A DNA stretch of 64,000 bases, taken from a virus. Location: IMG/VR virus record IMGVR_UViG_3300028844_007948, positions 99,425-163,424 of that record; one strand, 5' to 3'. Shown piece after piece: positions 1-64,000 of this stretch. A program made the translations under genes and the position numbers. The notes beneath the pieces are model-generated. The model had not been told where the DNA came from. It saw only the letters and a program-made list of their open reading frames with translations, and did no database searches. Each line of letters opens with the position of its first letter. Positions within the stretch are counted from its first letter, which is position 1.

Positions 1-51
1 GATTGCATTAATTCCTATTGAAAAATTTTCATAAAAATATATTATAAAACA

Positions 52-954
52 ATGGATACAACACTAGGAGTCATAGGAAATGGATTTGTGGGATCAGCGG
101 CTGTCCATGGATTTAATCATCATGTAAAAAGTGTGAAGGTTTTTGATAAGGATGAAAACAGAAGATCTCACACACTTGAAGAAACTTTAGATCAAGATGT
201 AGTATTCGTATGCCTTCCTACTCCAATGTCTCTATCTGAACAAGGCAAGTGTGATCTATCTATTATTGAATCTTTTTTTGCTGAAGCTTCCGAGCTTAAA
301 CCTGATTGCACTTTTGTTATAAAGTCTACCGTTCCAGTAGGAACAACCTCTAGACTTCAAAAACAGTATGATAAATTAAAAATTTTACATTCCCCTGAGT
401 TTCTTACCGCAAGGACTGCTCTTTTAGATTTTATAACCCCATCTAGAAACATAGTAGGATATCCAAAAGATTTTTATTCAAACCTTCATGCTGTCCCTAA
501 TAAAGTTGTAGAGCTTTTTGAAAAAAGATTTCCAGGAGTAAAAACATTTTTAATGGACAGCGATTCTACAGAGATGATTAAATATGTAGCCAATTGTTTT
601 TTTGCTACTAAAATCAGCTATTTTAATGAGGTAAAACTCTTTTGCGATAAGATTGGATTAGATTATAATAAAATTATGGAAGGTGTTTTGTCTGATGGCA
701 GGATAGGCATAAGTCATTATCAAGTCCCAGGCCATGATGGCAAGTTAGGTTTTGGAGGCACCTGCTTCCCAAAAGACATAAACTCTTTCATTAATCTAAT
801 GAAAGCTAATGGCGTAAACTCTAAAGTTTTACAAGCAGCATGGGATACAAATGTCTTGGTTAGACCAGAAAAAGATTGGGAAAATTTTTCCGCCGCAGTT
901 TCGACTGGAACACAAGATTTTGATACATCGGGATGCGGCCATGATCACATTTAA
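52..954 (+). CDS. UDP-glucose/GDP-mannose dehydrogenase family protein, short form
   Basis: NAD-dependent sugar-nucleotide dehydrogenase, expected to oxidise C6 of a UDP- or GDP-hexose to the uronate. Seen: an N-terminal Rossmann loop (G9-N-G-F-V-G14), the STVPVGTT block near residue 92, K177 and N181 with the family spacing, and the active-site segment GFGGTCFPKD with C238. At 300 aa it is shorter than typical 390-450 aa members and stops after the central helix, so most of the C-terminal nucleotide-sugar domain is missing or replaced by a short polar tail. First of four sugar-nucleotide genes. Substrate (UDP-glucose versus another) cannot be decided. Confidence 0.85.
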   Translation: MDTTLGVIGNGFVGSAAVHGFNHHVKSVKVFDKDENRRSHTLEETLDQDVVFVCLPTPMSLSEQGKCDLSIIESFFAEASELKPDCTFVIKSTVPVGTTSRLQKQYDKLKILHSPEFLTARTALLDFITPSRNIVGYPKDFYSNLHAVPNKVVELFEKRFPGVKTFLMDSDSTEMIKYVANCFFATKISYFNEVKLFCDKIGLDYNKIMEGVLSDGRIGISHYQVPGHDGKLGFGGTCFPKDINSFINLMKANGVNSKVLQAAWDTNVLVRPEKDWENFSAAVSTGTQDFDTSGCGHDHI

Positions 955-969
955 AAATTATAGATAAAT

Positions 970-1902
970 ATGAAGTATACAGTTATAGGAGGAGCAGGTT
1001 TTATTGGAAGTCATTTAGTGGATGCACTAATAGATGAAGGTCATGAGGTTGTAGTTTTTGATAATTTCTCAACTGGCCAACCAGACAACATAAATGAAAA
1101 AGCTGAGCTATTTAGGATAAACCCTGCATATTTTAATACTATTGGCGAAAAGATGGATTCATACAGGCAAGCAATTAATGCATCTGTCGGCTCAGATGCT
1201 ATATTTCACCTTGCAGCTTTGCCAAGAGTACAGCCTTCATTATTGGATCCCGTAGGAACTAATAAGGCTAATGTGGATTCATTGGTTGGAGCTCTTGATT
1301 TTGCAAAAAATATTGGAGTTAAGAGATTTGTTTATAGTGCAAGTTCTTCTGCCTATGGAGACGCTTCAGTTTTCCCAACTCCAGAGGATCACCCCACTAA
1401 TCCGAAAAGCCCTTACGGACTCCAAAAACTTATAGGAGAACAGTATTGTAAAGTTTTTTCGGATTGTTATGGTTTAGATACTGTAAGTTTGAGATATTTT
1501 AATGTTTACGGTTCCAGAGCTAGTTCGGGTTCTGCATACAGCTTAGTTCTTGAGGTATTCTTCAAACAACGTCTTTATAAAAAACCTCTCACAATAACTG
1601 GAGACGGAGAACAAAAACGAGACTTTACTTTTGTTGGCGATGTAGTGAAGGCAAATATCCTTGCCGCTCAATCGGACCAAGAGTTTAAAGGTGATATTTT
1701 TAATATAGGAAATGGCGACAACAGAACAATAAATCAAGTGGCTGATTTAATAGGAGGAGAAAAAGAGTATATTGAGGCTAGGTTAGAGCCTAAAGAAACC
1801 CTAGCTGATATTTCAAAAGCGAAAGAGGTTTTAGGCTGGGAGCCTTCTATGACCTTAGAAGAATGGATTCCTCAAAGAAAAAAAGAATTACGCCTTGATT
1901 GA
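970..1902 (+). CDS. NAD-dependent epimerase/dehydratase (extended SDR, GalE-like)
   Basis: Extended short-chain dehydrogenase acting on nucleotide sugars. The N-terminus has the GGAGFIGSHL NAD-binding loop. The catalytic serine lies in SASSSAYG (about 123-130) and the YxxxK pair is Y149/K153. The 310-aa length is normal for UDP-glucose or UDP-glucuronate 4-epimerases. It sits between a sugar dehydrogenase and gmd, which suggests epimerisation of a UDP-uronate or UDP-hexose. The exact substrate is inference. The ATG is used; there is no obvious Shine-Dalgarno. Confidence 0.85.
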   Translation: MKYTVIGGAGFIGSHLVDALIDEGHEVVVFDNFSTGQPDNINEKAELFRINPAYFNTIGEKMDSYRQAINASVGSDAIFHLAALPRVQPSLLDPVGTNKANVDSLVGALDFAKNIGVKRFVYSASSSAYGDASVFPTPEDHPTNPKSPYGLQKLIGEQYCKVFSDCYGLDTVSLRYFNVYGSRASSGSAYSLVLEVFFKQRLYKKPLTITGDGEQKRDFTFVGDVVKANILAAQSDQEFKGDIFNIGNGDNRTINQVADLIGGEKEYIEARLEPKETLADISKAKEVLGWEPSMTLEEWIPQRKKELRLD

Positions 1903-1907
1903 TTTTT

Positions 1908-2978
1908 ATGAAAAAAGTTATTGTTACAGGTATAACAGGTCAGGATGGAAGCCATATGTGCGACTATCTTATTAAAAAATTAAATAAAGAAAAATTAGAT
2001 ATTAAAATTTTTGGTTCAGTAAGACGTATTAGCGTCAAGAATCACGAAAATATTTTGCATTTAGAAGGTGATCCTAACTTCGAGCTTATCGATATGGATT
2101 TGAATGATGCTCATAGCATTAGAGATGCTATCATAGATATCAAGCCAGACTATTTTATAAATTTTGCCGCACAATCTTTTGTCGCTGGTAGCTGGAAATA
2201 TCCTATACAAACTTGGGGTACTGATGCTGATTCTGTTCTTCATATCCTTGAGTCAATAAGAAGATTCGCTCCGCTATGCAGGTTTTATAATGCAGGATCT
2301 TCTGAAGAATTTGGAGATGTTATATATTCCCCTCAAGATGCCGCTCACCCCTTAAGACCTCAGTCTCCTTATGGAGCTGCCAAGTGTGCTGCTAGACATC
2401 TAGTCAGGGTCTATCGAGAGTCTTATAATCTATATGCTATTCAAGGTTGGTTATTCAATCATGAAGGGGTAAGGAGAGGTCTTGATTTTGTTACTAGAAA
2501 AATAACATATAATGTAGCTAAATTTAAATTGGCTTTAGAAAAGTCTAATCTAAGTCATGTGGAGATTCCTAGCTTCTCTTTGGGCAACTTAGAAGCTAAG
2601 AGAGACTGGAGTGATGCGGAGGATTTTATGGATGGAGTGTGGCGTATGTTAAATCAAGATAAACCCAAAAATTATGTTTTAGCTAGTGGGGAGATGCATA
2701 CAATTAGATCTTTTCTTGAAGAGACCCTATCTTGCGCAAACATTGAATATTATAAAACAGGGGTGGAGGATAAAGAAAAATATTTTTCAAAAAAGGGTGA
2801 TCATCTGATAATGTCAGTAGATCCAAAATTCTACAGGCCTGCCGAGGTTCACGAGCTCTGCGGCGACCCTTCTTTGGCTGAAAAAGAATTAGGATGGGCC
2901 CGTAATACAGATTTTAAAGGGCTTGTTAAAAAGATGTATCAATCTGATTACGCAAAGTCATCATATGAACAAAGATGA
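1908..2978 (+). CDS. gmd: GDP-mannose 4,6-dehydratase
   Basis: Converts GDP-D-mannose to GDP-4-dehydro-6-deoxymannose, the first committed step to GDP-L-fucose. Seen: the hallmark N-terminus VTGITGQDGSHM, GSSEEFGD, the catalytic SPYGAAK (YxxxK), FNHEGVRRG, and SLGNLEAKRDW, a highly conserved GMD block. Length is 356 aa from the ATG; an in-frame TTG three codons upstream is a less likely start. It overlaps the following fcl gene by 14 bp, so the two pathway enzymes are translationally coupled. Confidence 0.95.
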   Translation: MKKVIVTGITGQDGSHMCDYLIKKLNKEKLDIKIFGSVRRISVKNHENILHLEGDPNFELIDMDLNDAHSIRDAIIDIKPDYFINFAAQSFVAGSWKYPIQTWGTDADSVLHILESIRRFAPLCRFYNAGSSEEFGDVIYSPQDAAHPLRPQSPYGAAKCAARHLVRVYRESYNLYAIQGWLFNHEGVRRGLDFVTRKITYNVAKFKLALEKSNLSHVEIPSFSLGNLEAKRDWSDAEDFMDGVWRMLNQDKPKNYVLASGEMHTIRSFLEETLSCANIEYYKTGVEDKEKYFSKKGDHLIMSVDPKFYRPAEVHELCGDPSLAEKELGWARNTDFKGLVKKMYQSDYAKSSYEQR

Positions 2979-3915
2979 TGCTATTTATGTGGCGGGCCAC
3001 AGAGGAATGGTTGGCTCTGCTACTGTAAGAGCTTTAAAATCTAATGGTTACACTAATATTGTAACAGCAACAAGGGAAGAGGTAGATCTTAAAAACCAAA
3101 AAGATGTAAACCTTTTTTTTAAAAATTTAAACATCGATTATGTTGTTCTTGCTGCTGCAAAAGTGGGAGGTATACTAGCGAATAATGACCTTAAGGCTGA
3201 CTTTATATATGAAAATACTATTATTGGTGCTAACATCATAAAAGCTTGTCATGATAATAAAGTTAAAAAGTTGATAAATTTAGGCTCTTCTTGTATATAT
3301 CCAAAAGAGTCTCAAATCCCTATAAAAGAAGAGTATTTGTTAACAGGAAAGCTTGAGCCGACAAACGAACCGTATGCGATAGCAAAAATCGCCGCCTTAA
3401 AAATGTGTGAAAGTTTTTACCATCAATACGATGATAACTATTATTCCTTGATGCCCTGTAATCTTTACGGGATTAATGACAATTTTGATCTAAAAAGCTC
3501 TCATGTTCTACCAGCTTTAATTAACAAAGTTCATCATGCAAAAAGCTCTAACAGTCCTAGTATTACTCTTTGGGGTTCTGGAAAACCGCTTAGAGAGTTT
3601 CTTTTTTCTGAAGATGTTGCCTCTGCTATTTTATTTTGCCTAGAAAACGTTGATGCTAAAGATATTTATGAGCAAGGGATCTCTCATCTTAATTGCGGAT
3701 CTAATGAGGAACTCTCTATTTTAGATCTATTATTAAAAATAAAAAATATTATAAGTTACGAAGGCGAAATTTTATTTGATAGTTCTAAACCAGATGGGAC
3801 TTTTAGAAAAAAAATGGATAATAGCAGAATAAACCAGCTAGGCTTTATTCCGCAAGTATCAATTGATGAAGGTATTGCAAAAACATACTCTTGGTACTTA
3901 TCAAATTCAGAATAA
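2965..3915 (+). CDS. fcl: GDP-L-fucose synthase
   Basis: NADPH-dependent epimerase-reductase completing GDP-L-fucose synthesis from the GMD product. Seen: VAGHRGMVGSA (dinucleotide loop), the LGSSCIYPK serine motif, EPYAIAKIAALKMCE with the YxxxK pair, and MPCNLYG. The 316 aa from the ATG match the family. An upstream in-frame TTG gives a longer form but lies inside gmd. gmd plus fcl make a complete two-step route from host GDP-mannose; a fucosyltransferase-like gene lies at 42970-43884. Confidence 0.93.
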   Translation: MNKDDAIYVAGHRGMVGSATVRALKSNGYTNIVTATREEVDLKNQKDVNLFFKNLNIDYVVLAAAKVGGILANNDLKADFIYENTIIGANIIKACHDNKVKKLINLGSSCIYPKESQIPIKEEYLLTGKLEPTNEPYAIAKIAALKMCESFYHQYDDNYYSLMPCNLYGINDNFDLKSSHVLPALINKVHHAKSSNSPSITLWGSGKPLREFLFSEDVASAILFCLENVDAKDIYEQGISHLNCGSNEELSILDLLLKIKNIISYEGEILFDSSKPDGTFRKKMDNSRINQLGFIPQVSIDEGIAKTYSWYLSNSE

Positions 3916-3934
3916 AAAAATAGTTGTTTTGTTT

Positions 3935-3966
3935 GAGTAACTGGGTTAATCCTCTTACTCTATTTT
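3935..3966 (+). terminator. Possible weak terminator after the sugar operon
   Basis: GAGTAA and TTACTC form a 6-bp inverted repeat around a 14-base loop that can also pair GG with CC, followed by TATTTT. It lies just after fcl and before nrdA, where a transcription break makes sense. The stem is short and AT-rich, so this is tentative. Confidence 0.3.
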
Positions 3967-4001
3967 AGAAAATATTCATAAATATAAACTCTGAATATTT
4001 A

Positions 4002-4016
4002 GAATAGTCGTGTAAT
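4002..4016 (+). promoter_or_regulatory. Putative promoter element upstream of nrdA
   Basis: GAATAGTCGTGTAAT matches GAATGGTCGTATAAT upstream of nrdB (9278-9292) at 13 of 15 positions and includes a -10-like hexamer. The two copies precede the two subunits of one enzyme. No convincing -35 is visible here. It implies a leader of about 20 nt before the nrdA ATG. Confidence 0.45.
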
Positions 4017-4042
4017 AAAAAGAATCCCCCCCTAATCATTTT

Positions 4043-6478
4043 ATGGAAATAAAAGTAAAGAAAAGAAACGGAAGGTTAGAAGACTTTAAAGTAGAAAAGA
4101 TAAATGCAATATCCGAAAGAGCGTGTGAAGACATTGATAATGTTTCTGCAAGTGAGGTCGTACTTGATGCCCAGTTACAACTTTACGATAAAATTACTAC
4201 TTCTGAAATAGACAAGGCTTTAATCCTTAGTTCTAGAGAAAAAATACAAAAAGAACCAAACTATAGTTTTGTAGCGTCTAGGCTTCTTTTAAATACGGCC
4301 TATAAAGAGGTGTTTAAAGAAGGGGTCGATTCTGATACTTTCAAATTACAATATAGGAAAAGTTTCATACAAAATATTAAAAAACTATCCAAGGTGGGTA
4401 GAGTTAATGCTAAGCTTTTGGATTTCGACTTAGTAAAACTTTCTGAATCCTTAAAAATAAGGAGAGATTTAAATTTTAAATATTTAGGCATACAAATTTT
4501 AACTGATAGATACTTCATTAGGCACGAAGATAAAATCATGGAAGCTCCTCAAAGTTTCTGGATGAGGGTCGCTATGGGTCTAGCAATAAATGAAGAAAAT
4601 AAAAATGAAAAAGCTATAGAGTTCTATAATCTTTTTAGTCAATTTTTATACACACCTTCCACTCCTACTCTTTTTAACAGTGGCACAGTTCGATCTCAGT
4701 TAAGCTCATGCTATTTAAATACTTTTGATGATAGTATAGATGGAATTTTTGATGGAGCTTGGCAAGAGGCAAGAAAGTCAAAATATGCTGGAGGGCTTGG
4801 GCTTGATGTTACGCCTTTTAGGTCTACAGGCTCCTTCATAGAAGGCACTAATGGTATCTCAAGTGGTCTTGTGCCTTGGTTGAAGATATATAATGATCTA
4901 TTAGTTGCAGTCAATCAAGGCGGAAAGCGTCCAGGTGCAGGATGTGCATATCTTGAGCCTTGGCACTTAGATTATGAAGATTTCCTAAACTTAAGAAGGA
5001 ATACAGGGGATGATCGTTTACGATGTCATGACATGAATACAGCTTCATGGATACCAGATGAGTTTATGCGTAGAGTTAAGAACGAAGAAGATTGGTATTT
5101 CTTTGATCCAGGCGAGATGGTTTATGAAGACGGAAAGACTCTTCACGATTATTTTGGTAAAGATTTTGATGATAGATATGAAGATGCATGTCGAGCTGCA
5201 GAATATGGCCACATCAAAAACTTCAGAAAAATCCCTGCCAAAGAGCTCTGGAAAAAAATGCTGAAAGTGCTTTTTGAGACTTCTCACCCATGGAATACTT
5301 TTAAAGATCCATGCAACATTCGTTACACAAATCAGCATGAAGGTACTGTCAGAAGCTCTAATCTTTGCACAGAAATTACTCTGCACACTAAAGCCTCAAA
5401 ATACAAAGAAGGGGAAAAGGTTGAGCATGGAGAAACCGCAGTCTGTAATTTAGGCTCTATTAATTTATTAAATCATTTAAAAGAAAACAACTCTATAGAT
5501 TTTCAGAAATTAAAATCAACTATACATACCGCTATACGTATATTAGATAATGTTATAGATTTAAATTTTTATCCAACTAAAGAGTCTAGTAATTCTAATT
5601 TAAGAAATAGGCCAATAGGCCTAGGAATGATGGCTATTCATGATGTTCTACACAAAATGAACATAAAAATAGATAGCGATGAAGCCGTAGCTTTTAACGA
5701 TAATTTGTTTGAATTTTATTCTTGCAATGCAATCCTTGCCAGCTCTATTCTTGCAAAAGAAAAAGGATCTTATGAAACTTACAGTGGCTCTCTTTGGAGC
5801 AAGGGGGTGTTCCCTTTAGATTCATATAATAACTTAATGCTGTATAGGGGTAATAACACAAAGTCAACAGAAAACCTTAAAGAATGGGGTCGAGTCAGAG
5901 ATCATGTTCGTCAATTTGGCATGAGGAACTCTAATGTTATGGCTATAGCTCCAACGGCTACTATAGGATACATAAACGGTGTAGAGCAAAGTATTGAACC
6001 AAATTTTTCAGTATTATTTGTTTACGAAAATAAGAGTGGTAATTTTTATATAACCAATCCTCATTTCATTAAAGATATGAAGGATAGGGGTTTATGGAAT
6101 GCAGAAATAGCTAATTTTATTAAAACTATAGATGGCGATTTATCCCTTGCAAATGGAGATATACCTCAAGATATAAAAGAAAAATATAAAACCGCTTTTG
6201 ACAGAGACATGATGAGTTTAATAGATTCTAATTCTGCACGTCAGAAATGGATCGATCAAGCTGTAAGTTTTAATCTTTACAACAAAGGGACTTCACTAAA
6301 ATACTTAAATGATATCTATATGAAATGTTGGGAGTGTGGTTTAAAAACCACCTATTATTTAAGAAATAGAGCTGCAAGTAAAATTGAAAAGTCTGCCAGT
6401 TCGGACACTTCATCTACTGAAACTTCGTGCAGTATTGAAGCCATGAAAAATGGAGAGGTTTGTGAATCCTGTCAGTAA
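4043..6478 (+). CDS. nrdA: Ribonucleoside-diphosphate reductase, class I alpha subunit
   Basis: Catalytic subunit reducing NDPs to dNDPs. An ATP-cone occupies roughly residues 1-90, so dATP feedback control is possible. Then follow the PSTPTLFNSG and LSSCYL blocks with the first redox cysteine, and the active-site NLCTE with N440, C442 and E444. VCNLGSINL carries the partner cysteine, and TTYYLR carries the radical-transfer tyrosine pair. The C-terminal CESCQ is the thioredoxin-interacting CxxC. At 811 aa it is full length. Its partner nrdB is 2.8 kb downstream rather than adjacent, but shares a promoter-like motif. Confidence 0.96.
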   Translation: MEIKVKKRNGRLEDFKVEKINAISERACEDIDNVSASEVVLDAQLQLYDKITTSEIDKALILSSREKIQKEPNYSFVASRLLLNTAYKEVFKEGVDSDTFKLQYRKSFIQNIKKLSKVGRVNAKLLDFDLVKLSESLKIRRDLNFKYLGIQILTDRYFIRHEDKIMEAPQSFWMRVAMGLAINEENKNEKAIEFYNLFSQFLYTPSTPTLFNSGTVRSQLSSCYLNTFDDSIDGIFDGAWQEARKSKYAGGLGLDVTPFRSTGSFIEGTNGISSGLVPWLKIYNDLLVAVNQGGKRPGAGCAYLEPWHLDYEDFLNLRRNTGDDRLRCHDMNTASWIPDEFMRRVKNEEDWYFFDPGEMVYEDGKTLHDYFGKDFDDRYEDACRAAEYGHIKNFRKIPAKELWKKMLKVLFETSHPWNTFKDPCNIRYTNQHEGTVRSSNLCTEITLHTKASKYKEGEKVEHGETAVCNLGSINLLNHLKENNSIDFQKLKSTIHTAIRILDNVIDLNFYPTKESSNSNLRNRPIGLGMMAIHDVLHKMNIKIDSDEAVAFNDNLFEFYSCNAILASSILAKEKGSYETYSGSLWSKGVFPLDSYNNLMLYRGNNTKSTENLKEWGRVRDHVRQFGMRNSNVMAIAPTATIGYINGVEQSIEPNFSVLFVYENKSGNFYITNPHFIKDMKDRGLWNAEIANFIKTIDGDLSLANGDIPQDIKEKYKTAFDRDMMSLIDSNSARQKWIDQAVSFNLYNKGTSLKYLNDIYMKCWECGLKTTYYLRNRAASKIEKSASSDTSSTETSCSIEAMKNGEVCESCQ

Positions 6479-6917
6479 AGCTTCTGGAGTAACATTAGTA
6501 GTTGGTAATGAAATATTGCTAGCTAAAAGATGCGAATTATGGAATGGAGAACCAGTGCCTTTAGCTGGCTATTGGAGTATTTTTGGCGGAGCTATTGAAA
6601 AAGGGGAGAGTGCCATGTCCTGTAGCATTAGAGAGATGAAAGAAGAAACTGGAGTTGATATAGAAATATCTGACCTTTCTTACATACGAGATATCTTTAA
6701 TGATCATAGCGATGGTCATACAACTCAGTTTACTGTATATTTTTCTAAAAATAAAAGTAAACCTGTTATTGTTTTAAATGACGAGCATACTGAATTCAAA
6801 TGGTTTGACATTAATGATATAGAGAATTTTCCATATAAAATTATGGACGATTTAAAAGACTGTATAATTAGATATAGATGTTACCTAAAGGATCTTAAAA
6901 CTAAATATGGATTATAA
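6450..6917 (+). CDS. Nudix hydrolase
   Basis: Hydrolase of nucleoside diphosphates linked to another moiety. A perfect Nudix box is visible: G-x5-E-x7-REMKEETGV. The preceding GYWSIFGG strand is typical of the fold. The N-terminus overlaps the end of nrdA by 29 bp. An alternative GTG start at 6462 is directly preceded by GGAGAGG. Substrate is unknown; candidates include oxidised or excess (d)NTPs, NAD-related compounds and sugar nucleotides. Confidence 0.9.
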   Translation: MERFVNPVSKASGVTLVVGNEILLAKRCELWNGEPVPLAGYWSIFGGAIEKGESAMSCSIREMKEETGVDIEISDLSYIRDIFNDHSDGHTTQFTVYFSKNKSKPVIVLNDEHTEFKWFDINDIENFPYKIMDDLKDCIIRYRCYLKDLKTKYGL

Positions 6918-6976
6918 TTTTATTGAAAAAGCTTTTTTTAAATTTATTATAAATAAAAACTAACCCAAAAAATATC

Positions 6977-7168
6977 ATGATTCAATTCTATAATGTAAAA
7001 AAGAAGACAAAAGTCGAAATTTCAGAAGATAAAGTGGAAAAGAAAACCTACGAAAAAGTTTCCAAAGCTGGAAAGACTACAATTAGATATGCCCTCGCTG
7101 CAGTAGATGAAGATGGCACAAAATTAACTAAATTTTGCAGTAAAGATGTCTACGACAGCCTTGGCTAA
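6977..7168 (+). CDS. Small basic protein of unknown function
   Basis: Encodes 63 aa rich in Lys and Thr with alternating beta-like segments (IQFYNVKKKTKVEI, then KTTIRYALAAVDEDGTKLTKF). No family is recognised. The stop overlaps the next ATG as TAATG, so it is probably cotranslated with the membrane protein that follows. Coding-like composition and tight coupling support a real gene. Confidence 0.65.
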   Translation: MIQFYNVKKKTKVEISEDKVEKKTYEKVSKAGKTTIRYALAAVDEDGTKLTKFCSKDVYDSLG

Positions 7169-7602
7169 TGGGCCCAATTTTAAATACTATATTGGGTGCG
7201 GGAATTAAACTCGCATGCAATTTAATAAACTCTTGGTTGGAGCAAAAAAGGCAAGACCAAATGATGCTTGCCGCAAGAGATAGTGCAACTCTTGAAGCTC
7301 TAATTAAAAATCAAGAAGTTCAAGCTAGTGATCCTTTTGTTAAAACCACAAGGAGAATATTGTTTATGTCTATCACATTTACAATGTGCTACCTTATGAT
7401 TTATTATGCTCACAATCCCACAATCACTTATGATATAATTGTTCCTAAAGGTGATGGAGCAAAGTGGGGATTTTTTAGCTGGATATTTGGAGGTAAGGAA
7501 TGGGAGGTTGTTACTCTCAGTGGTGGTTTAATGCTTAGCTCTTTTATAGATTTATGTTTTATGGTTGTCGGATTTTACGCTATTCCTAGCAAGAGGAGAT
7601 GA
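7168..7602 (+). CDS. Small membrane protein, possible holin-like
   Basis: A 144-aa protein. An N-terminal amphipathic helix (about 1-55) is followed by a charged linker and a hydrophobic segment (ILFMSITFTMCYLMIYYA). A Trp-rich stretch (GFFSWIFGGKEWEV) precedes a long hydrophobic C-terminus (about 112-138) and a basic end (PSKRR). This layout recalls three-TM holins of phages and gene-transfer agents, but no diagnostic residues exist. No endolysin is adjacent, so lysis function is speculation; a virion membrane role is also possible. Confidence 0.6.
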   Translation: MGPILNTILGAGIKLACNLINSWLEQKRQDQMMLAARDSATLEALIKNQEVQASDPFVKTTRRILFMSITFTMCYLMIYYAHNPTITYDIIVPKGDGAKWGFFSWIFGGKEWEVVTLSGGLMLSSFIDLCFMVVGFYAIPSKRR

Positions 7603-7620
7603 TTTTGTGTAATATTTTAC

Positions 7621-8664
7621 ATGAACTTTATTGATTTAAAAAACCAGATCCACCGTGCAAGTAAGTCTGAATTTATCAGTCAACGCTCTACTTGGGTATC
7701 TAATATCAAAACTTTACTCGCTAATGCATCAGAGGCAGACATTGAATACTTCAGGAATCATGTTGGCAGAGAGTTGTTTAGAAAAGCAAACTTATTTGAC
7801 GATGCATCTTTTATAAAAGATGATTTTGACTCTGGGTTTCGTCCTAGAATAGTCGATCCAACCACAGGATTAAATGGAAATATTATTTCGTGGTACGATG
7901 GGTCAGACCCTAGTTCTCACGAATTAGATTCGCAAAACAGAGTCATAAAAGCTTACGATAAAGCTGGATCTTTTGATTTGTCTAGTAATAAAGGGATAGA
8001 TAAAGCCCCGACAATTGGCCCCATAAAATTTGATGACGGAACATTTAGAAATACTTTCTTTTTTAGAGCAGGTCCCACAGCTGATAATTGCACGTTCAGA
8101 AGTTATAATTTTTCTCATGACTTTAGCTTAGATGGTGAATTAAATATGCTCATTGTCTTACATCATATGAAATCTAATTTAGGAGATAATGACACTCAAG
8201 ATTTTATTTTTGAAGCTGCTCAAAACAACAAACATGCATCAGGAACCCCTAGGGTTTTTCTTAGAAAAGGTGGAGAGGATACAACTGCCCCTACCTATAA
8301 TAACCAAGGGCTTGGGGATGCAATTGGATTCACTGAAGGCGAAGCTGTAATTCAGTTCGATAACCCAGTTAACTTATTACTAAATTTTCATATAAAAAAT
8401 AGCGAGCAAGAATCACGAATAAATGGAAAGCAAATTAAACAATCATCCAGAGTCAATGTTCAAAACATAACAAAAGAATCAGGAGGCGACGGAGGAATTT
8501 ATTGGGGAAGCAATATGCATGGAGGGCAAACTCTAGAGGGTGGATTTGGAGAAATTATATTGTATGATAACTTTGCAGAGGATGGAGAGTTCTTAGAGTC
8601 TTATCTTGCTAAAAAGTGGGGCTTCGACATCCCAACACCTAAACATTTTAAAACATTTGTGTAG
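7621..8664 (+). CDS. LamG/concanavalin-like domain protein, probable virion adhesion protein
   Basis: A 347-aa protein. Residues 1-80 are helical and polar. From about residue 87 a jelly-roll domain begins with IISWYDGSDPSS and AYDKAG, and closes with GEIILYDN...ESYLAKKWGF. This end signature is typical of LamG-like domains frequent in Planctomycetes and Verrucomicrobia proteins and in aquatic phage structural proteins. The same domain type is embedded in the 37110-39815 protein. Likely a carbohydrate-binding virion component, by inference. Confidence 0.65.
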   Translation: MNFIDLKNQIHRASKSEFISQRSTWVSNIKTLLANASEADIEYFRNHVGRELFRKANLFDDASFIKDDFDSGFRPRIVDPTTGLNGNIISWYDGSDPSSHELDSQNRVIKAYDKAGSFDLSSNKGIDKAPTIGPIKFDDGTFRNTFFFRAGPTADNCTFRSYNFSHDFSLDGELNMLIVLHHMKSNLGDNDTQDFIFEAAQNNKHASGTPRVFLRKGGEDTTAPTYNNQGLGDAIGFTEGEAVIQFDNPVNLLLNFHIKNSEQESRINGKQIKQSSRVNVQNITKESGGDGGIYWGSNMHGGQTLEGGFGEIILYDNFAEDGEFLESYLAKKWGFDIPTPKHFKTFV

Positions 8665-8666
8665 TT

Positions 8667-9257
8667 TTGGACTTTATACTTTTCAGCTTATTAATACTTT
8701 CCTCTTTAACATCGGTTGGCTTTTATTTAAAATTTAAAAAAACTTTTATATATTTAAAAGATATAGAAAATGATAATTTTTTAACCCAAGCTAGATTCAA
8801 AGATTTAGAAAAAAATTTAGAGCTAAAAGAAAATCAACATAGACTTAGCATGGAATCGTTAAAAGAATCTTTTGAGCATGAAAGAAAATCTATAGAAGAA
8901 AAAAAGGTAGAAATACAAACCAAGGAAAAAGGTTTCCAGATTGCTGTGGCAAAGCTCACCGAAGATCTTGAAGAGCAAAAAGAATTAAAATCTAAAGTTA
9001 CTTCTCAGAAAAAAAGTAGCGAAGTTAGGTTAGGACATATAGCAGAAACCCTTGCTCCTTTTCTAGATCAATTTGAATTTGAACCAGAAGAATGTTGCTT
9101 CTTGGGAAAGCCAATTGATTACGTGTCCTTTGGGGAAGAAGAAATTACATTTATAGAAGTTAAAAGCGGCCAAAGCCAACTAAGCACAAAGCAAAGAAAG
9201 ATTAGAGATCAAGTCAAAGCTGGAAAAGTTTCTTGGAAAGAAGTGAGAATAAAATAA
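8667..9257 (+). CDS. Membrane-anchored, coiled-coil Holliday-junction-resolvase-related nuclease
   Basis: A 196-aa protein starting at TTG. Residues 2-20 are a hydrophobic helix, about 35-120 a Glu/Lys-rich coiled coil, and about 122-196 a PD-(D/E)XK-type domain (GKPIDYVSF, TFIEVKSG, LSTKQRKIRDQVKAG). This C-terminal block matches the Endonuc_Holl family, related to archaeal Holliday junction resolvases. The D and ExK residues are present. It sits just before nrdB. It may process recombination intermediates at a membrane site; partner and substrate are inferred. Confidence 0.75.
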   Translation: MDFILFSLLILSSLTSVGFYLKFKKTFIYLKDIENDNFLTQARFKDLEKNLELKENQHRLSMESLKESFEHERKSIEEKKVEIQTKEKGFQIAVAKLTEDLEEQKELKSKVTSQKKSSEVRLGHIAETLAPFLDQFEFEPEECCFLGKPIDYVSFGEEEITFIEVKSGQSQLSTKQRKIRDQVKAGKVSWKEVRIK

Positions 9258-9264
9258 TTTCACC

Positions 9265-9292
9265 TTGAGTAGAACCTGAATGGTCGTATAAT
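9265..9292 (+). promoter_or_regulatory. Sigma70-like promoter upstream of nrdB
   Basis: TTGAGT (9265-9270), a 16-base spacer, and TATAAT (9287-9292). The -10 lies in the GAATGGTCGTATAAT element shared with nrdA. The expected start site is about 7 nt before the nrdB ATG, implying a very short leader with no room for a Shine-Dalgarno. Confidence 0.6.
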
Positions 9293-9305
9293 CGTTATAT
9301 AGACT

Positions 9306-10322
9306 ATGAATAAAGAAAAAACTGGAGATATATTAGGGAAAGAACTTGCTGGAGTGAATCAAATTTTACCCCATAAACATAAATATGTTTGGGATTTATT
9401 CCTAAAAAGTTGTGCCAATAATTGGATGCCTACTGAAATATCAATGCAAAATGATATAAAACAATGGAAAAATGATGAAATCACAGAAGATGAAAAGTTA
9501 CTTGTTAAACGCTGTCTCGGATTTTTTGCTGGATCTGAGTCTTTGGTTGGTAACAATCTGTTTACTGTGGCCGCTAGATTTATTACGGATCCTGAGTGCG
9601 GTCAGTACATCATGCGTCAGGGCTTTGAAGAAAGTCTTCACAATCATACGATAGTCTATATTTGTGACAGTCTTGATTTAGATGTGAAAGAAGTTTATGA
9701 GGCTTATCAGAATATTCCTAGTATAAAAGCTAAAGATGACTTTCTGATGTCTATAACTAACGATGTTAATAGACAAGATTTTGTTCATCATACAAAAGAA
9801 GGAAAACAAGAGCTTCTTCGTAACTTTTTAACCTACTGGATAGTTTGCGAGGGAACTTTTTTCTTTAGTGGTTTTGCAATGCTTCTTGCTTTAGGTAGGC
9901 AAAACAAATTACAAGGAATCTCTGATCAAATTAAATATACATTAAGAGACGAAACCAATCATATAGCTTTTGGGACTTATGTTATAAATAAAATTATCGA
10001 ACAAAATCCGTCAATCTGGACTAAAAAAATGCAAGATGAATTTGTTGATCATATGAAGAAAGCGGTTGATCTTGAAATTGCCTATGCTCATGATGTGCTT
10101 CCTACTGGCATATTAGGTCTTAATGCAGATATGTTTGTTGACTACATGCATTATATTGGCAATCGTAGATTAGAGTCAATTGGTATAGATTTTCGCTTCC
10201 CTAGTGATAAAAATCCTTTTCCTTGGTTAGGTGAAGTTGTTGATGTTCAAGCCATGGGTAACTTCTTTGAAAGAAGGGTTAGGGAGTACCAACAAGTTGG
10301 TTCTCTTGACGATGACTTCTGA
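9306..10322 (+). CDS. nrdB: Ribonucleotide reductase beta subunit, class Ic-like, radical Tyr replaced by Ile
   Basis: Metal-radical subunit partnering NrdA. By spacing, the metal ligands are E78, E109, H112, E182, E216 and H219 (E78-E109 is 31, E182-E216 is 34, as in E. coli D84-E115 and E204-E238). The first ligand is Glu rather than Asp. The residue four after H112, where the radical tyrosine normally sits, is I116. SESLVGNN, the EESLHNHT block and CEGTFFFSGF resemble the chlamydial Mn/Fe class Ic type, in which this site is Phe. The C-terminal tail keeps a Tyr and an acidic SLDDDF end. At 338 aa it is full length. Confidence 0.92.
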   Translation: MNKEKTGDILGKELAGVNQILPHKHKYVWDLFLKSCANNWMPTEISMQNDIKQWKNDEITEDEKLLVKRCLGFFAGSESLVGNNLFTVAARFITDPECGQYIMRQGFEESLHNHTIVYICDSLDLDVKEVYEAYQNIPSIKAKDDFLMSITNDVNRQDFVHHTKEGKQELLRNFLTYWIVCEGTFFFSGFAMLLALGRQNKLQGISDQIKYTLRDETNHIAFGTYVINKIIEQNPSIWTKKMQDEFVDHMKKAVDLEIAYAHDVLPTGILGLNADMFVDYMHYIGNRRLESIGIDFRFPSDKNPFPWLGEVVDVQAMGNFFERRVREYQQVGSLDDDF

Positions 10323-11517
10323 TGTAACAATATTAATTGCATTTTTTAGTACATGTAAGTACAGAAAAAATTCTTTTCGTTTCGTAAGAGATTATATAAT
10401 TAATTGCCGCATACCTTTGGTTGTTTGCGAGCAGACCAATAAAGATAAAAAAAGCTTTCAAGAAGGTTCTTATAAGCATTTTTACTTAAATATTGATGGT
10501 CCATTCAATAAATCAAAACTTTATAATTTTGGAGTTAAAAACATCTTAACTAAACACATTTGGTTCTTAGATTCGGATGTCATTCTTGATTTTAGTAAAG
10601 TAATACCCAAGTTAAATGATCAAGAATTTGTTAGACCTTTTGGTCCAGTTTATATGCTATCAGAGAAGCAGTCTATTTCCTTTAAAAAAGGTTTCCCAAT
10701 TAACCTCAAAGAAGTAAACGCCGACTCTCATTTCTCAAAGCATTCTTTCATAATTAGATCTGATATCTTCCATCGATCAAAAGGTTTTGATGAAAAATTT
10801 TCTGGCTGGGGCTGGGAAGATATAGACTTCTCTTACAATAAAATGGATTTTTGTAAAAAAGAAGTTTTTGATAATGTTTTTGGCTTTCATTTTTTTCATC
10901 CTCCAGCTTCTAAATTTAACGAGAGGAATAATTTTTTAAATTATTTACAAAACTCTGGTAATCGGCCTAAACTTAGTATTTGTTCTTTTCTAGATTCGAA
11001 TTTTGATTTTGATAATTTTAAAAAAATGCTGTCTTCTAGTGGCGAAATTCATAAGTCGATAGATTTTTCTATTTTCACAAATTTGGAAAAAGAAAGGGTT
11101 CCGATCAAAGAACTTTCCTCTATCCAATCTAAATTTCCATCGGTTAGTCTTTTTTGGAATGCGTCTAAATTAGAGAGCCTAAAAGATAAAATGAATTCTA
11201 CTGTTTATATTTCTACAGGTTTATTAGTTTCATATTTTGATAATAGCTTTGTTCCAGATTATAATTTTTTTCAAAAAGCTCTTTCTTCTACTAGCTCTTT
11301 GTTTAATGCAGGCGGATCTCTTTTCATAAGCAGAGATCTTTTTGATTCCGTAAATGGTTATGTTGACTTTAAAACCGTTTCTGAATGCAATAAGGACCTT
11401 GAGAGCAGGTCATCCGAAATTCTCGAAAACAAATCTTATAATTTTTATTCTAGTTTTGGGGAAAGAGATGGTTTAGAAGTTTATAATTTTAAAACTAAAA
11501 GTTTTTCCCCTCTTTAA
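10312..11517 (+). CDS. Glycosyltransferase, GT-A fold with galactosyltransferase-type GWGWEDIDF motif
   Basis: A 401-aa protein from the ATG overlapping the nrdB stop by 11 bp. WFLDSDVI (84-91) carries the DxD metal-sugar-nucleotide motif. GWGWEDIDF (165-173) matches the C-terminal motif of beta-galactosyl/N-acetylgalactosaminyltransferases and chondroitin polymerases. The region beyond about residue 230 is Ser/Phe-rich, mentions no known motif and may be a second degenerate domain. Acceptor unknown. Confidence 0.8.
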   Translation: MTSDVTILIAFFSTCKYRKNSFRFVRDYIINCRIPLVVCEQTNKDKKSFQEGSYKHFYLNIDGPFNKSKLYNFGVKNILTKHIWFLDSDVILDFSKVIPKLNDQEFVRPFGPVYMLSEKQSISFKKGFPINLKEVNADSHFSKHSFIIRSDIFHRSKGFDEKFSGWGWEDIDFSYNKMDFCKKEVFDNVFGFHFFHPPASKFNERNNFLNYLQNSGNRPKLSICSFLDSNFDFDNFKKMLSSSGEIHKSIDFSIFTNLEKERVPIKELSSIQSKFPSVSLFWNASKLESLKDKMNSTVYISTGLLVSYFDNSFVPDYNFFQKALSSTSSLFNAGGSLFISRDLFDSVNGYVDFKTVSECNKDLESRSSEILENKSYNFYSSFGERDGLEVYNFKTKSFSPL

Positions 11518-11556
11518 TCTTGTTTTTATCTTTTTTTGGCTTAGGTTATTTTTGAA

Positions 11557-11904
11557 TTGAAGCTAAAACAAACAGAAAAGAAAAATATAATAGAATTCTT
11601 ACTCAATGTCCCGAAAGTCAATAAAAGAGGATTTTGGGCTAGAGAAATAAAACTTTTGAATGATCTTTTTTCTGAATATCCCAGTTTAGATTTTTGGAAA
11701 AAATTAAATTTCCCTGATAAGTACGACTCTTTAAGTTTTTTTAAATCACAATTTGGAATTAAAAAGTTAAAGAAGAAATTTTTAGAGTATAATTATGTTC
11801 CAAAGCAAAATTTAGAAATTAAAATTTATGATAATAAATTTGGAGAGCCTTACAAAAAAAATAAAAAACAAAAAACTATAAAATCCTTTCTTACAAATGA
11901 GTGA
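11557..11904 (+). CDS. Unknown basic protein preceding the recombinase
   Basis: 115 aa, TTG start, very Lys-rich. The C-terminal third is dominated by Lys, Tyr and Asn. No family recognised. Its end overlaps the recombinase start by 8 bp, so it is likely part of the recombination/replication operon; the basic charge would suit nucleic-acid binding. The start codon is uncertain. Confidence 0.55.
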   Translation: MKLKQTEKKNIIEFLLNVPKVNKRGFWAREIKLLNDLFSEYPSLDFWKKLNFPDKYDSLSFFKSQFGIKKLKKKFLEYNYVPKQNLEIKIYDNKFGEPYKKNKKQKTIKSFLTNE

Positions 11905-12979
11905 TACATTAAAAATAATCGATGATTTTCTTACCGATAAAGAAAATAAAAAATACCATTATAATAATTACGAAGATGATAATTATAAAATTTCATCTGG
12001 TAGTATAAATCTAGATCTTGCTTTGGGCGGTGGACTTCCTTCTGGAGCTCATAGGTTTACAGGAGTTAACGAAGGTGGTAAAACTAGTTGTGCTTTAACG
12101 GTTGCAAAAAACTTCCAAAATTATTTTGGTAAAAAGGGTATGGTTGTTTATATTAGAAGTGAAGGTAGACTTAGCCCAGAGTTATTAAATAGATGCGGCA
12201 TAGATCGAGATCCAGAAAAGTTTTTCAAATTTGACTGTAATATTTTTGAAAAAGTTTTTCAACTCATAAGAACTCTTGTCGATGAAAACCCAGATGATAA
12301 AAAATATTTATTCATAATCGATAGTGTTGATGCTCTTTGTAGAATAGGTGATTATGATAAGCCTTTTGATGAGAGCGAGCAGGTTGCTGGAGGAGCTTTA
12401 GTAACATCTGTTTTTTTAAAGAAGATGGTTTTGCCTATAACTAAAATGGGTCACATGATGATATTGACATCTCAAGTTAGGGTTGAGGTTGCGACTAACC
12501 CTTATGCTAGTAGAGGTGGGCCCAAAGTTAAACAAGCGGGAGGAAATGCTGTTAAGCATTATGCTAATTTTATTTTAGAATTTCAAGAGAGATACACTAA
12601 TGATATTATATATCCAAATGCCTCTGCTTCAAAGATAGAGGATAAAGGAGATCCAATAGGTCATATTTGCAAAATAATTTTCAGAAAAAGTGTTAACGAA
12701 AAGACTGGGGGGGTAGTGAGATATCCTATAAGGTACGGTCAAAAAGACGGAAATAGTATATGGGTAGAGAGAGAAATTTTAGATATGATGAAATTATGGG
12801 GTTACATTGAACAAAAAGGAGCTTGGATTTCTTTTGATCAAGAGATTATTGATCTAGCTAAAGAGCAGGGGATTGAATGTCCAGAAAAAATACAAGGCGA
12901 AAATAAATTAGTTGATTTTATAGATCAGAACAAAGGGTTTACTAAATTTATGCTCTCTCAAATTCATTCAAATTTTTAA
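11897..12979 (+). CDS. RecA/UvsX-like recombinase
   Basis: ATP-dependent strand-exchange protein for phage recombination and replication restart. SGSINLDLALGGGLPSG opens the core. The Walker A is G56-VNEGG-K62-T63. E89 in YIRSEG occupies the place of the RecA catalytic glutamate. The Walker B is LFIID near 138-142, with DSVDAL following. A Gly/Lys-rich loop (SRGGPKVKQAGGNAVKHY) matches the DNA-binding L2 region. At 360 aa it is RecA-sized. It is followed by nuclease, helicase and primase genes. Confidence 0.93.
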   Translation: MSDTLKIIDDFLTDKENKKYHYNNYEDDNYKISSGSINLDLALGGGLPSGAHRFTGVNEGGKTSCALTVAKNFQNYFGKKGMVVYIRSEGRLSPELLNRCGIDRDPEKFFKFDCNIFEKVFQLIRTLVDENPDDKKYLFIIDSVDALCRIGDYDKPFDESEQVAGGALVTSVFLKKMVLPITKMGHMMILTSQVRVEVATNPYASRGGPKVKQAGGNAVKHYANFILEFQERYTNDIIYPNASASKIEDKGDPIGHICKIIFRKSVNEKTGGVVRYPIRYGQKDGNSIWVEREILDMMKLWGYIEQKGAWISFDQEIIDLAKEQGIECPEKIQGENKLVDFIDQNKGFTKFMLSQIHSNF

Positions 12980-13389
12980 TGAAATTTAAAACAATCCAAG
13001 GCTCTCTTAAAAGAGTTCCAAAAGTTAGAAATTATTTGATAGATTGGGAAGGTAAAAGCAAAAGTAAAATACAGTTTAATACAAAAAAGTTCTTAAAAGA
13101 CTATTGGGAAAATCATGTTGTATTCGAGGAGTTTCCTGTAGCTGGAACGAGACTTTCTTTAGACTTTTATAATGCTACAAAAAAAATAGCCATTGAAGTT
13201 CAAGGAGCTCAGCATAGAAAATACGTTCCCTTTTTTCATGGAGGTCATAAATCAAATTATTTAGACCAATTAAGAAGAGATAAGCAAAAAATGGAATTTT
13301 GCTCTACAAATGAAATAAAGTTGATGGAAGTTTATGATGGAGATGTTATAGATAGATCTCTTTTTGAAAAGTTTGGAATAAATTTATAG
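12979..13389 (+). CDS. Restriction-endonuclease-like fold nuclease
   Basis: A 136-aa protein with core LSLDFYNATKKIAIEVQG followed by AQHRKY and RRDKQKMEFC. The D...EVQG pair is the PD-(D/E)XK arrangement, and the QH plus downstream helix resemble DUF559/Vsr-type nucleases. It overlaps the recombinase stop by one base. Likely a phage DNA endonuclease working in recombination or repair; specificity unknown. Confidence 0.72.
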   Translation: MKFKTIQGSLKRVPKVRNYLIDWEGKSKSKIQFNTKKFLKDYWENHVVFEEFPVAGTRLSLDFYNATKKIAIEVQGAQHRKYVPFFHGGHKSNYLDQLRRDKQKMEFCSTNEIKLMEVYDGDVIDRSLFEKFGINL

Positions 13390-13417
13390 TGTATATATAA
13401 TATGTAAGACACTATAA
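13384..13417 (+). promoter_or_regulatory. Promoter embedded in a perfect 9-bp inverted repeat
   Basis: Arms TTATAGTGT (13384-13392) and ACACTATAA (13409-13417) flank a 16-base spacer holding TATAAT (13396-13401). GTGTATATATAAT (13389-13401) recurs identically at 39849-39861. The dyad could be an operator for a dimeric repressor or fold in the RNA. The ATG of the next gene follows 2 bases after the second arm. Confidence 0.55.
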
Positions 13418-13419
13418 AT

Positions 13420-13668
13420 ATGGATGATTTTGACCCAAATATAACTCACAACTTCAGCATCCCTAAAGAGTTTTTAAATCAGCTTTATGATTTTACTGGA
13501 GGTAAAGACGGTAATTCTGGCTTTGTATTAAGCTATGTCAACGACCAAGGCAAAGCCTTAGTTTTTTCCAAAGCTAGTTCTGAAATAGTAGAGATGGGAC
13601 TGAGAAAGGCTCTTGAAAAATATCTAATGCAGATGGAAGAGGGCGAGATATCAATAGATTTATCTTAA
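13420..13668 (+). CDS. Small conserved-looking acidic protein, unknown function
   Basis: 82 aa: a short beta-rich centre (SGFVLSYVNDQGKALVFSKASS) and an acidic helix to the C-terminus. No family recognised. It has its own promoter-like element with a dyad and precedes the helicase gene by 41 bp, so it could be a regulator or helicase-associated factor; that is speculation. Confidence 0.6.
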   Translation: MDDFDPNITHNFSIPKEFLNQLYDFTGGKDGNSGFVLSYVNDQGKALVFSKASSEIVEMGLRKALEKYLMQMEEGEISIDLS

Positions 13669-13709
13669 TTTAATATTGTTTTTTTTGTAAGTTTTAGTTA
13701 GCATATTGA

Positions 13710-15230
13710 ATGCGTCTATATAATTATGAATTAGAACAGCACTTGTTGGGGGGGTTAATACAGAAGCCAGAAGAGTATTATAAAATATCATCTTTTATAT
13801 CTGAGAAGGATTTTTATTCGGATTCTACATCCATCCACAAAGCTATATTTATTGTTTTAAGGTCATCTATAGAAAAGAATGAATCTATAGATGAATACCT
13901 TTTATCTGAAAAGATAAAGTCATTAGGCTTATCTTTTGAAGAGGGGATTGAGCCCTTAGAGTATTTGCAAAGCTTAACTCTTAGAAAGGTTTCGGCTAAA
14001 TCTATAATGGACTCTGCGAAAGAGATTAAGACACTAACTCTTAAAAGGGACATTTCAGAAATTGGGGTTAATCTTCAATCCAGCATGACTAAATCTAGTC
14101 TTTCTTCCTACCAGGATATAATTGATAAGGCTGATTCTATATACAATAGTAAAATAAATTTTTATGAATCTGGTTCAGACATACCAGAAAATATTTATGA
14201 AAATATGGAGGACATGATTGAAGATAGGGGCGAAAACCCTGTAGATGATCATGGCTTAGAGGGGCCCCATCAAAGACTTCATGAAATATATGGATCTCTT
14301 CTTAGGCCTGGTAACATAAGTGTTATTGTTGCTAGATCTGGAATAGGCAAAACACAATTTTGCATGGACTTCTGCACAAAAGTTTCTTCTTTGAATAATA
14401 ATGTTCCTATTTTACACTTTGATAATGGAGAAATGAGCATTGAAGAGCTGACGATGCGTCAGTGTGCGGCTCTATCTGGAGTTCCCTTGAATTTACTTGA
14501 AAGCGGTCGCTGGAGGAATGCAGGTGATGAAGTTGTCAATAAAGTTAGAAAAGTTTGGAAAAACTTAAAAGGAATGAAATTCTTTTATTATAATTGTGGC
14601 GGCATGTCTATAGATGAAATGGTAAATACTGTTAAAAGATTTTATTATTCAAATGTAGGAAGAGGGAATGAGATGATTTTTAGTTTTGATTATATAAAAA
14701 CTACATTTCAACCTTCTGGAAACAAAACAGAGTGGCAGGTTGTTGGTGAAATGGTGGATAGATTTAAGCGGCTTATAGCTAAAGATTTAGTTTTTGATAA
14801 AAAGCCAGTTGTATCTATGCTAACAAGTGTACAAATGAATAGAGTTGGAACCAGTCGAAATAGAAGTTCTGAAAATATTATTGAAGATGAAACTGTAGTT
14901 TCTTTGTCGGATAGAATCACTCAGTTTTGTTCTCATATGTTTTTGTTGAGAAATAAAGAGCCTTCAGAAATTACAGAGGATTCGAACTTTGGAACGCATA
15001 AACTTACTAATATTAAAGCTCGGCACTTAGGTCAAGATCCAATGGGTGAAATCGAGCCAGTCAGAATGCCAGATGGATCTTTAAAAAGAAATTATTTGAA
15101 CTTAGATTTTAATAATTTTAATATAACAGAAAGGGGAGACTTAAGAGATTTAGTGGAGCACCTCAGGGTCGAAGGAATGTCCCCCTCAGAAGATGGTGAT
15201 AGTTCTTTACCAGATCTTTTCAATGAGTAA
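13710..15230 (+). CDS. dnaB: Replicative DnaB-type DNA helicase
   Basis: Hexameric 5'-3' helicase for the replication fork. The N-terminal domain opens with ELEQHLLGGLIQ, the usual DnaB start. The RecA-like ATPase has Walker A ARSGIGKT (208-215), the HFDNGEMS H1a region, the SFDYIKT Walker B strand, and a MLTSVQMNR sensor-type segment. The 506-aa length is normal for phage DnaB. It overlaps the primase start by 8 bp, as expected for a helicase-primase unit. Confidence 0.93.
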   Translation: MRLYNYELEQHLLGGLIQKPEEYYKISSFISEKDFYSDSTSIHKAIFIVLRSSIEKNESIDEYLLSEKIKSLGLSFEEGIEPLEYLQSLTLRKVSAKSIMDSAKEIKTLTLKRDISEIGVNLQSSMTKSSLSSYQDIIDKADSIYNSKINFYESGSDIPENIYENMEDMIEDRGENPVDDHGLEGPHQRLHEIYGSLLRPGNISVIVARSGIGKTQFCMDFCTKVSSLNNNVPILHFDNGEMSIEELTMRQCAALSGVPLNLLESGRWRNAGDEVVNKVRKVWKNLKGMKFFYYNCGGMSIDEMVNTVKRFYYSNVGRGNEMIFSFDYIKTTFQPSGNKTEWQVVGEMVDRFKRLIAKDLVFDKKPVVSMLTSVQMNRVGTSRNRSSENIIEDETVVSLSDRITQFCSHMFLLRNKEPSEITEDSNFGTHKLTNIKARHLGQDPMGEIEPVRMPDGSLKRNYLNLDFNNFNITERGDLRDLVEHLRVEGMSPSEDGDSSLPDLFNE

Positions 15231-16266
15231 TATTGATTATAAAAACACCTTAGAGTCTCTGGGGTATAAACTACTAGATAGGGGAGATTACTGGCAGACA
15301 AATGCTATATTCCGTGGAGGAGACAATAAAACCGCAATACAAATATATAAAGATTCTGGAGTATGGAAAGATTATGTAAATCAAACTCCATTTTTATCAT
15401 TTAAAAAATTAGTTCAAGCGACTATTGGATCTAATGATGATGAATTGGTGGATTCTTTATTGAAAAAAGATATTATCTTTAATAATCCTCATAGAAACAG
15501 CAACCAACCAAGAATTTCAATGGAAAAAACTTATAAAAAAGACTGCTTAGATAGACTGCTTCCCCATTATTCTTTTTACGAAGATAGGGGTATATCCGCT
15601 GATGCTCTTAAAAAATTTAAAGGAGGGCTCTGCACAGAAGGAAAAATGTACCAAAGGTTTGTATTTCCAATATTTAATTTAAATGGAAAAATACATGGCT
15701 TCTCTGGTAGAGATATGGCTTCGCTTGAAAACAGACCCAAATGGAAACATATTGGATTGAAAAGTAAATGGATTTTCCCCCATCATATATCTTCAAAATA
15801 TATAGAAGATTCTTCTGAGGTTATTTTAGTAGAAAGTATTGGTGACGTCTTAAGCTTGTATGAAAGAGGTTTTAAAAATATTCTATGTACTTTTGGTACC
15901 TTAATTTCCCCCACATTAATATCTTATATTGTTGGTATTAATCCTTCAAAAATAATATTAAGCCTTAATAATGATTTAAATTCTGAATTAAACGCTGGCC
16001 TAACTGGGTGTATAAAAAGTTTTTTTAAGTTAATTTCTTATGTAGATTATGAAAAAGTAATTATTTGCCTTCCTAATCAAAATGACTTTGGAGAAATGTC
16101 CGAAAAAGATTATAATAAATGGGAATCAAAAAAAGAAAAGTTAATCAAATCATTTAATTATCAAAATATCATCAATACTGCTGAAAATATTTGCTCCAAA
16201 TCAAAACAGCCTGATGTTTTTATAAAAAAAATTAAAAAATTTAAAAAAGAATTAAACAATGAGTGA
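15223..16266 (+). CDS. DNA primase with TOPRIM domain
   Basis: Synthesises RNA primers with the adjacent DnaB. The first 60 residues resemble a degenerate zinc-binding/N-terminal region without the cysteine set. RFVFPIFNLNGKIHGFSGRD is the DnaG-like RNA-polymerase domain lead-in. The TOPRIM domain follows with E204 and D208 (LVESIGD). SLNND with D251 stands at the DxD position, where the first Asp is Asn. 347 aa from the ATG, shorter than bacterial DnaG. The missing zinc ligands and variant DxD are notable. Confidence 0.85.
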   Translation: MSNIDYKNTLESLGYKLLDRGDYWQTNAIFRGGDNKTAIQIYKDSGVWKDYVNQTPFLSFKKLVQATIGSNDDELVDSLLKKDIIFNNPHRNSNQPRISMEKTYKKDCLDRLLPHYSFYEDRGISADALKKFKGGLCTEGKMYQRFVFPIFNLNGKIHGFSGRDMASLENRPKWKHIGLKSKWIFPHHISSKYIEDSSEVILVESIGDVLSLYERGFKNILCTFGTLISPTLISYIVGINPSKIILSLNNDLNSELNAGLTGCIKSFFKLISYVDYEKVIICLPNQNDFGEMSEKDYNKWESKKEKLIKSFNYQNIINTAENICSKSKQPDVFIKKIKKFKKELNNE

Positions 16267-17323
16267 TGTCATATTATCTGCAAGTAAAATAAAGACAGCA
16301 CAAAGTTGTTCCTGGAAATATTGGACATCTTATGTTCTTAAATTGCCTCAATCTACAAACGATGGTGCTAGCAGGGGTTGGATATGCCATTTGGTTTGCG
16401 AGCTTCTTGGCTTTAAAAAGCATAAAAAGCATTACAATCTAATTATTAAATCTGGTTCGATTCATGCCTCTAAGGCTGTGTCTAAATTAGTCTCACATCA
16501 TGCTCGAAAGCTAGAAGTATCTGATGATGATAATATGGAATTGATTGATATGATGACCGTAAAAGCTCTCTTACATGATTTTTTTGGAAAAGAAAAGGGT
16601 AGAACTACAGATTCTATATCCGAACATGAATTTAATATTTCTGTGGATGAAGGTGGAAAGAATTATAAAATTAGAGGTTTTATAGATAAGCTTTTTTTAT
16701 ACGATAGAGGTAAAGATGCTTTAATTAGAGATTTTAAAACAAGTAAACAAGTTTTTAAAGGCAAAGAAATCACAGACAATCTCCAAAATTTGATGTATTG
16801 CCTAGCCGTCAAAAAAACATTTCCCAAAGTTAAAAATGTAGAGGTTGAATTTCTATTTTTAAAATTTGATTTAAGTTCTGATTTGCTTGGTCAAAAAGGA
16901 AGTGGAGTGCTGTCTATGGAGGTTATAAGCAAAGAAGAATTAGAGGGTTTTGAGTATCAACTTACATCCATACAAGAATATCTAGAAAATTTTGATGAAG
17001 AATGTGCAAAAAGTGATTTTGCTGCAAACAGAAACTATCCTTCTGATGGTACTTTTGGCGGACCATTAATGTGTGGCAAAGAGGGGTATAAAAAATCAAG
17101 AGGTGAATTAGTTTTAGACTCTCAAGGAAACAAGATAAAGAACTTTATATGTGAACATAGACTTCCCTTTGATTACTATGAACATAGAGATTGTGATGGT
17201 AAAATTATAAAATGCTATAAAGACAAACCCTCTTTTGTTTTAAATGATGGGGAAGAATTAACTCTTAAACATTACTCTGGTTGCCCTCATTTTGACAAAG
17301 GCAATTCTTCTTTTTTGGTGTAA
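16259..17323 (+). CDS. PD-(D/E)XK exonuclease, RecB/Cas4-like
   Basis: 354 aa. SASKIKTAQSCSWKYWTSY is the typical N-terminus with a conserved Cys. GFIDKL plus IRDFKTSK give the catalytic D, D and K, and DNLQNLMYCLA supplies the conserved Gln helix. The C-terminus has several Cys (FICEHR, RDCDGK, SGCPHF) that with the N-terminal Cys could hold an Fe-S cluster as in Cas4/AddB. No CRISPR array is nearby, so this is a phage recombination nuclease. Confidence 0.85.
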   Translation: MSDVILSASKIKTAQSCSWKYWTSYVLKLPQSTNDGASRGWICHLVCELLGFKKHKKHYNLIIKSGSIHASKAVSKLVSHHARKLEVSDDDNMELIDMMTVKALLHDFFGKEKGRTTDSISEHEFNISVDEGGKNYKIRGFIDKLFLYDRGKDALIRDFKTSKQVFKGKEITDNLQNLMYCLAVKKTFPKVKNVEVEFLFLKFDLSSDLLGQKGSGVLSMEVISKEELEGFEYQLTSIQEYLENFDEECAKSDFAANRNYPSDGTFGGPLMCGKEGYKKSRGELVLDSQGNKIKNFICEHRLPFDYYEHRDCDGKIIKCYKDKPSFVLNDGEELTLKHYSGCPHFDKGNSSFLV

Positions 17324-17331
17324 ATTAAATT

Positions 17332-17466
17332 ATGGCGATCCTGAAAAATAAAAAAACAAACGAACTGGTATTTGTAAAAGGTCAATTATTGTTGAAAAAA
17401 AAGAATAGAAAAATAGATTTTTACGCAAAAGAAAAGGGAGCTAACCCACGCGAAACAGGAGGTTGA
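17332..17466 (+). CDS. Small basic ORF upstream of structural genes
   Basis: 44 aa (MAILKNKKTNELV... to ...NPRETGG), Lys-rich. It fills the only gap between the exonuclease and the next large gene. Its last codons contain AGGAGG, a strong Shine-Dalgarno for the following ATG, 1 base after the stop. It may be a real micro-protein or a translated leader controlling that gene. Confidence 0.5.
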   Translation: MAILKNKKTNELVFVKGQLLLKKKNRKIDFYAKEKGANPRETGG

Positions 17467-17467
17467 T

Positions 17468-19306
17468 ATGGGTAGACCTATTTGGCCAAAACAGTTCTCT
17501 CCGAGTAAAGCCAAGGTCTTTGGTGAAAGGCCTGGTCGTGCCATATGGCAAGGTAGAGCTCAAGTAATAGAGTCATCTTCTCCTTTCAGTAACTCTTACA
17601 CATCAAGAGTTTTTGTAAATAAATACGGTCAAAAAAGATATGAGAATTCAGATAGGTTAAGCTTTCCAGTAGATTCAAATATAATGACACCGACATTGGT
17701 TCGTTATCCAGCTAAAGACTTTAATGATTTTGGATTTTTCAATGGCTTCCCTTTTCTACTAAACGAAACCTGCGAGCACTTAAATTTTGGCAATAATTTT
17801 GTTATAGATGATAAAGGAGCCGTAACAGATTTAGGAAAGGGCTTTTCTGATAGATCCTTGACTGGCATACCAGTTGACGACTATTCTGCTGTAAGTGTAC
17901 TTGGAGGGGGTTATGATTTAAATAAGAATAAAGGATATTTTTCTCCTAATCTTAAAGGTGTGCATAGAAGGGCTGCAGCTGTAAATCATTATTGGAATTT
18001 AGCAGCTATAGAGACTGATTTCATCATACAAACTAGAAGAATTCCAGATGGCTATGTAACTGGTTACTCTAAAAACGTAGACTATGACAGTGATGAAGGG
18101 ATTCAATATGTTACAGAAGATTATGAAGTGGTAGAGTCTTATACTGATAAAGCCTATTTACCACAATTAAGACAATATATAGATCCAAGCGGCTCTTTTG
18201 ACCAAACAGATGGAGTCAATAATTGTACGATAGATCCTGAAACTAGATTATTTCAAGGTAGTGGAGAAAATTATTCTTCAATGTTTTTTCTTGGTCAAGA
18301 CACTGGGCATTATGCAGACTTTTTTATACCCTTTAGTATTCAGCCAAATAATACTGGAGCTTATACAATATGTTTTGACGAAGATGTCGCCACCCATCTC
18401 GAATCTCAACCCGAATGGGGTCCAGCAAAAGCATTTAATTGTAATGTTTCTCTAGATTTTAATACTAAAGATCGTGACCACGAAGGTTTTGCAGGATCGA
18501 ATGTAGAGTATCATTGTTTTCCTCATAGAGCTTATATCGTTCCAGCGAAAGATTGGGAATTCACCGTTCTTGGTTCAAAAGTCAAAGGGGTCTACTACAC
18601 ATATGCCCAATCTGAGCTTCTCAGATATCCTGGAGATCAATCTATAACACTAAATTATAGGCCTTGGTATCAAGACATTCATTTCACTTACTCAAACTAT
18701 GCTCCTGATAGGCTAGGGGGTGGACCTATTGAATATAACTTATTGCCCACCACTCATATTCCTTTTGATTCTGCTGCTGGAGGTCCAGAAGATAAAACCT
18801 ATTGCTATAAGTTTTCCTGTAATTCAAGGTTCAGCTTTTTAACTCCTACCATTAGTCAAGATGCAGGATTATCTGAGTTTAGGCAAACCTATAATGGAGC
18901 TGGAAAATATTCAATTTTTGGAACGGATCTTGAGTTTTATTGTGGTGGTCCGAGGCCAGAATTAGTTCTTGAAGACAGTTTAATATCAAGATTTTACGAT
19001 AGTAAATATGATAATTTAGTTTATAGACAAGAGAATAAATCTGTTTATCATTCATCAGAAATAGCAAAACTTTATTATAATTTAAGGAACACAGAAACAG
19101 CTGATAATAAAAATTTAAGAAAGTTAAAAAACCAATCAAACACACTCATCACAAAAGAAGTTGTTAGCAGAACTATAAAAAGAAAAACTAGAGATTATAC
19201 ATTTTTTAGTGATTCTTTAGCTAATAGTGCTACAACAAAACGCATTCCATTACAAGCTAGTTTTCTTGATTTCCCTGATGCAGATAGTGTTGTTTATGCG
19301 GATTAA
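17468..19306 (+). CDS. Probable virion structural protein, unknown family
   Basis: 612 aa, rich in Tyr, Phe, Asp and Asn with short alternating beta-like segments, typical of phage structural or tail-fibre-associated proteins. Contains several Cys (for example YTICFDED, FNCNVSLDF, YHCFPHRAY). It starts after the strongest Shine-Dalgarno seen here (AGGAGG, spacing 5), consistent with high expression. No family recognised; the structural role is inferred from size, composition and the low-complexity gene next door. Confidence 0.6.
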   Translation: MGRPIWPKQFSPSKAKVFGERPGRAIWQGRAQVIESSSPFSNSYTSRVFVNKYGQKRYENSDRLSFPVDSNIMTPTLVRYPAKDFNDFGFFNGFPFLLNETCEHLNFGNNFVIDDKGAVTDLGKGFSDRSLTGIPVDDYSAVSVLGGGYDLNKNKGYFSPNLKGVHRRAAAVNHYWNLAAIETDFIIQTRRIPDGYVTGYSKNVDYDSDEGIQYVTEDYEVVESYTDKAYLPQLRQYIDPSGSFDQTDGVNNCTIDPETRLFQGSGENYSSMFFLGQDTGHYADFFIPFSIQPNNTGAYTICFDEDVATHLESQPEWGPAKAFNCNVSLDFNTKDRDHEGFAGSNVEYHCFPHRAYIVPAKDWEFTVLGSKVKGVYYTYAQSELLRYPGDQSITLNYRPWYQDIHFTYSNYAPDRLGGGPIEYNLLPTTHIPFDSAAGGPEDKTYCYKFSCNSRFSFLTPTISQDAGLSEFRQTYNGAGKYSIFGTDLEFYCGGPRPELVLEDSLISRFYDSKYDNLVYRQENKSVYHSSEIAKLYYNLRNTETADNKNLRKLKNQSNTLITKEVVSRTIKRKTRDYTFFSDSLANSATTKRIPLQASFLDFPDADSVVYAD

Positions 19307-19323
19307 AAGAAAGGCTTAAAAAA

Positions 19324-21288
19324 ATGGTTAGTAATATTTATCCTCCAAGTAGCGGTTATCCAAGGCCTAGCTTTAGCCCTAAATCTCCTTCTTCTCCAGG
19401 TAGTATCCCTTCTTCCTTTGGTGGAGCTGGAACTGGTTCTGGTGGAGTTTCTACTCCTAGTGGAGATACAGCTATTGGCGCTGGAGGCTCTGATATGTCT
19501 AGTGGGTCCCCTTCCAATATGGGCACTCCTCGCCCCCCATCCGTTGGCGGTGAGGGCTTTACATCTTTTGGTGGGGGTGGGTCTATAGGAAGTCCTGTCT
19601 CAGGAACAGAAAGTGGTTCTAGTTCTCCTATCAATCGTCCATCCACATCTCCTAGTTCTACCCAGAATTCTGGCGGGCCACCACCTTCTCAAAATAGTGA
19701 GCCGCCACCCAAGTTCCCTGGCTCAAGAGCTACCCCAGGGAAACCTAGTGGCACTTCTAAAGGTCCTGGTGCTACACCTTCTTCCAACGGATTAGGTCAA
19801 AACATGGGCTCTAATATAGGTGTTCCTCCACCACCCTCAGGTTCAACAAGCGGTACTGGTGTAGGTAATGGTAATAGCAGCTCAACAACTCCCACTCCAG
19901 GCTCAAACACTGGCACTGGAGGCGGTTTACAACAGAAACAAAGAACTGGAGCTGGTACAGGATCAGTCTACGTTCCCCCAAAAGAAACACAAGAAACTAG
20001 TTCAAAACAGGAACAGGAAAATTCGGGCAAAAAAAGTGCGGAAGAAATCCAAAAATCAGTTCCGTCACCTAATGGCAACTCAACTAATCCGCCAAAAATA
20101 ATTAAGCCCCCTAATAAGACGGGAAATACAAATACAGACGATCAAATCAATAATGCCACAAAGAATTCTAAAGGTTCTACAGAAGGTTCTGACGGCGCTG
20201 ATTCAGAACAAGGAAGATCGAGAGGTGATATAGAGAATATAAATAACGCTGCAAATGAAGCTCAAAAAGATGCTAAAAATAACCCAAAAACAGATTGCAA
20301 AGATTGTGGCACACCGAAAGGTCCTGGAGAGATAGATGAAGAAGTTGTAGATGGTGTCAATGATATTGCAGATGGAGATCAAGATATAAACACCGACTCT
20401 GAATCAGGAGAAATTATCGTTCCTGGAACAGATCAATTAGATGATGAAAATTCAGATGGAGTAACGACTCCAGAAGAAACTCCAGATTTTATTGAGCCAT
20501 GGGAGTCTTTGGAGTCTAACGAGGATCTTAAGAATTTAAGCTTTACTTATGGAAACAATTATAGTAAGAAAAAAAAGAATCCAGAGGATGTTTATGGGGG
20601 TTATTTTAGCGAATATGCCGATACAGTGGATTCTGTAGCAGATACTGCCCTTGGCGCAGGTAGTGATTTTAGACAAAATCCAAACGAATCTTTGGCAGAT
20701 TCTCTTTTTAGATGGCAGCAAGACCCTAACAGAGATTATGATCCAAGTGGGAAAGCCGATTGGGTCGTCACAGGAAGGGGTAGTATGCAGAGTTATTTGC
20801 ACACTAAAGGTTATAATACTTATGGCGCGCAGAATGATTTTGGAAATGATAGTGCTACTGGGCCAGCTTTCGGACTCAAAGATAGCAAAACAACTTCTAG
20901 TAACAATGTTAATCTGATAAATGCAGAGCTAGCGTTTGGTGCCAGAAATATGGGGGATAATGGGGACCTGCAAGGTATGAGTGCTAGTTTAGCATACGCA
21001 GGTCCTATTGGGGCAGGTTCCAGTGATTTTAGTGACTTTGCAGGAATTCAGCCTAGTTACAGTGCTTCTGTAGCATTCAGTGTTAGCTCGAAAGATCTCA
21101 GCCCCTTAAATGCACCAGGAAAGTTAATTGATGCTGCTGTTGATCTCACCACTCAATTGGGAAGTCAAGTATCCAGTAATTTTAGAAACAAAGGGGCTAT
21201 TGAAGCAGCGGGAGACTTAGCAAAAGGATCTCTTAAAGCCGCAGGGAAAATAGGTCTGGGTCTTTTGGCTGGAGGCTGGGAGTTTTAA
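19324..21288 (+). CDS. Low-complexity Gly/Ser/Pro-rich probable structural protein
   Basis: 654 aa. Residues 1-230 are almost wholly Gly, Ser, Pro and Thr. About 230-420 are polar with Asn/Asp/Glu. The C-terminal third is more ordered (SLADSLFRWQQDP, then Ala/Gly-rich helices and LAKGSLKAAGKIGLGLLAGG). It resembles extended, flexible virion proteins. No enzymatic motif. Composition is clearly higher in G+C than its neighbours because of the amino-acid bias, so mirror ORFs on the other strand are artefacts. Confidence 0.6.
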   Translation: MVSNIYPPSSGYPRPSFSPKSPSSPGSIPSSFGGAGTGSGGVSTPSGDTAIGAGGSDMSSGSPSNMGTPRPPSVGGEGFTSFGGGGSIGSPVSGTESGSSSPINRPSTSPSSTQNSGGPPPSQNSEPPPKFPGSRATPGKPSGTSKGPGATPSSNGLGQNMGSNIGVPPPPSGSTSGTGVGNGNSSSTTPTPGSNTGTGGGLQQKQRTGAGTGSVYVPPKETQETSSKQEQENSGKKSAEEIQKSVPSPNGNSTNPPKIIKPPNKTGNTNTDDQINNATKNSKGSTEGSDGADSEQGRSRGDIENINNAANEAQKDAKNNPKTDCKDCGTPKGPGEIDEEVVDGVNDIADGDQDINTDSESGEIIVPGTDQLDDENSDGVTTPEETPDFIEPWESLESNEDLKNLSFTYGNNYSKKKKNPEDVYGGYFSEYADTVDSVADTALGAGSDFRQNPNESLADSLFRWQQDPNRDYDPSGKADWVVTGRGSMQSYLHTKGYNTYGAQNDFGNDSATGPAFGLKDSKTTSSNNVNLINAELAFGARNMGDNGDLQGMSASLAYAGPIGAGSSDFSDFAGIQPSYSASVAFSVSSKDLSPLNAPGKLIDAAVDLTTQLGSQVSSNFRNKGAIEAAGDLAKGSLKAAGKIGLGLLAGGWEF

Positions 21289-21298
21289 TCTAGCAAGT

Positions 21299-21562
21299 AT
21301 GCGCAAAAGGGTTAAAGCTTCTATTGATCTAAGGTTAAATTCAGATTCTATTAGCTCTGTAGATTTATTAGAAAAATTTCTTGATCCAGAAAATAGGTTT
21401 AATTCTTTTATACCTTTTAATTGTAATGGTAGGTCAAATCCCCCTCAGAAAATAGATGTTGGCTCAGAGCTTCCTATAGACACGGATGTAAATACTAATT
21501 TTGAAAATAGTTTTAGGATATTTGAAAGATATAAGATAAAGAAAAAGAAGAAAGAAGAATAA
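21299..21562 (+). CDS. Small unknown protein
   Basis: 87 aa with a central polar region and a C-terminal run of Lys and Glu (KIKKKKKEE). Lies 10 bp after the low-complexity protein and 1 bp before the coiled-coil membrane protein. No family recognised. Confidence 0.6.
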   Translation: MRKRVKASIDLRLNSDSISSVDLLEKFLDPENRFNSFIPFNCNGRSNPPQKIDVGSELPIDTDVNTNFENSFRIFERYKIKKKKKEE

Positions 21563-21563
21563 A

Positions 21564-22790
21564 ATGAAATATTTTTTACTTAGCTCTGCATTGTCTCTTT
21601 CAGCGATAGCTGCTTATTTTAGCATAATTGGTTTGTCTACTATTTTTCCAGGTTCAATAGTTTCTATTGTGGTGATGGCTGTAGCATTAGAGGTTGCTAA
21701 AATAGTTGTCGCTGTCTGGGCTCACCAAAATTGGAAAAAGATATCAATCTTAACTAGGGCTTATTTGTCTTTTTCGGTCTTTATTCTTATGGCAATAACG
21801 AGTGCAGGAATCTTTGGTTTCTTAAGTAAATCTCACATTGAACATTCTTCAAGTGTTTCTTTTGCAGAGCAAAACATAAAAGAAATAGATAGAAAAATAT
21901 TACTAGAAGAAGAGTCTATAGATCGTCAAAAATCTTTTATAATAGAAAAAAAGTCAGTACAAAAATTTTCAGAAGATAAAAATTCAAAAATTATAGAACA
22001 GCTTTCGGCAAATATTGAGTTGATATATTCTAGGTTAGATGAAGATATAAAAGAATTAAATTCAAAAATTGATAAGCATCAGTCTAGATTAATTTTTATG
22101 GATGAGCAGCTTCAAGATCTAAGAAATCAAAAAACAGGCTTTTTCTCTAGTAACTCAAAAAAAATAAAAGACTTAGAGGTTTCTCAGTTAGAGGAAAGAG
22201 AATACATTAGCTCTCAACTAAAAATTTTAAATGATTCTATTATTGAATTAAGGAGATCTTCAACTATCAAAGTTGACGATATTAATAACGAAATAAGATC
22301 TTTACAAAACTCAAAAATAGAAATCGATCAAACAGATCTTGATTTAATATCGACGTATGAGTCTAAGATTAAAGATAGCCTGTCTAATATAGAAGTTTTA
22401 AATTTAGAAAAATTTAAATTAGAAAGTGACAACCTCAAAATAGAGAACGAACTTGGTCCAGTTAAATATATAGCTGAATTAATTAAAGACTTTGGTGGGC
22501 CAAATTTAAATACTGCTGGATCTATAAGGCTTGTTATAATCTTTATAGTTTGTGTTTTTGACCCTTTAGCTATTGTAATGGTTATATGTGCTTCTAATTC
22601 TTTTAAAAAGAAAAATAAAACCAAAGAGGTTGAGGTGAAAAAAGAAAGCCTTGAAGAAGAAATGTTAAGGCTTGTGCCTGAGACAGCAAAGGAACCTAAA
22701 GCCACAGAGAAACCTAAAGCCACAGAGAAACCTGATGATTTTATTGAGAAAAACGGCTTTATATACAAAGTCCCTAAAAATAAAAAATAA
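21564..22790 (+). CDS. Membrane protein with long periplasmic or virion coiled coil
   Basis: 408 aa. Three hydrophobic helices lie at about 4-30, 33-53 and 62-86. A roughly 210-residue coiled coil (about 95-305) follows, with heptad-like Ile/Leu and Glu/Lys/Ser. A fourth transmembrane helix is at about 315-338, and the tail is charged with a PKATEK tandem repeat. This arrangement (FFSIxGL, ALEVAKIVVAxWxHQNW, ITSAGIFGFLSK) is one I associate with uncharacterised proteins of marine myoviruses. Function unknown; membrane anchoring of virion assembly is possible. Confidence 0.65.
   Translation: MKYFLLSSALSLSAIAAYFSIIGLSTIFPGSIVSIVVMAVALEVAKIVVAVWAHQNWKKISILTRAYLSFSVFILMAITSAGIFGFLSKSHIEHSSSVSFAEQNIKEIDRKILLEEESIDRQKSFIIEKKSVQKFSEDKNSKIIEQLSANIELIYSRLDEDIKELNSKIDKHQSRLIFMDEQLQDLRNQKTGFFSSNSKKIKDLEVSQLEEREYISSQLKILNDSIIELRRSSTIKVDDINNEIRSLQNSKIEIDQTDLDLISTYESKIKDSLSNIEVLNLEKFKLESDNLKIENELGPVKYIAELIKDFGGPNLNTAGSIRLVIIFIVCVFDPLAIVMVICASNSFKKKNKTKEVEVKKESLEEEMLRLVPETAKEPKATEKPKATEKPDDFIEKNGFIYKVPKNKK
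22695..22730 (+). repeat. Tandem 18-bp repeat inside a gene
   Basis: Two exact copies of an 18-base unit starting CCTAAAGCCACAGAG encode PKATEK twice in the tail of the membrane protein. Exact identity suggests recent slippage duplication. Confidence 0.85.
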
Positions 22791-22828
22791 AACTTGTTTT
22801 TTCGGCCTACCGATGCATGCTATAATGC

Positions 22829-23569
22829 ATGATACCTTTATTTAAGTCTGATTTTTCAATAGGCAAAAGTATACTTAGGTTAGATAAAAGATCTTTCGAG
22901 GAGGAGTCTGATTCAAATATATTTAAAATTTTATCAGATAGTAAAGAGAAAAACCTTGTTTTAGTAGAGGATACTATGATAGGCTTTTTGGAAGCTTATA
23001 ATAATTCATTAGAACTTGGTTTTAATTTAATATTTGGAGTGAATATTCTTTGTAATTCTTCGATTAACCCTCAAGAAAAAGATAAATATATAATTTTTGC
23101 GAGAAATGAGCATGGATGTAAAATTTTAAATAAAATATATAGCTTTATACATTCAGAGAGGAATGGCTCTATAGATTTACCTGATTTAAAAAAGTTCTGG
23201 ACTGAAGATTTAGTTTTATATGTGCCTTTTTATGATTCGTTTATCTATAATAACTTCATGTATTTTTCTGAAAGTGCTCCAGATTTAAGCTTCTTTAATC
23301 CTTGTTTTTTTATACAAGATAACGGTTTACCTTTTGATTTAATGTTAAAAGAGATGGTGGAAAATTATATAAATTTTAATAATTACAAATCTATTTTGAG
23401 CAAAAGTATTTATTATAATAAAAAAAATGATTTTTCGGCATATCAAGTTTATAAATGTTTATGCTCTAGAAATTTCTCTCAAAATTCATCTTTAGAAAAG
23501 CCCAACCTAGATCATTGTTCTAGCGATGAATTCTCTTATGAAAGTTATTTGCAGTATGAAAGCTCTTAA
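22829..23569 (+). CDS. Separate PHP domain of a split DNA polymerase III alpha subunit
   Basis: 246 aa aligning by eye to the N-terminal PHP domain of DnaE. SDFSIGKSIL resembles the HSxYSLLDG start, and VEDTMIGFLEAYNNS the TDHGNxxGAxxFY block. LIFGVNIL resembles PIIGCELYV, and IFARNEHGCKILNKI the LLAKNExGYxNL segment. SIYYNKKNDFSAYQVY and CSSDEFSY match the end of the domain (VHYLxxEDAxAHxVL, F.SDEFYLKS). The HxH and TDH metal ligands are lost, so the phosphoesterase site is dead. The gene ends exactly where the polymerase half (25298-27865) begins in normal DnaE. Confidence 0.78.
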   Translation: MIPLFKSDFSIGKSILRLDKRSFEEESDSNIFKILSDSKEKNLVLVEDTMIGFLEAYNNSLELGFNLIFGVNILCNSSINPQEKDKYIIFARNEHGCKILNKIYSFIHSERNGSIDLPDLKKFWTEDLVLYVPFYDSFIYNNFMYFSESAPDLSFFNPCFFIQDNGLPFDLMLKEMVENYINFNNYKSILSKSIYYNKKNDFSAYQVYKCLCSRNFSQNSSLEKPNLDHCSSDEFSYESYLQYESS

Positions 23570-24515
23570 ATATTCAGATATTTGTTTAATACCAAATTAC
23601 AGTGAAGTACACAGCAGGGTTGACTGTGATGCTTCTGTAAATCTTTTTGGAAAAAAATTTCTATTACCGATTATTCCTGCGAATATGAAATCCGTAATAG
23701 ATATGCGTACATGTGAGTGGATGAGCTCACATGGCTTTTTCTACATTATGCATCGCTTTGATCGTGATTTAGCTGAAGATGTTGCCAATGCTCAAGAGTG
23801 GGATAACATTTCATTTAGTGTCGGAGTTAAGATGCAAGATAAGATGGCTATTCAAAAAATCAGCAAGAGAGGCCATCGAGTTGATTACTTAACTATCGAT
23901 ATTGCTCACGGTTATTGCCAGCGAATGAAGTCAACTATTGAATGTATAAAAAAACATCTCCCAGATACAAAAATTATTGCTGGGAATGTTGCTACTTCTG
24001 ATGCGGTAAGGCAATTATCTAATTGGGGAGCTGACATTGTAAAAGTTGGAATTGGTCAAGGCTCTCCATGTACCACTAAAGATAAGACGGGATTCACTAT
24101 GCCTATGTTCACTTGCGTTCAACAATGCTCTCAAATTTCCTCGAATCACATAGATAGTGTTCCAATCATTGCTGATGGTGGTATTCGCTGTAATGGTGAT
24201 GTAGCTAAAGCTTTAGTTGCTGGAGCTACCATGGCAATGGCTGGCAGCTTGTTTGCTGCTTGCACCGATAGTCCTGCTTCAGTTATTACTATTAACGGTC
24301 TTGAGCATAAAGCTTATTTTGGCTCTGCTAGTATTGAAAACAAAGGACACAACAACAATGTAGAGGGTAAATTAAATCAAATACCAAACAGTGGAATGAC
24401 TTATGGTGAAAAATTAAACGAAATCACCCAAGACCTCCAGAGTTCTATTAGTTATGCTGGTGGTCAAACACTATCTTGCTTGGCTCCACGTGAAGTTAAA
24501 TATTATGAAGTATGA
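23556..24515 (+). CDS. guaC: GMP reductase
   Basis: NADPH-dependent conversion of GMP to IMP, feeding guanine nucleotides back to the adenine branch. Seen: KYSDICLIPNYSEVHSR, LPIIPANMKSVID, IMHRF, the IMPDH/GMPR TIM-barrel loop GIGQGSPCTTKDKTG with catalytic C172, IADGGIRCNGD, and SGMTYGEKLNEI. The KTG after the Cys loop and the absence of CBS domains favour GMP reductase over IMP dehydrogenase. 319 aa from the ATG overlapping the PHP gene by 14 bp; longer in-frame starts lie inside that gene. Confidence 0.9.
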   Translation: MKALKYSDICLIPNYSEVHSRVDCDASVNLFGKKFLLPIIPANMKSVIDMRTCEWMSSHGFFYIMHRFDRDLAEDVANAQEWDNISFSVGVKMQDKMAIQKISKRGHRVDYLTIDIAHGYCQRMKSTIECIKKHLPDTKIIAGNVATSDAVRQLSNWGADIVKVGIGQGSPCTTKDKTGFTMPMFTCVQQCSQISSNHIDSVPIIADGGIRCNGDVAKALVAGATMAMAGSLFAACTDSPASVITINGLEHKAYFGSASIENKGHNNNVEGKLNQIPNSGMTYGEKLNEITQDLQSSISYAGGQTLSCLAPREVKYYEV

Positions 24516-24682
24516 ATAAGAAAAAATTAAAATTAATTAAAAGTATAATCTCCTATGATGAGTCTATAGAAGAGCATAAGAGAGCACTTAGGGTGATTAA
24601 GAAGGCTTACGATAAAACCCCATCTAATCTAAAGTCTCAATTCATAGCAGAAGTTAAGGAAACTTTTAAAATCGATGAATGA
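24512..24682 (+). CDS. Small basic protein between guaC and exonuclease
   Basis: 56 aa, Lys-rich and helical (MNKKKLKLIKSIISYDESIEE... to ...FKIDE). It starts in an ATGA overlap with guaC and its end overlaps the exonuclease start by 8 bp, so it is translationally coupled on both sides. No family recognised; the KTPSNLKSQFIAEV segment is seen in small proteins of T4-like phages, from memory only. Confidence 0.65.
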   Translation: MNKKKLKLIKSIISYDESIEEHKRALRVIKKAYDKTPSNLKSQFIAEVKETFKIDE

Positions 24683-25316
24683 AAATTTACTTAGATTCAA
24701 AAAAGATCAAAAATTTCTTGTCTTTGATTATGAAACTTGCAACTTAAACTTAAGTAGTTTTGAAAATAAACCTTGGCAAATTGGTTTCATTTTGTTAAAA
24801 GGGTCGAATGTAATAAATAAATATAATTTACTTATTGGTTGGGATGATTTAAATATTTCTTCAGATGCTGCGAGAATAACTAATTTTTCCAAATCAAAAT
24901 ATGAAAAAGAAAAAAAGGATGCTTCTTATTGTTTAGATCTTTTCGATAAATATCTTTATGACGAAAGTTATCTTGTAGTGGGTCACAACATTCTCGGTTT
25001 TGACATTTTCATGCATAATATACATCGGAAACTTTGCGGTAAACCTACGGATTATTCTTATATTGATAGGGCCATTGATACTAACTGCCTAGCCCGTGCT
25101 GTCAAGAATGACATTCATTACAATGATTCAATTAATTTAATATCCTGGCAATACAAATTGCTTAATTACAGAAAAAGAGGTGTTAAAACTAATTTAAAAC
25201 AATTATGTAAGGATTATTCTATTGATTTTGATGACTCAATGTTGCATGATGCTCTTTATGATGTCGAAAAAACTTCAGAAGTTCTACAAAAAATGTTATG
25301 GCAGCTAGAAATATAG
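24675..25316 (+). CDS. DnaQ-like DEDDh 3'-5' exonuclease
   Basis: 213 aa. VFDYET gives D18 and E20 (ExoI). VGHNILGFD is ExoII with the second Asp. LHDALYDVEKT gives H191 and D196 (ExoIII, DEDDh type). Size matches the epsilon proofreading subunit. It directly precedes and overlaps the polymerase catalytic gene by 19 bp, so it is almost certainly the proofreader for this phage polymerase. Confidence 0.88.
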   Translation: MNENLLRFKKDQKFLVFDYETCNLNLSSFENKPWQIGFILLKGSNVINKYNLLIGWDDLNISSDAARITNFSKSKYEKEKKDASYCLDLFDKYLYDESYLVVGHNILGFDIFMHNIHRKLCGKPTDYSYIDRAIDTNCLARAVKNDIHYNDSINLISWQYKLLNYRKRGVKTNLKQLCKDYSIDFDDSMLHDALYDVEKTSEVLQKMLWQLEI

Positions 25317-27865
25317 ATCTTAATTTCCTTAATCAATTTTCTTCTTACGAAGGTTGCATACCTCCAGGGGTTAGACTTCCAGAGATTAAAATTGAATCAA
25401 AATATTATAAGAAACTAAATTTAAAAAATACAATATCTAATTTTGATTTCCTTAAAAATATTTGTGAAGAATCTTTGTTAAAAAAGTCTATTCAAAAAAA
25501 TAAACTATCACAATACCAAGAAAGACTTGATTACGAGCTTAATACATTAAATGATTTAGGTTTCGTAGATTATATTTTGCTGAATTGGGATATAATTAAT
25601 TTTTGTTACGAAAATAATATCCCTACTGGTCCAGGCAGGGGTTCTGCCGCAGGAAGTCTAATTTTATATTTAATAGGGGTGACAAAGGTTGATCCTATTA
25701 AATATGATTTGTTTTTCGAGAGGTTTGTTTCGAAAAGTAGAGCTAGAAAGATAGAAAAAGATGGAGTAGTATATTTAGATGGAAGCCTTCTCGCTGATAT
25801 TGATAATGATATAGCTTATGAGCATAGGCAATCAGTAATATCTTATATAGAAAAAAAATACCCATCAAGAACTGCAAAAATCCTTACCCTTAATACTCTT
25901 AGTGGTAAATTATGTATTAAAGAATGTTCTAAAATAGTAGCTCAAGTATCAGAGCAGGATGCAAATTTCTTAAGTGACACTATACCAAAGCAATATGGAA
26001 ATGTCGCTAAACTTTCAGATGCATATAATGAAAGTGAAAAATTCAAAAGTTTTTGTGATAAAAATCCAAAAGTTTATGATATTTCCCTAAAACTAGAAGG
26101 TCTAAAGAAAAACACGGGCATTCATCCTTCTGGAATCGCCATTTGCTTTGAGGAGATATCAAACATATGTCCAGTTCAAAAATCTAACGATGGCTCCTTG
26201 GTTACTGGGTATGACATGAATTGGGTTTCAGAACTAATGGTTAAGTTTGATATACTCGGTTTAAGAACTTTGTCTGCTATTTATTCTTCTTGCGAAAGAC
26301 TTGGTATTGACCCTTCAGAAATAGATCTTGACTCTAAATATATTTATGAAAATCTAGATGACTTAAGAACTCCTCATGGCCTATTTCAAATCGAGGCTAG
26401 TGCTAATTATATGGTTTGCAAAAAAATTAGACCTACTAGTTTAGAACAGTTGAGTGCTGTTATAGCCATTGCTAGGCCTGGAGCTATGGACTTCGCAGAT
26501 TCATATAAAAATTATAGAGAATCTGGAGATCATCAAAGTGTTGATGAGTTTTTTGATGATGTCCTGTCTTATACTGGTGGCATACCTCTTTACCAAGAGC
26601 AATTAATGAAGATGGCAGTAAAAGTAGGCTTTAGTTTAGAAGAATCTGAACAACTAAGAAGGATTGTTGGCAAAAAGAAGGTTAAAGAAATGCCGAAGTG
26701 GAAAAAGAAAATAGAAAAAAAAGTTAAATCAAATAAACTTTCCGAAAAAGTTGGAGATGTTTTATGGAAAGTTGCAGAGGATAGTGCTAACTATTCTTTC
26801 AATAAGAGTCATTCTATTTCATATTCAATACTAGCAGCTTGGACGATATATCTAAAGTTCAAATATCCAAAAGAATTTTTTCTTAGTCTACTTAGGATGA
26901 CTAAATATGAACCTTCTCCGCAAGACGAGATTAATAAAGTTTCTCAAGAGTTACCCCATTTCGGAATAAAACTATTAGCTCCAGACTTAGCTGTATCTGA
27001 AATGGATTTTAGTACAGAAGGCGATGATATAAGATTTGGTCTTAATAGTATAAAAGGAATTAGCGAAAAATCTTTAGAGAGATTAAAAGAGTTTAGAAGC
27101 TCTTCTAAGCCGAATAAGTACGACACTTTTCTTGCTGCAAAAGAGTCTGGCCTAAATATAGGAGTTCTTTCTGCATTGATCCAAGCTGGAGCCTTATCAT
27201 CTTTTAAAACTAATCGACCACGGCTAGTTCTAGAGGCTCAAGTTTTTAATTTACTTACAGATAGAGAGAAAAGAATATTTATAAATTCCGCAAAGAAATA
27301 TAATTATGATATCCTCAACTCTATTCATGATGCGGTACAGAATAAACTAGTAGGAGACGATAACAAACCAATTATGAAGGATAGTAGGTTTGAAACTTTA
27401 AAATCTAAATATCGCTCATATAAATCTATATACGAAAAAAATAAAAAGTATGAAGATTTTGCGAATTGGTTTTTTGAAAAAACTTTATTAGGTTTTAGTT
27501 ACAGTAAGAATCTTTCAGATTGTTTCGGTCTTAATAGAAACTTTAAAAACTCCTTATTTTTTAATTCTTGTGAGCTTGGAGACAAAGGTAAATACATAGG
27601 TGTGGTTGAAGATGTCATATCCAGAAAGAGCAAGAAAAATAATCAATATGTAAAAATGACTATAGGGGATGAATACGGAAGATACGAAGCTCTTCTTTTA
27701 GACGGAAGGGAAAAATCTCTAACTAAGTTTTTGTCTAAAAATCAGACTCCAGAAAAAAATAATATAATTATATTGCTTGGCTCAAAAGGGGAAGATATAT
27801 TATTTGTCAATGAAGCATCTATTATTGATGAAAAAATTTATATGAAACTTTCTGATATAAAATAA
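25298..27865 (+). CDS. dnaE: DNA polymerase III alpha subunit, catalytic part without PHP domain
   Basis: 855 aa covering the DnaE palm, fingers and C-terminal domains. GPGRGSAAGSLILY (about 111-124) binds dNTP. LADIDNDI carries catalytic D167 and D169. TGIHPSGIAI and YQEQLMKM are conserved, and FNKSHSISYSILAAWTIYLK is the late fingers/HhH region. A C-terminal OB fold follows (YIGVVEDVISRKSKKNNQ). The N-terminus starts at the post-PHP linker (LPEIKIESKYYKKLN), so the PHP domain is absent here and encoded 1.7 kb upstream. Stop and next ATG abut exactly. Confidence 0.93.
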   Translation: MAARNIDLNFLNQFSSYEGCIPPGVRLPEIKIESKYYKKLNLKNTISNFDFLKNICEESLLKKSIQKNKLSQYQERLDYELNTLNDLGFVDYILLNWDIINFCYENNIPTGPGRGSAAGSLILYLIGVTKVDPIKYDLFFERFVSKSRARKIEKDGVVYLDGSLLADIDNDIAYEHRQSVISYIEKKYPSRTAKILTLNTLSGKLCIKECSKIVAQVSEQDANFLSDTIPKQYGNVAKLSDAYNESEKFKSFCDKNPKVYDISLKLEGLKKNTGIHPSGIAICFEEISNICPVQKSNDGSLVTGYDMNWVSELMVKFDILGLRTLSAIYSSCERLGIDPSEIDLDSKYIYENLDDLRTPHGLFQIEASANYMVCKKIRPTSLEQLSAVIAIARPGAMDFADSYKNYRESGDHQSVDEFFDDVLSYTGGIPLYQEQLMKMAVKVGFSLEESEQLRRIVGKKKVKEMPKWKKKIEKKVKSNKLSEKVGDVLWKVAEDSANYSFNKSHSISYSILAAWTIYLKFKYPKEFFLSLLRMTKYEPSPQDEINKVSQELPHFGIKLLAPDLAVSEMDFSTEGDDIRFGLNSIKGISEKSLERLKEFRSSSKPNKYDTFLAAKESGLNIGVLSALIQAGALSSFKTNRPRLVLEAQVFNLLTDREKRIFINSAKKYNYDILNSIHDAVQNKLVGDDNKPIMKDSRFETLKSKYRSYKSIYEKNKKYEDFANWFFEKTLLGFSYSKNLSDCFGLNRNFKNSLFFNSCELGDKGKYIGVVEDVISRKSKKNNQYVKMTIGDEYGRYEALLLDGREKSLTKFLSKNQTPEKNNIIILLGSKGEDILFVNEASIIDEKIYMKLSDIK

Positions 27866-30283
27866 ATGGAAAAATATAATCTAACTCCTAGGGTTCAAAA
27901 AATAATATCTACAGCTAAAGAGACTTCAATTAATCTAAGATGCGAGTCTATAGATTTAGATCATTTACTCTTTGCTATATTAGACAGCGGCCAATCTACA
28001 ATAGTTAATTTCTTTGAAGATCTTAATGTGTCTATTGATGATTTTAAAACTTTTGTTTTCAACAATATTGAGAACGACTTTTTTTCAACTGATAAAGGGG
28101 AATGTCCACAGCCAGATTACTCGCAAGATTTTAAAAAAATATTTAAAGATTCAAAATCTTTATCTTCTAGCTTTAAACATTCATATATAGGCGTTGAGCA
28201 CGTTTTTTACACCTTAATGGTTCATCCTAACTCTCCTCTAAATGAATTTTTTGAAACATTCAAAGTAAGTCCAAAAAAATCTAGCGAAAAACTTAAAAAC
28301 TTTTTTAAAACTGGAGAGTGGGACAGATCTGGTAAAAGAAAGAATCTAGAGCCTCAAGTTAAAAGACAAAAATCTCCTGTCCCTCAGGATCCAAACAATG
28401 CGTCATCCTTGGATTTGTTTGCTAAAAATTACAATATATTAGCTCTCAAGGGTCAGTTTGATAAAGTCATTTGCAAAGAAGATCAGTTAAATAAAATTTC
28501 TGAAATTTTATGTAGAAGAAACAAAAACAATCCGATTTTAGTTGGGCCTCCTGGAACTGGGAAGACTACCTTGGTTGAAGGTTTAGCTCAGTCCATAGTT
28601 AATGGCACATGTACCAGCTTTTTGTCGAATAAAATTATTTATGAACTTGATCTAGCTGGAATGATAGCTGGAACTAAATACAGAGGTCAGTTTGAAGAAA
28701 GGCTTAAAAATTTACTTAAAGAAATATCTGGATCTAAAAATATAATTTTATTTATAGATGAGATTCATACTATTATAGGGGCTGGTTCGGCAGAAGGCAG
28801 TCTTGATGCTGCAAATATATTAAAACCAGCCTTAGCTAGGAATAAAATAAAATGCATCGGAGCTACAACTCCAAAAGAGTTCAAAAAATTCATCAATAAA
28901 GATGCTGCATTAGAGCGAAGGTTTGAAGAGGTTGATGTAGTTCAGCCAAGTGTTAAAGAGACTTATGAAATACTAAATGGTATTTGTCCTCAATATGAAA
29001 AATTTCACCACGTTGTTTACAGAAAAAACGCTTTAAAGTTAGCTGTTGATCTTTCTGTTAGGTACATTACGGACAGGCAACTTCCTGATAAAGCTATTGA
29101 TGTTATTGATCAAGCTGGGTCTAAGGTAAAAATGAGAAATTTTCACAAACCAAACAAAGCTTTTGATTTAGAAAAAAAAATAGAAAAACTTATGTCCTCC
29201 GATGGCCCTAACACCAGCAGTAAACTTCAAGATAAACTTATAGATGAGTATAAAAGAGTTCTAGACAGCTGGAGCTCTAATTATGAAAAAAAGAAATTCT
29301 TCGTAACAAAAGAGGATGTTTATGATGTTATTTCCTCTAGGACAGGGATTCCAGTCGGAGCTTTAACTGAGAAAGAGTCTGAAGTCTTATTAAATTTAAA
29401 TAAATCTTTAAACTCTGTCGTTTTTGGTCAGCCTGAGGCTTGCAAGCTAATATCGGACTGTATTCTTAGATCTAAAAGTGGGTTAAATGACCAAAATAAA
29501 CCGATTGGCTCTTTTCTTCTTTTGGGCAGGACTGGTGTTGGTAAAACTTTTGTGGCAAAAACTTTAGCTCAACATGTTTTTGGCAGTGATGACAACCTTA
29601 TTCACATCGACATGTCTGAGTATTCCGAAAAGATAAATATATCTAGGCTTATAGGCTCTTCGCCTGGTTATGTTGGTTATGAAGATGGGGGGCAATTAAC
29701 AGATAGGATAAAAGCTAAGCCTTATTCTGTTTTATTGTTTGATGAGATCGAAAAGGCTCACCCAGAAGTTCTAAATATTTTACTACAACTCCTTGAAGAA
29801 GGCAGGCTTACTGATAATTTTGGAAGGGTTTCTGATTTTTCTAATTGCATCGTTATTCTAACTGGAAATATTGGAGCGGATTTACTTAAGACCACAACAA
29901 CTCTGGGCTTTGGTCAGAATAATTCAAATGACATTTTAAAATCAGATGTAAGAAAACAGGCTGAAAAAACATTAACGCCAGAGTTAATAAATAGATTAGA
30001 TGAAATTGTAGTTTTCAATCCTTTTGACATTGACGATATAAAGTCCTTCTTTGACAAAGAAATAAAGGACCTCAAACTAAAATTAAAGAAAGAATATTCA
30101 ATTATTTTAGACATTGATCAAGAAACCCTTGATTATTTTGCAGAATTAGCTTATAATAAAAAACTAGGGGCTAGACCAGTCAAAAGAATTATACAAAAAA
30201 ATATTGAAAATGCAGCTTCTAAGTGGATTATAAACAAGAAAAAAGGAACCCTTAAAATAACAAAAGATAATATTAATGACTGA
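27866..30283 (+). CDS. Clp/Hsp100 AAA+ ATPase, ClpC-like, with putative ClpP-binding LGF loop
   Basis: Double-ring unfoldase, 805 aa. Two Clp-N repeats occupy about residues 1-75 and 85-145. AAA-1 has Walker A GPPGTGKT near 226; AAA-2 has GRTGVGKT near 553 and the SSPGYVGYEDGGQLT pore region. The middle domain is short, as in ClpA/ClpC rather than ClpB. TLGFGQ near 681 lies where ClpC/ClpA carry the [LIV]GF tripeptide that docks ClpP. No clpP is in the window, so it may borrow host ClpP. Follows dnaE with no gap. Confidence 0.9.
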   Translation: MEKYNLTPRVQKIISTAKETSINLRCESIDLDHLLFAILDSGQSTIVNFFEDLNVSIDDFKTFVFNNIENDFFSTDKGECPQPDYSQDFKKIFKDSKSLSSSFKHSYIGVEHVFYTLMVHPNSPLNEFFETFKVSPKKSSEKLKNFFKTGEWDRSGKRKNLEPQVKRQKSPVPQDPNNASSLDLFAKNYNILALKGQFDKVICKEDQLNKISEILCRRNKNNPILVGPPGTGKTTLVEGLAQSIVNGTCTSFLSNKIIYELDLAGMIAGTKYRGQFEERLKNLLKEISGSKNIILFIDEIHTIIGAGSAEGSLDAANILKPALARNKIKCIGATTPKEFKKFINKDAALERRFEEVDVVQPSVKETYEILNGICPQYEKFHHVVYRKNALKLAVDLSVRYITDRQLPDKAIDVIDQAGSKVKMRNFHKPNKAFDLEKKIEKLMSSDGPNTSSKLQDKLIDEYKRVLDSWSSNYEKKKFFVTKEDVYDVISSRTGIPVGALTEKESEVLLNLNKSLNSVVFGQPEACKLISDCILRSKSGLNDQNKPIGSFLLLGRTGVGKTFVAKTLAQHVFGSDDNLIHIDMSEYSEKINISRLIGSSPGYVGYEDGGQLTDRIKAKPYSVLLFDEIEKAHPEVLNILLQLLEEGRLTDNFGRVSDFSNCIVILTGNIGADLLKTTTTLGFGQNNSNDILKSDVRKQAEKTLTPELINRLDEIVVFNPFDIDDIKSFFDKEIKDLKLKLKKEYSIILDIDQETLDYFAELAYNKKLGARPVKRIIQKNIENAASKWIINKKKGTLKITKDNIND

Positions 30284-30812
30284 AGAAATAAACAGAGATA
30301 GATTCCAAATAGTTTCAGCAGGTGGAAACGTAATGGAGTATAGTAAAGTCGATCAAGACTACCTGCCAAGAAATTGGCTTAGATTTAAAACTTTTGATGA
30401 ATTTAGAAAGTTTGTTAGGAGCAAAAAGTTTGAATCCATTTTTCTTTCTGATCAGCAAGAGGTTGTCTTAGTCACTCAAGATGAGACTGGCAATCTTTTA
30501 CATATGGGAATAGGTCCAGCATTTAAGGAAGAAGATGATATTCAAGAATTGATTTTTGAAACTCAAGCTGATGCAAGCAAATATGTCGCTGATAATAAGC
30601 TATTGCCATCCTCTTCGCTACTCGATGATCCATCTAAAGAGCAGTTACAGAGATTTTTCAATGGAGAAAAATGCTTTTTTGATAATTCTAGAGATCTTTA
30701 CGAGGAATATATTGAAAAAAAGAATTCAATAGAAGCTTCTGATCAATTAGCTCAACTTCTTCTCGGCAGAAAGTACGAACAAAAAGTCGTAGAAATTTTA
30801 ATGAAATACTGA
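30276..30812 (+). CDS. Unknown acidic protein in the replication operon
   Basis: 178 aa, overlapping the Clp stop by 8 bp. An N-terminal beta-rich half (VVLVTQDETGNLLHMGIGPA) is followed by helical acidic segments. No family recognised. Position between the Clp ATPase and the SSB-like gene suggests replication or proteolysis related work, for example as an adaptor; that is speculative. Confidence 0.65.
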   Translation: MTEEINRDRFQIVSAGGNVMEYSKVDQDYLPRNWLRFKTFDEFRKFVRSKKFESIFLSDQQEVVLVTQDETGNLLHMGIGPAFKEEDDIQELIFETQADASKYVADNKLLPSSSLLDDPSKEQLQRFFNGEKCFFDNSRDLYEEYIEKKNSIEASDQLAQLLLGRKYEQKVVEILMKY

Positions 30813-30819
30813 AAAAATT

Positions 30820-31422
30820 ATGTCTATACAAATATATAAACCCAATAGTAAAAACACAGGTTCCGCTTTTACATTCTCAAAAAGCAAAGATAAAAAAACA
30901 GGCAAGCCTGTCTTTTATATTAGTGCAATAGCACAATATTCATGGAATGAGGACTCAAAGACTGGATCATTCTCTGGAAACTCTAAGAATCCAGAAAAAA
31001 CTATTAATGTAAAAATCAGTGAAATTGAGGCTGGATCTTTTTTAAGCTGCTTTAGTTCTAGGTATGAATATACTGCATTTCATTCTTATGATAATAGCAA
31101 TACTACTATTAAATTCACACCTTGGGATAAAAAGCAAAAGATTTCAAAGTACGATTCTAATTCAAAGGGTTTCGTGGATATGGATATCGAAGTCCCAGCT
31201 TTCGGAATCACCCTATCAAAGGGAAAGGGAAATTCAATAAAAATAGCTCTAGATCCAGGCGAGGTAGAAGTTGTTAAAAAACTATTTGAAATCTTCATAA
31301 ATGATTATTTGAATTATGAGATTCATAAGGCTGAATCATATAGTTCCGCTTCTAAAAGTAAACCTAATACTGCCTCACAAGAAGAAGAGCGGGTAGATGA
31401 TTTTGAAGATGCCCCTTTCTAA
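30820..31422 (+). CDS. Putative single-stranded DNA-binding protein
   Basis: 200 aa. A beta-rich, Lys/aromatic core (FTFSKSKDKKTGKPVFYISA, TTIKFTPWDKKQ) is followed by a Ser-rich linker and the acidic tip DDFEDAPF, close to the DDDIPF tail bacterial SSB uses to recruit partners. The core does not show the classical SSB OB signature, and the GITLSKGKGNSIKIAL stretch suggests a PC4/whirly-like or divergent fold. Replication-cluster location supports ssDNA binding. Confidence 0.55.
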   Translation: MSIQIYKPNSKNTGSAFTFSKSKDKKTGKPVFYISAIAQYSWNEDSKTGSFSGNSKNPEKTINVKISEIEAGSFLSCFSSRYEYTAFHSYDNSNTTIKFTPWDKKQKISKYDSNSKGFVDMDIEVPAFGITLSKGKGNSIKIALDPGEVEVVKKLFEIFINDYLNYEIHKAESYSSASKSKPNTASQEEERVDDFEDAPF

Positions 31423-31424
31423 AG

Positions 31425-33341
31425 ATGGTTAAAAAACGGAAAATACTTTTCCATAGCAATTACTCTAAGATATTAACTGGCTTTGGTAAAAATTCTAAAA
31501 ATATACTTAGATATTTAAGCCTTACAGGGAAATATGAAATTGTAGAGCTGAGTAATGGAGTAGCTAAAGATCAACCAGAACTTCAGAAACTTCCATGGAG
31601 GGCTATAGGAGGAATCCCCGCTGACCAATCTGTAATTGATAAGATCAACAAAGATCCTAACCTTTCAAGGCAAGCTCAATATGGAATGCTTGGCATAGAT
31701 GATGTAATTAAACAAGAAGAACCAGATGTCTATATTGGAGTAGAGGATATATGGGGCCTAGCTCCTTTTAGTAAAAAACCTTGGTGGAATAAAATCAACT
31801 GCATGATTTGGACGACTCTAGATAGTTTACCCTTACTCCCAGAGGCTGTTAAAGTAGCTCCTAAAATTAAAAATTATTTTGTTTGGGCTACATTTGCCGA
31901 AAAAGCAATGCATAAGTTAGGGCATTCTCATGTCAAAACTCTTCATGGAGCCATTAATTGCTCAAATTTCTTTAATGTTGGCCCTAATGGAAAATCAGCA
32001 TTAAGATCTGCGTTTAATATAGATCAGGATACTTTTATAATAGGTTTTGTATTTAGGAATCAACTCCGAAAAAGTGTTCCAAACTTATTAGAAGGCTTTA
32101 AATTGTTTCAATCTAAAAACCCTAATTCAAAATCGAAGCTTCTATTACATACCAATTTCTCAGAAGGTTGGAATATAAACTCCTTAATAGAAGAAAAAGG
32201 GCTTGACCCAAAAGATATACTTTGTACCTACTATTGTTCTGCATGCAAACGCTACGAAGTTAAACCTTTCTCTGGTCAAAAACAAAACTGTAGGTTCTGC
32301 GGCTCTAAGGAAACTGTTAACACTGTTTCTATACTTCATGGCGTAGATGAAAACCAGCTAAATGAAATTTATAATTTAATGGATGTATATTGCCACCCAT
32401 TTACTAGTGGAGGTCAAGAAATTCCGATACAAGAGGCTAAGCTTTGTGAACTTGTGACTCTCACCACGAATTATTCCTGTGGAGAAGACATGTGTGAAGA
32501 TAACACTGGTGGATTTCCATTAGATTGGTCTGAGTATAGGGAGCCTGGAACTCAGTTTATTAAAGCTAGTACAAATCCAAATAGCATTTGCAACAAACTC
32601 TCCAAGGTTTATAAAATGGATGCCCTTAAAAGATCTTCTTTGGGAAAAAAGTCTAGAGATTTTATTTTAAATAATTACTCAATTGAGGTTATAGGAAAAC
32701 AAATTGAAAACATTATAGATTCGATGCCAGATCATAATTATAATTTTTCATTTGAACCTGAAAAAAGAGATCCTAATTATGTTCCTCCAGATATAGAAGA
32801 TGATTCAGAGTGGTTGATTGATATATATAAAAACATACTCAAGGTTGATCTAGATCACAATGACGAAGGACACAAACACTGGATGCAATCATTTAAAAAT
32901 GGAGCAACAAGAGCTTCCGTTCTTGATTATTTTAGATCCGTTGCAGTGCAAGAGAATAGCAAAATCGGATCTAATAAATTGGTTGATTTAAATGATGTAA
33001 TAAAAAATTCTGGGAATAAAAAAGCTTTGTTTTGTTGCAGTACTAGTGAAGAGGATGTGCTATTAGTTTCATCTTTATTGAAATCTTTCAAATCTCAGCA
33101 TAAAAATTATGATATTTTCTTTGCTACTGAAGTTGAGTATTTTTCTATAGTAGATTGCAATCCTTATGTGTACAAATGCATTCCTTATCAAGATGGTCTT
33201 GAGGATGAAAGAGCTATGCTGGGCTGCAACCTTAAAGAAGATCAAAAATATTTTGATTGTTGCTATAATTTTAATTCAGCTTTATCTGAATCAAATTTAA
33301 AATCCTCAATCCAAAACAAGTTATACAATATACATGAATAA
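31425..33341 (+). CDS. GT-B glycosyltransferase with inserted zinc ribbon
   Basis: 638 aa. The first ~410 residues read as a GT4-like transferase: the N-terminal Rossmann start KILFHSNYSKILTGFG, IIGFVFRNQLRKSVPNLLEG, and the donor-binding HPFTSGGQEIPIQEAKLC with its ExnE-type pair. A CxxC...CxxC cluster (YYCSACKRYE, NCRFCGSKE; about 268-293) is inserted before the donor motif. The C-terminal ~200 residues contain a DUF-like helical part and a partial second GT-like segment (KALFCCSTSEEDVLLVSSLL). The next gene overlaps by 8 bp and is also GT-like. Confidence 0.75.
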   Translation: MVKKRKILFHSNYSKILTGFGKNSKNILRYLSLTGKYEIVELSNGVAKDQPELQKLPWRAIGGIPADQSVIDKINKDPNLSRQAQYGMLGIDDVIKQEEPDVYIGVEDIWGLAPFSKKPWWNKINCMIWTTLDSLPLLPEAVKVAPKIKNYFVWATFAEKAMHKLGHSHVKTLHGAINCSNFFNVGPNGKSALRSAFNIDQDTFIIGFVFRNQLRKSVPNLLEGFKLFQSKNPNSKSKLLLHTNFSEGWNINSLIEEKGLDPKDILCTYYCSACKRYEVKPFSGQKQNCRFCGSKETVNTVSILHGVDENQLNEIYNLMDVYCHPFTSGGQEIPIQEAKLCELVTLTTNYSCGEDMCEDNTGGFPLDWSEYREPGTQFIKASTNPNSICNKLSKVYKMDALKRSSLGKKSRDFILNNYSIEVIGKQIENIIDSMPDHNYNFSFEPEKRDPNYVPPDIEDDSEWLIDIYKNILKVDLDHNDEGHKHWMQSFKNGATRASVLDYFRSVAVQENSKIGSNKLVDLNDVIKNSGNKKALFCCSTSEEDVLLVSSLLKSFKSQHKNYDIFFATEVEYFSIVDCNPYVYKCIPYQDGLEDERAMLGCNLKEDQKYFDCCYNFNSALSESNLKSSIQNKLYNIHE

Positions 33342-34494
33342 GCTTGAAAAAATAAGTTTGCATTCTGCTTTAAAATCTTCAGATTTTATTGTTAATAAAT
33401 GTTTTTACCCTTTGCTTTTTGACAGATTTATTACGATTGACTTTTCTAAATCTGTTCAATCTTTGTATTATGAATACTGGCAAGAGGTTATAGATATGAT
33501 AAAGCCTTATCTCGATAAGGAGAATATTAAAATATTAAGAGTTGGATCTAGCAAAGGTTATGAGTTGGATGGAACCCATAATTACACCAATAAAACCTTC
33601 AATCAAAATGCATACATATTGAGCAACTCAATGCTCCATGTCAGTTCTAGCGGTGTCTTGTCTTTCCTTGCTTATCAGTTTAATACTCCGATAGTTTGTT
33701 TATTTTCAGGTAAAGATTCTTCTTTATTTCCTTTTGACAGAAGAGAGAATACAGTTTTAATAGATTCTCCTAAGTCTGGCAAAAATAAAAGCCTTTCTGA
33801 TTTCGAGAATCCTAAAACCATAAATTTAATAGATCCATGTATAGTTGCTAAATCTATACTTTCCAACCTTAATATAAATCATAATTTAGATAATAGAAAA
33901 AGAGTTTTTAATGGGGACATGTCTTTTATAAAAACAATAGAAATTGTCCCAGATTTTCCTGCCCCCAAATCTCTTCTTCCAAATGCATTAATTAATATTC
34001 GGGCAGATCTTCATTTTAATGAAGCGAACATAGCTTCTCTTTGTTCTAACAATAGAAGAGCTGGAATAATAACCAACAAACCTTTGTCTGAACCCCTTTT
34101 ACTTGCTATCAGAAATAGCATTCAAAGAATATCTATCAATGCAGACGATGGTCTTGATGAGAATTTTTTAAAATTATTAAAAAAATTAAATATCACATAT
34201 GAAATTTTTATTTCTGACAAATCAAAACTCTATGAGCTTAGATTAGCTTATATAGACGAGCCAATTGATTACTTAGAAAAAAAATCGAAACCTCTTGATT
34301 TCAATTATGATTCTAGTCATAGTATAAGTATGACTTCGTCAAAAATTTTAATTTCCAAAAATGGATCTTTTCCCACTAAAGCTCACTGGATCATTGGAGA
34401 GAATTGTAAAGAAGGATTTCAGTCCTACATAGACACCGATGATTTTTGGGAGGATTTAGATTTTATTAACATATACAAAATAATACAGTTTTAA
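33334..34494 (+). CDS. GT9/heptosyltransferase-like protein
   Basis: 386 aa. The central NSMLHVSSSGVLSFLAYQFN followed by TPIVCLFSG is the donor-site segment of heptosyltransferase-type GT-B proteins (normally T/S..H.A.A...PtvalFG). An N-terminal domain is present but weakly conserved; the C-terminal third is unassigned (INIRADLHFNEANIASLCSN). Overlaps the preceding transferase by 8 bp; together they could form one functional unit. Confidence 0.55.
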   Translation: MNKLEKISLHSALKSSDFIVNKCFYPLLFDRFITIDFSKSVQSLYYEYWQEVIDMIKPYLDKENIKILRVGSSKGYELDGTHNYTNKTFNQNAYILSNSMLHVSSSGVLSFLAYQFNTPIVCLFSGKDSSLFPFDRRENTVLIDSPKSGKNKSLSDFENPKTINLIDPCIVAKSILSNLNINHNLDNRKRVFNGDMSFIKTIEIVPDFPAPKSLLPNALINIRADLHFNEANIASLCSNNRRAGIITNKPLSEPLLLAIRNSIQRISINADDGLDENFLKLLKKLNITYEIFISDKSKLYELRLAYIDEPIDYLEKKSKPLDFNYDSSHSISMTSSKILISKNGSFPTKAHWIIGENCKEGFQSYIDTDDFWEDLDFINIYKIIQF

Positions 34495-34496
34495 AG

Positions 34497-35246
34497 ATGG
34501 AAAAAAATACAAAAGGACCTCTTCTATATAAAAGAGATGAGAATGGCTTACTTGAAAATGTGAGCTATATTTTTAATGAAGACGGCTCTATAGATTGGAG
34601 ATTAATGATAAAAGAAGAGCATCTTTTTCCTAATAAACTCTGGTTTGAGTCTAGAAAAAAGCCAGTTCCAAAAACCATCGAAGGATTAAAAGACCACCAA
34701 CTTCTTATAAAACTTAGCGGAATTAAAGAGCTGGCAAAACTAAGAGGATTCTCTGACTTATCGTATAACATACTTAAGTGTGAGCAAGACCATGTTGCAG
34801 TCACTTGCTCTATAAAATTTATACCTAATTATGAAACAGATGGTTCTCCAGTTCATTTTGAGGACATGGCAAATGCCACATTAAATAACACAAGTAGTTT
34901 CGCTACAAAATTTCTTGAAACAATTGCCTGTAATAGAGCTTTCGTCAGGGCTGTTAGAAATTTTCTTAATATCCACATCGTTGGTGATGATGAGATAGAT
35001 AAGTCTGAAAATTCTACTCCATCAACTATTTCTAAATCGAGTTCACTTTCGCCTCAAGGTATTTTAAAAAATACATGTATTGATTCTGGGCATAAATCAT
35101 TCGATGAGTTCATGGATGTTTTGAGAACATGGCACACTACTGGAGTTTATAAAGTTCCAAAAGAATTAGATCCAAAGTCATGGTCAGGTTTTGAAGATGT
35201 TCCAGCTAAGCAGGCTAGAGAATTCTTAAAATTAATAAAGAACTAA
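34497..35246 (+). CDS. Unknown protein, possible DNA single-strand annealing/Rad52-like
   Basis: 249 aa. The N-terminal half is beta-rich. A helix with ACNRAFVRAVRNFLNI recalls the RA..RALR helix of Rad52/ERF-type annealing proteins, preceded by VAVTCSIKFIPNY. A Ser/Thr linker (about 165-190) leads to a C-terminal helical domain. The resemblance is faint and by eye. Neighbouring genes are glycosyltransferase and nucleotide metabolism. Confidence 0.5.
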   Translation: MEKNTKGPLLYKRDENGLLENVSYIFNEDGSIDWRLMIKEEHLFPNKLWFESRKKPVPKTIEGLKDHQLLIKLSGIKELAKLRGFSDLSYNILKCEQDHVAVTCSIKFIPNYETDGSPVHFEDMANATLNNTSSFATKFLETIACNRAFVRAVRNFLNIHIVGDDEIDKSENSTPSTISKSSSLSPQGILKNTCIDSGHKSFDEFMDVLRTWHTTGVYKVPKELDPKSWSGFEDVPAKQAREFLKLIKN

Positions 35247-35252
35247 ATAAAA

Positions 35253-36056
35253 ATGAAAAGGAAAATTCTAATCATGGGCCTTCCAGGTTCTGGTAAGACG
35301 ACTTTAGCTGAAAATTTAGTTCCTAGACTTAATGCAGCTTGGTTTAATGCTGATGCCGTAAGGCAGGATATTTATTCAGAACTTGGATTTTCTCCAGAAG
35401 ATAGGTTGGCACATGCCACTCGCATGGGTAAACTTTGCGACTGGGCTAAACTCGGAGGATGTTATGTTATTGCTGATTTTGTTTGCCCCACCGAAGATAC
35501 TAGAGAAGCATTTGGTCCAGACTTTACTATATGGGTAAACAGAATTGAAGAAGGTAGATTTGCAGACACAAATAAACTTTTTCAAAAACCTAAAAATTAT
35601 GATATTGAATTAAACGAAGGCGATCCTGAGGAATGGTGCGAAATGGTTGTCTCGAAATTAAATGAAACAGAAGCGTGGGACAATCAAGCTCCGACCTCTT
35701 TATTAATTGGTAGATACCAACCATTTCATATCGGTCATAAAAATTTAGTAGCAGAATCCATAAGGAGAACTGGCCAATGTTGCATTGCTATAAGAGATGT
35801 TGGAGGTTCTGGAGATAAAAACCCATATGATTTTGAAAAAGTCAAAGAAGAAATTCATTCAGCATGTGTTGAATTCGGGAATAAAATTAAAGTTGTAGAG
35901 CTTCCTAATATTACTGATATCTTCTATGGAAGGGGTGTGGGGTACAATATAGAAGAGCTTGAACTTAGTAAAGAATTGCAATCTGTTTCTGCGACTAAAA
36001 TCAGAGAAGGTCATATAGATCAGGAAGGTAATTTACTTGGCAAAAGGCCAGAGTAA
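35253..36056 (+). CDS. Fusion of APS-kinase-like and NMN/cytidylyltransferase-like domains
   Basis: 267 aa, two domains. Residues 1-140: P-loop GLPGSGKTTLA, then NADAVR...LGFSPEDRLAHATRMG and VNRIEEGRFADTN, the layout of adenylylsulfate kinase (CysC). Residues ~147-260: nucleotidyltransferase with GRYQPFHIGHKN and the late SVSATKIREG motif, as in NadM/NadR-type NMN adenylyltransferases and other HIGH-type cytidylyltransferases. The kinase partner in a fused NAD salvage enzyme would normally be ribosylnicotinamide kinase, so the true substrate of the kinase domain is open. Confidence 0.8.
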   Translation: MKRKILIMGLPGSGKTTLAENLVPRLNAAWFNADAVRQDIYSELGFSPEDRLAHATRMGKLCDWAKLGGCYVIADFVCPTEDTREAFGPDFTIWVNRIEEGRFADTNKLFQKPKNYDIELNEGDPEEWCEMVVSKLNETEAWDNQAPTSLLIGRYQPFHIGHKNLVAESIRRTGQCCIAIRDVGGSGDKNPYDFEKVKEEIHSACVEFGNKIKVVELPNITDIFYGRGVGYNIEELELSKELQSVSATKIREGHIDQEGNLLGKRPE

Positions 36057-36069
36057 AGATCTCTCATAA

Positions 36070-36606
36070 GTGAATATATTAAATAAAACCAAAACATATT
36101 TGGTTGGCCATATGCAGTATTTAAGTGGTCGAAATTGGCGCCAAGAAGTTTCGCTAAAATTAAAGCCTTTGGGTATAACTTGTTTTGATCCTTATAAAAA
36201 GCCTTTTGTAAAAGATATAAGTGAGGATGAAAATGCAAGGCAATTGATGGATAAGTGGTTAAAAAATGGAGATTATGATAAACTTTCAGACAAAATGAAG
36301 ACAATAAGATCCTACGATCTTAATTTAGTTGATAGGAGTGACTTCATTATAGCGCATCTGGTTCCTGAGGTCGCTTCTTGGGGCAGTGCTGAAGAAATAG
36401 TTACTGCGGTTAGGATGAAAAAACCTATTTTCATAAGTATGGAGGGAGGGAAATCAAAAACTCCCCTTTGGATGTTCGGCATGTTGCCCCATAAATACAT
36501 TTATAATAGTGTGGAAGAGATTATAGATATGATAAAATCTATAGATTCTGGAAAAAAACCCATAGATTCTGAAAGATGGAGGCTTCTTCGGGAAAAATTT
36601 AGATAG
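36070..36606 (+). CDS. Nucleoside 2-deoxyribosyltransferase-like protein
   Basis: 178 aa, GTG start. TYLVGHMQYLSGRNWRQE matches the N-terminal motif of nucleoside deoxyribosyltransferases. ITCFDPYKKP supplies the D-P segment, IRSYDLNLVDRSDFIIAHL the central strand, and SWGSAEEIVTAV the Glu-containing nucleophile helix. Such enzymes swap bases on deoxyribose or hydrolyse nucleotides. The role could be nucleotide salvage or counter-defence on a modified nucleotide; undetermined. Confidence 0.72.
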   Translation: MNILNKTKTYLVGHMQYLSGRNWRQEVSLKLKPLGITCFDPYKKPFVKDISEDENARQLMDKWLKNGDYDKLSDKMKTIRSYDLNLVDRSDFIIAHLVPEVASWGSAEEIVTAVRMKKPIFISMEGGKSKTPLWMFGMLPHKYIYNSVEEIIDMIKSIDSGKKPIDSERWRLLREKFR

Positions 36607-36655
36607 ATTTTAATAAGATTTTTGGCAGGCTGCTTAAAATTTGTGTAACTTTCCT

Positions 36656-37069
36656 ATGAAAGAACATTCAAATAAAAATCTCATGCCATTACTATTAATA
36701 CCACCTTTAGTCGCTGCAGCAAAATTTGTTGCAGCTAGATTAGCCACGAGCGCAGCTGTAAGTGCTCTCAAATTTGCTATTTCACCTCCAGGGAGGAACT
36801 TAATTAAACATGCAGGGGGAGCGGCACTGGGAGTTCAGCTATCAACCAGTAGAAGTAAAGCTGGTCGGTTGATTGAAAACGGATGGAACTTAGGAGAAAA
36901 AGCTTACAGTAAAGCTGATCAACTTGGCCTTATACCAGAATTTGGATCAGGTGGGGGTAAGAGCGTCAGTAGTGGAAGACAAGGCAGGGGTAATAATCAA
37001 GGAACTAAGACACCGCAAGGAAAGAAAGCACCAACTCCTCAAACGAGACCGAACAGAAGAACGGGTTAG
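36656..37069 (+). CDS. Small Ala-rich basic protein, possible virion component
   Basis: 137 aa from the ATG (an upstream TTG would add 5 residues; an ATG at 36683 would shorten it). A hydrophobic Ala/Pro N-terminus (LLLIPPLVAAAKFVAARLA) is followed by a Gly/Ser/Arg/Gln-rich C-terminal tail (GRQGRGNNQGTKTPQ). The composition resembles the structural-type proteins nearby. No family. Confidence 0.55.
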   Translation: MKEHSNKNLMPLLLIPPLVAAAKFVAARLATSAAVSALKFAISPPGRNLIKHAGGAALGVQLSTSRSKAGRLIENGWNLGEKAYSKADQLGLIPEFGSGGGKSVSSGRQGRGNNQGTKTPQGKKAPTPQTRPNRRTG

Positions 37070-37109
37070 TATAAAATTTAACATTAACTAAAATTATTAG
37101 TAAAATAAA

Positions 37110-39815
37110 ATGAGCGCAGACGATCAATATATAGCATGGACGGCACAGCCACCTTTAGACACAGACATAACACTTTTTGACACGCCTCCTTATGAAGTAA
37201 TGTTAAATAAAAACGGTGAAATAACACAAGGTCAATTTGAAAATTTCACACCAGACCAGAAGATGGATTCAATTTATTTAACAATGGCTGCTAATAAAGC
37301 CAGAAAGACATTGGGCCTTCCTTCGCTAAGAGAGCTGAGGTTTTCAAAAAATCAAGAAGCATATGATCTTGCTGGTTCAAACTCTAGTGGATATACTACT
37401 GACGGAGGAACTACTCGTAAGCCAAACATAGAACTTTTACAAGGAAAATCTTATAAATTTACCTTTCCTCAATTTCATCCTATTAAATTTTCCGAAACTG
37501 AAGATGGAACTCATCAAGAAGGAACAGAATACACAGATTTTATTGTCGAATCTACTTCTACATCCGTCACAATAAATGTAAAGAAAAAAATCCCTTATAC
37601 ATTATATTATTATTGTGGAGCCCATTCTGGAATGGGCGCAAAATTAAGATTAATGCAGCCATATAGACAAGAGGAGGTGGAAACGTTTCATGCATCTACG
37701 AAAGAAAAGATTACTGAAAAAATCTTAAAATTTCAAACAAATCTTTTTCAAAAATTAACTGTTGATGAAGTTGCTATAGATCTTGGTGCAATCCCAGGTA
37801 AGGATACTGAAGCAGTTCAGAATAAAATAAATTCTCTTTATTATATTCCTGAAAAAGATGAACAAACCAACAGGTTAACATCAGACCTTACTCTATTTAA
37901 AGAAAAAGCTAGACAAGGACTTGTGTTTATTGATGAAGAGGATGCTATTGATGCTTATGGAAATATACTTGATGAAGACGAGTCTAATGACTTTCCAGAG
38001 CTTTGGCCTTCTTTTTATGCTCATGCATTTGGAGCTAATGCATGTCCAGTTAATCTTGATAAAGAGTTAAGACCTCTTGTAAATCAGTCAAGAAGATGGT
38101 TTTGGTTAAAAACTACAAGGAAAAAAATTGATAGTAGAATTTTGTTTCAACCTCCTACGGTAAAAGATATTGCTCTACATCTGGATGGTCATGAAGAAAG
38201 TATTGATGTTGTTAGTCAGAAAGCAATCAAAACCGTTCAACCCATGCTTGCTATCGCCGATCTTACAGATCTTGACGACCCTAAAGAAGAAACACAGAAT
38301 GGAATCTTTTTTGATGACATGTATTGTCTAATGAATATTAAAGATCCAGGAATGGGAATTAATTCAAATGGCGGTGGTGGTCAAGACTTGAGCAGGCTAC
38401 AAAGAGTAAGAAAAGCTTTTATCGTAGATGATGATGGTCTAATGTCAGAAATTAACAGTGCTGAATTTGCCGCTACTGATCAACCAAGGGGGGGAGTATA
38501 TATAGGTGGATGTGTTATCGCCCCACCTAATCAATACCTTCTCCCGATTTATGATGATATTCCTAGGCTTGATTTCTTTACTTTTGGCGCTGAAAATCAA
38601 TCATTATCAACCAATAAAAATCTCTTCTGGAGAATCTTCAATGATTTTGCTCGCCCCACATATGCCGACGATGAAACTTTTGATCTTGATAGTAGTGTTG
38701 TTACTACTCCCTTAACAAGTGTTACTCCAGAGGATGTATTAGGCTTAAACCTTGTATGGAGTGAGCCTCAAAACTTTCCACCTTATATTTCAGATGACCA
38801 CTTCCTTCTTCGTGGTGCTGACGGAAAAACAAAAGGAGCCGCATTCCAAAATGTAGACATAGAAGTTTGGACGCCAAGTTTAATATCAACAGAACTTTGG
38901 CTTGATTCCGATGACCTAAGCACAATCACGAAAGACTCTTCTACGAATCTAGTCAGCACTTGGTCAGATAAAAGTGGGAACGAAAATAACGCAACGCAGT
39001 CGAGCAACGCTCTTCAACCTTCTGATGTCAACCTTGGAGATGGCATTGAATTTGACGGTACAAATGAAGGATTTATTTTAACCAATAATATTAGCGAAAA
39101 CGACATAAGCGTTTTTGTCGTGATGAAAGGTGATGGTTATATATTTGCAAATAACCATACTGACCGACTTTTATTTCATAAAATGCCCGCCGACGAAGAT
39201 TATCGTATGTGGTGGAGACTTGAAGACACACACGAGTTCGAAAGAGTGTCTGTTCCAAATCTAAACACTTCGAATGTTCAGATTTTTGAATTTAGCAATC
39301 ACGGAACAAGTGTAGATGCTCGAATAAATGGAGCGAGTGGGGTCAATGATAGTAGTGATAAAAAAATAAACATTGATCGCATAGGGATGAAGTGGGACGC
39401 AAATACCAATGTCCCATCGTGGGGCGGAAATATTTTAGAAATTATTGCAGTAACATCCACGACAGACCGAGAAAAAATCGAAGGATATCTCGCTCACAAA
39501 TGGGGACTTGAAGGAGACCTCCCGTTAAATCATAATTTTAAATCATCTGCTCCTTACACTTCTACCTCAACACCTAGTCCGACACCTAAGCCAAAATTTT
39601 TAGAAACTACCGTTACTAGTACTGATTTAGGTCTTGAAGGTGATGTTATAACTAGAAAATATAGGGTGCTAGAGTCGAATGCTCTATTGAATATAAATCA
39701 ATTCAATTTGGTTAGAAATAGATGGTTCATCTTAGATGAATATGGTTATGATCTTAATTTTACTGCATTTACTGGGCCTAGAGCATATTCAAATGTATTT
39801 CTTTACAACGAATAA
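37110..39815 (+). CDS. Large structural-type protein with cupredoxin-like and inserted LamG domains
   Basis: 901 aa. Residues ~100-185 look like a cupredoxin: H123 (QFHPIKFSE), C169, H172 and M175 (YYYCGAHSGMG) sit as type-1 copper ligands. A central region (about 240-585) shares ordered motifs with the downstream 39923-41929 protein (FDDxxxLxNIKDP, RGGVYIGG vs TGAVFLGK, APPNQYLLP vs APPQMTLPE). Residues ~590-816 are a LamG domain (WLDSDDLS, SDKSGNENN, EGYLAHKWGL) with more CpG-rich DNA. The last ~85 residues resume the paralogous tail (RKYRVLESNA). Likely a virion or tail protein. Confidence 0.72.
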   Translation: MSADDQYIAWTAQPPLDTDITLFDTPPYEVMLNKNGEITQGQFENFTPDQKMDSIYLTMAANKARKTLGLPSLRELRFSKNQEAYDLAGSNSSGYTTDGGTTRKPNIELLQGKSYKFTFPQFHPIKFSETEDGTHQEGTEYTDFIVESTSTSVTINVKKKIPYTLYYYCGAHSGMGAKLRLMQPYRQEEVETFHASTKEKITEKILKFQTNLFQKLTVDEVAIDLGAIPGKDTEAVQNKINSLYYIPEKDEQTNRLTSDLTLFKEKARQGLVFIDEEDAIDAYGNILDEDESNDFPELWPSFYAHAFGANACPVNLDKELRPLVNQSRRWFWLKTTRKKIDSRILFQPPTVKDIALHLDGHEESIDVVSQKAIKTVQPMLAIADLTDLDDPKEETQNGIFFDDMYCLMNIKDPGMGINSNGGGGQDLSRLQRVRKAFIVDDDGLMSEINSAEFAATDQPRGGVYIGGCVIAPPNQYLLPIYDDIPRLDFFTFGAENQSLSTNKNLFWRIFNDFARPTYADDETFDLDSSVVTTPLTSVTPEDVLGLNLVWSEPQNFPPYISDDHFLLRGADGKTKGAAFQNVDIEVWTPSLISTELWLDSDDLSTITKDSSTNLVSTWSDKSGNENNATQSSNALQPSDVNLGDGIEFDGTNEGFILTNNISENDISVFVVMKGDGYIFANNHTDRLLFHKMPADEDYRMWWRLEDTHEFERVSVPNLNTSNVQIFEFSNHGTSVDARINGASGVNDSSDKKINIDRIGMKWDANTNVPSWGGNILEIIAVTSTTDREKIEGYLAHKWGLEGDLPLNHNFKSSAPYTSTSTPSPTPKPKFLETTVTSTDLGLEGDVITRKYRVLESNALLNINQFNLVRNRWFILDEYGYDLNFTAFTGPRAYSNVFLYNE

Positions 39816-39848
39816 TATAAAAACTATTTCACAAATTTTAAAATCCAG

Positions 39849-39861
39849 GTGTATATATAAT
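39849..39861 (+). promoter_or_regulatory. Putative promoter element upstream of a structural gene
   Basis: GTGTATATATAAT is identical over 13 bases to 13389-13401. It is followed by GTATAC, giving a GTATA/TATAC dyad. It predicts a leader of about 55 nt ending in the AGGAGAAATAAT ribosome site of the 39923 gene. This gene thus has both a promoter-like element and a good Shine-Dalgarno, consistent with high late expression. Confidence 0.5.
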
Positions 39862-39922
39862 GTATACGAGTTATTAATTATAATTTATTTTAAAAAAAAC
39901 ACAATAAAATAGGAGAAATAAT

Positions 39923-41929
39923 ATGGCAAAACAAAACGCAATATTTGGGGTCAATGCAGGGGTTCAAAACAACGTTGAAAAAGTGGCCGTAGCGGCTCAA
40001 CCCTCAAAGGAAGAATCTATAGCAAACGCAAAAAAACTTTTAAACCATGCTAAGAATATTCTTAAGCAACTTCAGGATGGGAATACAAAAGCCCCTTCTA
40101 GTGGTAGCGCTGCTGCTGTTAAAGGAATGTTTCATGCTCCTTTAACTGGGCCTTCAAATAAAATTCATGGTGTAATGATGAATAATGAGCCCTTCAAAAG
40201 AGAAGATATGAAGCATTTCAATAAGCCACCCATAGATCCTATGGTGGATAGGAGAGGTAAAAAAATTACCCAAACCCGATGGGACCAAATGAGTGATTGG
40301 GATAAGCATGATGCTTATACACATACTAAAGGTGCTAATGAGACTCTTGCACAGCAAGGTAAGCCACCTATCAATGATGCCATGATAGCTGATGCTAATA
40401 CTCCTAATGACAATGCAGCCGCAGGGCGAATGCAAGATTTAATCGAAGGCAAACAGAAAGATGGAGCCGCTATTCCAGTTGGTGATCCTAAAGCTCCTGT
40501 GAATGCTAATAATAAGCCGCTTACTGCATTACAGCACGCAGCAAAGCTTGAAGCTCTTAAGGCAGAGGGTATTGTTCCTACTTTTAACAATAACGATGTG
40601 CCGCAAAATGATAATGATGTTGATAGAAATAATTTAGCCAATGCATTGAACAAAAAGGCTATCAGGGGAGAATCTGTTGAGGGACCTGATGCTATTGATT
40701 GGAGTGGATTTGAGCCTAATGGAGATGTTCGTAAAAGCATGGACAAAGGTATTTCATCTAAAACCTTTGCGGGTATGGACAATGATATCAAAAATGCTTT
40801 AAGGAATGGTAATTGTGGCATAGTTATGCCAGATAACTTTGATGTAGACACTAAAAATCGACTGAATCAAGAGGCGGTAGCAGGTAGAAAATTATACAGA
40901 AAGCTTGTGACTCAAGGTCATATTCCCGAAGAAATAGGTTTCGATCCTAAAAAGTCTAATAACGGCAAAGGTGTAGACGCAAGAGCTATTAATACTGCAT
41001 CGAAAGTTCCCATGGTTTTAAATGTTGGCCCTCAAGATCATAATGATCTTTCAGCTGGAGCAGCAAAGGAAGGGCTTATGTTTGATGATGTTAATAAATT
41101 AATAAACATTAAAGATCCTTTTAGCGACGTTGATAGAGCAAGCGGTCTAGGGGGACAGCAATTTGATAAACCGCAAAAGATCAGATTTGGTAAAGTTGTC
41201 AAACACGTAGGGGAAAACAAAGAAGTTCCTATGCTTAAAAACGCCAAAGACATCAGTCTCGGTATAAATGATCAACCTACAGGAGCTGTTTTCCTTGGAA
41301 AACAAAAAGGCCCAAATCAGGGAGGTATAACTGATCGTTCTGTAATTATGGCTCCTCCTCAAATGACACTGCCAGAGGGTCAAAAGGATACTCCTAGAGT
41401 TAGTCTTCAAACTGGGGCAGGAAGAGATGATCCAAAAGTTAACAAAGGCTTATTTCAAAGAATTAAAACTGACTTTAACAATGTTTCAGAAAATGGTAAG
41501 AAAATGAGTACCGCTAAGATCGAAAGTTCTATTAAGGCTGGGGATTGGACATCATTAGAACTTCCAACGACTGATGTTCATCCTGATGCATTTAAACTCA
41601 GAAAAAGTAATTATAACACTGAAACTGCTGTGGATGAAAAAATTCCTGTTTTCAGAGACACCAATGGTCCAATACAGGATAATCCTCCAATGAAAAAGCA
41701 AACCGTCACATTTGGGGGTCAAAGTAGAACCTATGCGGTCCTTGATGATGATGTATCGTATATTCCTGAAGTGGTACAATCAACAGAAAAACCTGGCAAA
41801 AAAGCAGTTAAACCTGTTATCTCTCATGGCGAGGTTATTAGCGACAATCAAGTAACAAGATCTGCTAGTAGTTCACATATGCGAACACCCTCTAACTTTG
41901 ACATATCGAACCTTCAGCAAAGTGCTTGA
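39923..41929 (+). CDS. Structural-type protein, paralogue of the preceding gene without LamG
   Basis: 668 aa, polar, Asn/Asp/Lys-rich, preceded by AGGAG and terminated by a strong hairpin. From about residue 370 to the end it parallels residues ~385-590 plus the tail of the 37110-39815 protein. Shared blocks include FDDVNKLINIKDP, FGKVVKH (vs RKAFIV), TGAVFLG, APPQMTLPE, KGLFQRIKTDFNN (vs NLFWRIFNDFARP) and RTYAVLDDDV (vs RKYRVLESNA). An N-terminal helical half with Ala/Asn-rich segments is unique. Probably an abundant virion protein; it could be an internal or head decoration protein. Confidence 0.62.
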   Translation: MAKQNAIFGVNAGVQNNVEKVAVAAQPSKEESIANAKKLLNHAKNILKQLQDGNTKAPSSGSAAAVKGMFHAPLTGPSNKIHGVMMNNEPFKREDMKHFNKPPIDPMVDRRGKKITQTRWDQMSDWDKHDAYTHTKGANETLAQQGKPPINDAMIADANTPNDNAAAGRMQDLIEGKQKDGAAIPVGDPKAPVNANNKPLTALQHAAKLEALKAEGIVPTFNNNDVPQNDNDVDRNNLANALNKKAIRGESVEGPDAIDWSGFEPNGDVRKSMDKGISSKTFAGMDNDIKNALRNGNCGIVMPDNFDVDTKNRLNQEAVAGRKLYRKLVTQGHIPEEIGFDPKKSNNGKGVDARAINTASKVPMVLNVGPQDHNDLSAGAAKEGLMFDDVNKLINIKDPFSDVDRASGLGGQQFDKPQKIRFGKVVKHVGENKEVPMLKNAKDISLGINDQPTGAVFLGKQKGPNQGGITDRSVIMAPPQMTLPEGQKDTPRVSLQTGAGRDDPKVNKGLFQRIKTDFNNVSENGKKMSTAKIESSIKAGDWTSLELPTTDVHPDAFKLRKSNYNTETAVDEKIPVFRDTNGPIQDNPPMKKQTVTFGGQSRTYAVLDDDVSYIPEVVQSTEKPGKKAVKPVISHGEVISDNQVTRSASSSHMRTPSNFDISNLQQSA

Positions 41930-41950
41930 TAAATAACAATTAACATTTAA

Positions 41951-41982
41951 AAAAGGCGAGGTAAAACCCTCGCCTTTTTTTT
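41951..41982 (+). terminator. Strong Rho-independent terminator
   Basis: Stem AAGGCGAGG / CCTCGCCTT around a 6-base loop (TAAAAC), followed by a run of T. It closes the structural transcription unit right after the 39923 gene. Confidence 0.9.
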
Positions 41983-41985
41983 GCT

Positions 41986-42013
41986 TTGCTTTGCTTTGTT
42001 TTTTTGTTATAAT
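41986..42013 (+). promoter_or_regulatory. Putative promoter after the terminator
   Basis: TTGCTT (41986-41991), 16-base spacer, TATAAT (42008-42013), within a CTTTG repeat tract. It sits between the terminator and the glycosyltransferase start about 95 bases away. The -35 is low-complexity, so support is moderate. Confidence 0.4.
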
Positions 42014-42107
42014 ACTATTATTATTTTTTTTGTATTCTTAAAATTTTTTTTTGAAAGATTTCCTATAAAGTTCGAATACCAACACTAAACCATTTTTTAG
42101 AACCTTT

Positions 42108-42977
42108 ATGTCGGCTCTTACAATATCCATATGCACTAATAATAGTTTTTCCTATTTGAGGAAGTGTTTAATTAGTTTAGTAAAACAAACTAATAAAGAG
42201 TTTAATTTAATAATTCAAGATAATTATTCTAATAATCTCAATAAAAAAAAGGTGAAAGAAGTTTTAGGTGAGATCCTTGATTATAAATATATTTATAAAC
42301 AATGTTCTGGGTTGTCAGAATCTAGAAATATTTGTATTAAAAATTGCGAAACAGAATATATACATTTTTTAGACGACGATGTTTTTTGCCCAAATAATTT
42401 TGTTGACAATTTAAAAGTCTTTTTGTCAGAAAATAAACCTGTCTGTGTTGGTGGTAAAGTTTTGCCTGATTGGGGGGGGATAGTTAAACCAGACTGGCTT
42501 ACTAATAATTGTTTACCATTTCTGTCTATTGTAGATTTTGGTTACACTAACCTAGTTGACCCCCCTTTCCTTGCTGGAGCAAATTTGTGCTTTAAATTGG
42601 AGGTCTTAAAAGATCTCGGCGGGTTTTCTCAAAACTTAGGAAGAATCCAAGATAAAAATTGTTTACTTAGCGGAGAAGAAACTAAAGTTATTAGTTTGCT
42701 AAAAGAGCAAGGTTTAAATCATTTCTATTGTCCAAGTTTTCCTGTTTTTCATGCTATGAAAAAAGATAGACTAACAAAAAAATGGCTAATTAAACGTGCC
42801 GCCTGGCAAGCTGTCTCGGATTTTATTTCAAACAATTACGAGGCATATGAATTTAAAAACGAATCGATTAAAAATCATATCTACAGAATTTTTTCCGCTA
42901 ATTCCTCAAATATGGATGAGGTTCTTTTTTCTGTGAGAATTATTGTTTACAAACTTTTATTTGGTCTTTATGAATAA
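42108..42977 (+). CDS. Family 2 glycosyltransferase
   Basis: 289 aa GT-A enzyme. SICTNNSFSYLRKCLISL is the nucleotide-binding N-terminus. HFLDDDVF carries the DxD (D89-D91), AGANLCFKLEVL the donor loop, and SGEETKVISLL the acceptor-side ED motif. Starts after the terminator and promoter, and overlaps the fucosyltransferase-like gene by 8 bp. Acceptor unknown. Confidence 0.88.
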   Translation: MSALTISICTNNSFSYLRKCLISLVKQTNKEFNLIIQDNYSNNLNKKKVKEVLGEILDYKYIYKQCSGLSESRNICIKNCETEYIHFLDDDVFCPNNFVDNLKVFLSENKPVCVGGKVLPDWGGIVKPDWLTNNCLPFLSIVDFGYTNLVDPPFLAGANLCFKLEVLKDLGGFSQNLGRIQDKNCLLSGEETKVISLLKEQGLNHFYCPSFPVFHAMKKDRLTKKWLIKRAAWQAVSDFISNNYEAYEFKNESIKNHIYRIFSANSSNMDEVLFSVRIIVYKLLFGLYE

Positions 42978-43884
42978 TAAAAATATAATTTTGTGCTTTA
43001 GGCATCAAGCATTATTTCAAGGCAGGACAATGTCAACATTTTGTGGGTTAGGAGATATATTAAAAAGCTTTGTTAATGTTTATATATTTTGCAAGCAAAA
43101 TGGAATTGGATTTTATTTAAATTTTGACCATCATTGCATTAAGAAATTTTTAAATTTTAAAAAATTTGATTTTACTAAAACTTTTAAAGACATAGAGGTT
43201 CCAAAGGTAGTAGATTTCGTTAGTGGTTCTAATTTTTATTCTTATTTATGTGAATCTAATGAAGAGAACATTTTTTTAATGACAGATGGTAACAATATAT
43301 CTAATTTCTCTTATGTAGAAAACCTTGAAGCTGATTTTAAAGAAGTTTTTTTAAGCAATGAAAAAATAGCCGACAATATTAAGAATCAATATTCGGAACC
43401 TTATAATGTTTTTCATGCTAGACTGGGAGACGGAAATATGGTATCAAAGGATTTCCTAGATGATTATTATCTAAGAGACTTCTCTCATCAATATTCTGCA
43501 TATGATTGGTACAATTCTATCGATTTTAACTTTTCTTACGATTTTTTGTATAAGAATTTTAGCGAAGAAATAGCTTCTTCTGATTTCATATGTTCAGACC
43601 ACCTTTCTTTTAAAAAATTTATTTCAGAAAGAAGCGAAGTCAGATATGTAGATTTTGAAACAGTGCATTTAGGGCTTAAAAATTCCATGAAAAATATAGA
43701 GAAAACTCTTTATGATTTTTACATTTTATATTATTGCGACAATGCTTTTTCTGTATCCCATTATCCTTTTGGAAAAAGAGCTAGTGGTTTTGCATACTGG
43801 ATAGATAAAATTTTTATAAAAGATTTTAAATATTTTTCTTTTGATTGGCTTTATCAAAATATAAAACCATTAAAAGTCTATTAA
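42970..43884 (+). CDS. Fucosyltransferase-superfamily-like protein
   Basis: 304 aa from the ATG overlapping the GT2 stop. FHARLGDG (H149, R151, G153, D154) resembles the HxRxGD donor motif shared by alpha-1,2/1,6-fucosyltransferases and O-FucT-type enzymes. SHYPFGKRASGFAYWI near 270 resembles their second conserved S/F..(K/R)..S.FA motif. GDP-fucose synthesis genes at 1908-3915 would supply the donor. The overlap with the convergent minus-strand gene is 15 bp. The call rests on two motifs only. Confidence 0.6.
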   Translation: MNNKNIILCFRHQALFQGRTMSTFCGLGDILKSFVNVYIFCKQNGIGFYLNFDHHCIKKFLNFKKFDFTKTFKDIEVPKVVDFVSGSNFYSYLCESNEENIFLMTDGNNISNFSYVENLEADFKEVFLSNEKIADNIKNQYSEPYNVFHARLGDGNMVSKDFLDDYYLRDFSHQYSAYDWYNSIDFNFSYDFLYKNFSEEIASSDFICSDHLSFKKFISERSEVRYVDFETVHLGLKNSMKNIEKTLYDFYILYYCDNAFSVSHYPFGKRASGFAYWIDKIFIKDFKYFSFDWLYQNIKPLKVY

Positions 43885-45015
43885 ATTTTTTCTTTTTAAG
43901 TGTCCTATTCTAGCCCTTAAAGAGTTTATTGATATGCCCATCATTTTAGATATTTCTTTTTGAGGTGTTTTATTTTTTAGCATTTTAGCTAATTTTTGGC
44001 TATCAATTTTAATTTGATTTCTAATCTTTTTTAATAAAGGATACCAACCTTGTTTCACACAAAGAGAAACTATTTGCTTATAGTTATATTTATTTCCAAA
44101 GAAATGTTCGCATAAATCTTTTGATGTGTATTTTTTAGGATTTAAAATTAGGATTTTTCCTATTTTATCTCTGTCTTTTTTTTCTATTGAGCATCTTGGG
44201 GTATTAAAAAAATCCTCGATTGCATTATTACCCTTCGTTACTTTATCGTAAGATTCATCTTTGAGGCTAAATCCATTAAAATGAGCTCTTACTTTATTTT
44301 TTATTTCTATAAAAGATGCGGATACTGCTTGTCTTGTTATGTTCAATTTAATTGCAATTTCATCGTGAGAAAATCCAGACTCTAAATATGCAAAAACTTT
44401 TCTTTGCTCATTCGTCAGTATAGATGAATAATCTTTTATTATTTTTAATATTTTTTTTTGTTTTTCTTTTTCGTCAAAATTATATCCAGCATCTTCAACA
44501 CCCTCTTTTTCCATTATAGCCTCATAAGTACTCTTAAGACCATTTTCTTCATCATAAACGGTTCCATCAACTCTTCTCTTAATATAAGATTTATTAATTA
44601 ATGTCCCTTGGCTCCATTTTATTAGATTTCTAGCATATATAAAAGCACAATGCTTAAAACTCTTTTGATTAAAAATTTTATTATTTTTGATGTATAAAAT
44701 TAAGTTATTTCTTTTTTTTAATAAAGATAAATTAATTTCGCTTGCCAATTCTTCTGCTGACAACAAATGAGTATTATATCTATATTTTGCTATTATCCTT
44801 TCGATGTCTTCCTGAAAATCTTCCAACCATATATTATATTTTTTTATTTGCAATTTCGTAGCCTTGAACTCCTTTTTTTCTAGCCTTTTTTGTGGAATTT
44901 TATATGAGCTTTTATCTACAGCTTCTGTTTTAAAAGTTTCTTTGCTTTTTGGTTTTCCATCTACATCAAAATAATCGTATAAAGTGCCTGGAATGTATGA
45001 TTTTTCTCTTTTCAT
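43870..45015 (-). CDS. Sigma-like HTH protein (copy 2) with extra C-terminal HTH
   Basis: 381 aa. About residues 65-140 recall sigma region 2 (LLSAEELASEINLSLL...FIYARNLIKW). About 201-245 is a region-4-type HTH (LTNEQRKVFAYLESGFSHDEIAIKLNITRQAVS). The last ~90 residues hold a further HTH (TPQKEISKMMGISINSL). It aligns collinearly with the 46029-46703 protein. The ATG overlaps the TGA reached only by the -1 frame of the upstream gene. Could be an alternative sigma factor or a related DNA-binding regulator of phage timing. Confidence 0.62.
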   Translation of the reverse strand: MKREKSYIPGTLYDYFDVDGKPKSKETFKTEAVDKSSYKIPQKRLEKKEFKATKLQIKKYNIWLEDFQEDIERIIAKYRYNTHLLSAEELASEINLSLLKKRNNLILYIKNNKIFNQKSFKHCAFIYARNLIKWSQGTLINKSYIKRRVDGTVYDEENGLKSTYEAIMEKEGVEDAGYNFDEKEKQKKILKIIKDYSSILTNEQRKVFAYLESGFSHDEIAIKLNITRQAVSASFIEIKNKVRAHFNGFSLKDESYDKVTKGNNAIEDFFNTPRCSIEKKDRDKIGKILILNPKKYTSKDLCEHFFGNKYNYKQIVSLCVKQGWYPLLKKIRNQIKIDSQKLAKMLKNKTPQKEISKMMGISINSLRARIGHLKRKNLIDF

Positions 45016-45247
45016 GGGTTAAACGGGGTTTTGAAAGGACTTGGGTATTCTTTTCTCCAATCCACTTCTCCTTTAGTTTCTCTCATCATTTTTTTAAGGT
45101 GAGAATATTTAATATTTAAAATCTTAGCGGCATCAGATCTTACATTGTTAGATTTGGCTAAAGCTTCTTTTATTCTTGGCTTCCAGTATTCTAACCTTTT
45201 ATTCCTTCTGGATAGCCCTGTGTTTTTTATATTTTCGTTTTTTTTTT
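45012..45247 (-). other. A10 slippery site and -1-frame 3' extension encoding a second HTH
   Basis: Coding-strand run of ten A (plus-strand T 45238-45247). Frame 0 stops 9 bases later. A -1 slip continues for 75 codons. The extension holds a second HTH (IKEALAKSNNVRSDAAKILN) followed by EVDWRKEYPSPF, parallel to GLDWWNKEYPYEK in frame 0. It stops at a TGA (45012-45014) that overlaps the ATG of the next gene as ATGA. The joined product would be 343 aa. Alternatives are a real frameshift mutation or a homopolymer sequencing error. Confidence 0.75.
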
Positions 45248-46042
45248 AATTTGTTCTTTTGTTAGATTGAAAGGTACAAATCCATTATCCATCATTCTTT
45301 TTATTACAACTTTTTGGGTCGCAGATCTCTCTTCTTTGGAAACTCTGGGCGGCGGATGTTTTTCATAAGGGTATTCTTTATTCCACCAATCAAGCCCGTT
45401 GATTCTTTTCATCAACTTGTATAATTGGGTTCTACCCATGTTTAGGTATTCAGCTGTCTTTTTTCTATTATTGCCTGATTTTATAAACCCCTCTATTATT
45501 CTTGATTTCGTTTGTGCCATTTCTTTTTTATCCCATTCAACCCATTCTGTACCATTCCATTTCTTACCAATCCTTTTTTCTATTGGTAAATGCTTTCCTT
45601 TTCTATGTAAAGTTGAATAGCTATTTGGACCAGACTTAAATCCAATAGTTTTTAAATGATTATAATTTGTTTTATTGAATCTATTGGTGTATCCATCAGG
45701 TCTTTTTATTTCGAATTTAAATATGTGGTCATTCTCATTTGGATATGCTGCTAATTTTATTTGATCCCAATTTGCAAAAGTTAATTTTTTATTTTCTATT
45801 TTATATCCAGAGTGAAACATAAACCCTTGAATTGATTTTATTTTTATTTTATCTTCTTGTAATCTGAGCTTTAATATTTTTTTTGCATTTTTATATGAAT
45901 TTGATTTTAAAAATGTTTTAAAATCTTTTTCTGATCCATCTTCATATACCTCTGTATACGCAATATTCCAATATTGGTCGAAAGGATAATCAGTTTTCCT
46001 AAAAACCTTTTGGCAGCATGTTTTTTTCCTACCCCTTTTCAC
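45227..46042 (-). CDS. YPNEN-family protein with Fis-type HTH (copy 2)
   Basis: 271 aa in frame 0. Residues ~20-105 form the family unit: FDQYWNIAYTEV, KTFLKS, IKSIQGFMFHS, FANWDQIKLAAYPNEN. About 150-175 holds KWNGTEWVEWDKK. About 185-225 is a Fis/HTH_8-type helix-turn-helix (IKSGNNRKKTAEYLNMGRTQ). It then ends just after an A10 run. Overlaps the upstream sigma-like gene by 14 bp. The family unit recurs at 46700-47311 and 54533-55045. I do not recognise the family. The frame-shifted extension is listed separately. Confidence 0.65.
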   Translation of the reverse strand: MKRGRKKTCCQKVFRKTDYPFDQYWNIAYTEVYEDGSEKDFKTFLKSNSYKNAKKILKLRLQEDKIKIKSIQGFMFHSGYKIENKKLTFANWDQIKLAAYPNENDHIFKFEIKRPDGYTNRFNKTNYNHLKTIGFKSGPNSYSTLHRKGKHLPIEKRIGKKWNGTEWVEWDKKEMAQTKSRIIEGFIKSGNNRKKTAEYLNMGRTQLYKLMKRINGLDWWNKEYPYEKHPPPRVSKEERSATQKVVIKRMMDNGFVPFNLTKEQIKKKTKI

Positions 46043-46703
46043 TTTGAAATAATCTCTCCATAGATTTATAACCTTCTGAAATTTTCTCCCAACATTCGTC
46101 GTTTAAGAAATTATTCTTAATTCTACATTTTAATTTTTCCTCTAACCTTATGACGTTAAAACTTATCGCCTGATGAGTTACTCCCATTTCTTTAGCCATA
46201 TCTTTTTGCTTTTTTCCTTGTAGTAGCATGTCAATTAACTGAACTTCATTTTTAGTCAAATGGTCCGAGTAATTTTTAATTAATTTTAAAAAATATTTAT
46301 GTTTTTGGTTTTTGTCAAAATCGAAGTCATGATTAACCCCCTCAGTATATTCCATCATTTCAAATGAACTTTTCTCCCCCTCTCTTGTTTTGATGACACA
46401 ATCCAATCTCCTTGAATTATATTTATCCTCAACTTTTCTGCACTGATACCAGACAACAGCATTTTTTATAAAACTACAAATTTGGAACCTAAAACATTCA
46501 AAATTGAACTCATCAAACATATCGTTTCTAAAGTTTATAATCTTATCTTTTCTCTTTAAAATGTTGAAGTTTAAATCACTAGCGATTTCTTCAACACTCA
46601 TTAAGTGGTTATCTCTTCTCTTTGACCCTATTATTCTCATTATATCAGGTTGAAATTCTGATAAATATTTGTAAAACTTTTCTTCTTCTTCTTCTTTATT
46701 CAT
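46029..46703 (-). CDS. Sigma-like HTH protein (copy 1)
   Basis: 224 aa, Glu-rich start. Matches the 43870-45015 protein along its length: MSVEEIASDLNFNILKRKD (vs LSAEELASEINLSLLKKRN), FDFDKNQKHKYFLKLIKNYS (vs NFDEKEKQKKILKIIKDYS), and the HTH LTKNEVQLIDMLLQGKKQKDMAKEMGVTHQAIS. The stop and start overlap upstream as ATGA. Region-2/region-4-like arrangement suggests a sigma factor, but no canonical -10-recognition residues can be confirmed by eye. Confidence 0.62.
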   Translation of the reverse strand: MNKEEEEEKFYKYLSEFQPDIMRIIGSKRRDNHLMSVEEIASDLNFNILKRKDKIINFRNDMFDEFNFECFRFQICSFIKNAVVWYQCRKVEDKYNSRRLDCVIKTREGEKSSFEMMEYTEGVNHDFDFDKNQKHKYFLKLIKNYSDHLTKNEVQLIDMLLQGKKQKDMAKEMGVTHQAISFNVIRLEEKLKCRIKNNFLNDECWEKISEGYKSMERLFQSEKG

Positions 46704-47311
46704 ACTAAATTTTTTAATTTTTCTTGGTTTTTCTTGAATGCTTGTTCTGCTAATAGATGGTTAATTTTATACTTGAATAAGTAATTATTTTCATTAGGAA
46801 AGCTGCAGTTTCTAATATTGTACCAATCTTCTATGGACAATCTAGCTCCATCTTTTTGCAAAAAACTAGAATGAAACATGAACCCTTGAATTGATTTTAT
46901 TTGAGAACAATCAGAGTCTTCGTTGAATTTTTCTTCCAATATTCTTTTTGCGAACATTAAAGATCTCGCCTTAATCACTGAAATGTATTTAGTTTCAGAT
47001 TTATCTAAATTTACCACTTCGTAGTACATCTTCCAATATTGGTCGTAACCAAATTTTTTATTTTTAAATTTATTTTGCATATTTATTTTTTTCTTTTTGG
47101 TAAAGCATTTCCTGCATCCCTTCGTTGCCTCTGGCGTGTTTTTGCATGTTCTTAAGTGTTCTCTGGGTAATATAAAGAAATCCCCATGAGTTTTGCATTT
47201 TAATTTTACTTTTGTTTGATTGTTAATATAGACTATGTCATCATAATTGTATCTATCTCCATGAATACTTATAGCTTGTTTAATAAATTCTTCTCTAGTT
47301 TTTTTTTTCAT
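46700..47311 (-). CDS. YPNEN-family protein with N-terminal zinc-binding domain (copy 1)
   Basis: 203 aa. Residues 1-75: F..QA..IHGDRYNYDDIVYIN, LKCKTHGDFFILP, and GCRKCF. This is the HG-Y-Y / C-THG / CxxC pattern of the DUF723-like domain found in homing-endonuclease-associated proteins. Residues ~85-185 are the family unit: YDQYWKMYYEVV, IKSIQGFMFHSSF, SIEDWYNIRNCSFPNENNY. No C-terminal HTH. ATGA-coupled to the sigma-like gene downstream and to the membrane protein upstream. Confidence 0.62.
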   Translation of the reverse strand: MKKKTREEFIKQAISIHGDRYNYDDIVYINNQTKVKLKCKTHGDFFILPREHLRTCKNTPEATKGCRKCFTKKKKINMQNKFKNKKFGYDQYWKMYYEVVNLDKSETKYISVIKARSLMFAKRILEEKFNEDSDCSQIKSIQGFMFHSSFLQKDGARLSIEDWYNIRNCSFPNENNYLFKYKINHLLAEQAFKKNQEKLKNLV

Positions 47312-47544
47312 TCTTTTTTGTCAACTTTTTTATCGACTCTTTTTCTGAATAAAATATTATTCTCATATTCGCCCACAGACCTTCCAATCTTAAAAGAAAA
47401 CTTGTCTATGAATATTATTAATCCCACTATAACATATAGAAAATAATTTGTCAACTCTATATTTAATACTAAAAGATATATTAATAATCCATAAGGTAAA
47501 AATTTATTTACTAAATATTCTAACATTGCTTGATTATTACTCAT
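47308..47544 (-). CDS. Small membrane protein after the ECF sigma factor
   Basis: 78 aa from the ATG that follows GGGAGG by 8 bases (a longer reading from 47592 overlaps the sigma gene). Two hydrophobic segments (LLIYLLVLNIELTNYFLYVI, continuing to IVGLIIFI) precede a basic tail (KRVDKKVDKKE). ECF sigma genes are often followed by membrane anti-sigma factors, so an anti-sigma-like role is possible, but its size and sequence give no proof. Confidence 0.6.
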   Translation of the reverse strand: MSNNQAMLEYLVNKFLPYGLLIYLLVLNIELTNYFLYVIVGLIIFIDKFSFKIGRSVGEYENNILFRKRVDKKVDKKE

Positions 47545-48115
47545 TTTCGAACCTCCCATAAACTTCATATTGGTTAATTTTTCTTTTTGCACATTTTGTT
47601 AAGGCTTGTCTCATCCTGTGCATTGTGGATGAAACAGCTCCGATACTTCTTCCTGTTATTTTTGATATTTCTTTCATTGTTTTCTCTTCTTTATACCACA
47701 ATTTTGCTATTATAGCCATTTGTTCTGGTAATGTTTCATAGCATAAGCTTAAAGCTTTAGATTCTAAATCAAGGTCTTGTTTAGACATGTTTTTGGATTG
47801 ATCCATCATATCCTCTAAAAATTCACTATTAAATGACAATTTATTCCTTTTTGATTTTTGCAAAAATGCCATTATTTGAAATCTCGCTATTCTAAAAGCC
47901 CATGTTTTTAATCCTCCTTTTTTGGGGTCAAACTCTTTTTTCTTCTTGCAAACAATTAAATTTGTTTCTTGTAAAACGTCTAAAGCATTTGGTTTTGATA
48001 TTAAAATAGAAAAAATAAATGAAAATAAATTCTTTTGTATTCTTTCTAATTCGAAATCGAAATCAAAATTATCATCAACCTTTTTCTGTTTATTCTTTTT
48101 TAAAGCTTTTATCAT
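47537..48115 (-). CDS. ECF-type sigma-70 factor, Rhodopirellula/Verrucomicrobium-like
   Basis: 192 aa. Region 2: LFSFIFSILISKPNALDVLQ, ETNLIVCKKKKEFDP, and LKTWAFRIARFQIMAFLQKS. The phrase DVLQETN..(L/V)..K..EFDP is characteristic of sigma factors abundant in Planctomycetes and Verrucomicrobia. Region 4: ALSLCYETLPEQMAIIAKLW and ISKITGRSIGAVSSTMHRM, with Cys before the LP as in that family. It could direct host polymerase to late phage promoters and gives the best host clue in the window. Confidence 0.85.
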   Translation of the reverse strand: MIKALKKNKQKKVDDNFDFDFELERIQKNLFSFIFSILISKPNALDVLQETNLIVCKKKKEFDPKKGGLKTWAFRIARFQIMAFLQKSKRNKLSFNSEFLEDMMDQSKNMSKQDLDLESKALSLCYETLPEQMAIIAKLWYKEEKTMKEISKITGRSIGAVSSTMHRMRQALTKCAKRKINQYEVYGRFENE

Positions 48116-48347
48116 TTATGAATAGTCTATCCTCCCATTTCTGGGAGTAAGGGTTAAATTTTTCTATAGAAATGTCTTGAGCACACAACCTGCGCCTTAA
48201 AAGCATTGATTTGTGGGCTCTTAGAGCTTCGCTTGCACTTTTAGCCATAAAATAATGGTAACTATCTTGGGCAATATGATCTTGGCCAGCGTTGTATCTT
48301 ACCCTATATTCAAATAACTTGTATTCTTTATACTTTTTATTCTTCAT
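48090..48347 (-). CDS. Small basic protein, unknown
   Basis: 85 aa from the ATG that has GGAAAGGGA upstream (in-frame starts to 48398 exist but run into the acidic ORF). YRVRYNAGQDH, DSYHYFMAKSASEALRAHKS and ISIEKFNPY give a strand-strand-helix-strand outline. This loosely recalls the YPNEN unit (Y.V.Y..., ..KTFLKS, helix, I.SI), but too weakly to assign. Overlaps the ECF gene start by 26 bp. Confidence 0.55.
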   Translation of the reverse strand: MKNKKYKEYKLFEYRVRYNAGQDHIAQDSYHYFMAKSASEALRAHKSMLLRRRLCAQDISIEKFNPYSQKWEDRLFINDKSFKKE

Positions 48348-48516
48348 TCCCTTTCCAATATATATCATCAAATAAAATAAATTTAATTTCATCTTCAAAT
48401 TCTACATCAACCCCTACAGGGTCACCTTCTACGACAGGCATATCAGAATCTTTGTAAAAAAATTCTTCTTCTTCTGAAGCTTTTACTAATTGACAGGACA
48501 TTGATTCTATATTCAT
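48337..48516 (-). CDS. Small acidic protein
   Basis: 59 aa, strongly acidic (SEEEEFFYKDSD, VDVEFEDE). It links two neighbouring genes: its ATG overlaps the upstream stop as ATGA and its TAA lies within the first codons of the downstream gene. The tight coupling on both sides supports translation. No family; acidic micro-proteins in phages often bind host DNA-binding proteins, which is speculative here. Confidence 0.55.
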   Translation of the reverse strand: MNIESMSCQLVKASEEEEFFYKDSDMPVVEGDPVGVDVEFEDEIKFILFDDIYWKGNEE

Positions 48517-48773
48517 ATTTTTATTTCTAATTGTTTCTGATTGTTTTTTGATGATAACACTTTTTTTTGGATATTGTCAATGTTTTTTTTATTTTTTTTG
48601 AAATTCTTTTGTGCTATCCTCACCATGAACCTCATCAAGGAGAAAGAATAAGCTTTGCTGAAACTTATGGTTTGAGCTTCTTCTGTTTCTTTATTTTTGA
48701 TAGTTACTTGAAATTGTTTTAATTCAGAATCGTACTCAAATTCTCCAAATTTTAGTTCTTTTATTATTTTCAT
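48513..48773 (-). CDS. Small Lys-rich protein, unknown
   Basis: 86 aa. An N-terminal beta hairpin (KIIKELKFGEFEYDSELKQF) is followed by a basic helical C-terminus (RIAQKNFKKNKKNIDNIQKK). Starts immediately after the methyltransferase stop. No family recognised. Confidence 0.6.
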   Translation of the reverse strand: MKIIKELKFGEFEYDSELKQFQVTIKNKETEEAQTISFSKAYSFSLMRFMVRIAQKNFKKNKKNIDNIQKKVLSSKNNQKQLEIKI

Positions 48774-48774
48774 G

Positions 48775-49824
48775 TCAATCGTTCGGAATTGTTTTAATTA
48801 TTTCTCTTGCCATTGTTGGTGGAAAACATTCTCCTAGGACTTTTCTAATAAATCCTTCTGAATATTTATTTTTAAATTTATTTAACAAATCACATGGAAT
48901 CCCACATAAAATAGCCAACTCCATGACCGATAAAACCCTGGCATCAGAATAAGTTCCATCTAACAATAGTCTTCCAGGGTGAACATTGTTTTGGCTTGAT
49001 ATTGCCCCATTGCACATGGTTACAGTAGGTGATGGCTTATCCCAATCTATCCTCTTGTATGTTGTCATAAAGCCTTTAATCCTTCTTCCATCTTTTTTTG
49101 GATAATGAATTTTATTATTAAATGCTGTTTGCCCTGTTGGGGTATTCTTCATCCAAGTTACGTGATTGGAGTTATGTTTTTTTGCATAATGCCAAGGCAT
49201 GTTAGTTTTACCCCCAGATTCCAAGGAAGGCAAATGTCCTATTGCATCTCTTACGGTTACTAATTTTTTACTAGGAGCAGGATGTTCCCATTTCCCATCT
49301 TTAGAAATCAAACCTATAAATCTTTTTCTTGATTGCGGGGTGTTATAGTTTTCAGCGTTTAGTGCTTTGTAATTCATTAACCAAGGCTTTGAAAGCCTTG
49401 ATTCTATATATTTAATTATATTTATAACTTCACCATCTACCTTAATCCATGTGTTTGCCATCCCTGCTACATTTTCTATCAACATGTAATCAGGCTTTAT
49501 TTCATTAAATACATCCATAGCATGTACTATTAAAGAATTTCTAGGGTCGCTACCCGACCTTTTTGCATTAGCCACACTCATTCCTTGGCAGGGGGGCGTT
49601 GCTATTATCAAATTGATATTTTTACTTAACGATTTTTGGCAAATTTCTTTTTTTATATCTTTTTTTGTTACATCTCCAACTATAACATCGGTTTCTGGAT
49701 GAAGTTTTTTGTAAAACATGCACCTACTCTCTTCAATTTCATTTGCTAGGACTATATTAATCCCCGCAGGCTTTAAAAGTACTTCGCCGAACCCAACATT
49801 TGCAAAAAGAGATAATCCGTTCAT
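48775..49824 (-). CDS. DNA (cytosine-5) methyltransferase
   Basis: 349 aa SAM-dependent C5-MTase. Motif I-like LSLFANVGFGEVLLKPAG, motif IV ATPPCQGMS with catalytic C79, motif VI ENV (117-119), motif VIII QSRKR (164-168), and C-terminal motif IX/X (GRLLLDGTYSDARVLSVMEL, GECFPPTMA). All catalytic blocks are present. No cognate restriction gene lies adjacent, so it is an orphan MTase, likely protecting phage DNA from host restriction or marking it for regulation. Confidence 0.92.
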   Translation of the reverse strand: MNGLSLFANVGFGEVLLKPAGINIVLANEIEESRCMFYKKLHPETDVIVGDVTKKDIKKEICQKSLSKNINLIIATPPCQGMSVANAKRSGSDPRNSLIVHAMDVFNEIKPDYMLIENVAGMANTWIKVDGEVINIIKYIESRLSKPWLMNYKALNAENYNTPQSRKRFIGLISKDGKWEHPAPSKKLVTVRDAIGHLPSLESGGKTNMPWHYAKKHNSNHVTWMKNTPTGQTAFNNKIHYPKKDGRRIKGFMTTYKRIDWDKPSPTVTMCNGAISSQNNVHPGRLLLDGTYSDARVLSVMELAILCGIPCDLLNKFKNKYSEGFIRKVLGECFPPTMAREIIKTIPND

Positions 49825-49855
49825 TTAGCAAAATATACTTTAATTTTCAAACTTA

Positions 49856-50248
49856 TCAAGAAAAAGTTTCCCAATATTTTAGAACATTAGCTTTACTAGA
49901 ATTAACGGAAAATAGATTGAACAAGAATTTGCCCTCCCCTATGTGGTATTTTGAAACAAAAAATACATCATCAAATATTTGCTTCATGGAATTTTCAAAA
50001 ATTTTTTCATTTTTTTCCAAATATAGGATTTTCATAAACGAATCTTCGTCCATTAAATCTTCTATAAAGTCTTCCTGGAGAAGTAGTAATAAAATATCTT
50101 GACATTTCTTGACTGAGATTTTCTTCCCGTCAAAACCGCCAGACAATAAAAGTTTTAATTTAAATTTTTTAAAAAAAAATTCTATTTTTTTGTCAAAAAA
50201 GTCTCTACAATCTTTAAAGATGTAATTCTCGACTTTACTTTTTGACAT
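49856..50248 (-). CDS. Small Phe/Lys-rich unknown protein
   Basis: 130 aa from the ATG just after the previous stop. Highly helical and rich in Phe, Lys and Asp (KDCRDFFDKKIEFFFKKFK, DLMDEDSFMKILYLEK). No family recognised. A 20-residue longer reading from 50308 overlaps the upstream gene. Confidence 0.55.
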   Translation of the reverse strand: MSKSKVENYIFKDCRDFFDKKIEFFFKKFKLKLLLSGGFDGKKISVKKCQDILLLLLQEDFIEDLMDEDSFMKILYLEKNEKIFENSMKQIFDDVFFVSKYHIGEGKFLFNLFSVNSSKANVLKYWETFS

Positions 50249-50252
50249 TTGC

Positions 50253-50450
50253 TTACAGCTTTTCGTCACCCTGCTTCCATTTTGAACACCATCTGTAGCT
50301 TTGCACATTGACTACTTTTCCTTTGTCTTCCTCGGATAGATAGTTTACTGCGCTTCTGAGGTTCACTTGCAATGTGTCTATTAAAGCATAAAGATCGGCT
50401 ATTTGCTTTTCTTGATTATGTATTTGTAGTTTTAATTGTCTTTCGTTCAT
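50253..50450 (-). CDS. Small helical unknown protein
   Basis: 65 aa; the N-terminal ~45 residues look like a short coiled coil (LKLQIHNQEKQIADLYALID), the C-terminus carries YRWCSKWKQGDE. No family. Tight packing in the operon (4 bp to the next ATG) supports it. Confidence 0.55.
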   Translation of the reverse strand: MNERQLKLQIHNQEKQIADLYALIDTLQVNLRSAVNYLSEEDKGKVVNVQSYRWCSKWKQGDEKL

Positions 50451-50455
50451 TTTTT

Positions 50456-51133
50456 TTATCCAAAAGGAAATTTAATTTTGTTAAAATAAGAAATTTGATC
50501 TTCAGAAAAGAATTCCCAACCATTGATTTCGCATATTATTTTTACGACCTCAAGAAAATAGAGATAATTCGGATGGTTTGTTTGGTCTAGGCTTTTTATT
50601 TCGCTATTTCTTTTTAATATGTAGTCTCCAGTCACCCTAACTCCAAGGTCTTTATCGTGTTTATCCATTTCCCTTTTAAATCTTTTGGCTTTGTCATGAT
50701 GGTGAAATGATGGGATAGATATTAATTGAGCAGAATCTTTTGCTAACCATTTTACTCTACCAAAGTTTAAAATACTAGAGGTTTCGGGTTTAATTTTTTG
50801 AAATATTATCACATCCGATAGTTGTATCATCTTTTTTATCTTGACAGCTTCATGAATGTTGTATTTCACATCTCTTTTATTATTCTCAACTAGTCTATGT
50901 CTATTTTTTCTGTTGGCGTGAAGAAACATTTTGCTTTTAAATTCATCTTTATATAACTCTTTCATATGGTTAGAAAATCTTTCTGCTACCAAAAAGTTAC
51001 AAACTGCCTCTCTGTTTTTTGATGCCGAACTTACTTGTGGAAGCCTTCTTAGATACCATGCTATAGCTTCAGCTTGGCAATTTCCGATGACTGAAATCCT
51101 CGCATTAAATGAGCTTTTTTCTTCTTTCTCCAT
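50456..51133 (-). CDS. WcbI-like polysaccharide biosynthesis protein
   Basis: 225 aa. ISVIGNCQAEAIA with G17-N-C-Q20 is the start signature of the WcbI family, CoA-binding enzymes proposed to acetylate capsular polysaccharide. DQTNHPNYLYFLE near the end fits the late H-P segment. First gene of the minus operon. A second member is at 60063-60911. Likely modifies a host or phage glycan; activity is inferred. Confidence 0.7.
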   Translation of the reverse strand: MEKEEKSSFNARISVIGNCQAEAIAWYLRRLPQVSSASKNREAVCNFLVAERFSNHMKELYKDEFKSKMFLHANRKNRHRLVENNKRDVKYNIHEAVKIKKMIQLSDVIIFQKIKPETSSILNFGRVKWLAKDSAQLISIPSFHHHDKAKRFKREMDKHDKDLGVRVTGDYILKRNSEIKSLDQTNHPNYLYFLEVVKIICEINGWEFFSEDQISYFNKIKFPFG

Positions 51134-51202
51134 AAATATATTTTATTTTTGTTTTGATTTTTTTAAACTTTAATTTATGTTTACTTAAACAAAATCAAAA
51201 AT

Positions 51203-51490
51203 ATGTCAGATAATACACATAGCACAGAAAACGAAAGCACTTCAGAGTGGCGTAAAAGAGAGCTTGGCGCTCTTTGGAAAAAAGAGGGTAAATCCCAGAG
51301 GTTTTATTCTGGGTTTGTCAAAATGAACAAAGGTAGCCCAGAAGAAAAAGAAGTCAGATTAGTGATTTTCGTCAATAAAGTAAAATCAAACGAGCGAGCG
51401 CCAGACTTAGTTATTTATGAGTCAACAGATTCAAACTCTACGACCCAAGATAAGAATCATGACGACATCCCAGACAGCTTCATAGATTAA
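51203..51490 (+). CDS. Small protein, possible OB-fold/ssDNA-related
   Basis: 95 aa. RELGALWKKEGKSQRFYSGF, RLVIFVNK and APDLVIYES resemble a small beta-barrel seen in phage and plasmid proteins of the G.LWK...ySG....VvF.N.....PD type. The C-terminus is acidic (DKNHDDIPDSFID). Divergent from the minus operon. Function uncertain. Confidence 0.55.
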   Translation: MSDNTHSTENESTSEWRKRELGALWKKEGKSQRFYSGFVKMNKGSPEEKEVRLVIFVNKVKSNERAPDLVIYESTDSNSTTQDKNHDDIPDSFID

Positions 51491-51524
51491 TTTTTTTTAA
51501 ATTTTTTATTTTTTTTAAAAAAAC

Positions 51525-51553
51525 TTGACTAAGTTGTTTTTCTATGTCATAGT
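51525..51553 (+). promoter_or_regulatory. Sigma70-like promoter with leaderless spacing
   Basis: TTGACT (51525-51530), 17-base spacer, CATAGT (51548-51553). The -35 context AAAAAAACTTGACTAAGTT resembles 61068-61085. The expected start site falls on or next to the ATG at 51560, implying a leaderless transcript. Confidence 0.45.
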
Positions 51554-51559
51554 TATGGC

Positions 51560-51835
51560 ATGATTAATAAAAAAGTAACATACAATAAAGATGGTACTCC
51601 ACGAAAAAGTGGGAGCGGAAGAAAAGCTGGATCAAATTCTTTTGTAAGAGTAACCTTTTCGGATTTGTCTAATTATATTGGAGAAAACACTCCGATTTTA
51701 GTTAGTAGGGTTTGGTTAGAGAATCTAGGCATTTCCCTTGCTTCTAATAAAGCTGAAAAACCAAAAATAGAGTTGACAGACTCGCAAGAGTCTGATACAG
51801 TTCTATATAAAATTAAAAAATTCGACAAGGAGTAA
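51560..51835 (+). CDS. Small basic protein, unknown
   Basis: 91 aa with a basic Gly/Ser N-terminus (KDGTPRKSGSGRKAGSNS) that could bind DNA, then FVRVTFSDLSNYIGENT and SRVWLENLGISL. Two bases precede the RuvB-like gene, so they are cotranscribed. No family recognised. Confidence 0.6.
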   Translation: MINKKVTYNKDGTPRKSGSGRKAGSNSFVRVTFSDLSNYIGENTPILVSRVWLENLGISLASNKAEKPKIELTDSQESDTVLYKIKKFDKE

Positions 51836-51837
51836 TT

Positions 51838-52764
51838 ATGAAGGATATATTTTCACATCTAGTAGGGCAAAAAAACGTAAAGAAAAAGCTTAGTTTTTAT
51901 TTAAAGGCTTTTAATAAAACAGGAATCAGTCCTTTTTTAGGTTTTTTTGGAGCTAAGGGTTTAGGTAAAACAGAGTTTGCTAATGCTTATGCTAGAAATT
52001 TGCAAAATGCAGATGGGTCAAAAAGACCATTGTTAGAATTAAATTGTTCAACGATCAAGAATAACGATAGTTTTTTCGAGCAAATCTTTATCCCTCTTAT
52101 TCTTGATAACGAAATCACAGTTTTATTTGATGAAGCTCATGAGTTACCAAATGACTTGACTATGGCTTTATTATCAATTTTGGACACAAGAACCTCTCAT
52201 GTTAGAGAGTTTACTTGGAAAGAAACTCGTTTTCCATTTAATTTTAAAAAGCAAACTTTCTTATTTGCAACAACTGAAAGTGACAAACTCTTTCCACCTT
52301 TAAAAGATAGATTAACCTCTGTTGACTTCGATCCCTATTCTGAGGAAGAATTGGGCAAGATATTATCTTTTGCCATCGAGTGTCCTGTGCATAAAAATGT
52401 ACTTTCTCAACTAAGCTCTGTTGTTAGGGGTAATGCAAGGAATGCAATAATGAGAGCTAAAGATATAAATCTTTATATTGCCTCTGAAGATTTAGACTCT
52501 TTTTCTTTAGCGGATTATCATAGTTTTTGTGACATTTTAGGTATATTGCCTTTTGGAATTACATGCACGGAGAGGCAAATCTTAGAGGTATTGCAAGAGA
52601 AAGGGTCTTGTACCCTCGGAATGTTGGCTGCGAAAACAGGTTTAAGCTCAACTTCATTAAGGGGAGATCATGAAAAATACCTTCTTAAGAAGAATCTAAT
52701 GGAGATTGATGTCAAAAGAAAAATCACTCCACTTGGTAGGAAAGTTGTTAAATCTTTAATTTGA
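51838..52764 (+). CDS. RuvB-like AAA+ ATPase
   Basis: 308 aa. HLVGQKNVKKKLSFYLKA opens as in RuvB. Walker A is G38-AKGLG-K44-T45, Walker B FDEAH (97-101). FATTESDKLFPPLKDR gives sensor/Arg-finger, and RGNARNAIMRAKD matches the RuvB lid. A C-terminal winged helix (ILEVLQEKGSCTLGMLAAKT) follows. No RuvA or RuvC is adjacent. It is followed by a nuclease and probably drives branch migration or loads a nuclease. Confidence 0.82.
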   Translation: MKDIFSHLVGQKNVKKKLSFYLKAFNKTGISPFLGFFGAKGLGKTEFANAYARNLQNADGSKRPLLELNCSTIKNNDSFFEQIFIPLILDNEITVLFDEAHELPNDLTMALLSILDTRTSHVREFTWKETRFPFNFKKQTFLFATTESDKLFPPLKDRLTSVDFDPYSEEELGKILSFAIECPVHKNVLSQLSSVVRGNARNAIMRAKDINLYIASEDLDSFSLADYHSFCDILGILPFGITCTERQILEVLQEKGSCTLGMLAAKTGLSSTSLRGDHEKYLLKKNLMEIDVKRKITPLGRKVVKSLI

Positions 52765-52765
52765 T

Positions 52766-53275
52766 ATGTTCGTCCATAAGTACGACAAAAGAAACGCTGC
52801 CTCTATAGGGAATAGGGCAGAAAGGATTTTTGTATCTATTGCGGGTAGAAGGGGTTACAAGATAAAGCCATCTACAAATCAAGAAAACAAGGTAAAAAGA
52901 GTTGATTTTTATTTAGAGAAAAATTCTCAAATTAAAGGTTTTGATGTAAAATCAAGGAAGAAAATATGTTATTACGATGAAGATTATAATGATGATTGGA
53001 CTTGGGTTGAATTTAAAAATGCAGATGGATTTGATGGATGGATGTATGGAGAAGCAGACTACATCGCATTCGAAAAGTTGAAATATTTTATTGTTGTGGA
53101 TAGAATATCATTAAAAAATCTAGCAGAAAAAATAATAGATAGAGATAAAGAATTTGTAAAAGATTGTCACAATGCAAAATACAGAATATATCAAAGGAGA
53201 GATCAAGAACAAATATCTCTAATTAAAAACTCGGATATAAAAACTATAAAAAGAAAAGCTATTTGGGAAAAATGA
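52766..53275 (+). CDS. Putative PD-(D/E)XK nuclease
   Basis: 169 aa. GNRAERIFVSIAGRRGYKI supplies the lead helix with a conserved Glu. RVDFYL and GFDVKSRKK give the D...x-V-K catalytic pattern, and WVEFKNADGFDGWMYGEADY adds the conserved core. Follows the RuvB-like gene by 1 bp, suggesting a joint role in processing recombination intermediates. Confidence 0.65.
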   Translation: MFVHKYDKRNAASIGNRAERIFVSIAGRRGYKIKPSTNQENKVKRVDFYLEKNSQIKGFDVKSRKKICYYDEDYNDDWTWVEFKNADGFDGWMYGEADYIAFEKLKYFIVVDRISLKNLAEKIIDRDKEFVKDCHNAKYRIYQRRDQEQISLIKNSDIKTIKRKAIWEK

Positions 53276-53490
53276 AATTTGACGAGCAAACAGACGCTTT
53301 TAGATTCGACCTAGACGACCTTTGCGAAAGGTATTTAGAAGAATTTGATATTAACGTTTTTACAGAAGTTGGAGCTTTGGAAGAAAAAAAACTTGAACTC
53401 TGTAGGATAATAGATATTATAGAGGAAAAAAAGATAGAACTCTTAGGGGAAGATATAGAATTTGAAGTAGATGAAGACTTCTTTGATTAA
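53272..53490 (+). CDS. Small acidic protein
   Basis: 72 aa, highly acidic (FDLDDLCERYLEEFDIN, then LLGEDIEFEVDEDFFD). The ATG overlaps the nuclease stop as ATGA. No family recognised. Confidence 0.6.
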   Translation: MKFDEQTDAFRFDLDDLCERYLEEFDINVFTEVGALEEKKLELCRIIDIIEEKKIELLGEDIEFEVDEDFFD

Positions 53491-53521
53491 TATAATTTTC
53501 TTAGTAACAAACAAACTAAAA

Positions 53522-54163
53522 ATGAAAACAAAAACATATATTACGGCACTTTTGTGTCTTATTTCTAACGTCGCTATTGCTGGTTCAGCAAGCATTGGAT
53601 ATACTTCTGATTATTTTCGCAGAGGTGCATTGCTTTCTGAAGAAGCATTGCAAACCTCCGTAAGTTTAGAAAAAGAAGTTGCAGGATTTTCTCTTTCCGC
53701 AGGGGCTTCAACAAATCAAGCCGTTTCTGTTGGTGAAGATTCTTACATCATTGAAGGTGGAGCATCAGCTCAAGTAGGAGAATTGCTTGATCTTTATGTT
53801 GGTCTTCAGCATTTTGAACAGCGCTCTGATGATGCGACTCTTGAAGTTAATCTAGTCGCTTCATTGAATTCTGTCTTGAGCCCTAGTCTTTCTATATTTA
53901 GAGATACAGATGATGAGCTTTACACTTATGAATTAGGTGTTTCTCATTCTTTTGATGCTAAATTAGCTGATTTAGAACTTTCCGCATTGTATGGAAATAC
54001 TGATCTTACGGAGTCAACAGATGAAGATTATTATGTCCTTGGAGCTAAAGCCTCTAAGAGTTTATCTGAAAGTGCTTCCCTTGAATTGGGGTACAATTAT
54101 GTAGACTCGGACTTGATTAACGATGAATCTATTGTATCTGCATCAGTAGTGTTCTCTTTCTAA
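53522..54163 (+). CDS. Outer-membrane beta-barrel protein with signal peptide
   Basis: 213 aa. MKTKTYITALLCLISNVAIA is a clear signal peptide with cleavage after AIA. About eight alternating amphipathic strands follow (SASIGYTSDYFRRG, LDLYVGLQHFEQ, LSPSLSIFRD, ASLELGYNYVD). The C-terminal aromatic SVVFSF matches BAM-recognised barrel ends. It is therefore destined for a Gram-negative outer membrane, not a virion. Likely acts on host surface or receptor availability. Composition differs mildly (more GC) from neighbours. Confidence 0.72.
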   Translation: MKTKTYITALLCLISNVAIAGSASIGYTSDYFRRGALLSEEALQTSVSLEKEVAGFSLSAGASTNQAVSVGEDSYIIEGGASAQVGELLDLYVGLQHFEQRSDDATLEVNLVASLNSVLSPSLSIFRDTDDELYTYELGVSHSFDAKLADLELSALYGNTDLTESTDEDYYVLGAKASKSLSESASLELGYNYVDSDLINDESIVSASVVFSF

Positions 54164-54189
54164 CGAAAACAATTAACCATAATAATAAC

Positions 54190-54444
54190 ATGAGTGAAGT
54201 AGTAAATAAAATCAAATGTGCCGTTTGTGGCATTAGCGCCGTACTATTGTCCGTAATTGGACTTCTAGTGCTTTCCCAAGTAGTTTTTGGGGCAAATGCT
54301 GGCATCGATGTCATCGGTAACCTTCAGGGCATTGTTAATGGCTTTGTCGGTCCAGGAGCTAGTCTTGCGGGTGTTATCACGCTTGTATTGATTGTCGCTA
54401 TTCTTGGCAAGCAAACTGATAGTGCTTGTGTAAATAAGAAGTAA
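54190..54444 (+). CDS. Small membrane protein with two TM segments
   Basis: 84 aa. Hydrophobic helices at about 12-32 (CAVCGISAVLLSVIGLLVLS) and 58-72 (SLAGVITLVLIVAILG), with Gly-rich linker GNLQGIVNGFVGPGA. Cotranscribed with the outer-membrane barrel and closed by a strong terminator, so the two may be one cassette. It could be a holin-like or small envelope protein. Confidence 0.6.
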   Translation: MSEVVNKIKCAVCGISAVLLSVIGLLVLSQVVFGANAGIDVIGNLQGIVNGFVGPGASLAGVITLVLIVAILGKQTDSACVNKK

Positions 54445-54469
54445 TATTCTCTTACATCGCATTAGACTT

Positions 54470-54497
54470 AACCCCCCTCAATAGAGGGGGGTTTTTT
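54470..54497 (+). terminator. Strong Rho-independent terminator
   Basis: AACCCCCCTC and GAGGGGGGTT form a perfect 10-bp stem around a 4-base loop (AATA), followed by TTTT. It closes the outer-membrane/membrane protein cassette. Confidence 0.92.
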
Positions 54498-54532
54498 ATT
54501 GTTTTTTTTGTTTTTCTTGTTAAAATAATTTT

Positions 54533-55045
54533 ATGGATTATTCAGAAAAATATCTATTTATAGTGTATTATACAATATATGTAGATAAGTCCAGAGACTA
54601 CAAAACTTTTATAAAATCTAAAGATAGGGATTCAGCTAAAGATGTTTTTACAAAAAAAATCAAAAAAGATTGCAAGGGGCTTTTAATTAAAAATTTGAGG
54701 ATTGTAAAAGTCAACAGAAGTAAATACAGAGGAGTTTCAATATCAGATAAGCAATGGGAGTCCTTAAAAAAAATATCTTACCCTAATTCAAAACATGTAT
54801 TATCAAAATTACCTAAAGATTGTTGGTTCAGAAGACCTGTTTCTAAAAACAGAAATGCAGATGGAACATTTAAGATGGGTAATACTCCTTGGAATAAAAA
54901 TTTTAAAATTAAATTTATTAAAAAAAATAAAAAAGGATGTTTTTCAAGACCTAGAGATGGTATGGGCAGGTTCAGAAAAGGCTGTAAGTGTTTAATGGTT
55001 GGTGTTAAAGATGAAACCTTTAAAAAATTACATTCAAAAAAATAG
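54533..55045 (+). CDS. YPNEN-family protein with NUMOD-like tail (third copy)
   Basis: 170 aa, basic. Residues 8-100: FIVYYTIYVDKSRDYKTFIK, DSAKDVFTKKIKKD, IKNLRIVKV, and SDKQWESLKKISYPNSKHVL. This matches the unit in the 45227 and 46700 proteins (YT.V..DGS..DFKTFLKS; W..IK..AYPNEN). The C-terminal half has DGTFKMGNTPWNK and FSRPRDGMGRFRKG, like NUMOD3-type DNA-binding modules of homing endonucleases. An HNH gene follows two genes downstream. DNA binding is a reasonable inference. Confidence 0.55.
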   Translation: MDYSEKYLFIVYYTIYVDKSRDYKTFIKSKDRDSAKDVFTKKIKKDCKGLLIKNLRIVKVNRSKYRGVSISDKQWESLKKISYPNSKHVLSKLPKDCWFRRPVSKNRNADGTFKMGNTPWNKNFKIKFIKKNKKGCFSRPRDGMGRFRKGCKCLMVGVKDETFKKLHSKK

Positions 55046-55400
55046 CTATAAATCTATATTCAATAAAATATATTCAAATTTTTTAAGCCAAGACTACAAA
55101 GAAGATGAAGTTATTAAATTTTCTTTATCTTTTAGAATTTTTTATGAAAAATATAAAAATTTCGAAAAAAAAGTTCAAACTTCTATTTGGGTTGAAAAAA
55201 ACGAGCATAATTTAATTGAAATTTCTTATGGCAAAAAGTATAATATGTTCAAGGTTCGTAAACCTCTGGAAGGAAAATTTTCAGAAGACTATGTATTCTC
55301 AGAAATAATAAATAAAGACAAATTATCTCAAGATATTATTTATTGCTTAATAATCATTAAAATTATTAGTTTATTAGATGAGAAAAAAAAACAACACTAG
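55011..55400 (+). CDS. Unknown basic protein
   Basis: 129 aa from the ATG (TTG 4 codons upstream possible). Helical, Lys/Ile/Tyr-rich. Overlaps the upstream gene by 35 bp and the HNH gene downstream by 23 bp, which ties the three genes together. No family recognised. Confidence 0.5.
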   Translation: MKPLKNYIQKNSYKSIFNKIYSNFLSQDYKEDEVIKFSLSFRIFYEKYKNFEKKVQTSIWVEKNEHNLIEISYGKKYNMFKVRKPLEGKFSEDYVFSEIINKDKLSQDIIYCLIIIKIISLLDEKKKQH

Positions 55401-55938
55401 AAGGAAAGAAAAAATTTTACTTTTAAGGTCTGAAGGTAAAAGCTATAATGAAATACGAGATATTCTAGGTTGTTCAAAATCTGTTATTTCTTATCATTGC
55501 GGAGAGTATCAAACGGAAAAAAAACGAGTACTAAATCGGAACAAAAGCAAAGACCACAAGTTATCCAGAAAAATAGGAGCATTTAAAAGCAGGATAGCTA
55601 AGGATGGATTCAGAGCGAAATTAAAAACATTTAAGCGTAGAAATCCCAAAAACAGAACTCATACTATTGTTAATAATATTTCTAAAAACTTTACAACAAA
55701 GGATGTTATTGATAAATTAGGTGATGAGCCTAAATGCTATCTTACTGGAACTCCGATAAATCTTCACAATACCGAAACTTATCATTTTGACCATATAATA
55801 CCTACTTCAAAAGGTGGAACTAATGATCTTTCCAATCTTGGTATATGTATCAAAGAAGCTAACAGAGCTAAAGACGATCTTTCCATAAAAGAGCTTATAT
55901 TTCTTTGTCAAAAAATTTTAAATCATTTAACTAAATAA
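55378..55938 (+). CDS. HNH endonuclease with N-terminal HTH
   Basis: 186 aa. An N-terminal HTH (EGKSYNEIRDILGCSKSVIS) precedes a basic linker. About residues 120-165 carry the HNH core: CYLTGTPIN, FDHIIPTSKGGTNDLSN, and NRAKDDLS. The H-N-H-type residues are present. Likely a freestanding homing-type nuclease. It follows a YPNEN/NUMOD-like gene, which may be part of the same mobile unit. Confidence 0.82.
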   Translation: MRKKNNTRRKEKILLLRSEGKSYNEIRDILGCSKSVISYHCGEYQTEKKRVLNRNKSKDHKLSRKIGAFKSRIAKDGFRAKLKTFKRRNPKNRTHTIVNNISKNFTTKDVIDKLGDEPKCYLTGTPINLHNTETYHFDHIIPTSKGGTNDLSNLGICIKEANRAKDDLSIKELIFLCQKILNHLTK

Positions 55939-55942
55939 TAAA

Positions 55943-56680
55943 ATGACCAAACAAGAATCTAAACCTGTATTGTATTGCGAAATACATTTTAATAAAGTAA
56001 TAGATATAATTGAAAAACATTATATAAATCAGAAATGTTCCGATGGTATTTTTATGGAATCTGGAGCTTTTGATGGGGTGAGCCAAAGTTTAAGCTTGTT
56101 TCTTGAAGAAAAATATGACTTTAATGGCGTCTTAGTGGAGCCAATGGTAAGGGAGTACAGAAAACTTCCAATAAATAGACCTAAATGTTTTAATTTCAAC
56201 CTTTGCCTTTCAAATGAAAATGGCAAAAAAGAGTTTTTAGAAATGGGAATGCGTTCGTCAATTAAAGACACCGAATTTAATGTTTCAACATTGCAGTATC
56301 TGAAATCAGGCAGACGCGCTAAATCTACTAAAATTGTCACTCAAAAAGCTTCAACTCTTTTTGATAGCTTAAATCTTAATTATTTAGATATTTGGATTTT
56401 AGATGTTGAGGGTCACGAACTGCAAGCCTTGCAAGGTTACAATTTTAAAGATCATCCAGTTTATTTGATCATAGTAGAGGTTCAGAGACGTAGGCAATTC
56501 CCAAAAGAATACGAAAAAATTGAAACATTATTGAAAAGTAAAGGATTTTCCCTAAAGCATCATCCAGATATAACAGAAGATGAATTTTGGGTTAATGAAA
56601 ATTACTTTAGAAAAGATAAGCTTTATAAAAAAAATAATTTACTTACAAAAGTAAAAACTTTTTTAAAAAAAAATGACTAA
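55943..56680 (+). CDS. FkbM-family methyltransferase
   Basis: 245 aa SAM-dependent methyltransferase. FMESGAFDGVSQSLSLFLEE is motif I, GVLVEPM the acidic post-I loop, LDIWILDVEGHELQAL the FkbM motif, and IIVEVQ follows. Typical members O-methylate sugars or small metabolites. Overlaps the cupin gene by 8 bp. With other glycan genes in the window, sugar methylation is the likely role. Confidence 0.82.
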   Translation: MTKQESKPVLYCEIHFNKVIDIIEKHYINQKCSDGIFMESGAFDGVSQSLSLFLEEKYDFNGVLVEPMVREYRKLPINRPKCFNFNLCLSNENGKKEFLEMGMRSSIKDTEFNVSTLQYLKSGRRAKSTKIVTQKASTLFDSLNLNYLDIWILDVEGHELQALQGYNFKDHPVYLIIVEVQRRRQFPKEYEKIETLLKSKGFSLKHHPDITEDEFWVNENYFRKDKLYKKNNLLTKVKTFLKKND

Positions 56681-57047
56681 AGAGCATAAAATCCGACCTA
56701 ATTTTGTAAAAAAAAGATGGGGGCATGAAATATGGTTCGCCAATAACGAATCTGAAAATTATTGCGGTAAAGAGTTGTTGATTAATGAGGGTAAGCATAC
56801 TTCAATGCACTTTCATTTAGTCAAGCATGAAGTTTTTTATATACTAGATGGCGTCTTATTACTAAGACTAATAAATACTAAAAGCGGAGACACTAGCGAT
56901 ATTCTTTTAAAAAGTGGTTCTAAATTTGAAGTTGTCCAAGGTCAACCGCATCAATTAATAGCTTATGAAGGCTCTGTTAAATTAATTGAAGCAAGTACCT
57001 TTCATAGGAATTCTGATTCTTACAGAGTATATGACGAAATAAGATGA
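56673..57047 (+). CDS. Cupin, mannose-6-phosphate isomerase/GMP type-like
   Basis: 124 aa single cupin. FVKKRWGHEIWFANNESENY is the PMI-type start. SMHFHLVKHEVFYILDG holds the H-x-H...E metal set, and GQPHQLIA the late His. Could isomerise or bind a sugar phosphate, possibly feeding GDP-mannose for the gmd-fcl route. Substrate is inferred. Confidence 0.75.
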   Translation: MTKEHKIRPNFVKKRWGHEIWFANNESENYCGKELLINEGKHTSMHFHLVKHEVFYILDGVLLLRLINTKSGDTSDILLKSGSKFEVVQGQPHQLIAYEGSVKLIEASTFHRNSDSYRVYDEIR

Positions 57048-57235
57048 AGAAGTTATGGTTAATTTGGTCTAGAACGCTAGATCATCGAGTTGGCAGAACA
57101 GACGATGATCAGCCAGATATACCTATCTTGTCATTGAAGGATGCTCAATTTAGTTTAATCCTACGAACTATCATAGTCGTCCTAAATATGATAACTTGTG
57201 GTTTTATTATAGCAAACGTTATAAAACATTGGTAA
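57044..57235 (+). CDS. Small single-TM protein
   Basis: 63 aa. A polar N-terminus (SRTLDHRVGRTDDDQPD) and one TM helix (about 37-58, LILRTIIVVLNMITCGFIIA). ATGA overlap with the cupin gene and TAATG with the QueF-like gene. No family. Confidence 0.6.
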   Translation: MKKLWLIWSRTLDHRVGRTDDDQPDIPILSLKDAQFSLILRTIIVVLNMITCGFIIANVIKHW

Positions 57236-57660
57236 TGAAAAAATACGATCAAATTAATAAAGGAATATTAAAACCTTTGCCTAACCCAAGCAAGGATGCT
57301 TACGAAATTAAAGTAAAAATCCCAGAATTTACTTTTTTGGGGGTAAAGAATCAGCCTGATTTTGCTAATGCTTATCTTAGTTTTTATCCAAAAAACAAGA
57401 TCATAGAGCTTAAAAGCCTTAAAGAATATGTTTTTCATTTAAGAGATATAGTCGTATCTTATGAAAGATTAATTAACATTTTTTATGAAGATTTAATGGA
57501 TGTTTATGAACCCGAAAGACTTCGTTTGGTTATGATATTTAACCCTAGAGGAGGCATATCGTCTAAATTAACTATTGATTCGGATTGGTCTGCGAGAGGA
57601 GGTTATGAGAAATTTAAAGATTGGGTCGAAAAAGAAGAGGAGTGGAACATCACGATGTGA
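57235..57660 (+). CDS. QueF-like T-fold protein lacking the catalytic cysteine
   Basis: 141 aa. KIPEFTFLGVKNQPDFANAY, YLSFYPKNKIIELKSLKEY and NPRGGIS align well with 7-cyano-7-deazaguanine (preQ0) reductase QueF. D42 and E77 at the conserved positions are kept, but the catalytic Cys position (FTSLC in B. subtilis) is G36, with a one-residue deletion after it. The whole protein has no Cys. Reduction by the known thioimide mechanism is therefore impossible. It may bind a 7-deazaguanine or pterin, or do another T-fold reaction. Stop overlaps the next start as TGATG. Confidence 0.75.
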   Translation: MKKYDQINKGILKPLPNPSKDAYEIKVKIPEFTFLGVKNQPDFANAYLSFYPKNKIIELKSLKEYVFHLRDIVVSYERLINIFYEDLMDVYEPERLRLVMIFNPRGGISSKLTIDSDWSARGGYEKFKDWVEKEEEWNITM

Positions 57661-58067
57661 TGGATGAAAAAGATTTGCCAGACAACGTTGCTCTAAACCC
57701 TCACTCTTTGCCTTATGGTAGCAATTTGGGGGCTCCTGTTATTAAGCCCAACTATAGTTTAGGTAGTTGGAAAACTAGTGCGGTTCATAGAGCGAACCAG
57801 CACTATGATGAAAGATTTAATAAATTAAAAAAAGATTTAGAAAATCTTTATAATGAATTTCGTTGGAATGAAATATTATACAATGCTGAAATGAAATTCA
57901 AACCAGTTGTAGGAAAAGAATATTACCTTTACGAAAAAGATGATAAAAAATTCTTTCTAAGTTTGTTTGCTCCAAATGAATGCAGTTGGGGGGAGAAATA
58001 TAAAGGAACTTTTAGGTTGAATTATGACAATAGATGGGATATTATAAACTTAAATGTGGAATTATAG
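57660..58067 (+). CDS. DUF2452-like conserved protein
   Basis: 135 aa. PDNVALNPHSLPYGSNLGAP and PVIKPNYSLGSWKTSAVHRA resemble the DUF2452 signature seen in marine phages and some bacteria. WNEILYNAEMKFKPVVGKEY and the YLYEKDD...FLSLFAP end also fit. Function unknown in all members I recall. Confidence 0.75.
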   Translation: MDEKDLPDNVALNPHSLPYGSNLGAPVIKPNYSLGSWKTSAVHRANQHYDERFNKLKKDLENLYNEFRWNEILYNAEMKFKPVVGKEYYLYEKDDKKFFLSLFAPNECSWGEKYKGTFRLNYDNRWDIINLNVEL

Positions 58068-58440
58068 AATAATTCATTACGATTCCGAACACGGAATGGG
58101 AGCTAAAAATTTTTATGGTCTTTACGAAGTTATTTATAATGATAAGGGTGAAATATCAGCCCATACAGAAAATCCTGAATTTATAGAGGATACTCCTGAA
58201 AGGCTAATTGCCAAAATCAATTCTATGCTTGTAGAAGCCGAAAAAGGTAATGTAAATAATTACGAACATTTATCTGAAAGTTCAGAAGAACTAGTCGAAA
58301 CTTTCAAGATCATGATAAATGATGCGGAAAAATGCAAAGATAATATACTTACTTATGGAAAAATAGAATTTTCGGATTTGACCGATGATAATGAAGAAGA
58401 TTATACAGATTATACTTTTGATATTTTTGAAGATGAGTGA
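58054..58440 (+). CDS. Unknown acidic phage protein
   Basis: 128 aa. WNYRIIHYDSEHGMG and FYGLYEVIYNDKGEISAHTE outline a common small protein seen in phages and bacteria (WNYRII...YGLHEVYYD.G...A.TE.P). Very acidic C-terminus (LTDDNEEDYTDYTFD). Function unknown. Overlaps both neighbours. Confidence 0.65.
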   Translation: MWNYRIIHYDSEHGMGAKNFYGLYEVIYNDKGEISAHTENPEFIEDTPERLIAKINSMLVEAEKGNVNNYEHLSESSEELVETFKIMINDAEKCKDNILTYGKIEFSDLTDDNEEDYTDYTFDIFEDE

Positions 58441-58579
58441 AAAAAATAAAAAAAATAATACCAAACAAAGCAATATAAAAAAAAACAAAAATCAAAATGG
58501 AAAAGGGGACGCTCCTAGAAATATATCAGCTCAATTTAAAAAAAACTATGATCAAATAAATTGGGGTAAAAATAAATAA
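58433..58579 (+). CDS. Small Lys/Asn-rich protein with GDAPRN motif
   Basis: 48 aa from the ATG overlapping the previous stop. Ends GDAPRNISAQF and YDQINWGK, a short motif recurrent in phage and bacterial micro-proteins (GDKPR....F...Y..INW). Function unknown. Confidence 0.6.
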   Translation: MSEKNKKNNTKQSNIKKNKNQNGKGDAPRNISAQFKKNYDQINWGKNK

Positions 58580-58824
58580 TGAACCATGATGGGTTAAATA
58601 ATGATTTTGAGTATGCGCATCAGAGAGGCTTAACAAGAGGGTTTGATTTAGGTTGGAGCTACAAGGGGAGGTTTGATAGACAAATAATTTTAGATATAAT
58701 AAAAGAATTAGAGCTTTCTAAAAAAATCGGAAGCAAGTCTCAAATTTTAATTTTAAAAAAAGTTCTTGAAAAATTAAAGAATCATCCGCATAATAGAGAA
58801 AATATAACTTTAAATTTTTGGTAA
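58579..58824 (+). CDS. Small unknown protein
   Basis: 81 aa; FEYAHQRGLTRGFDLGWSY then a helical Lys/Leu-rich half. TAATG overlap with the preceding ORF. No family recognised. Confidence 0.6.
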   Translation: MNHDGLNNDFEYAHQRGLTRGFDLGWSYKGRFDRQIILDIIKELELSKKIGSKSQILILKKVLEKLKNHPHNRENITLNFW

Positions 58825-58825
58825 A

Positions 58826-59047
58826 ATGAAATTATCTCTTACATTACATAATAAAACTTATAGCGTCGAATCAGACGAATCTTTTGATGGTTCAAATGTC
58901 TACGATCTCGCAGAACAATTTAAAGGATTGCTCGTTTGTGCGGGATTTCATCCATCTAATGTTGATAGTATCTTTGATTTAGACTATCAATGGTTTACTG
59001 ACGAGGAAAATGAAGGTAATATGCAAGGGCATATCAGAGAACACTGA
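58826..59047 (+). CDS. Small protein interrupted by an in-frame TGA
   Basis: 73 aa up to the TGA (TYSVESDESFDGSNVYDLAE ... GHIREH). The same frame continues for another 39 sense codons (RAYEYHEQLEKDKKIQEFQD, then acidic) to a TAA at 59165-59167 that overlaps the next ATG as TAATG. The intact ORF would be 113 codons. Either the stop truncates a formerly longer gene, or the TGA is read through. The upstream part alone is a plausible small protein of unknown function. Confidence 0.6.
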   Translation: MKLSLTLHNKTYSVESDESFDGSNVYDLAEQFKGLLVCAGFHPSNVDSIFDLDYQWFTDEENEGNMQGHIREH

Positions 59048-59167
59048 AGAGCATATGAATATCACGAACAACTAGAAAAAGACAAAAAGATACAAGAATT
59101 TCAAGATAATTTATATAAGTCCGATCACATTGATATGGAAAACAACAAAATAGAAGATTCTGAATAA
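59048..59167 (+). other. In-frame extension beyond TGA
   Basis: The 119 bases after the TGA hold no separate ATG-initiated ORF of note but read as charged, helical coding sequence in the upstream frame, ending at the TAA shared with the next start. Without read-through it would be an untranslated relic. Confidence 0.55.
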
Positions 59168-59355
59168 TGATACAAATAGAAGATGCTAATAATGAAAAAT
59201 ATTTCATTAACCCTAAAAACGTCGTTTATGTAAAAGAGAGGCTTGACCCTGTAAAAGGAGGTAAATGGTGGAAAATTACATTTGTAAACGGAGAGCAGTT
59301 ACACACAAAGAATGAACAAGGGGTTTGTTCTATAATTAATGCAATTAGAAAGTAA
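59167..59355 (+). CDS. Small beta-rich protein
   Basis: 62 aa. VVYVKERLDPVKGGKWWKIT and FVNGEQLHTKNEQG suggest a two-stranded sheet; FlbD-like small proteins look similar but identity is not claimed. Last plus-strand gene before the tRNA. Confidence 0.6.
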   Translation: MIQIEDANNEKYFINPKNVVYVKERLDPVKGGKWWKITFVNGEQLHTKNEQGVCSIINAIRK

Positions 59356-59359
59356 TTTT

Positions 59360-59436
59360 GCAGGAGTAGCTCAGTTGGATAGAGCATCTGCCTTCTAAGC
59401 AGAATGTCGTGAGTTCAAGTCTCACCTCCTGTGCCA
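59360..59436 (+). tRNA. tRNA-Arg (anticodon UCU)
   Basis: Cloverleaf reads acceptor GCAGGAG/CTCCTGT with a G1-U72 wobble, D-arm GCTC/GAGC, anticodon stem TCTGC/GCAGA, and a 7-base loop CTTCTAA (anticodon TCT). The T-arm is GTGAG/CTCAC around TTCAAGT. The CCA end is encoded. It decodes AGA, a codon heavily used in this AT-rich genome, so it likely boosts phage translation. Confidence 0.95.
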
Positions 59437-59438
59437 TT

Positions 59439-60041
59439 TTATAATATAATAAATTTAATATACTCTTGGTTTGGGTAATTTTCTAACTCTATATATTCAC
59501 CTGTTTGCGGTTCAAATATATACCAAGCTTTAGTTGAGAAAACCAAATTAAGCATATGTAATCCGCCTGATGGAATACCCCCAAATGGATTTTCTTGCAT
59601 CACGACTACTGAAGCTACTGCAAATTCTTGAGAATTATTAGAGGCATATGCTCCGACGCTAAATAAAGACTTGTATAACATTGCAAAGTTATCACAATCA
59701 ATTATTTCGTTTTGGTTTATGGGCATAATTCCATTTTGAAAAACTATTTTTTTAAACCATTTATTAAATTTTTTAAAATAAAAGTAATCAACAGATTGGT
59801 ACTTGCTATCAAGTATTAACATTCCAACATCTTTTGGTACTTTTATTTGAACAGAATTATGACCTTTTTGATAGTTAAAATGATAGCCCAATCTTTTTCT
59901 ATCAAATATTGTATAAGATTGTTCGTCCCCTATTTTTGGTATATCATTTATCTCGTCAAAATCTCTATTCAAACAAGAGGGTGTTAAAAATAATGTTAAA
60001 ATTAATAAAAAACGAAAGCAAATAAAAAGACCATCCCACAT
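59439..60041 (-). CDS. Putative lipoprotein with transglutaminase-like Cys-His-acid triad
   Basis: 200 aa. An N-terminal hydrophobic helix ends in LTPSC (C23), a weak lipobox. IIDCDNFA (C116), GLHMLN (H162) and IFEPQTGEY (E177) resemble the D-C-D-F / H / E/DP triad of transglutaminase-like cysteine peptidases. It would sit in the host envelope. Its 3' end is 3 bp from the tRNA. Activity is inferred from three motifs. Confidence 0.6.
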   Translation of the reverse strand: MWDGLFICFRFLLILTLFLTPSCLNRDFDEINDIPKIGDEQSYTIFDRKRLGYHFNYQKGHNSVQIKVPKDVGMLILDSKYQSVDYFYFKKFNKWFKKIVFQNGIMPINQNEIIDCDNFAMLYKSLFSVGAYASNNSQEFAVASVVVMQENPFGGIPSGGLHMLNLVFSTKAWYIFEPQTGEYIELENYPNQEYIKFIIL

Positions 60042-60062
60042 TTGTATTTTTTGGTTATAATT

Positions 60063-60911
60063 TTAAATTAAAGCTTTTTCTCTTATGAAACGATCTATTT
60101 GCTCAAGAGAAAGGTCTGCATTTTCCACACATGAATAATTTACAATATCGGGGAAGGCTTTATTGAAAAAGTCATATTCTTTTGCTTTCCCAAAGTAAGC
60201 TGGTTGCTCAAATCCGCAAATTGTATTTTCGTCAAATTTTAAATTAAATTTATTTAAAATTCTAGTAGTAAATTCTGCGAAATAATGTTCAGTTGGATGA
60301 AGGTGATTATGGCTTAATATCTTTTTATTGTATTTTTCTGCAATAAAGTCATTCATGGAAATATAATCATCGTACGTACTATTCGCCCTATCTTTCCATT
60401 TTTTATTCTGAATTCTTGATTTCTTAAAAGAATCATTCATGTATTCTGCAAAATAAGAATCATTACTTTCACGTAGGAAGGAGTCAATTTCTTTTGATTT
60501 GGTAATTCCTTTTGAAATTGCATATTTTATCATCCAAACTGGTTCGGGATAAATATCTGTTTCATTATAATTGTGTACTGCTATACATCTAGTATTATTT
60601 TTTTTTGCTATTTCATCTTGGAGATACTTAGTCATTAGACTATTTTCTGTATTATTCCCGCCATGATCATGAAATACAAAAACATCTGCTTCTTTAATTT
60701 TTCTGTGAATACGATTAGCATATTCGAGTTGCGAGTTCCTGTTATGTCCACGCTTCCAAACACAAAAAGTCTTAGACCTTCTCGTAAAATATTCCAAACC
60801 ACAACTTTTGCACGATATTACATCAAATTGGTCGGGGAAAAATTTTTCAATATAATTACTAACAACACAAAGTTGGCAATTTCCATAAAAAATAATTTTA
60901 ATTTTATTCAC
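60063..60911 (-). CDS. WcbI-like polysaccharide biosynthesis protein, second copy
   Basis: 282 aa, GTG start. KIIFYGNCQLCVVSNYIEKF with G10-N-C-Q13 is the WcbI start signature, as in 50456-51133. VFVFHDHGGNNTENS and NHLHPTEHYFAEFTTRIL supply the downstream His/Pro segments. Length fits the family better than the first copy. Likely an acyltransferase-like glycan modifier. Confidence 0.7.
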   Translation of the reverse strand: MNKIKIIFYGNCQLCVVSNYIEKFFPDQFDVISCKSCGLEYFTRRSKTFCVWKRGHNRNSQLEYANRIHRKIKEADVFVFHDHGGNNTENSLMTKYLQDEIAKKNNTRCIAVHNYNETDIYPEPVWMIKYAISKGITKSKEIDSFLRESNDSYFAEYMNDSFKKSRIQNKKWKDRANSTYDDYISMNDFIAEKYNKKILSHNHLHPTEHYFAEFTTRILNKFNLKFDENTICGFEQPAYFGKAKEYDFFNKAFPDIVNYSCVENADLSLEQIDRFIREKALI

Positions 60912-60923
60912 GCTTTTTGATCT

Positions 60924-61052
60924 TTATTCAAATAAAGGCTTTAGATGTTCAAATTTTAAACCTCCCAAAGTATTTATTGTGTTTATATTTAGAGATTTTG
61001 CTTCATTTAAGGAGTTGTCTAACAATACAATTTTCTGCTTTTCATCCCTCAT
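60924..61052 (-). CDS. Putative micro-protein
   Basis: 42 aa (MRDEKQKIVLLDNSLNEAKS then a hydrophobic/acidic end). It fills the gap between the WcbI-like gene and the divergent UV-endonuclease promoter. Low information content; could be translated or a leader ORF. Confidence 0.35.
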   Translation of the reverse strand: MRDEKQKIVLLDNSLNEAKSLNINTINTLGGLKFEHLKPLFE

Positions 61053-61070
61053 ATACTATATATTACACAA

Positions 61071-61104
61071 AAAACTTGACAAGTTTTATCGATTCTGTTA
61101 GCCT
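61071..61104 (+). promoter_or_regulatory. Promoter with inverted-repeat operator before the UV endonuclease gene
   Basis: AAAACTTG (61071-61078) A CAAGTTTT (61080-61087) is a perfect 8-bp dyad with a 1-bp centre, overlapping the -35 TTGACA (61076-61081). A 17-base spacer leads to TAGCCT (61099-61104), a weak -10. The predicted start coincides with the ATG at 61111, implying a leaderless mRNA. A repressor here would block RNA polymerase. Confidence 0.5.
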
Positions 61105-61110
61105 ACACTC

Positions 61111-62139
61111 ATGACAGATAAAATATTAGGGCTTACTTGTATTAGCGAAGAACTCAAGGAGAAAGATAAGAAAAAGTATTCTTTCAGAACTATGACTCGC
61201 AAAAGATTTAATGATTTGTGTAATACAGAAGGTAGAGATGAAGCAATTAAAGAGTTATCTAATAGAATTTTGCATAATGTTAGTGTTAGTGAACACATTA
61301 TCCATCATTGTGCTAAGTCAAACATTGGGCATTATCGTGTTAGTAGCTCTCTTTTTCCTCTTGTTACCGATGAAACTTTGGAAATTTCTCTTGACGAATT
61401 GCCCGATATTGAGGAAATCAACCAAGGATTGCGACAAGTAGGTATCGTTGCCAAGACTCTTGGCATAAGCATGGGTTCGCATCCCGATCAATTCAATGTT
61501 CTCGCATCAACAAATACTGATGCGGTTCGTAGAACTATTGGAGAATTAAATATGCAAGCTAGTGTGCTTGATAAAATGGGATTACCTCAAGATCATACTG
61601 CCCCAATGAACATTCATGTTAATTACACTCCAAAGATGGATGAAAGTTTAGAAATTGTTGCGACTAGATTCTTTCGTAATCTAGCTACGTGCAATAGTGG
61701 TGTTTATAATCGCCTTACTATCGAGAACGAAGATAAAGGTTTCTTTAATGTAGATAATTGCATTAAGTTTAGTGACTATTTATTTGAAACACATAAAGTA
61801 AATATTCCTGTTTGCTACGACAACCTTCATGATTTTTGCAATCCATCAGAAGGCAATCCAAGTGTTACATTTAATGCTGAAAGATGTGCATATACATGGG
61901 TGAAACAAACAGAAAAATTACATCTTAATGAAGATAATTTCATTGCCCCTGTCTTTCATTGGTCAGAAGGTAAACCCGAAAACCCTCGCGCTCATGCCGA
62001 CTATTTTGCTCTCGGAAATTTTCCACCCCATATTGCTATTGAAACAGATAAACCTGCTAAGTGGGAATGTGAAGTTAAAGGCAAAGACAAAGCTATTGCA
62101 TTGTTAATTCAGAATCATCTTAAAACAGCTTATGCTTGA
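61111..62139 (+). CDS. uvsE: UV-damage endonuclease (UvsE/UvdE family)
   Basis: 342 aa TIM-barrel repair nuclease that nicks 5' to UV photoproducts and abasic sites. Seen: YRVSSSLFPLVTD, GSHPDQFNVLAST, LTIENEDKGFF, VCYDNLHDFCNP, and the C-terminal HWSEGK and AHADYF segments. The end PAKWECEVKGKDKAIALL is partly duplicated downstream. Suits a phage of sunlit water. Promoter with operator upstream suggests separate, early or damage-linked control. Confidence 0.93.
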   Translation: MTDKILGLTCISEELKEKDKKKYSFRTMTRKRFNDLCNTEGRDEAIKELSNRILHNVSVSEHIIHHCAKSNIGHYRVSSSLFPLVTDETLEISLDELPDIEEINQGLRQVGIVAKTLGISMGSHPDQFNVLASTNTDAVRRTIGELNMQASVLDKMGLPQDHTAPMNIHVNYTPKMDESLEIVATRFFRNLATCNSGVYNRLTIENEDKGFFNVDNCIKFSDYLFETHKVNIPVCYDNLHDFCNPSEGNPSVTFNAERCAYTWVKQTEKLHLNEDNFIAPVFHWSEGKPENPRAHADYFALGNFPPHIAIETDKPAKWECEVKGKDKAIALLIQNHLKTAYA

Positions 62140-62142
62140 GTT

Positions 62143-62892
62143 ATGAACCCAAGAGTTCATTGCATTTCTTATTTTAATGATAGGTTTGAAAAATCTAGTG
62201 CAAGACTTCGTTCTGAAGCTAGTGAATTTAAAGAATTTTTAAATTTCAAGTTATTACAAAGTAAAAATTTACCCGAAAGTTTCCGAAAAGAATTTAAAAA
62301 AATTTTAAATAAAAAAAAGGGAGCGGGATTTTGGATATGGAAACCTTTCATAATAAAATATCAGCTAGATTTAATAAAAAATGGTGAATACTTATTATAT
62401 TTAGACGCAGGTTGTACTATAAACAAAAGAGGCAAAGGCAGATATTTTGAATATTTGAATATGTTAAATAGTTCAGATATTGGTTGTATATCTTTTAAGT
62501 TCAATAACTCTTGGCGTCCCGAAAAACATTGGACTACAAATGAAATATTTAAATATTTTGGAGTCAAAGATGCTTCTATAAAAAATACAGGTCAGTTTAT
62601 AAGTGGAATCCACATTCTTCAAAAAAAAGAGCATAGTGTTTTTTTAGTTGACAAATGGATTCAGAGCCTCTACGATGATAGAGAATTATTTACAGATCAT
62701 TATGCAAACAACCAAAAACTATTTTTTAAAAAAAATAGACATGACCAAAGTGTTTTTTCCGTTTTACGAAAAATACATGGCTCTTTGGTTTTATCTGATG
62801 AATCTAAATTTTTAAACAATACTGAATCTATGTTAGATGATGGCAAAAAATACAAATACCCATTTTGGGCTACTAAAATAAAAGATTATTAA
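62143..62892 (+). CDS. Putative glycosyltransferase-like protein
   Basis: 249 aa. GAGFWIWKPFIIKYQLDLI with YLLYLDAGCTIN resembles capsule-type transferases that carry a G.G.W.WKP start and a LYxDAG motif, the latter in place of DxD. FKFNNSWRPEKHWTTNE and FISGIHIL follow. Acceptor unknown. 3 bp after the UV endonuclease stop. Confidence 0.6.
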   Translation: MNPRVHCISYFNDRFEKSSARLRSEASEFKEFLNFKLLQSKNLPESFRKEFKKILNKKKGAGFWIWKPFIIKYQLDLIKNGEYLLYLDAGCTINKRGKGRYFEYLNMLNSSDIGCISFKFNNSWRPEKHWTTNEIFKYFGVKDASIKNTGQFISGIHILQKKEHSVFLVDKWIQSLYDDRELFTDHYANNQKLFFKKNRHDQSVFSVLRKIHGSLVLSDESKFLNNTESMLDDGKKYKYPFWATKIKDY

Positions 62893-62893
62893 A

Positions 62894-63028
62894 ATGGATA
62901 CTATAACAAAAAATATTGAAATAATTGATGGCAACTTGTTAAAGATGCACCCTGCCAAGTGGGAATGTGAAGTAAAAGGTAAAGACAAAGCTATTGAATT
63001 GTTGAGTAAAAATGAAGCATTTGTTTAA
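62894..63028 (+). CDS. Small ORF carrying a duplicated UvsE C-terminal segment
   Basis: 44 aa. The first half is unique (MDTITKNIEIIDGNLLKMH). The second half PAKWECEVKGKDKAIELL matches the UvsE end except A to E. Over 54 bases (62053-62106 vs 62951-63004) 49 are identical and 4 of 5 differences are silent. It overlaps the next gene by 17 bp. May be a relic of duplication or a displaced small domain. Confidence 0.6.
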   Translation: MDTITKNIEIIDGNLLKMHPAKWECEVKGKDKAIELLSKNEAFV

Positions 63029-63527
63029 AATTGGAGATCATATCAAAGAAAAATCACTTCGCCTTAAAAAGCGAATTGGTGAGATTCTAAATATTAGAGG
63101 GGATAGTAAAACTAATCCTACATTTGAATGTATGCTTGTTCACTATAAGACACTAGAACCTATTGAAGATGCTTTCGGTGGACATAAAATTTTCAATGTG
63201 AAAAAAGATAAGTGCAAATACTACATTCCTCGCAATAAATTATTCGCAAAGAAACCTTTTGATATTAGTTCTTACATTTCTTACAAAAATAAATACGGCA
63301 GAATTATTTGCTATTTAAATAGAGAAGATGGATTGTATCCACATTCTTATGATATGCGCCGACATAATGGAAAAGATTTACTAGAATGTATTGAGGTTAA
63401 TCCTATTGGTTTAGCTAGAGTCACATATGATTCGGGTGATCCAAAAATTTTCATTGCTGATCCAAATAATAGCAAGGTGCTAGATGTTATCATTGACGAA
63501 GAAGATGGAAAAACTAAATTAAAATAG
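63012..63527 (+). CDS. Unknown basic protein
   Basis: 171 aa, beta-rich and Lys-rich. KHLFKIGDHIKEKSLRLKKR and ARVTYDSGDPKIFIADPN suggest SH3-like or barrel segments. No family recognised. Its start lies inside the small UvsE-fragment ORF. Confidence 0.6.
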   Translation: MKHLFKIGDHIKEKSLRLKKRIGEILNIRGDSKTNPTFECMLVHYKTLEPIEDAFGGHKIFNVKKDKCKYYIPRNKLFAKKPFDISSYISYKNKYGRIICYLNREDGLYPHSYDMRRHNGKDLLECIEVNPIGLARVTYDSGDPKIFIADPNNSKVLDVIIDEEDGKTKLK

Positions 63528-63529
63528 AA

Positions 63530-63559
63530 TTGTCTTAGCAGGGAACTAGATAGTATAAT
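63530..63559 (+). promoter_or_regulatory. Sigma70-like promoter before the last gene
   Basis: TTGTCT (63530-63535), 18-base spacer, TATAAT (63554-63559), perfect -10. The start site is expected about 4 nt before the ATG at 63570, another near-leaderless arrangement. Confidence 0.5.
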
Positions 63560-63569
63560 AATAGCTATT

Positions 63570-64000
63570 ATGGATATAAATAAATTAATACAAAAACGAA
63601 TCAAAATTAGTGTCGATGAATATCTTGAACGCAATGGCTTTGAACATCATCCAATTATGAATGAAGAAAATGGTTGGATGCACGATTGGAGTGAAGTCTC
63701 CAAACTTATGGGTGAAGAAATTGTTGGTGAATATATTGATTCATATAATATTACTTTAGAGCATTATGAATCTTATATGGCTGATCTTATAAATGCTAGA
63801 CATGAAGATGAAAAAATGAAACTTGATTCTACAATTAAAAAATTAATAGATAAAATTTACAAACAAGGCTTGACAAAAGAGAGTATGCAAGACATTATGC
63901 TAATCATGTACAATGCAAAACTTGTTGATAAAATTGGAACAATTAATTATTGCTTAGACAAGCATGGTGTTTGGCTAGAAGATCAAAAAAATGAACACAT
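63570..64000 (+). CDS. Unknown protein, 3' end outside window
   Basis: At least 143 aa, open to the end of the window. Starts MDINKLIQKRIKISVDEYLE; helical, Glu/Met/Lys-rich (DWSEVSKLMGEEIVGEYIDS, LTKESMQDIMLIMYNAK). No family recognised. Preceded by its own promoter. Confidence 0.6.
   Translation, partial: MDINKLIQKRIKISVDEYLERNGFEHHPIMNEENGWMHDWSEVSKLMGEEIVGEYIDSYNITLEHYESYMADLINARHEDEKMKLDSTIKKLIDKIYKQGLTKESMQDIMLIMYNAKLVDKIGTINYCLDKHGVWLEDQKNEH

Follow-up and report, generated by a model that had tools for sequence, protein, structure and literature searches.

Phages are known to encode sigma factors of their own, such as gp28 and gp34 of SPO1 (PMC9429907) and gp47 of the phiEco32-like phage 7-11 (PMC8948821), and one phage genome can carry several: SP10, like SPO1, encodes three. 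Late transcription in T4 relies on the sigma-like gp55, the co-activator gp33 and gp45 (PMC2988020). In two-subunit sigma factors of the SigO-RsoA type, two adjacent genes jointly make one initiation factor and the sigma domains are split over two proteins, while ECF sigma/anti-sigma operons encode a small partner together with an ECF-type sigma. A single gene can also yield two products through recoding, as in dnaX, where a slip site gives rise to tau and gamma, one of which lacks the C-terminal domains, and stretches of nine A residues are known slippage sites (PMC5009743).

Here we describe a duplicated two-gene module, located in a 64,000-nt stretch of DNA (the window) from a large uncultivated phage, in which a YPNEN-domain protein is encoded directly upstream of a putative divergent ECF-type sigma factor (Table 1). 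As with SPO1 gp28 and gp34 and 7-11 gp47, the phage would thereby supply a promoter-selectivity subunit controlling gene classes; unlike the SPO1 and 7-11 sigmas, the sigma-like proteins described here are ECF-like and highly divergent, they are always accompanied by a YPNEN partner, the pair is duplicated, and the genome holds five sigma-70-family candidates. The likeness to T4 is that of a small phage sigma with a dedicated phage co-factor, which here may likewise act on host RNA polymerase, but both sigma-like proteins have region 4 in addition to region 2, and PHROG, Pfam, PDB and Foldseek comparisons do not relate YPNEN to gp33 in either sequence or fold. Compared to the SigO-RsoA type, two adjacent genes could again make one initiation factor, whereas sigma regions 2 and 4 are both in the sigma-like protein rather than on separate polypeptides, and the YPNEN protein has no sigma domain. 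The module shares with ECF sigma/anti-sigma operons a small partner co-encoded with an ECF-type sigma, but here the partner gene precedes the sigma gene, its product frequently has Fis-type HTHs, and none of the anti-sigma families matches it.

Table 1. Features of the duplicated module and of related genes (positions in the window).
Feature	Coordinates	Strand	Remarks
YPNEN1, pair-1 partner, 203 aa	46700..47311	-	Cys/His-rich endonuclease-type N-terminus, seen in this virus only; YPNEN domain at about residues 70-203
Sigma-like 1, putative divergent ECF-type sigma factor, 224 aa, regions 2 and 4	46029..46703	-	TIGR02937, AF2, Foldseek
YPNEN2, pair-2 partner	45012..46042	-	Frame 0, 271 aa (46042-45227); -1 frame, about 343 aa (predicted)
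A10 run (A on the coding strand), predicted slip site	45238..45247	-	Position and phase common to L019/L020
Sigma-like 2, putative divergent ECF-type sigma factor, 381 aa	43870..45015	-	TIGR02937, Sigma70_r4_2, HTH_24
Canonical ECF sigma factor, 192 aa, upstream of the module	47537..48115	-	Sigma70_r2, TIGR02937, TIGR02989
94-aa protein with two hydrophobic segments (by eye), adjoining YPNEN1 upstream	47308..47592	-	ORF list
YPNEN3, divergent third YPNEN-domain protein	54533..55045	+	hhalign 96.9%, E=1.3e-10

The four ORFs of the module lie where the original prediction placed them, all on the minus strand. The same prediction described every pair as coupled by ATGA or by another overlap, which holds in part: YPNEN1 and sigma-like 1 overlap by 4 nt as ATGA (46700/46703), and sigma-like 1 and YPNEN2 overlap by 14 nt (46029/46042), but in frame 0 the YPNEN2 stop at 45227 is separated from sigma-like 2 by a 211-nt gap. 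Equivalents of the 94-aa protein are encoded directly upstream of a YPNEN gene in L008, L009, L011, L016, L018, L019 and L026.

Similarity far above chance marks sigma-like 1 and 2 as paralogs (32% identity over 217 aa, E=2e-34), and the same is true of YPNEN1 and YPNEN2 (38% identity over 111 aa, E=4e-21). Profile similarity between the two pairs had been named beforehand as the test on which the proposed duplication would stand or fall, and it is clearly present. Each of the 20 related viruses that we examined has the pair, and in these phage genomes the YPNEN gene is directly 5' of the sigma-like gene in 27 of 27 complete pairs, mostly overlapping it. Two scans begun from sigma alignments returned only contigs already found with YPNEN, and the sigma-like proteins of the 20 linked genomes are down to about 30% identical. 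Because pair 1 forms a single clade in both protein trees (support 100/99 and 100/98), the two genes of the pair were duplicated together, as a unit; only one pair is present in other lineages, among them records of 195-206 kb. The copies have also acquired different domains: in pair 2, YPNEN2 carries Fis HTHs and the sigma is extended at its C-terminus by an HTH, and pair 1 has neither. The congruent trees, the full linkage in 20 genomes and these copy-specific additions bear out the prediction of a regulator-partner pair that was duplicated and diversified. YPNEN2, YPNEN3, sigma-like 2 and the single-copy YPNEN of L014 were all without a relative among 50,697 records of annotated phages.

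Both sigma-like proteins align along almost the whole of TIGR02937 (model positions 6-162 of 165), sigma-like 1 through residues 12-191 at 23.3 bits and sigma-like 2 through residues 64-243 at 34.0 bits, both below the cut-off of 42.9, and neither has a Pfam region-2 match of its own. Sigma-like 2, which has an N-terminal extension and an extra HTH at its C-terminus (HTH_24, residues 349-379), carries a region-4 HTH above the cut-off (Sigma70_r4_2, E=5.7e-8), and the Pfam matches to region 4 of sigma-like 1 are GerE (8.5e-6) and r4_2 at 0.14 only. For the AF2 model of sigma-like 1 (pLDDT 78.7), sigma factors make up nearly all of the top Foldseek PDB matches in both domains (best E=3.3e-3), indicating a sigma fold, with low global TM-scores and uncertain domain placement. 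On these profile alignments and the predicted structure of sigma-like 1, both proteins are probably divergent ECF-type sigma factors with a sigma-70 fold, a more definite assignment than the earlier label of "sigma-like". Models of defence systems gave only weak HTH matches to these proteins.

The 47537-48115 gene encodes a canonical ECF sigma factor (Sigma70_r2 E=1.8e-10, TIGR02937 74 bits, TIGR02989 E=3.7e-30), and two further sigma-like genes lie elsewhere in the genome; all three had been overlooked in the original prediction. Five sigma-70-family candidates in one genome would fit staged transcription. A search for an RNA polymerase beta subunit (PF00562), with a control that was positive in 14 of 14 cases, found none in the record, although the record may be a fragment and could encode a single-subunit polymerase. 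In a promoter motif search, TATAATA is enriched but strand-symmetric. An oriented motif, GTGTA[AT], shows enrichment in G000 (12 vs 2.8) and G011 (19 vs 4.9), a weak signal in G012 (6 vs 3.3) and none in G003 (3 vs 2.1); it is a candidate promoter element, identified post hoc and inconsistent across relatives, and we treat it as a lead.

The YPNEN domain has a predicted beta-beta-alpha-beta fold, and it has no match in Pfam, PHROGs, PDB or annotated phages and no Foldseek fold match at E<1e-3. For the YPNEN core, Foldseek hinted at phage polymerase inhibitors and at YkzG, which interacts with RNA polymerase, with E values of about 0.1-1.5; these matches were not used. YPNEN1 matches the YPNEN HMM with E=1.5e-50. 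Its N-terminus had been described as a DUF723-like zinc domain, which holds only in part; it matches the phage endonuclease profile phrog_681 (E=4.5e-9) and phrog_4605 (1.1e-7), but Pfam DUF723 is not matched at E<=5 by the full protein or at E<=1 by the N-terminus alone, and the domain is absent from all seven pair-1 orthologs in other genomes, which are 131-145 aa long. No recognised DNA-binding domain is present in the pair-1 YPNEN proteins of relatives. A further homolog, YPNEN3, was overlooked earlier; in its hhalign control, the best of 40 column-shuffled comparisons reached 2.3%, vs 96.9% for the real alignment. YPNEN3 has no adjoining sigma gene and lies close to an HNH endonuclease gene (55378-55938), and the neighbourhood in L002 is the same. 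The nearest annotated HNH relatives, those of phages Weasels2 and Gundel_1, stand alone and are associated with tRNAs, and YPNEN-HNH endonuclease fusions elsewhere, hinted at by the length of phrog_6050, are unsupported. We also considered as a further YPNEN partner the small protein encoded at 48090-48398 before the ECF sigma, whose strand-helix-strand pattern looks similar, but its hhalign value of 0.1% is no better than that of shuffled columns.

The C-terminal Fis HTHs claimed for YPNEN2 are indeed encoded, one in frame 0 (HTH_8, PF02954, E=1.2e-5, 25.3 bits, cut-off 22) and the second in the -1 frame (HTH_8, PF02954, E=1.6e-5, 24.9 bits, cut-off 22). The -1 frame is entered at the A10 run and stops at 45012, where it overlaps the start of sigma-like 2 as ATGA, so that the gap to sigma-like 2 is -4 instead of 211. 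The YPNEN2 gene thus seems to be read via a built-in frameshift, by predicted transcriptional slippage or -1 ribosomal frameshifting; the true product probably reaches about 343 aa with two Fis-type HTHs, and the ORF ending at 45227 is probably its truncated frame-0 reading. As in dnaX, a predicted slip site would give two products from one gene, one without a C-terminal domain, but here it is the long product, with the second HTH and the coupling to the next gene, that would require the shift. The frameshift could instead reflect a decaying gene or an assembly error, with a damaged, truncated protein, which would be compatible with the other readings of the module. Homopolymers are prone to mutation, the A10 site is patchy on the tree (present in the window and L019, absent in L008), and L002, L008, L009, L011, L013 and L018 have no A10 run and encode the two HTHs in a single frame (in L008, two HTH_8 with E=9.4e-11). 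We nevertheless consider decay or error very unlikely: the position and phase of the run agree in two lineages that share 58% identity in the YPNEN2 domain, and the run is also present in a near-identical contig from a different IMG/VR metagenome. The -1 frame is open and conserved, with 41 of 75 residues identical to L019 and third codon positions changing most often, while the other frames are full of stops; the -1 frame alone restores the stop-start overlap. Only two A10 runs lie inside genes in 163 kb. The slip site and the downstream frame are conserved together, but in only two lineages. Because an RNA structure downstream of A10 is present in the window (z=-3.8) but not in L019, we rejected it as a frameshift stimulator and prefer transcriptional slippage.

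As the best reading of the locus, towards which we lean slightly, we infer that each module encodes a two-part promoter-selectivity factor, a sigma and its YPNEN partner, that was duplicated and diversified and would act on host RNA polymerase. The downstream gene would provide the divergent ECF-type sigma, and the upstream, translationally coupled gene its dedicated partner, which would bind the sigma through the conserved beta-beta-alpha-beta domain and help to position it on phage promoters, contacting DNA directly where Fis-type HTHs exist. The unit was duplicated in this virus's lineage; copy 1 would have lost, or never had, the HTH tail, and copy 2 would carry a single HTH in its frame-0 product and two in its slip product, next to a sigma with an extra C-terminal HTH. 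Because the copies differ in HTH content, they probably serve different promoter classes, and may in this way control different gene classes, perhaps in their timing as the original prediction suggested. A more far-reaching proposal, which we find doubtful, is a viral initiation factor built in a new way. Its ECF-type sigma would choose promoters only with the help of an obligate partner that is co-translated and belongs to a new domain family; one phage would hold two orthogonal sigma-partner sets, and programmed slippage would fix how much one-HTH relative to two-HTH product is made, and so promoter strength or choice. Against the two-part factor we count the sub-cut-off TIGR02937 scores and missing region-2 matches of the sigma-like proteins, the pair-1 partners of relatives and the YPNEN fold search noted above, the homolog at 54533 without a sigma neighbour, and the post hoc promoter element with no signal in G003.

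Small, coupled partner genes adjoining the sigma gene are the classic ECF sigma/anti-sigma arrangement, and YPNEN could accordingly be an anti-sigma or sigma-holding protein that sequesters the sigma encoded downstream and releases it at a set stage of infection. The complete linkage agrees with this, as do the small pair-1 partners of relatives, in which no HTH is recognised. However, classical anti-sigma genes are usually downstream of the sigma gene whereas YPNEN is always upstream, the one or two Fis-type HTHs of pair 2 are unneeded for sequestration, and no similarity to known anti-sigma families was found in Pfam, PHROG or NCBIfam, so we think sequestration unlikely. The YPNEN proteins could also work independently of sigma, as DNA-binding regulators or as targeting proteins derived from nucleases, and merely be encoded in a common operon with it. 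The phrog_681-type N-terminus of YPNEN1, the location of YPNEN3 and the generic nature of Fis-type HTHs point in this direction, but without functional coupling it is difficult to account for linkage to such divergent sigmas in 20 genomes and for the joint duplication, and an independent role appears improbable to us.

To our knowledge, only a few model phages are known to pair a sigma factor with a dedicated co-factor. The pairs are small and self-contained, so a direct test of a sigma that hands promoter recognition to a dedicated partner is feasible, and orthogonal sigma-partner sets would serve as tools. In 20 genomes of uncultivated phages a new partner family is tied to a divergent sigma. 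At this locus the pair has undergone duplication as one unit and may be under recoding control, and the phage by itself has five sigma-70-family candidates.

The window covers bases 99425-163424, the final part of an IMG/VR virus record 163,424 bases long. The four ORFs of the predicted duplicated module are present on the minus strand at the coordinates first proposed, and the kinship claimed within each protein type holds. The sigma-like proteins are paralogous to each other (32% identity over 217 aa, E=2e-34), and the YPNEN proteins likewise (38% over 111 aa, E=4e-21); judging from the alignments, neither similarity is due to chance. Pair 1 combines a small YPNEN protein without a recognized HTH with a plain sigma, and pair 2 combines a YPNEN protein bearing one or two Fis-type HTHs with a sigma bearing a C-terminal HTH extension. 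Pfam does not call the DUF723 domain originally predicted on YPNEN1; this protein carries a Cys/His-rich endonuclease-type domain (phrog_681, E=4.5e-9) that is unique to the window's virus. The small protein adjoining YPNEN1 has two hydrophobic segments and an end reading GRSVGEYENN...; at least seven relatives encode its equivalent immediately upstream of a YPNEN gene, and it could be a membrane anchor or a module regulator. In several relatives the gene immediately upstream of that for the canonical ECF sigma encodes another small conserved protein (EYR[VI]KYNA...NPYS.KWE), which shows no family match and no detectable YPNEN homology.

Features of the module and of the sigma complement
Feature	Location	Remarks
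YPNEN1	window 46700-47311 (-)	pair 1
Sigma-like 1	window 46029-46703 (-)	pair 1
YPNEN2, including -1 frame	window 45012-46042 (-)	pair 2
Sigma-like 2	window 43870-45015 (-)	pair 2
YPNEN3	window 54533-55045 (+)	divergent homolog
A10 run in YPNEN2	window 45238-45247	
A10 run in YPNEN1	window 47299-47308	
Small protein, GRSVGEYENN end	window 47308-47592	
Small conserved protein	window 48090-48398	
Canonical ECF sigma	window 47537-48115	74 bits
Sigma candidate	record 13842-14564 (L027:13842-14564)	37 bits; region 2 exceeds the Pfam cut-off
Sigma candidate	record 81475-82044 (L031:1475-2044)	30 bits

Profile scans with the YPNEN domain detected relatives, all metagenomic, in viral contigs and in a single contig from the bin of a Halobacteriovorax MAG. 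The latter (PBIO01000024.1) is phage-like and contains the sigma-YPNEN module; its binning is a weak host hint or a misbinning. Scans started from the sigma proteins returned only contigs already known from the YPNEN scans. The unit is present in 20 distinct genomes, counting the window and leaving out contigs near-identical to it, and in all 20 a YPNEN gene is directly upstream of a sigma-like gene. The majority of the 27 complete pairs overlap by 1-50 nt and the remainder are separated by at most 26 nt, using an alternative start codon for pair 2 of contig L018 and the -1 frame stop for the two slip-site genes. Two pairs characterize the window's lineage (8 genomes). Other lineages have one pair, even in whole-record searches of 195, 200, and 206 kb records, so the single copies are not merely contig ends. 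In maximum-likelihood trees of the YPNEN and sigma domains, all pair-1 members form one clade (support 100/99 and 100/98), and pair 2 does not split cleanly from the single copies. As read from these phylogenies, the pair was duplicated as a unit.

The YPNEN domain is confidently modeled by AF2 (pLDDT 86.3) as a predicted beta-beta-alpha-beta fold plus a helix, which matches nothing in PDB or BFVD at E<1e-3; the domain has no match in Pfam, PHROGs, or NCBIfam. No relatives of YPNEN2, YPNEN3, or one single-copy YPNEN were found among 50,697 annotated phage records. YPNEN3 is a third, divergent member (hhalign 96.9%, E=1.3e-10; best of 40 shuffled controls, 2.3%).

Sigma-like 1 and 2 align over nearly the whole ECF sigma superfamily profile TIGR02937, scoring 23.3 and 34.0 bits, both below its 42.9-bit cut-off. 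Modeled by AF2 (pLDDT 78.7), sigma-like 1 matches nearly exclusively sigma factors in PDB (best E=3.3e-3); the AF2 input alignments were shallow for this model and the YPNEN one alike (21-24 rows). Because of the near-full-length profile alignment and these structural matches, both proteins are best called divergent ECF-type sigma factors that do not reach the curated membership score. Three further candidates bring the sigma-70-family candidates in this one phage genome to five. In the 240-aa candidate, encoded close to the terminase, a Cys-rich insert separates regions 2 and 4, and large related records contain similar-sized ORFs with region-2 matches; this suggests a late sigma factor.

The frame-0 ORF of YPNEN2 stops at 45227, just beyond its A10 run and 211 nt before the sigma-like 2 gene. 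An A10 run at the identical position and phase (L019:6799-6808) is found in contig L019, although its YPNEN2 domain shares only 58% identity with that of the window. Past the run, the -1 frame is open for 75 codons in both and encodes a Fis-type HTH (Pfam HTH_8, E=1.6e-5 in the window and 6.4e-4 in L019), its stop overlaps the sigma gene start (ATGA and TAATG), and stops crowd the other frames. Between the two -1 frames, 41 of 75 residues are identical, differences number 26/17/38 at codon positions 1/2/3, and the alignment scores 203 (shuffled controls, at most 28). Six relatives have both HTHs within one frame. Slippage on nine-A runs is an established bacterial phenomenon (PMC5009743). The site probably represents programmed recoding, likely yielding proteins of 271 aa (one HTH) and 343 aa (two HTHs). 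It is patchy among relatives (present in the window and L019, absent from contigs L008 and L009), indicating either two gains or intervening losses. Only two in-gene A10 runs occur in the whole 163 kb; the second lies right behind the YPNEN1 start codon (ATG AAA AAA AAA A).

A GTGTA[AT] promoter lead was obtained post hoc; of three relatives, one shows it clearly, one weakly, and one not at all. Oriented GTGTAAT/GTGTATA elements occur in intergenic regions preceding several large genes that are probably structural, such as those upstream of record positions 30725, 32817, and 43288. This candidate phage promoter element is clearly enriched in only two genomes, G000 and G011.

The main rival explanation is that YPNEN is an anti-sigma factor, a role less favored because the HTHs on YPNEN proteins and the gene order count against it. 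Alternatively, YPNEN may be an operon neighbor working independently of the sigma. No RNA polymerase beta subunit was found in the record (the search control was positive in 14/14 genomes). The proposed joint action of sigma and YPNEN resembles that of T4 gp55 with gp33 (PMC2988020) or of SigO with RsoA (PMC8103513), but the YPNEN-sigma pair belongs to neither system. We infer an interaction between the sigma and YPNEN proteins, promoter targeting, and a role in timing. The conserved order and overlap of the genes, their duplication together, and the DNA-binding tails suggest that the sigma factor and its dedicated YPNEN partner would probably act jointly on the host RNA polymerase.

Follow-up and report, generated by a model that had tools for sequence, protein, structure and literature searches.

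Small genes that stand directly ahead of nuclease genes in phage genomes may belong with mobile DNA-cutting elements or with regulators of transcription, and the locus studied here, from an uncultured virus, poses the question of which. In the window (the whole stretch of DNA analysed, 64 kb in length), three plus-strand genes form an overlapping trio in which the gene for a small protein, C, comes first and overlaps ORF2, which in turn overlaps a gene for an HNH endonuclease (Table 1), as the initial annotation had described. That annotation had also taken C to repeat a unit found in proteins encoded on the minus strand, had seen NUMOD-like repeats in its tail, and had proposed that the unit is a DNA-recognition module common to regulators and homing elements, the minus-strand regulators having been recruited from homing endonucleases.

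Results

When C was compared with its own 163-kb virus record by tblastn, there were two matches only, both of them minus-strand paralogues, which we call B and A (E 6.5e-6 and 1.2e-3). We then made a profile from A and B units without any C sequence. This recovered eight of the eight C proteins tested (35-51 bits, E 1.6e-14 to 1.3e-9). Of 2000 shuffled C sequences none exceeded 14 bits, and the next unrelated open reading frame had 7.6 bits. Because the profile finds all eight C proteins and the shuffled sequences score far lower, the conserved unit of ~95 residues in C, homologous to the A and B proteins as first proposed, is no coincidence of alignment.

Iterated searches of IMG/VR found units in more than 20 records. 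C is carried by nine phages (G000, G002, G003, G007, G009, G010, G011, G013 and G021; G001 is near-identical to G000 and the pair is counted once), eight of which encode A, B and C, and the ninth, G021, B and C. Records without C encode either B alone or S, a protein that consists of the unit only (G018-G020). Since all of these relatives are metagenomic fragments of related phages, the counts are not independent. In a tree, which is unrooted, the C proteins form a single clade (support 100/99) on a long branch (1.39). Both C and the HNH are under purifying selection, with dN well below a dS that is mostly saturated. Beyond these records, P0001 had no match in Pfam or PHROG, P0001 and P0002 had none in INPHARED by tblastn, no relatives of C or B were present among 50,697 phage records, and one scan of GTDB species genomes with the unit alignment confirmed none. 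The unit family is, as judged from sequence, prediction and gene order, a previously undescribed, lineage-specific family of putative regulators in uncultured phages.

Table 1. Features of the C locus and of the minus-strand regulator genes, with positions in the window.
Feature	Position	Strand	Basis
Sigma-like HTH protein, follows B	43870..45015	-	Pfam, gene order
B-type regulator: unit (about 45701-45979) and Fis/NtrC-type HTH (about 45374-45529)	45227..46042	-	Pfam, structure prediction
Sigma-like HTH protein, follows A	46029..46703	-	Pfam, gene order
A-type protein: nuclease-type zinc-ribbon module (about 47042-47308), then unit (about 46757-47044)	46700..47311	-	PHROG, alignment
Outer-membrane-like protein gene (OMP), conserved upstream marker of the slot	53471..54163	+	ORF; gene order
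84-aa membrane protein gene (TM), second upstream slot marker	54190..54444	+	ORF; gene order
Intrinsic-terminator-like hairpin, between membrane-protein gene and C	54470..54493	+	terminator-like hairpin seen
C protein (P0001), 170 aa: unit and basic FKxG..PWNK tail	54533..55045	+	ORF, tblastn, alignment, profile
Unit of C, residues 5-98, predicted beta-beta-alpha-beta-alpha domain	54545..54826	+	profile; AlphaFold2 pLDDT 84-97
C tail motif GTFKMGNTPWNK, residues 111-122	54863..54898	+	alignment of eight C proteins, motif searches
C tail motif RPRDGMGRFRKG, residues 139-150	54947..54982	+	alignment of eight C proteins
ORF2, small protein, TTG start 54999 or ATG 55011	54999..55400	+	ORF; gene order
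HNH endonuclease with N-terminal HTH	55378..55938	+	Pfam, PHROG

Turning to the minus-strand proteins, B is laid out as the unit, a middle segment and then one or two Fis-like HTH repeats, and A is in most genomes the unit alone. A sigma-like gene lies directly downstream of A, B or S in 31 of the 31 cases where the contig extends far enough (9 A and 15 B, then a further 4 B and 3 S), at distances of -58 to +215 nt from the unit gene. It adjoins C in none of the nine C genes, and the C genomes still encode sigma-like partners at other loci. In Pfam, 18 of 23 sigma-like partners match GerE and 7 of 23 match Sigma70 region 4, with region 2 detected in 1 of the 23. Since no beta-subunit RNA polymerase was found in the virus record, the likely target of these sigma-like proteins is the host polymerase. 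The A protein of the present genome begins with a zinc ribbon, a module common in phage endonucleases (phrog_681); the module is probably a late gain, apparently by a recent fusion, since none of the other eight A proteins in the alignment has it. Residues 1-165 of A also match Xanthomonas phages with 22-24% identity; most of what this search returned was due to the zinc ribbon, which is widespread. In one genome, G016, an A-like protein (L080 7638-8333) retains a B-type tail and HTH, and from this protein A looks as if it came from a duplicate of B that later lost its HTH.

Unlike the unit, the tail of C (residues 99-170) is predicted by AlphaFold2 to be mostly unstructured, and it is basic (pI 11, with 23 K/R against 4 D/E). 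Of the two tail motifs, GTFKMGNTPWNK hardly varies among eight C proteins, with G111, T112, F113, K114, G116, P119, W120, N121 and K122 the same in all, and RPRDGMGRFRKG keeps G145, F147 and G150. The conserved motif is GTFKxGxxPWNK, P0001 itself reading FKMGNTPWNKN. Among 74 viral open reading frames with FKKGxxPWNKG, 22 matched NUMOD3, 22 HNH_3, 19 HNH and 7 GIY-YIG (the families overlap), compared with 2 for NUMOD3 and 1 for HNH_3 among 74 neighbouring control frames, so that the FKKG..PWNK motif conserved in C is, by these motif searches, enriched in nucleases. In addition, three of four C tails matched the HNH family phrog_1891, weakly but consistently (E 0.0063 to 0.78), the best over positions 100-131 with E 0.0063. 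The Pfam NUMOD3 profile (PF07460), however, matched 0 of 31 unit-family members, all eight C proteins included, and the tail consensus had no match in INPHARED. What stands of the NUMOD-like repeats is therefore the presence and place of both motifs and their nuclease association, and not a NUMOD3 match. In B proteins the unit is followed by GFKKG or GFKSG. A homology between the C tail and the B mid-segment was considered and rejected, being at chance level (hhalign 12.4, with 15 of 100 shuffles as high) and having only FKxG..W in common, and the likeness of the B mid-segment to the nuclease motif was marginal, over 8 columns. The hhalign score of C against the motif was left unused, since the comparison set had been chosen by the motif and the score is circular.

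We then compared gene order. An HNH gene lies downstream of C in all nine C genomes: directly and overlapping in G002, G007 and G009, after ORF2 in G000, G011, G013 and G021, and after ORF2 and one further gene in G003 and G010. In the IMG/VR records searched, the C clade alone leads to a nuclease gene, against a sigma-like gene for each of the 31 other unit genes that could be assessed. The order in the C genomes is OMP-TM-C-(ORF2)-HNH, with the exception of G021, where OMP-TM is on the far side of the HNH. ORF2 is also found behind a unit-sigma pair in eight genomes without C (G006, G008, G012, G014, G018, G019, G023 and G024). In the four whose flanks can be seen (G006, G008, G014 and G019), the order reads OMP-TM-(DCM/DEQT)-unit-sigma-ORF2. 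Since C follows the same OMP and TM genes as the unit-sigma-ORF2 cassette, it sits in the slot of the regulator; the sigma gene is missing from this slot and an HNH has come to lie downstream. This suggests descent of C from the regulators, and not of the regulators from mobile elements that cut DNA. As the tree is unrooted and the C branch is long, the direction is drawn from gene order and from breadth of occurrence.

In the explanation that we favour, and to which we give about an even chance, C is a diverged paralogue of the regulators that has gained a nuclease-type tail and swapped a sigma-like partner for the HNH nuclease. The unit would contact a protein partner, either a sigma-like factor or the host RNA polymerase; in C, the co-encoded HNH would have taken the place of the sigma-like protein, the basic tail would hold DNA, and C would direct or restrain the action of the HNH or couple it to the transcription programme of the phage. 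The adjacency of C and HNH could also reflect co-expression only, there being a further gene between ORF2 and HNH in two genomes. A somewhat unlikely alternative accordingly takes C and the HNH as mere operon neighbours, with C regulating in trans together with the A- or B-linked sigma-like proteins, which the C genomes do encode elsewhere. This would fit the intervening genes, the occurrence of the HNH without C, and the identities among C proteins, which track those of the membrane-protein gene (r 0.72) more strongly than those of the HNH (r 0.57). It fits less well with the constant position of the HNH downstream of C, with the direct overlap in three genomes, with the nuclease-type motif in the C tail, and with a correlation between the C and HNH identity matrices that 15 of 2000 permutations equalled.

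The predicted fold bears on what the unit might contact. AlphaFold2 gives the same beta-beta-alpha-beta-alpha arrangement for the units of C and B, followed in B by a confident HTH whose model overlays NtrX (1.2 A over 46 residues). Since the B regulators own this separate Fis/NtrC-type HTH for DNA, the idea that the unit itself is the DNA-recognition module is not supported; the unit, a compact fold, is more likely to contact protein than to read DNA. The unit model can be overlaid on T7 Gp2 (4lk0_M; Z 5.6, rmsd 1.8 over 51 residues) and on YkzG epsilon (Z 4.1, rmsd 2.9 over 56 residues), which are described as structurally related (PMC7722741). With the sigma-like partners of the family in mind, the unit might then be an RNA-polymerase-binding domain of the Gp2 or RNAP epsilon type, by which C would inhibit or modulate the host polymerase. 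We judge this unlikely: every structural match of the unit has Z < 8, Gp2 and epsilon score much as do ribosomal eL20/LX and other beta-beta-alpha-beta proteins of small size, Foldseek returned nothing below E 0.001 from PDB and BFVD, and a common small fold does not show function, permitting at most a polymerase-contact role. GIY-YIG and LAGLIDADG folds, which had been suspected, were absent from the listed structure matches of the unit.

Finally, we examined the nuclease. The HNH protein matches Pfam HNH_4 (E 1.5e-7) and, as P0005, phrog_6050 (E 1.5e-31), and its catalytic motif is intact and invariant in eight relatives (D138, H139, N153, N162 and K165). Of 17 records, 13 carry it as a single full-length copy each, among them genomes without C, in which an ECF-type sigma gene precedes the HNH; in G004 there is also a second match, weak and partial. 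It is on these grounds a single-copy gene of the lineage and not a sporadic homing element. No Rfam intron was found in the window, and no nuclease domain was found in P0001 by Pfam and PHROG or in its family by Pfam. By the tests run here, which cover domains, distribution and introns, the C system is not a homing endonuclease. Of 80 HNH loci, 9 have a unit gene close upstream, all of the C type. The notion of a module common to regulators and homing elements therefore holds in so far as the unit lies beside sigma-like regulators and beside an HNH, but this HNH does not behave as a homing element. The proposed origin of the minus-strand regulators in homing endonucleases, with the unit as the DNA-recognition module of these enzymes, is improbable: FKKGxxPWNKG does mark homing-type nucleases, the A protein of the present genome has its nuclease-type zinc ribbon, and WhiA, a regulator with a degenerate homing-endonuclease (LAGLIDADG) domain and an HTH (PMC10714963), provides a precedent, but all non-C units precede sigma-like genes, C is one clade in the unit-sigma-ORF2 slot, about 70 HNH loci without C show no unit within the flanks examined, the HNH is a single-copy core gene, and the ribbon is probably late.

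Several other genes were noted in these regions. A 102-aa protein (marker bbab102; 48090-48398) that precedes the ECF-type sigma gene is conserved across the lineage. A C5-cytosine methyltransferase gene (48775-49824) lies here on the other strand, about 5 kb from the HNH; its position varies in the lineage, and in C genomes such as G002, G009, G010 and G011 it is downstream of the HNH. In G016, a gene judged by eye to be TnpB-like (L089 312-1727) adjoins the HNH gene. The sole Rfam match in the window is a tRNA gene (59360-59433).

Discussion

Taken together, these data define an adaptor-like family without a match in the databases and genome scan described above; in this lineage of uncultured phages, the family is paired with sigma-like proteins one-to-one. 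They also document, through gene order, a case in which the partner of a regulator paralogue changes from a sigma-like protein to a nuclease.

A bolder version of the favoured explanation, and a long shot, would make unit adaptor and sigma-like protein a two-part transcription switch. One copy of the adaptor would have taken an HNH nickase as its new partner, which would couple the nicking of DNA to the transcription programme of the phage. Late transcription in T4, which is linked to nicks and to the sliding clamp, is a parallel in outline. Alongside this parallel we cite the gene for an AAA clamp-loader-like ATPase (phrog_168) just upstream of the C operon (51838-52764), relatives of which lie near C in other genomes.

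Among known systems, the closest in parts are the HNH families PHROG 6050 and PHROG 1891 and the homing-type HNH and GIY-YIG nucleases with NUMOD3, through the phrog_6050 match of P0005, the FKKG..PWNK tail of C and its weak phrog_1891 match. Unlike these nucleases, C has neither a nuclease domain nor a NUMOD3 match, and the present HNH is single-copy, kept across the lineage and without a detected intron. T7 Gp2 and YkzG have a small beta-beta-alpha-beta arrangement like that of the unit, but with weak Z scores and no sequence similarity, and the unit has ~30 further residues with a conserved PN motif. The genes that follow A and B resemble the phage sigma-like factors of PHROG 1740 in matching sigma region 4 or GerE profiles; they differ in that Pfam detects region 2 in so few of them and in being preceded by a unit protein that matched no described family, and C perhaps works like an adaptor of such factors. 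WhiA resembles the B type in being a transcription regulator in which a small alpha/beta domain and an HTH are linked. No LAGLIDADG match was among those listed for the unit, however, and gene order suggests the opposite direction here, offering a view of phage traffic between regulators and nucleases that would run counter to the WhiA example.
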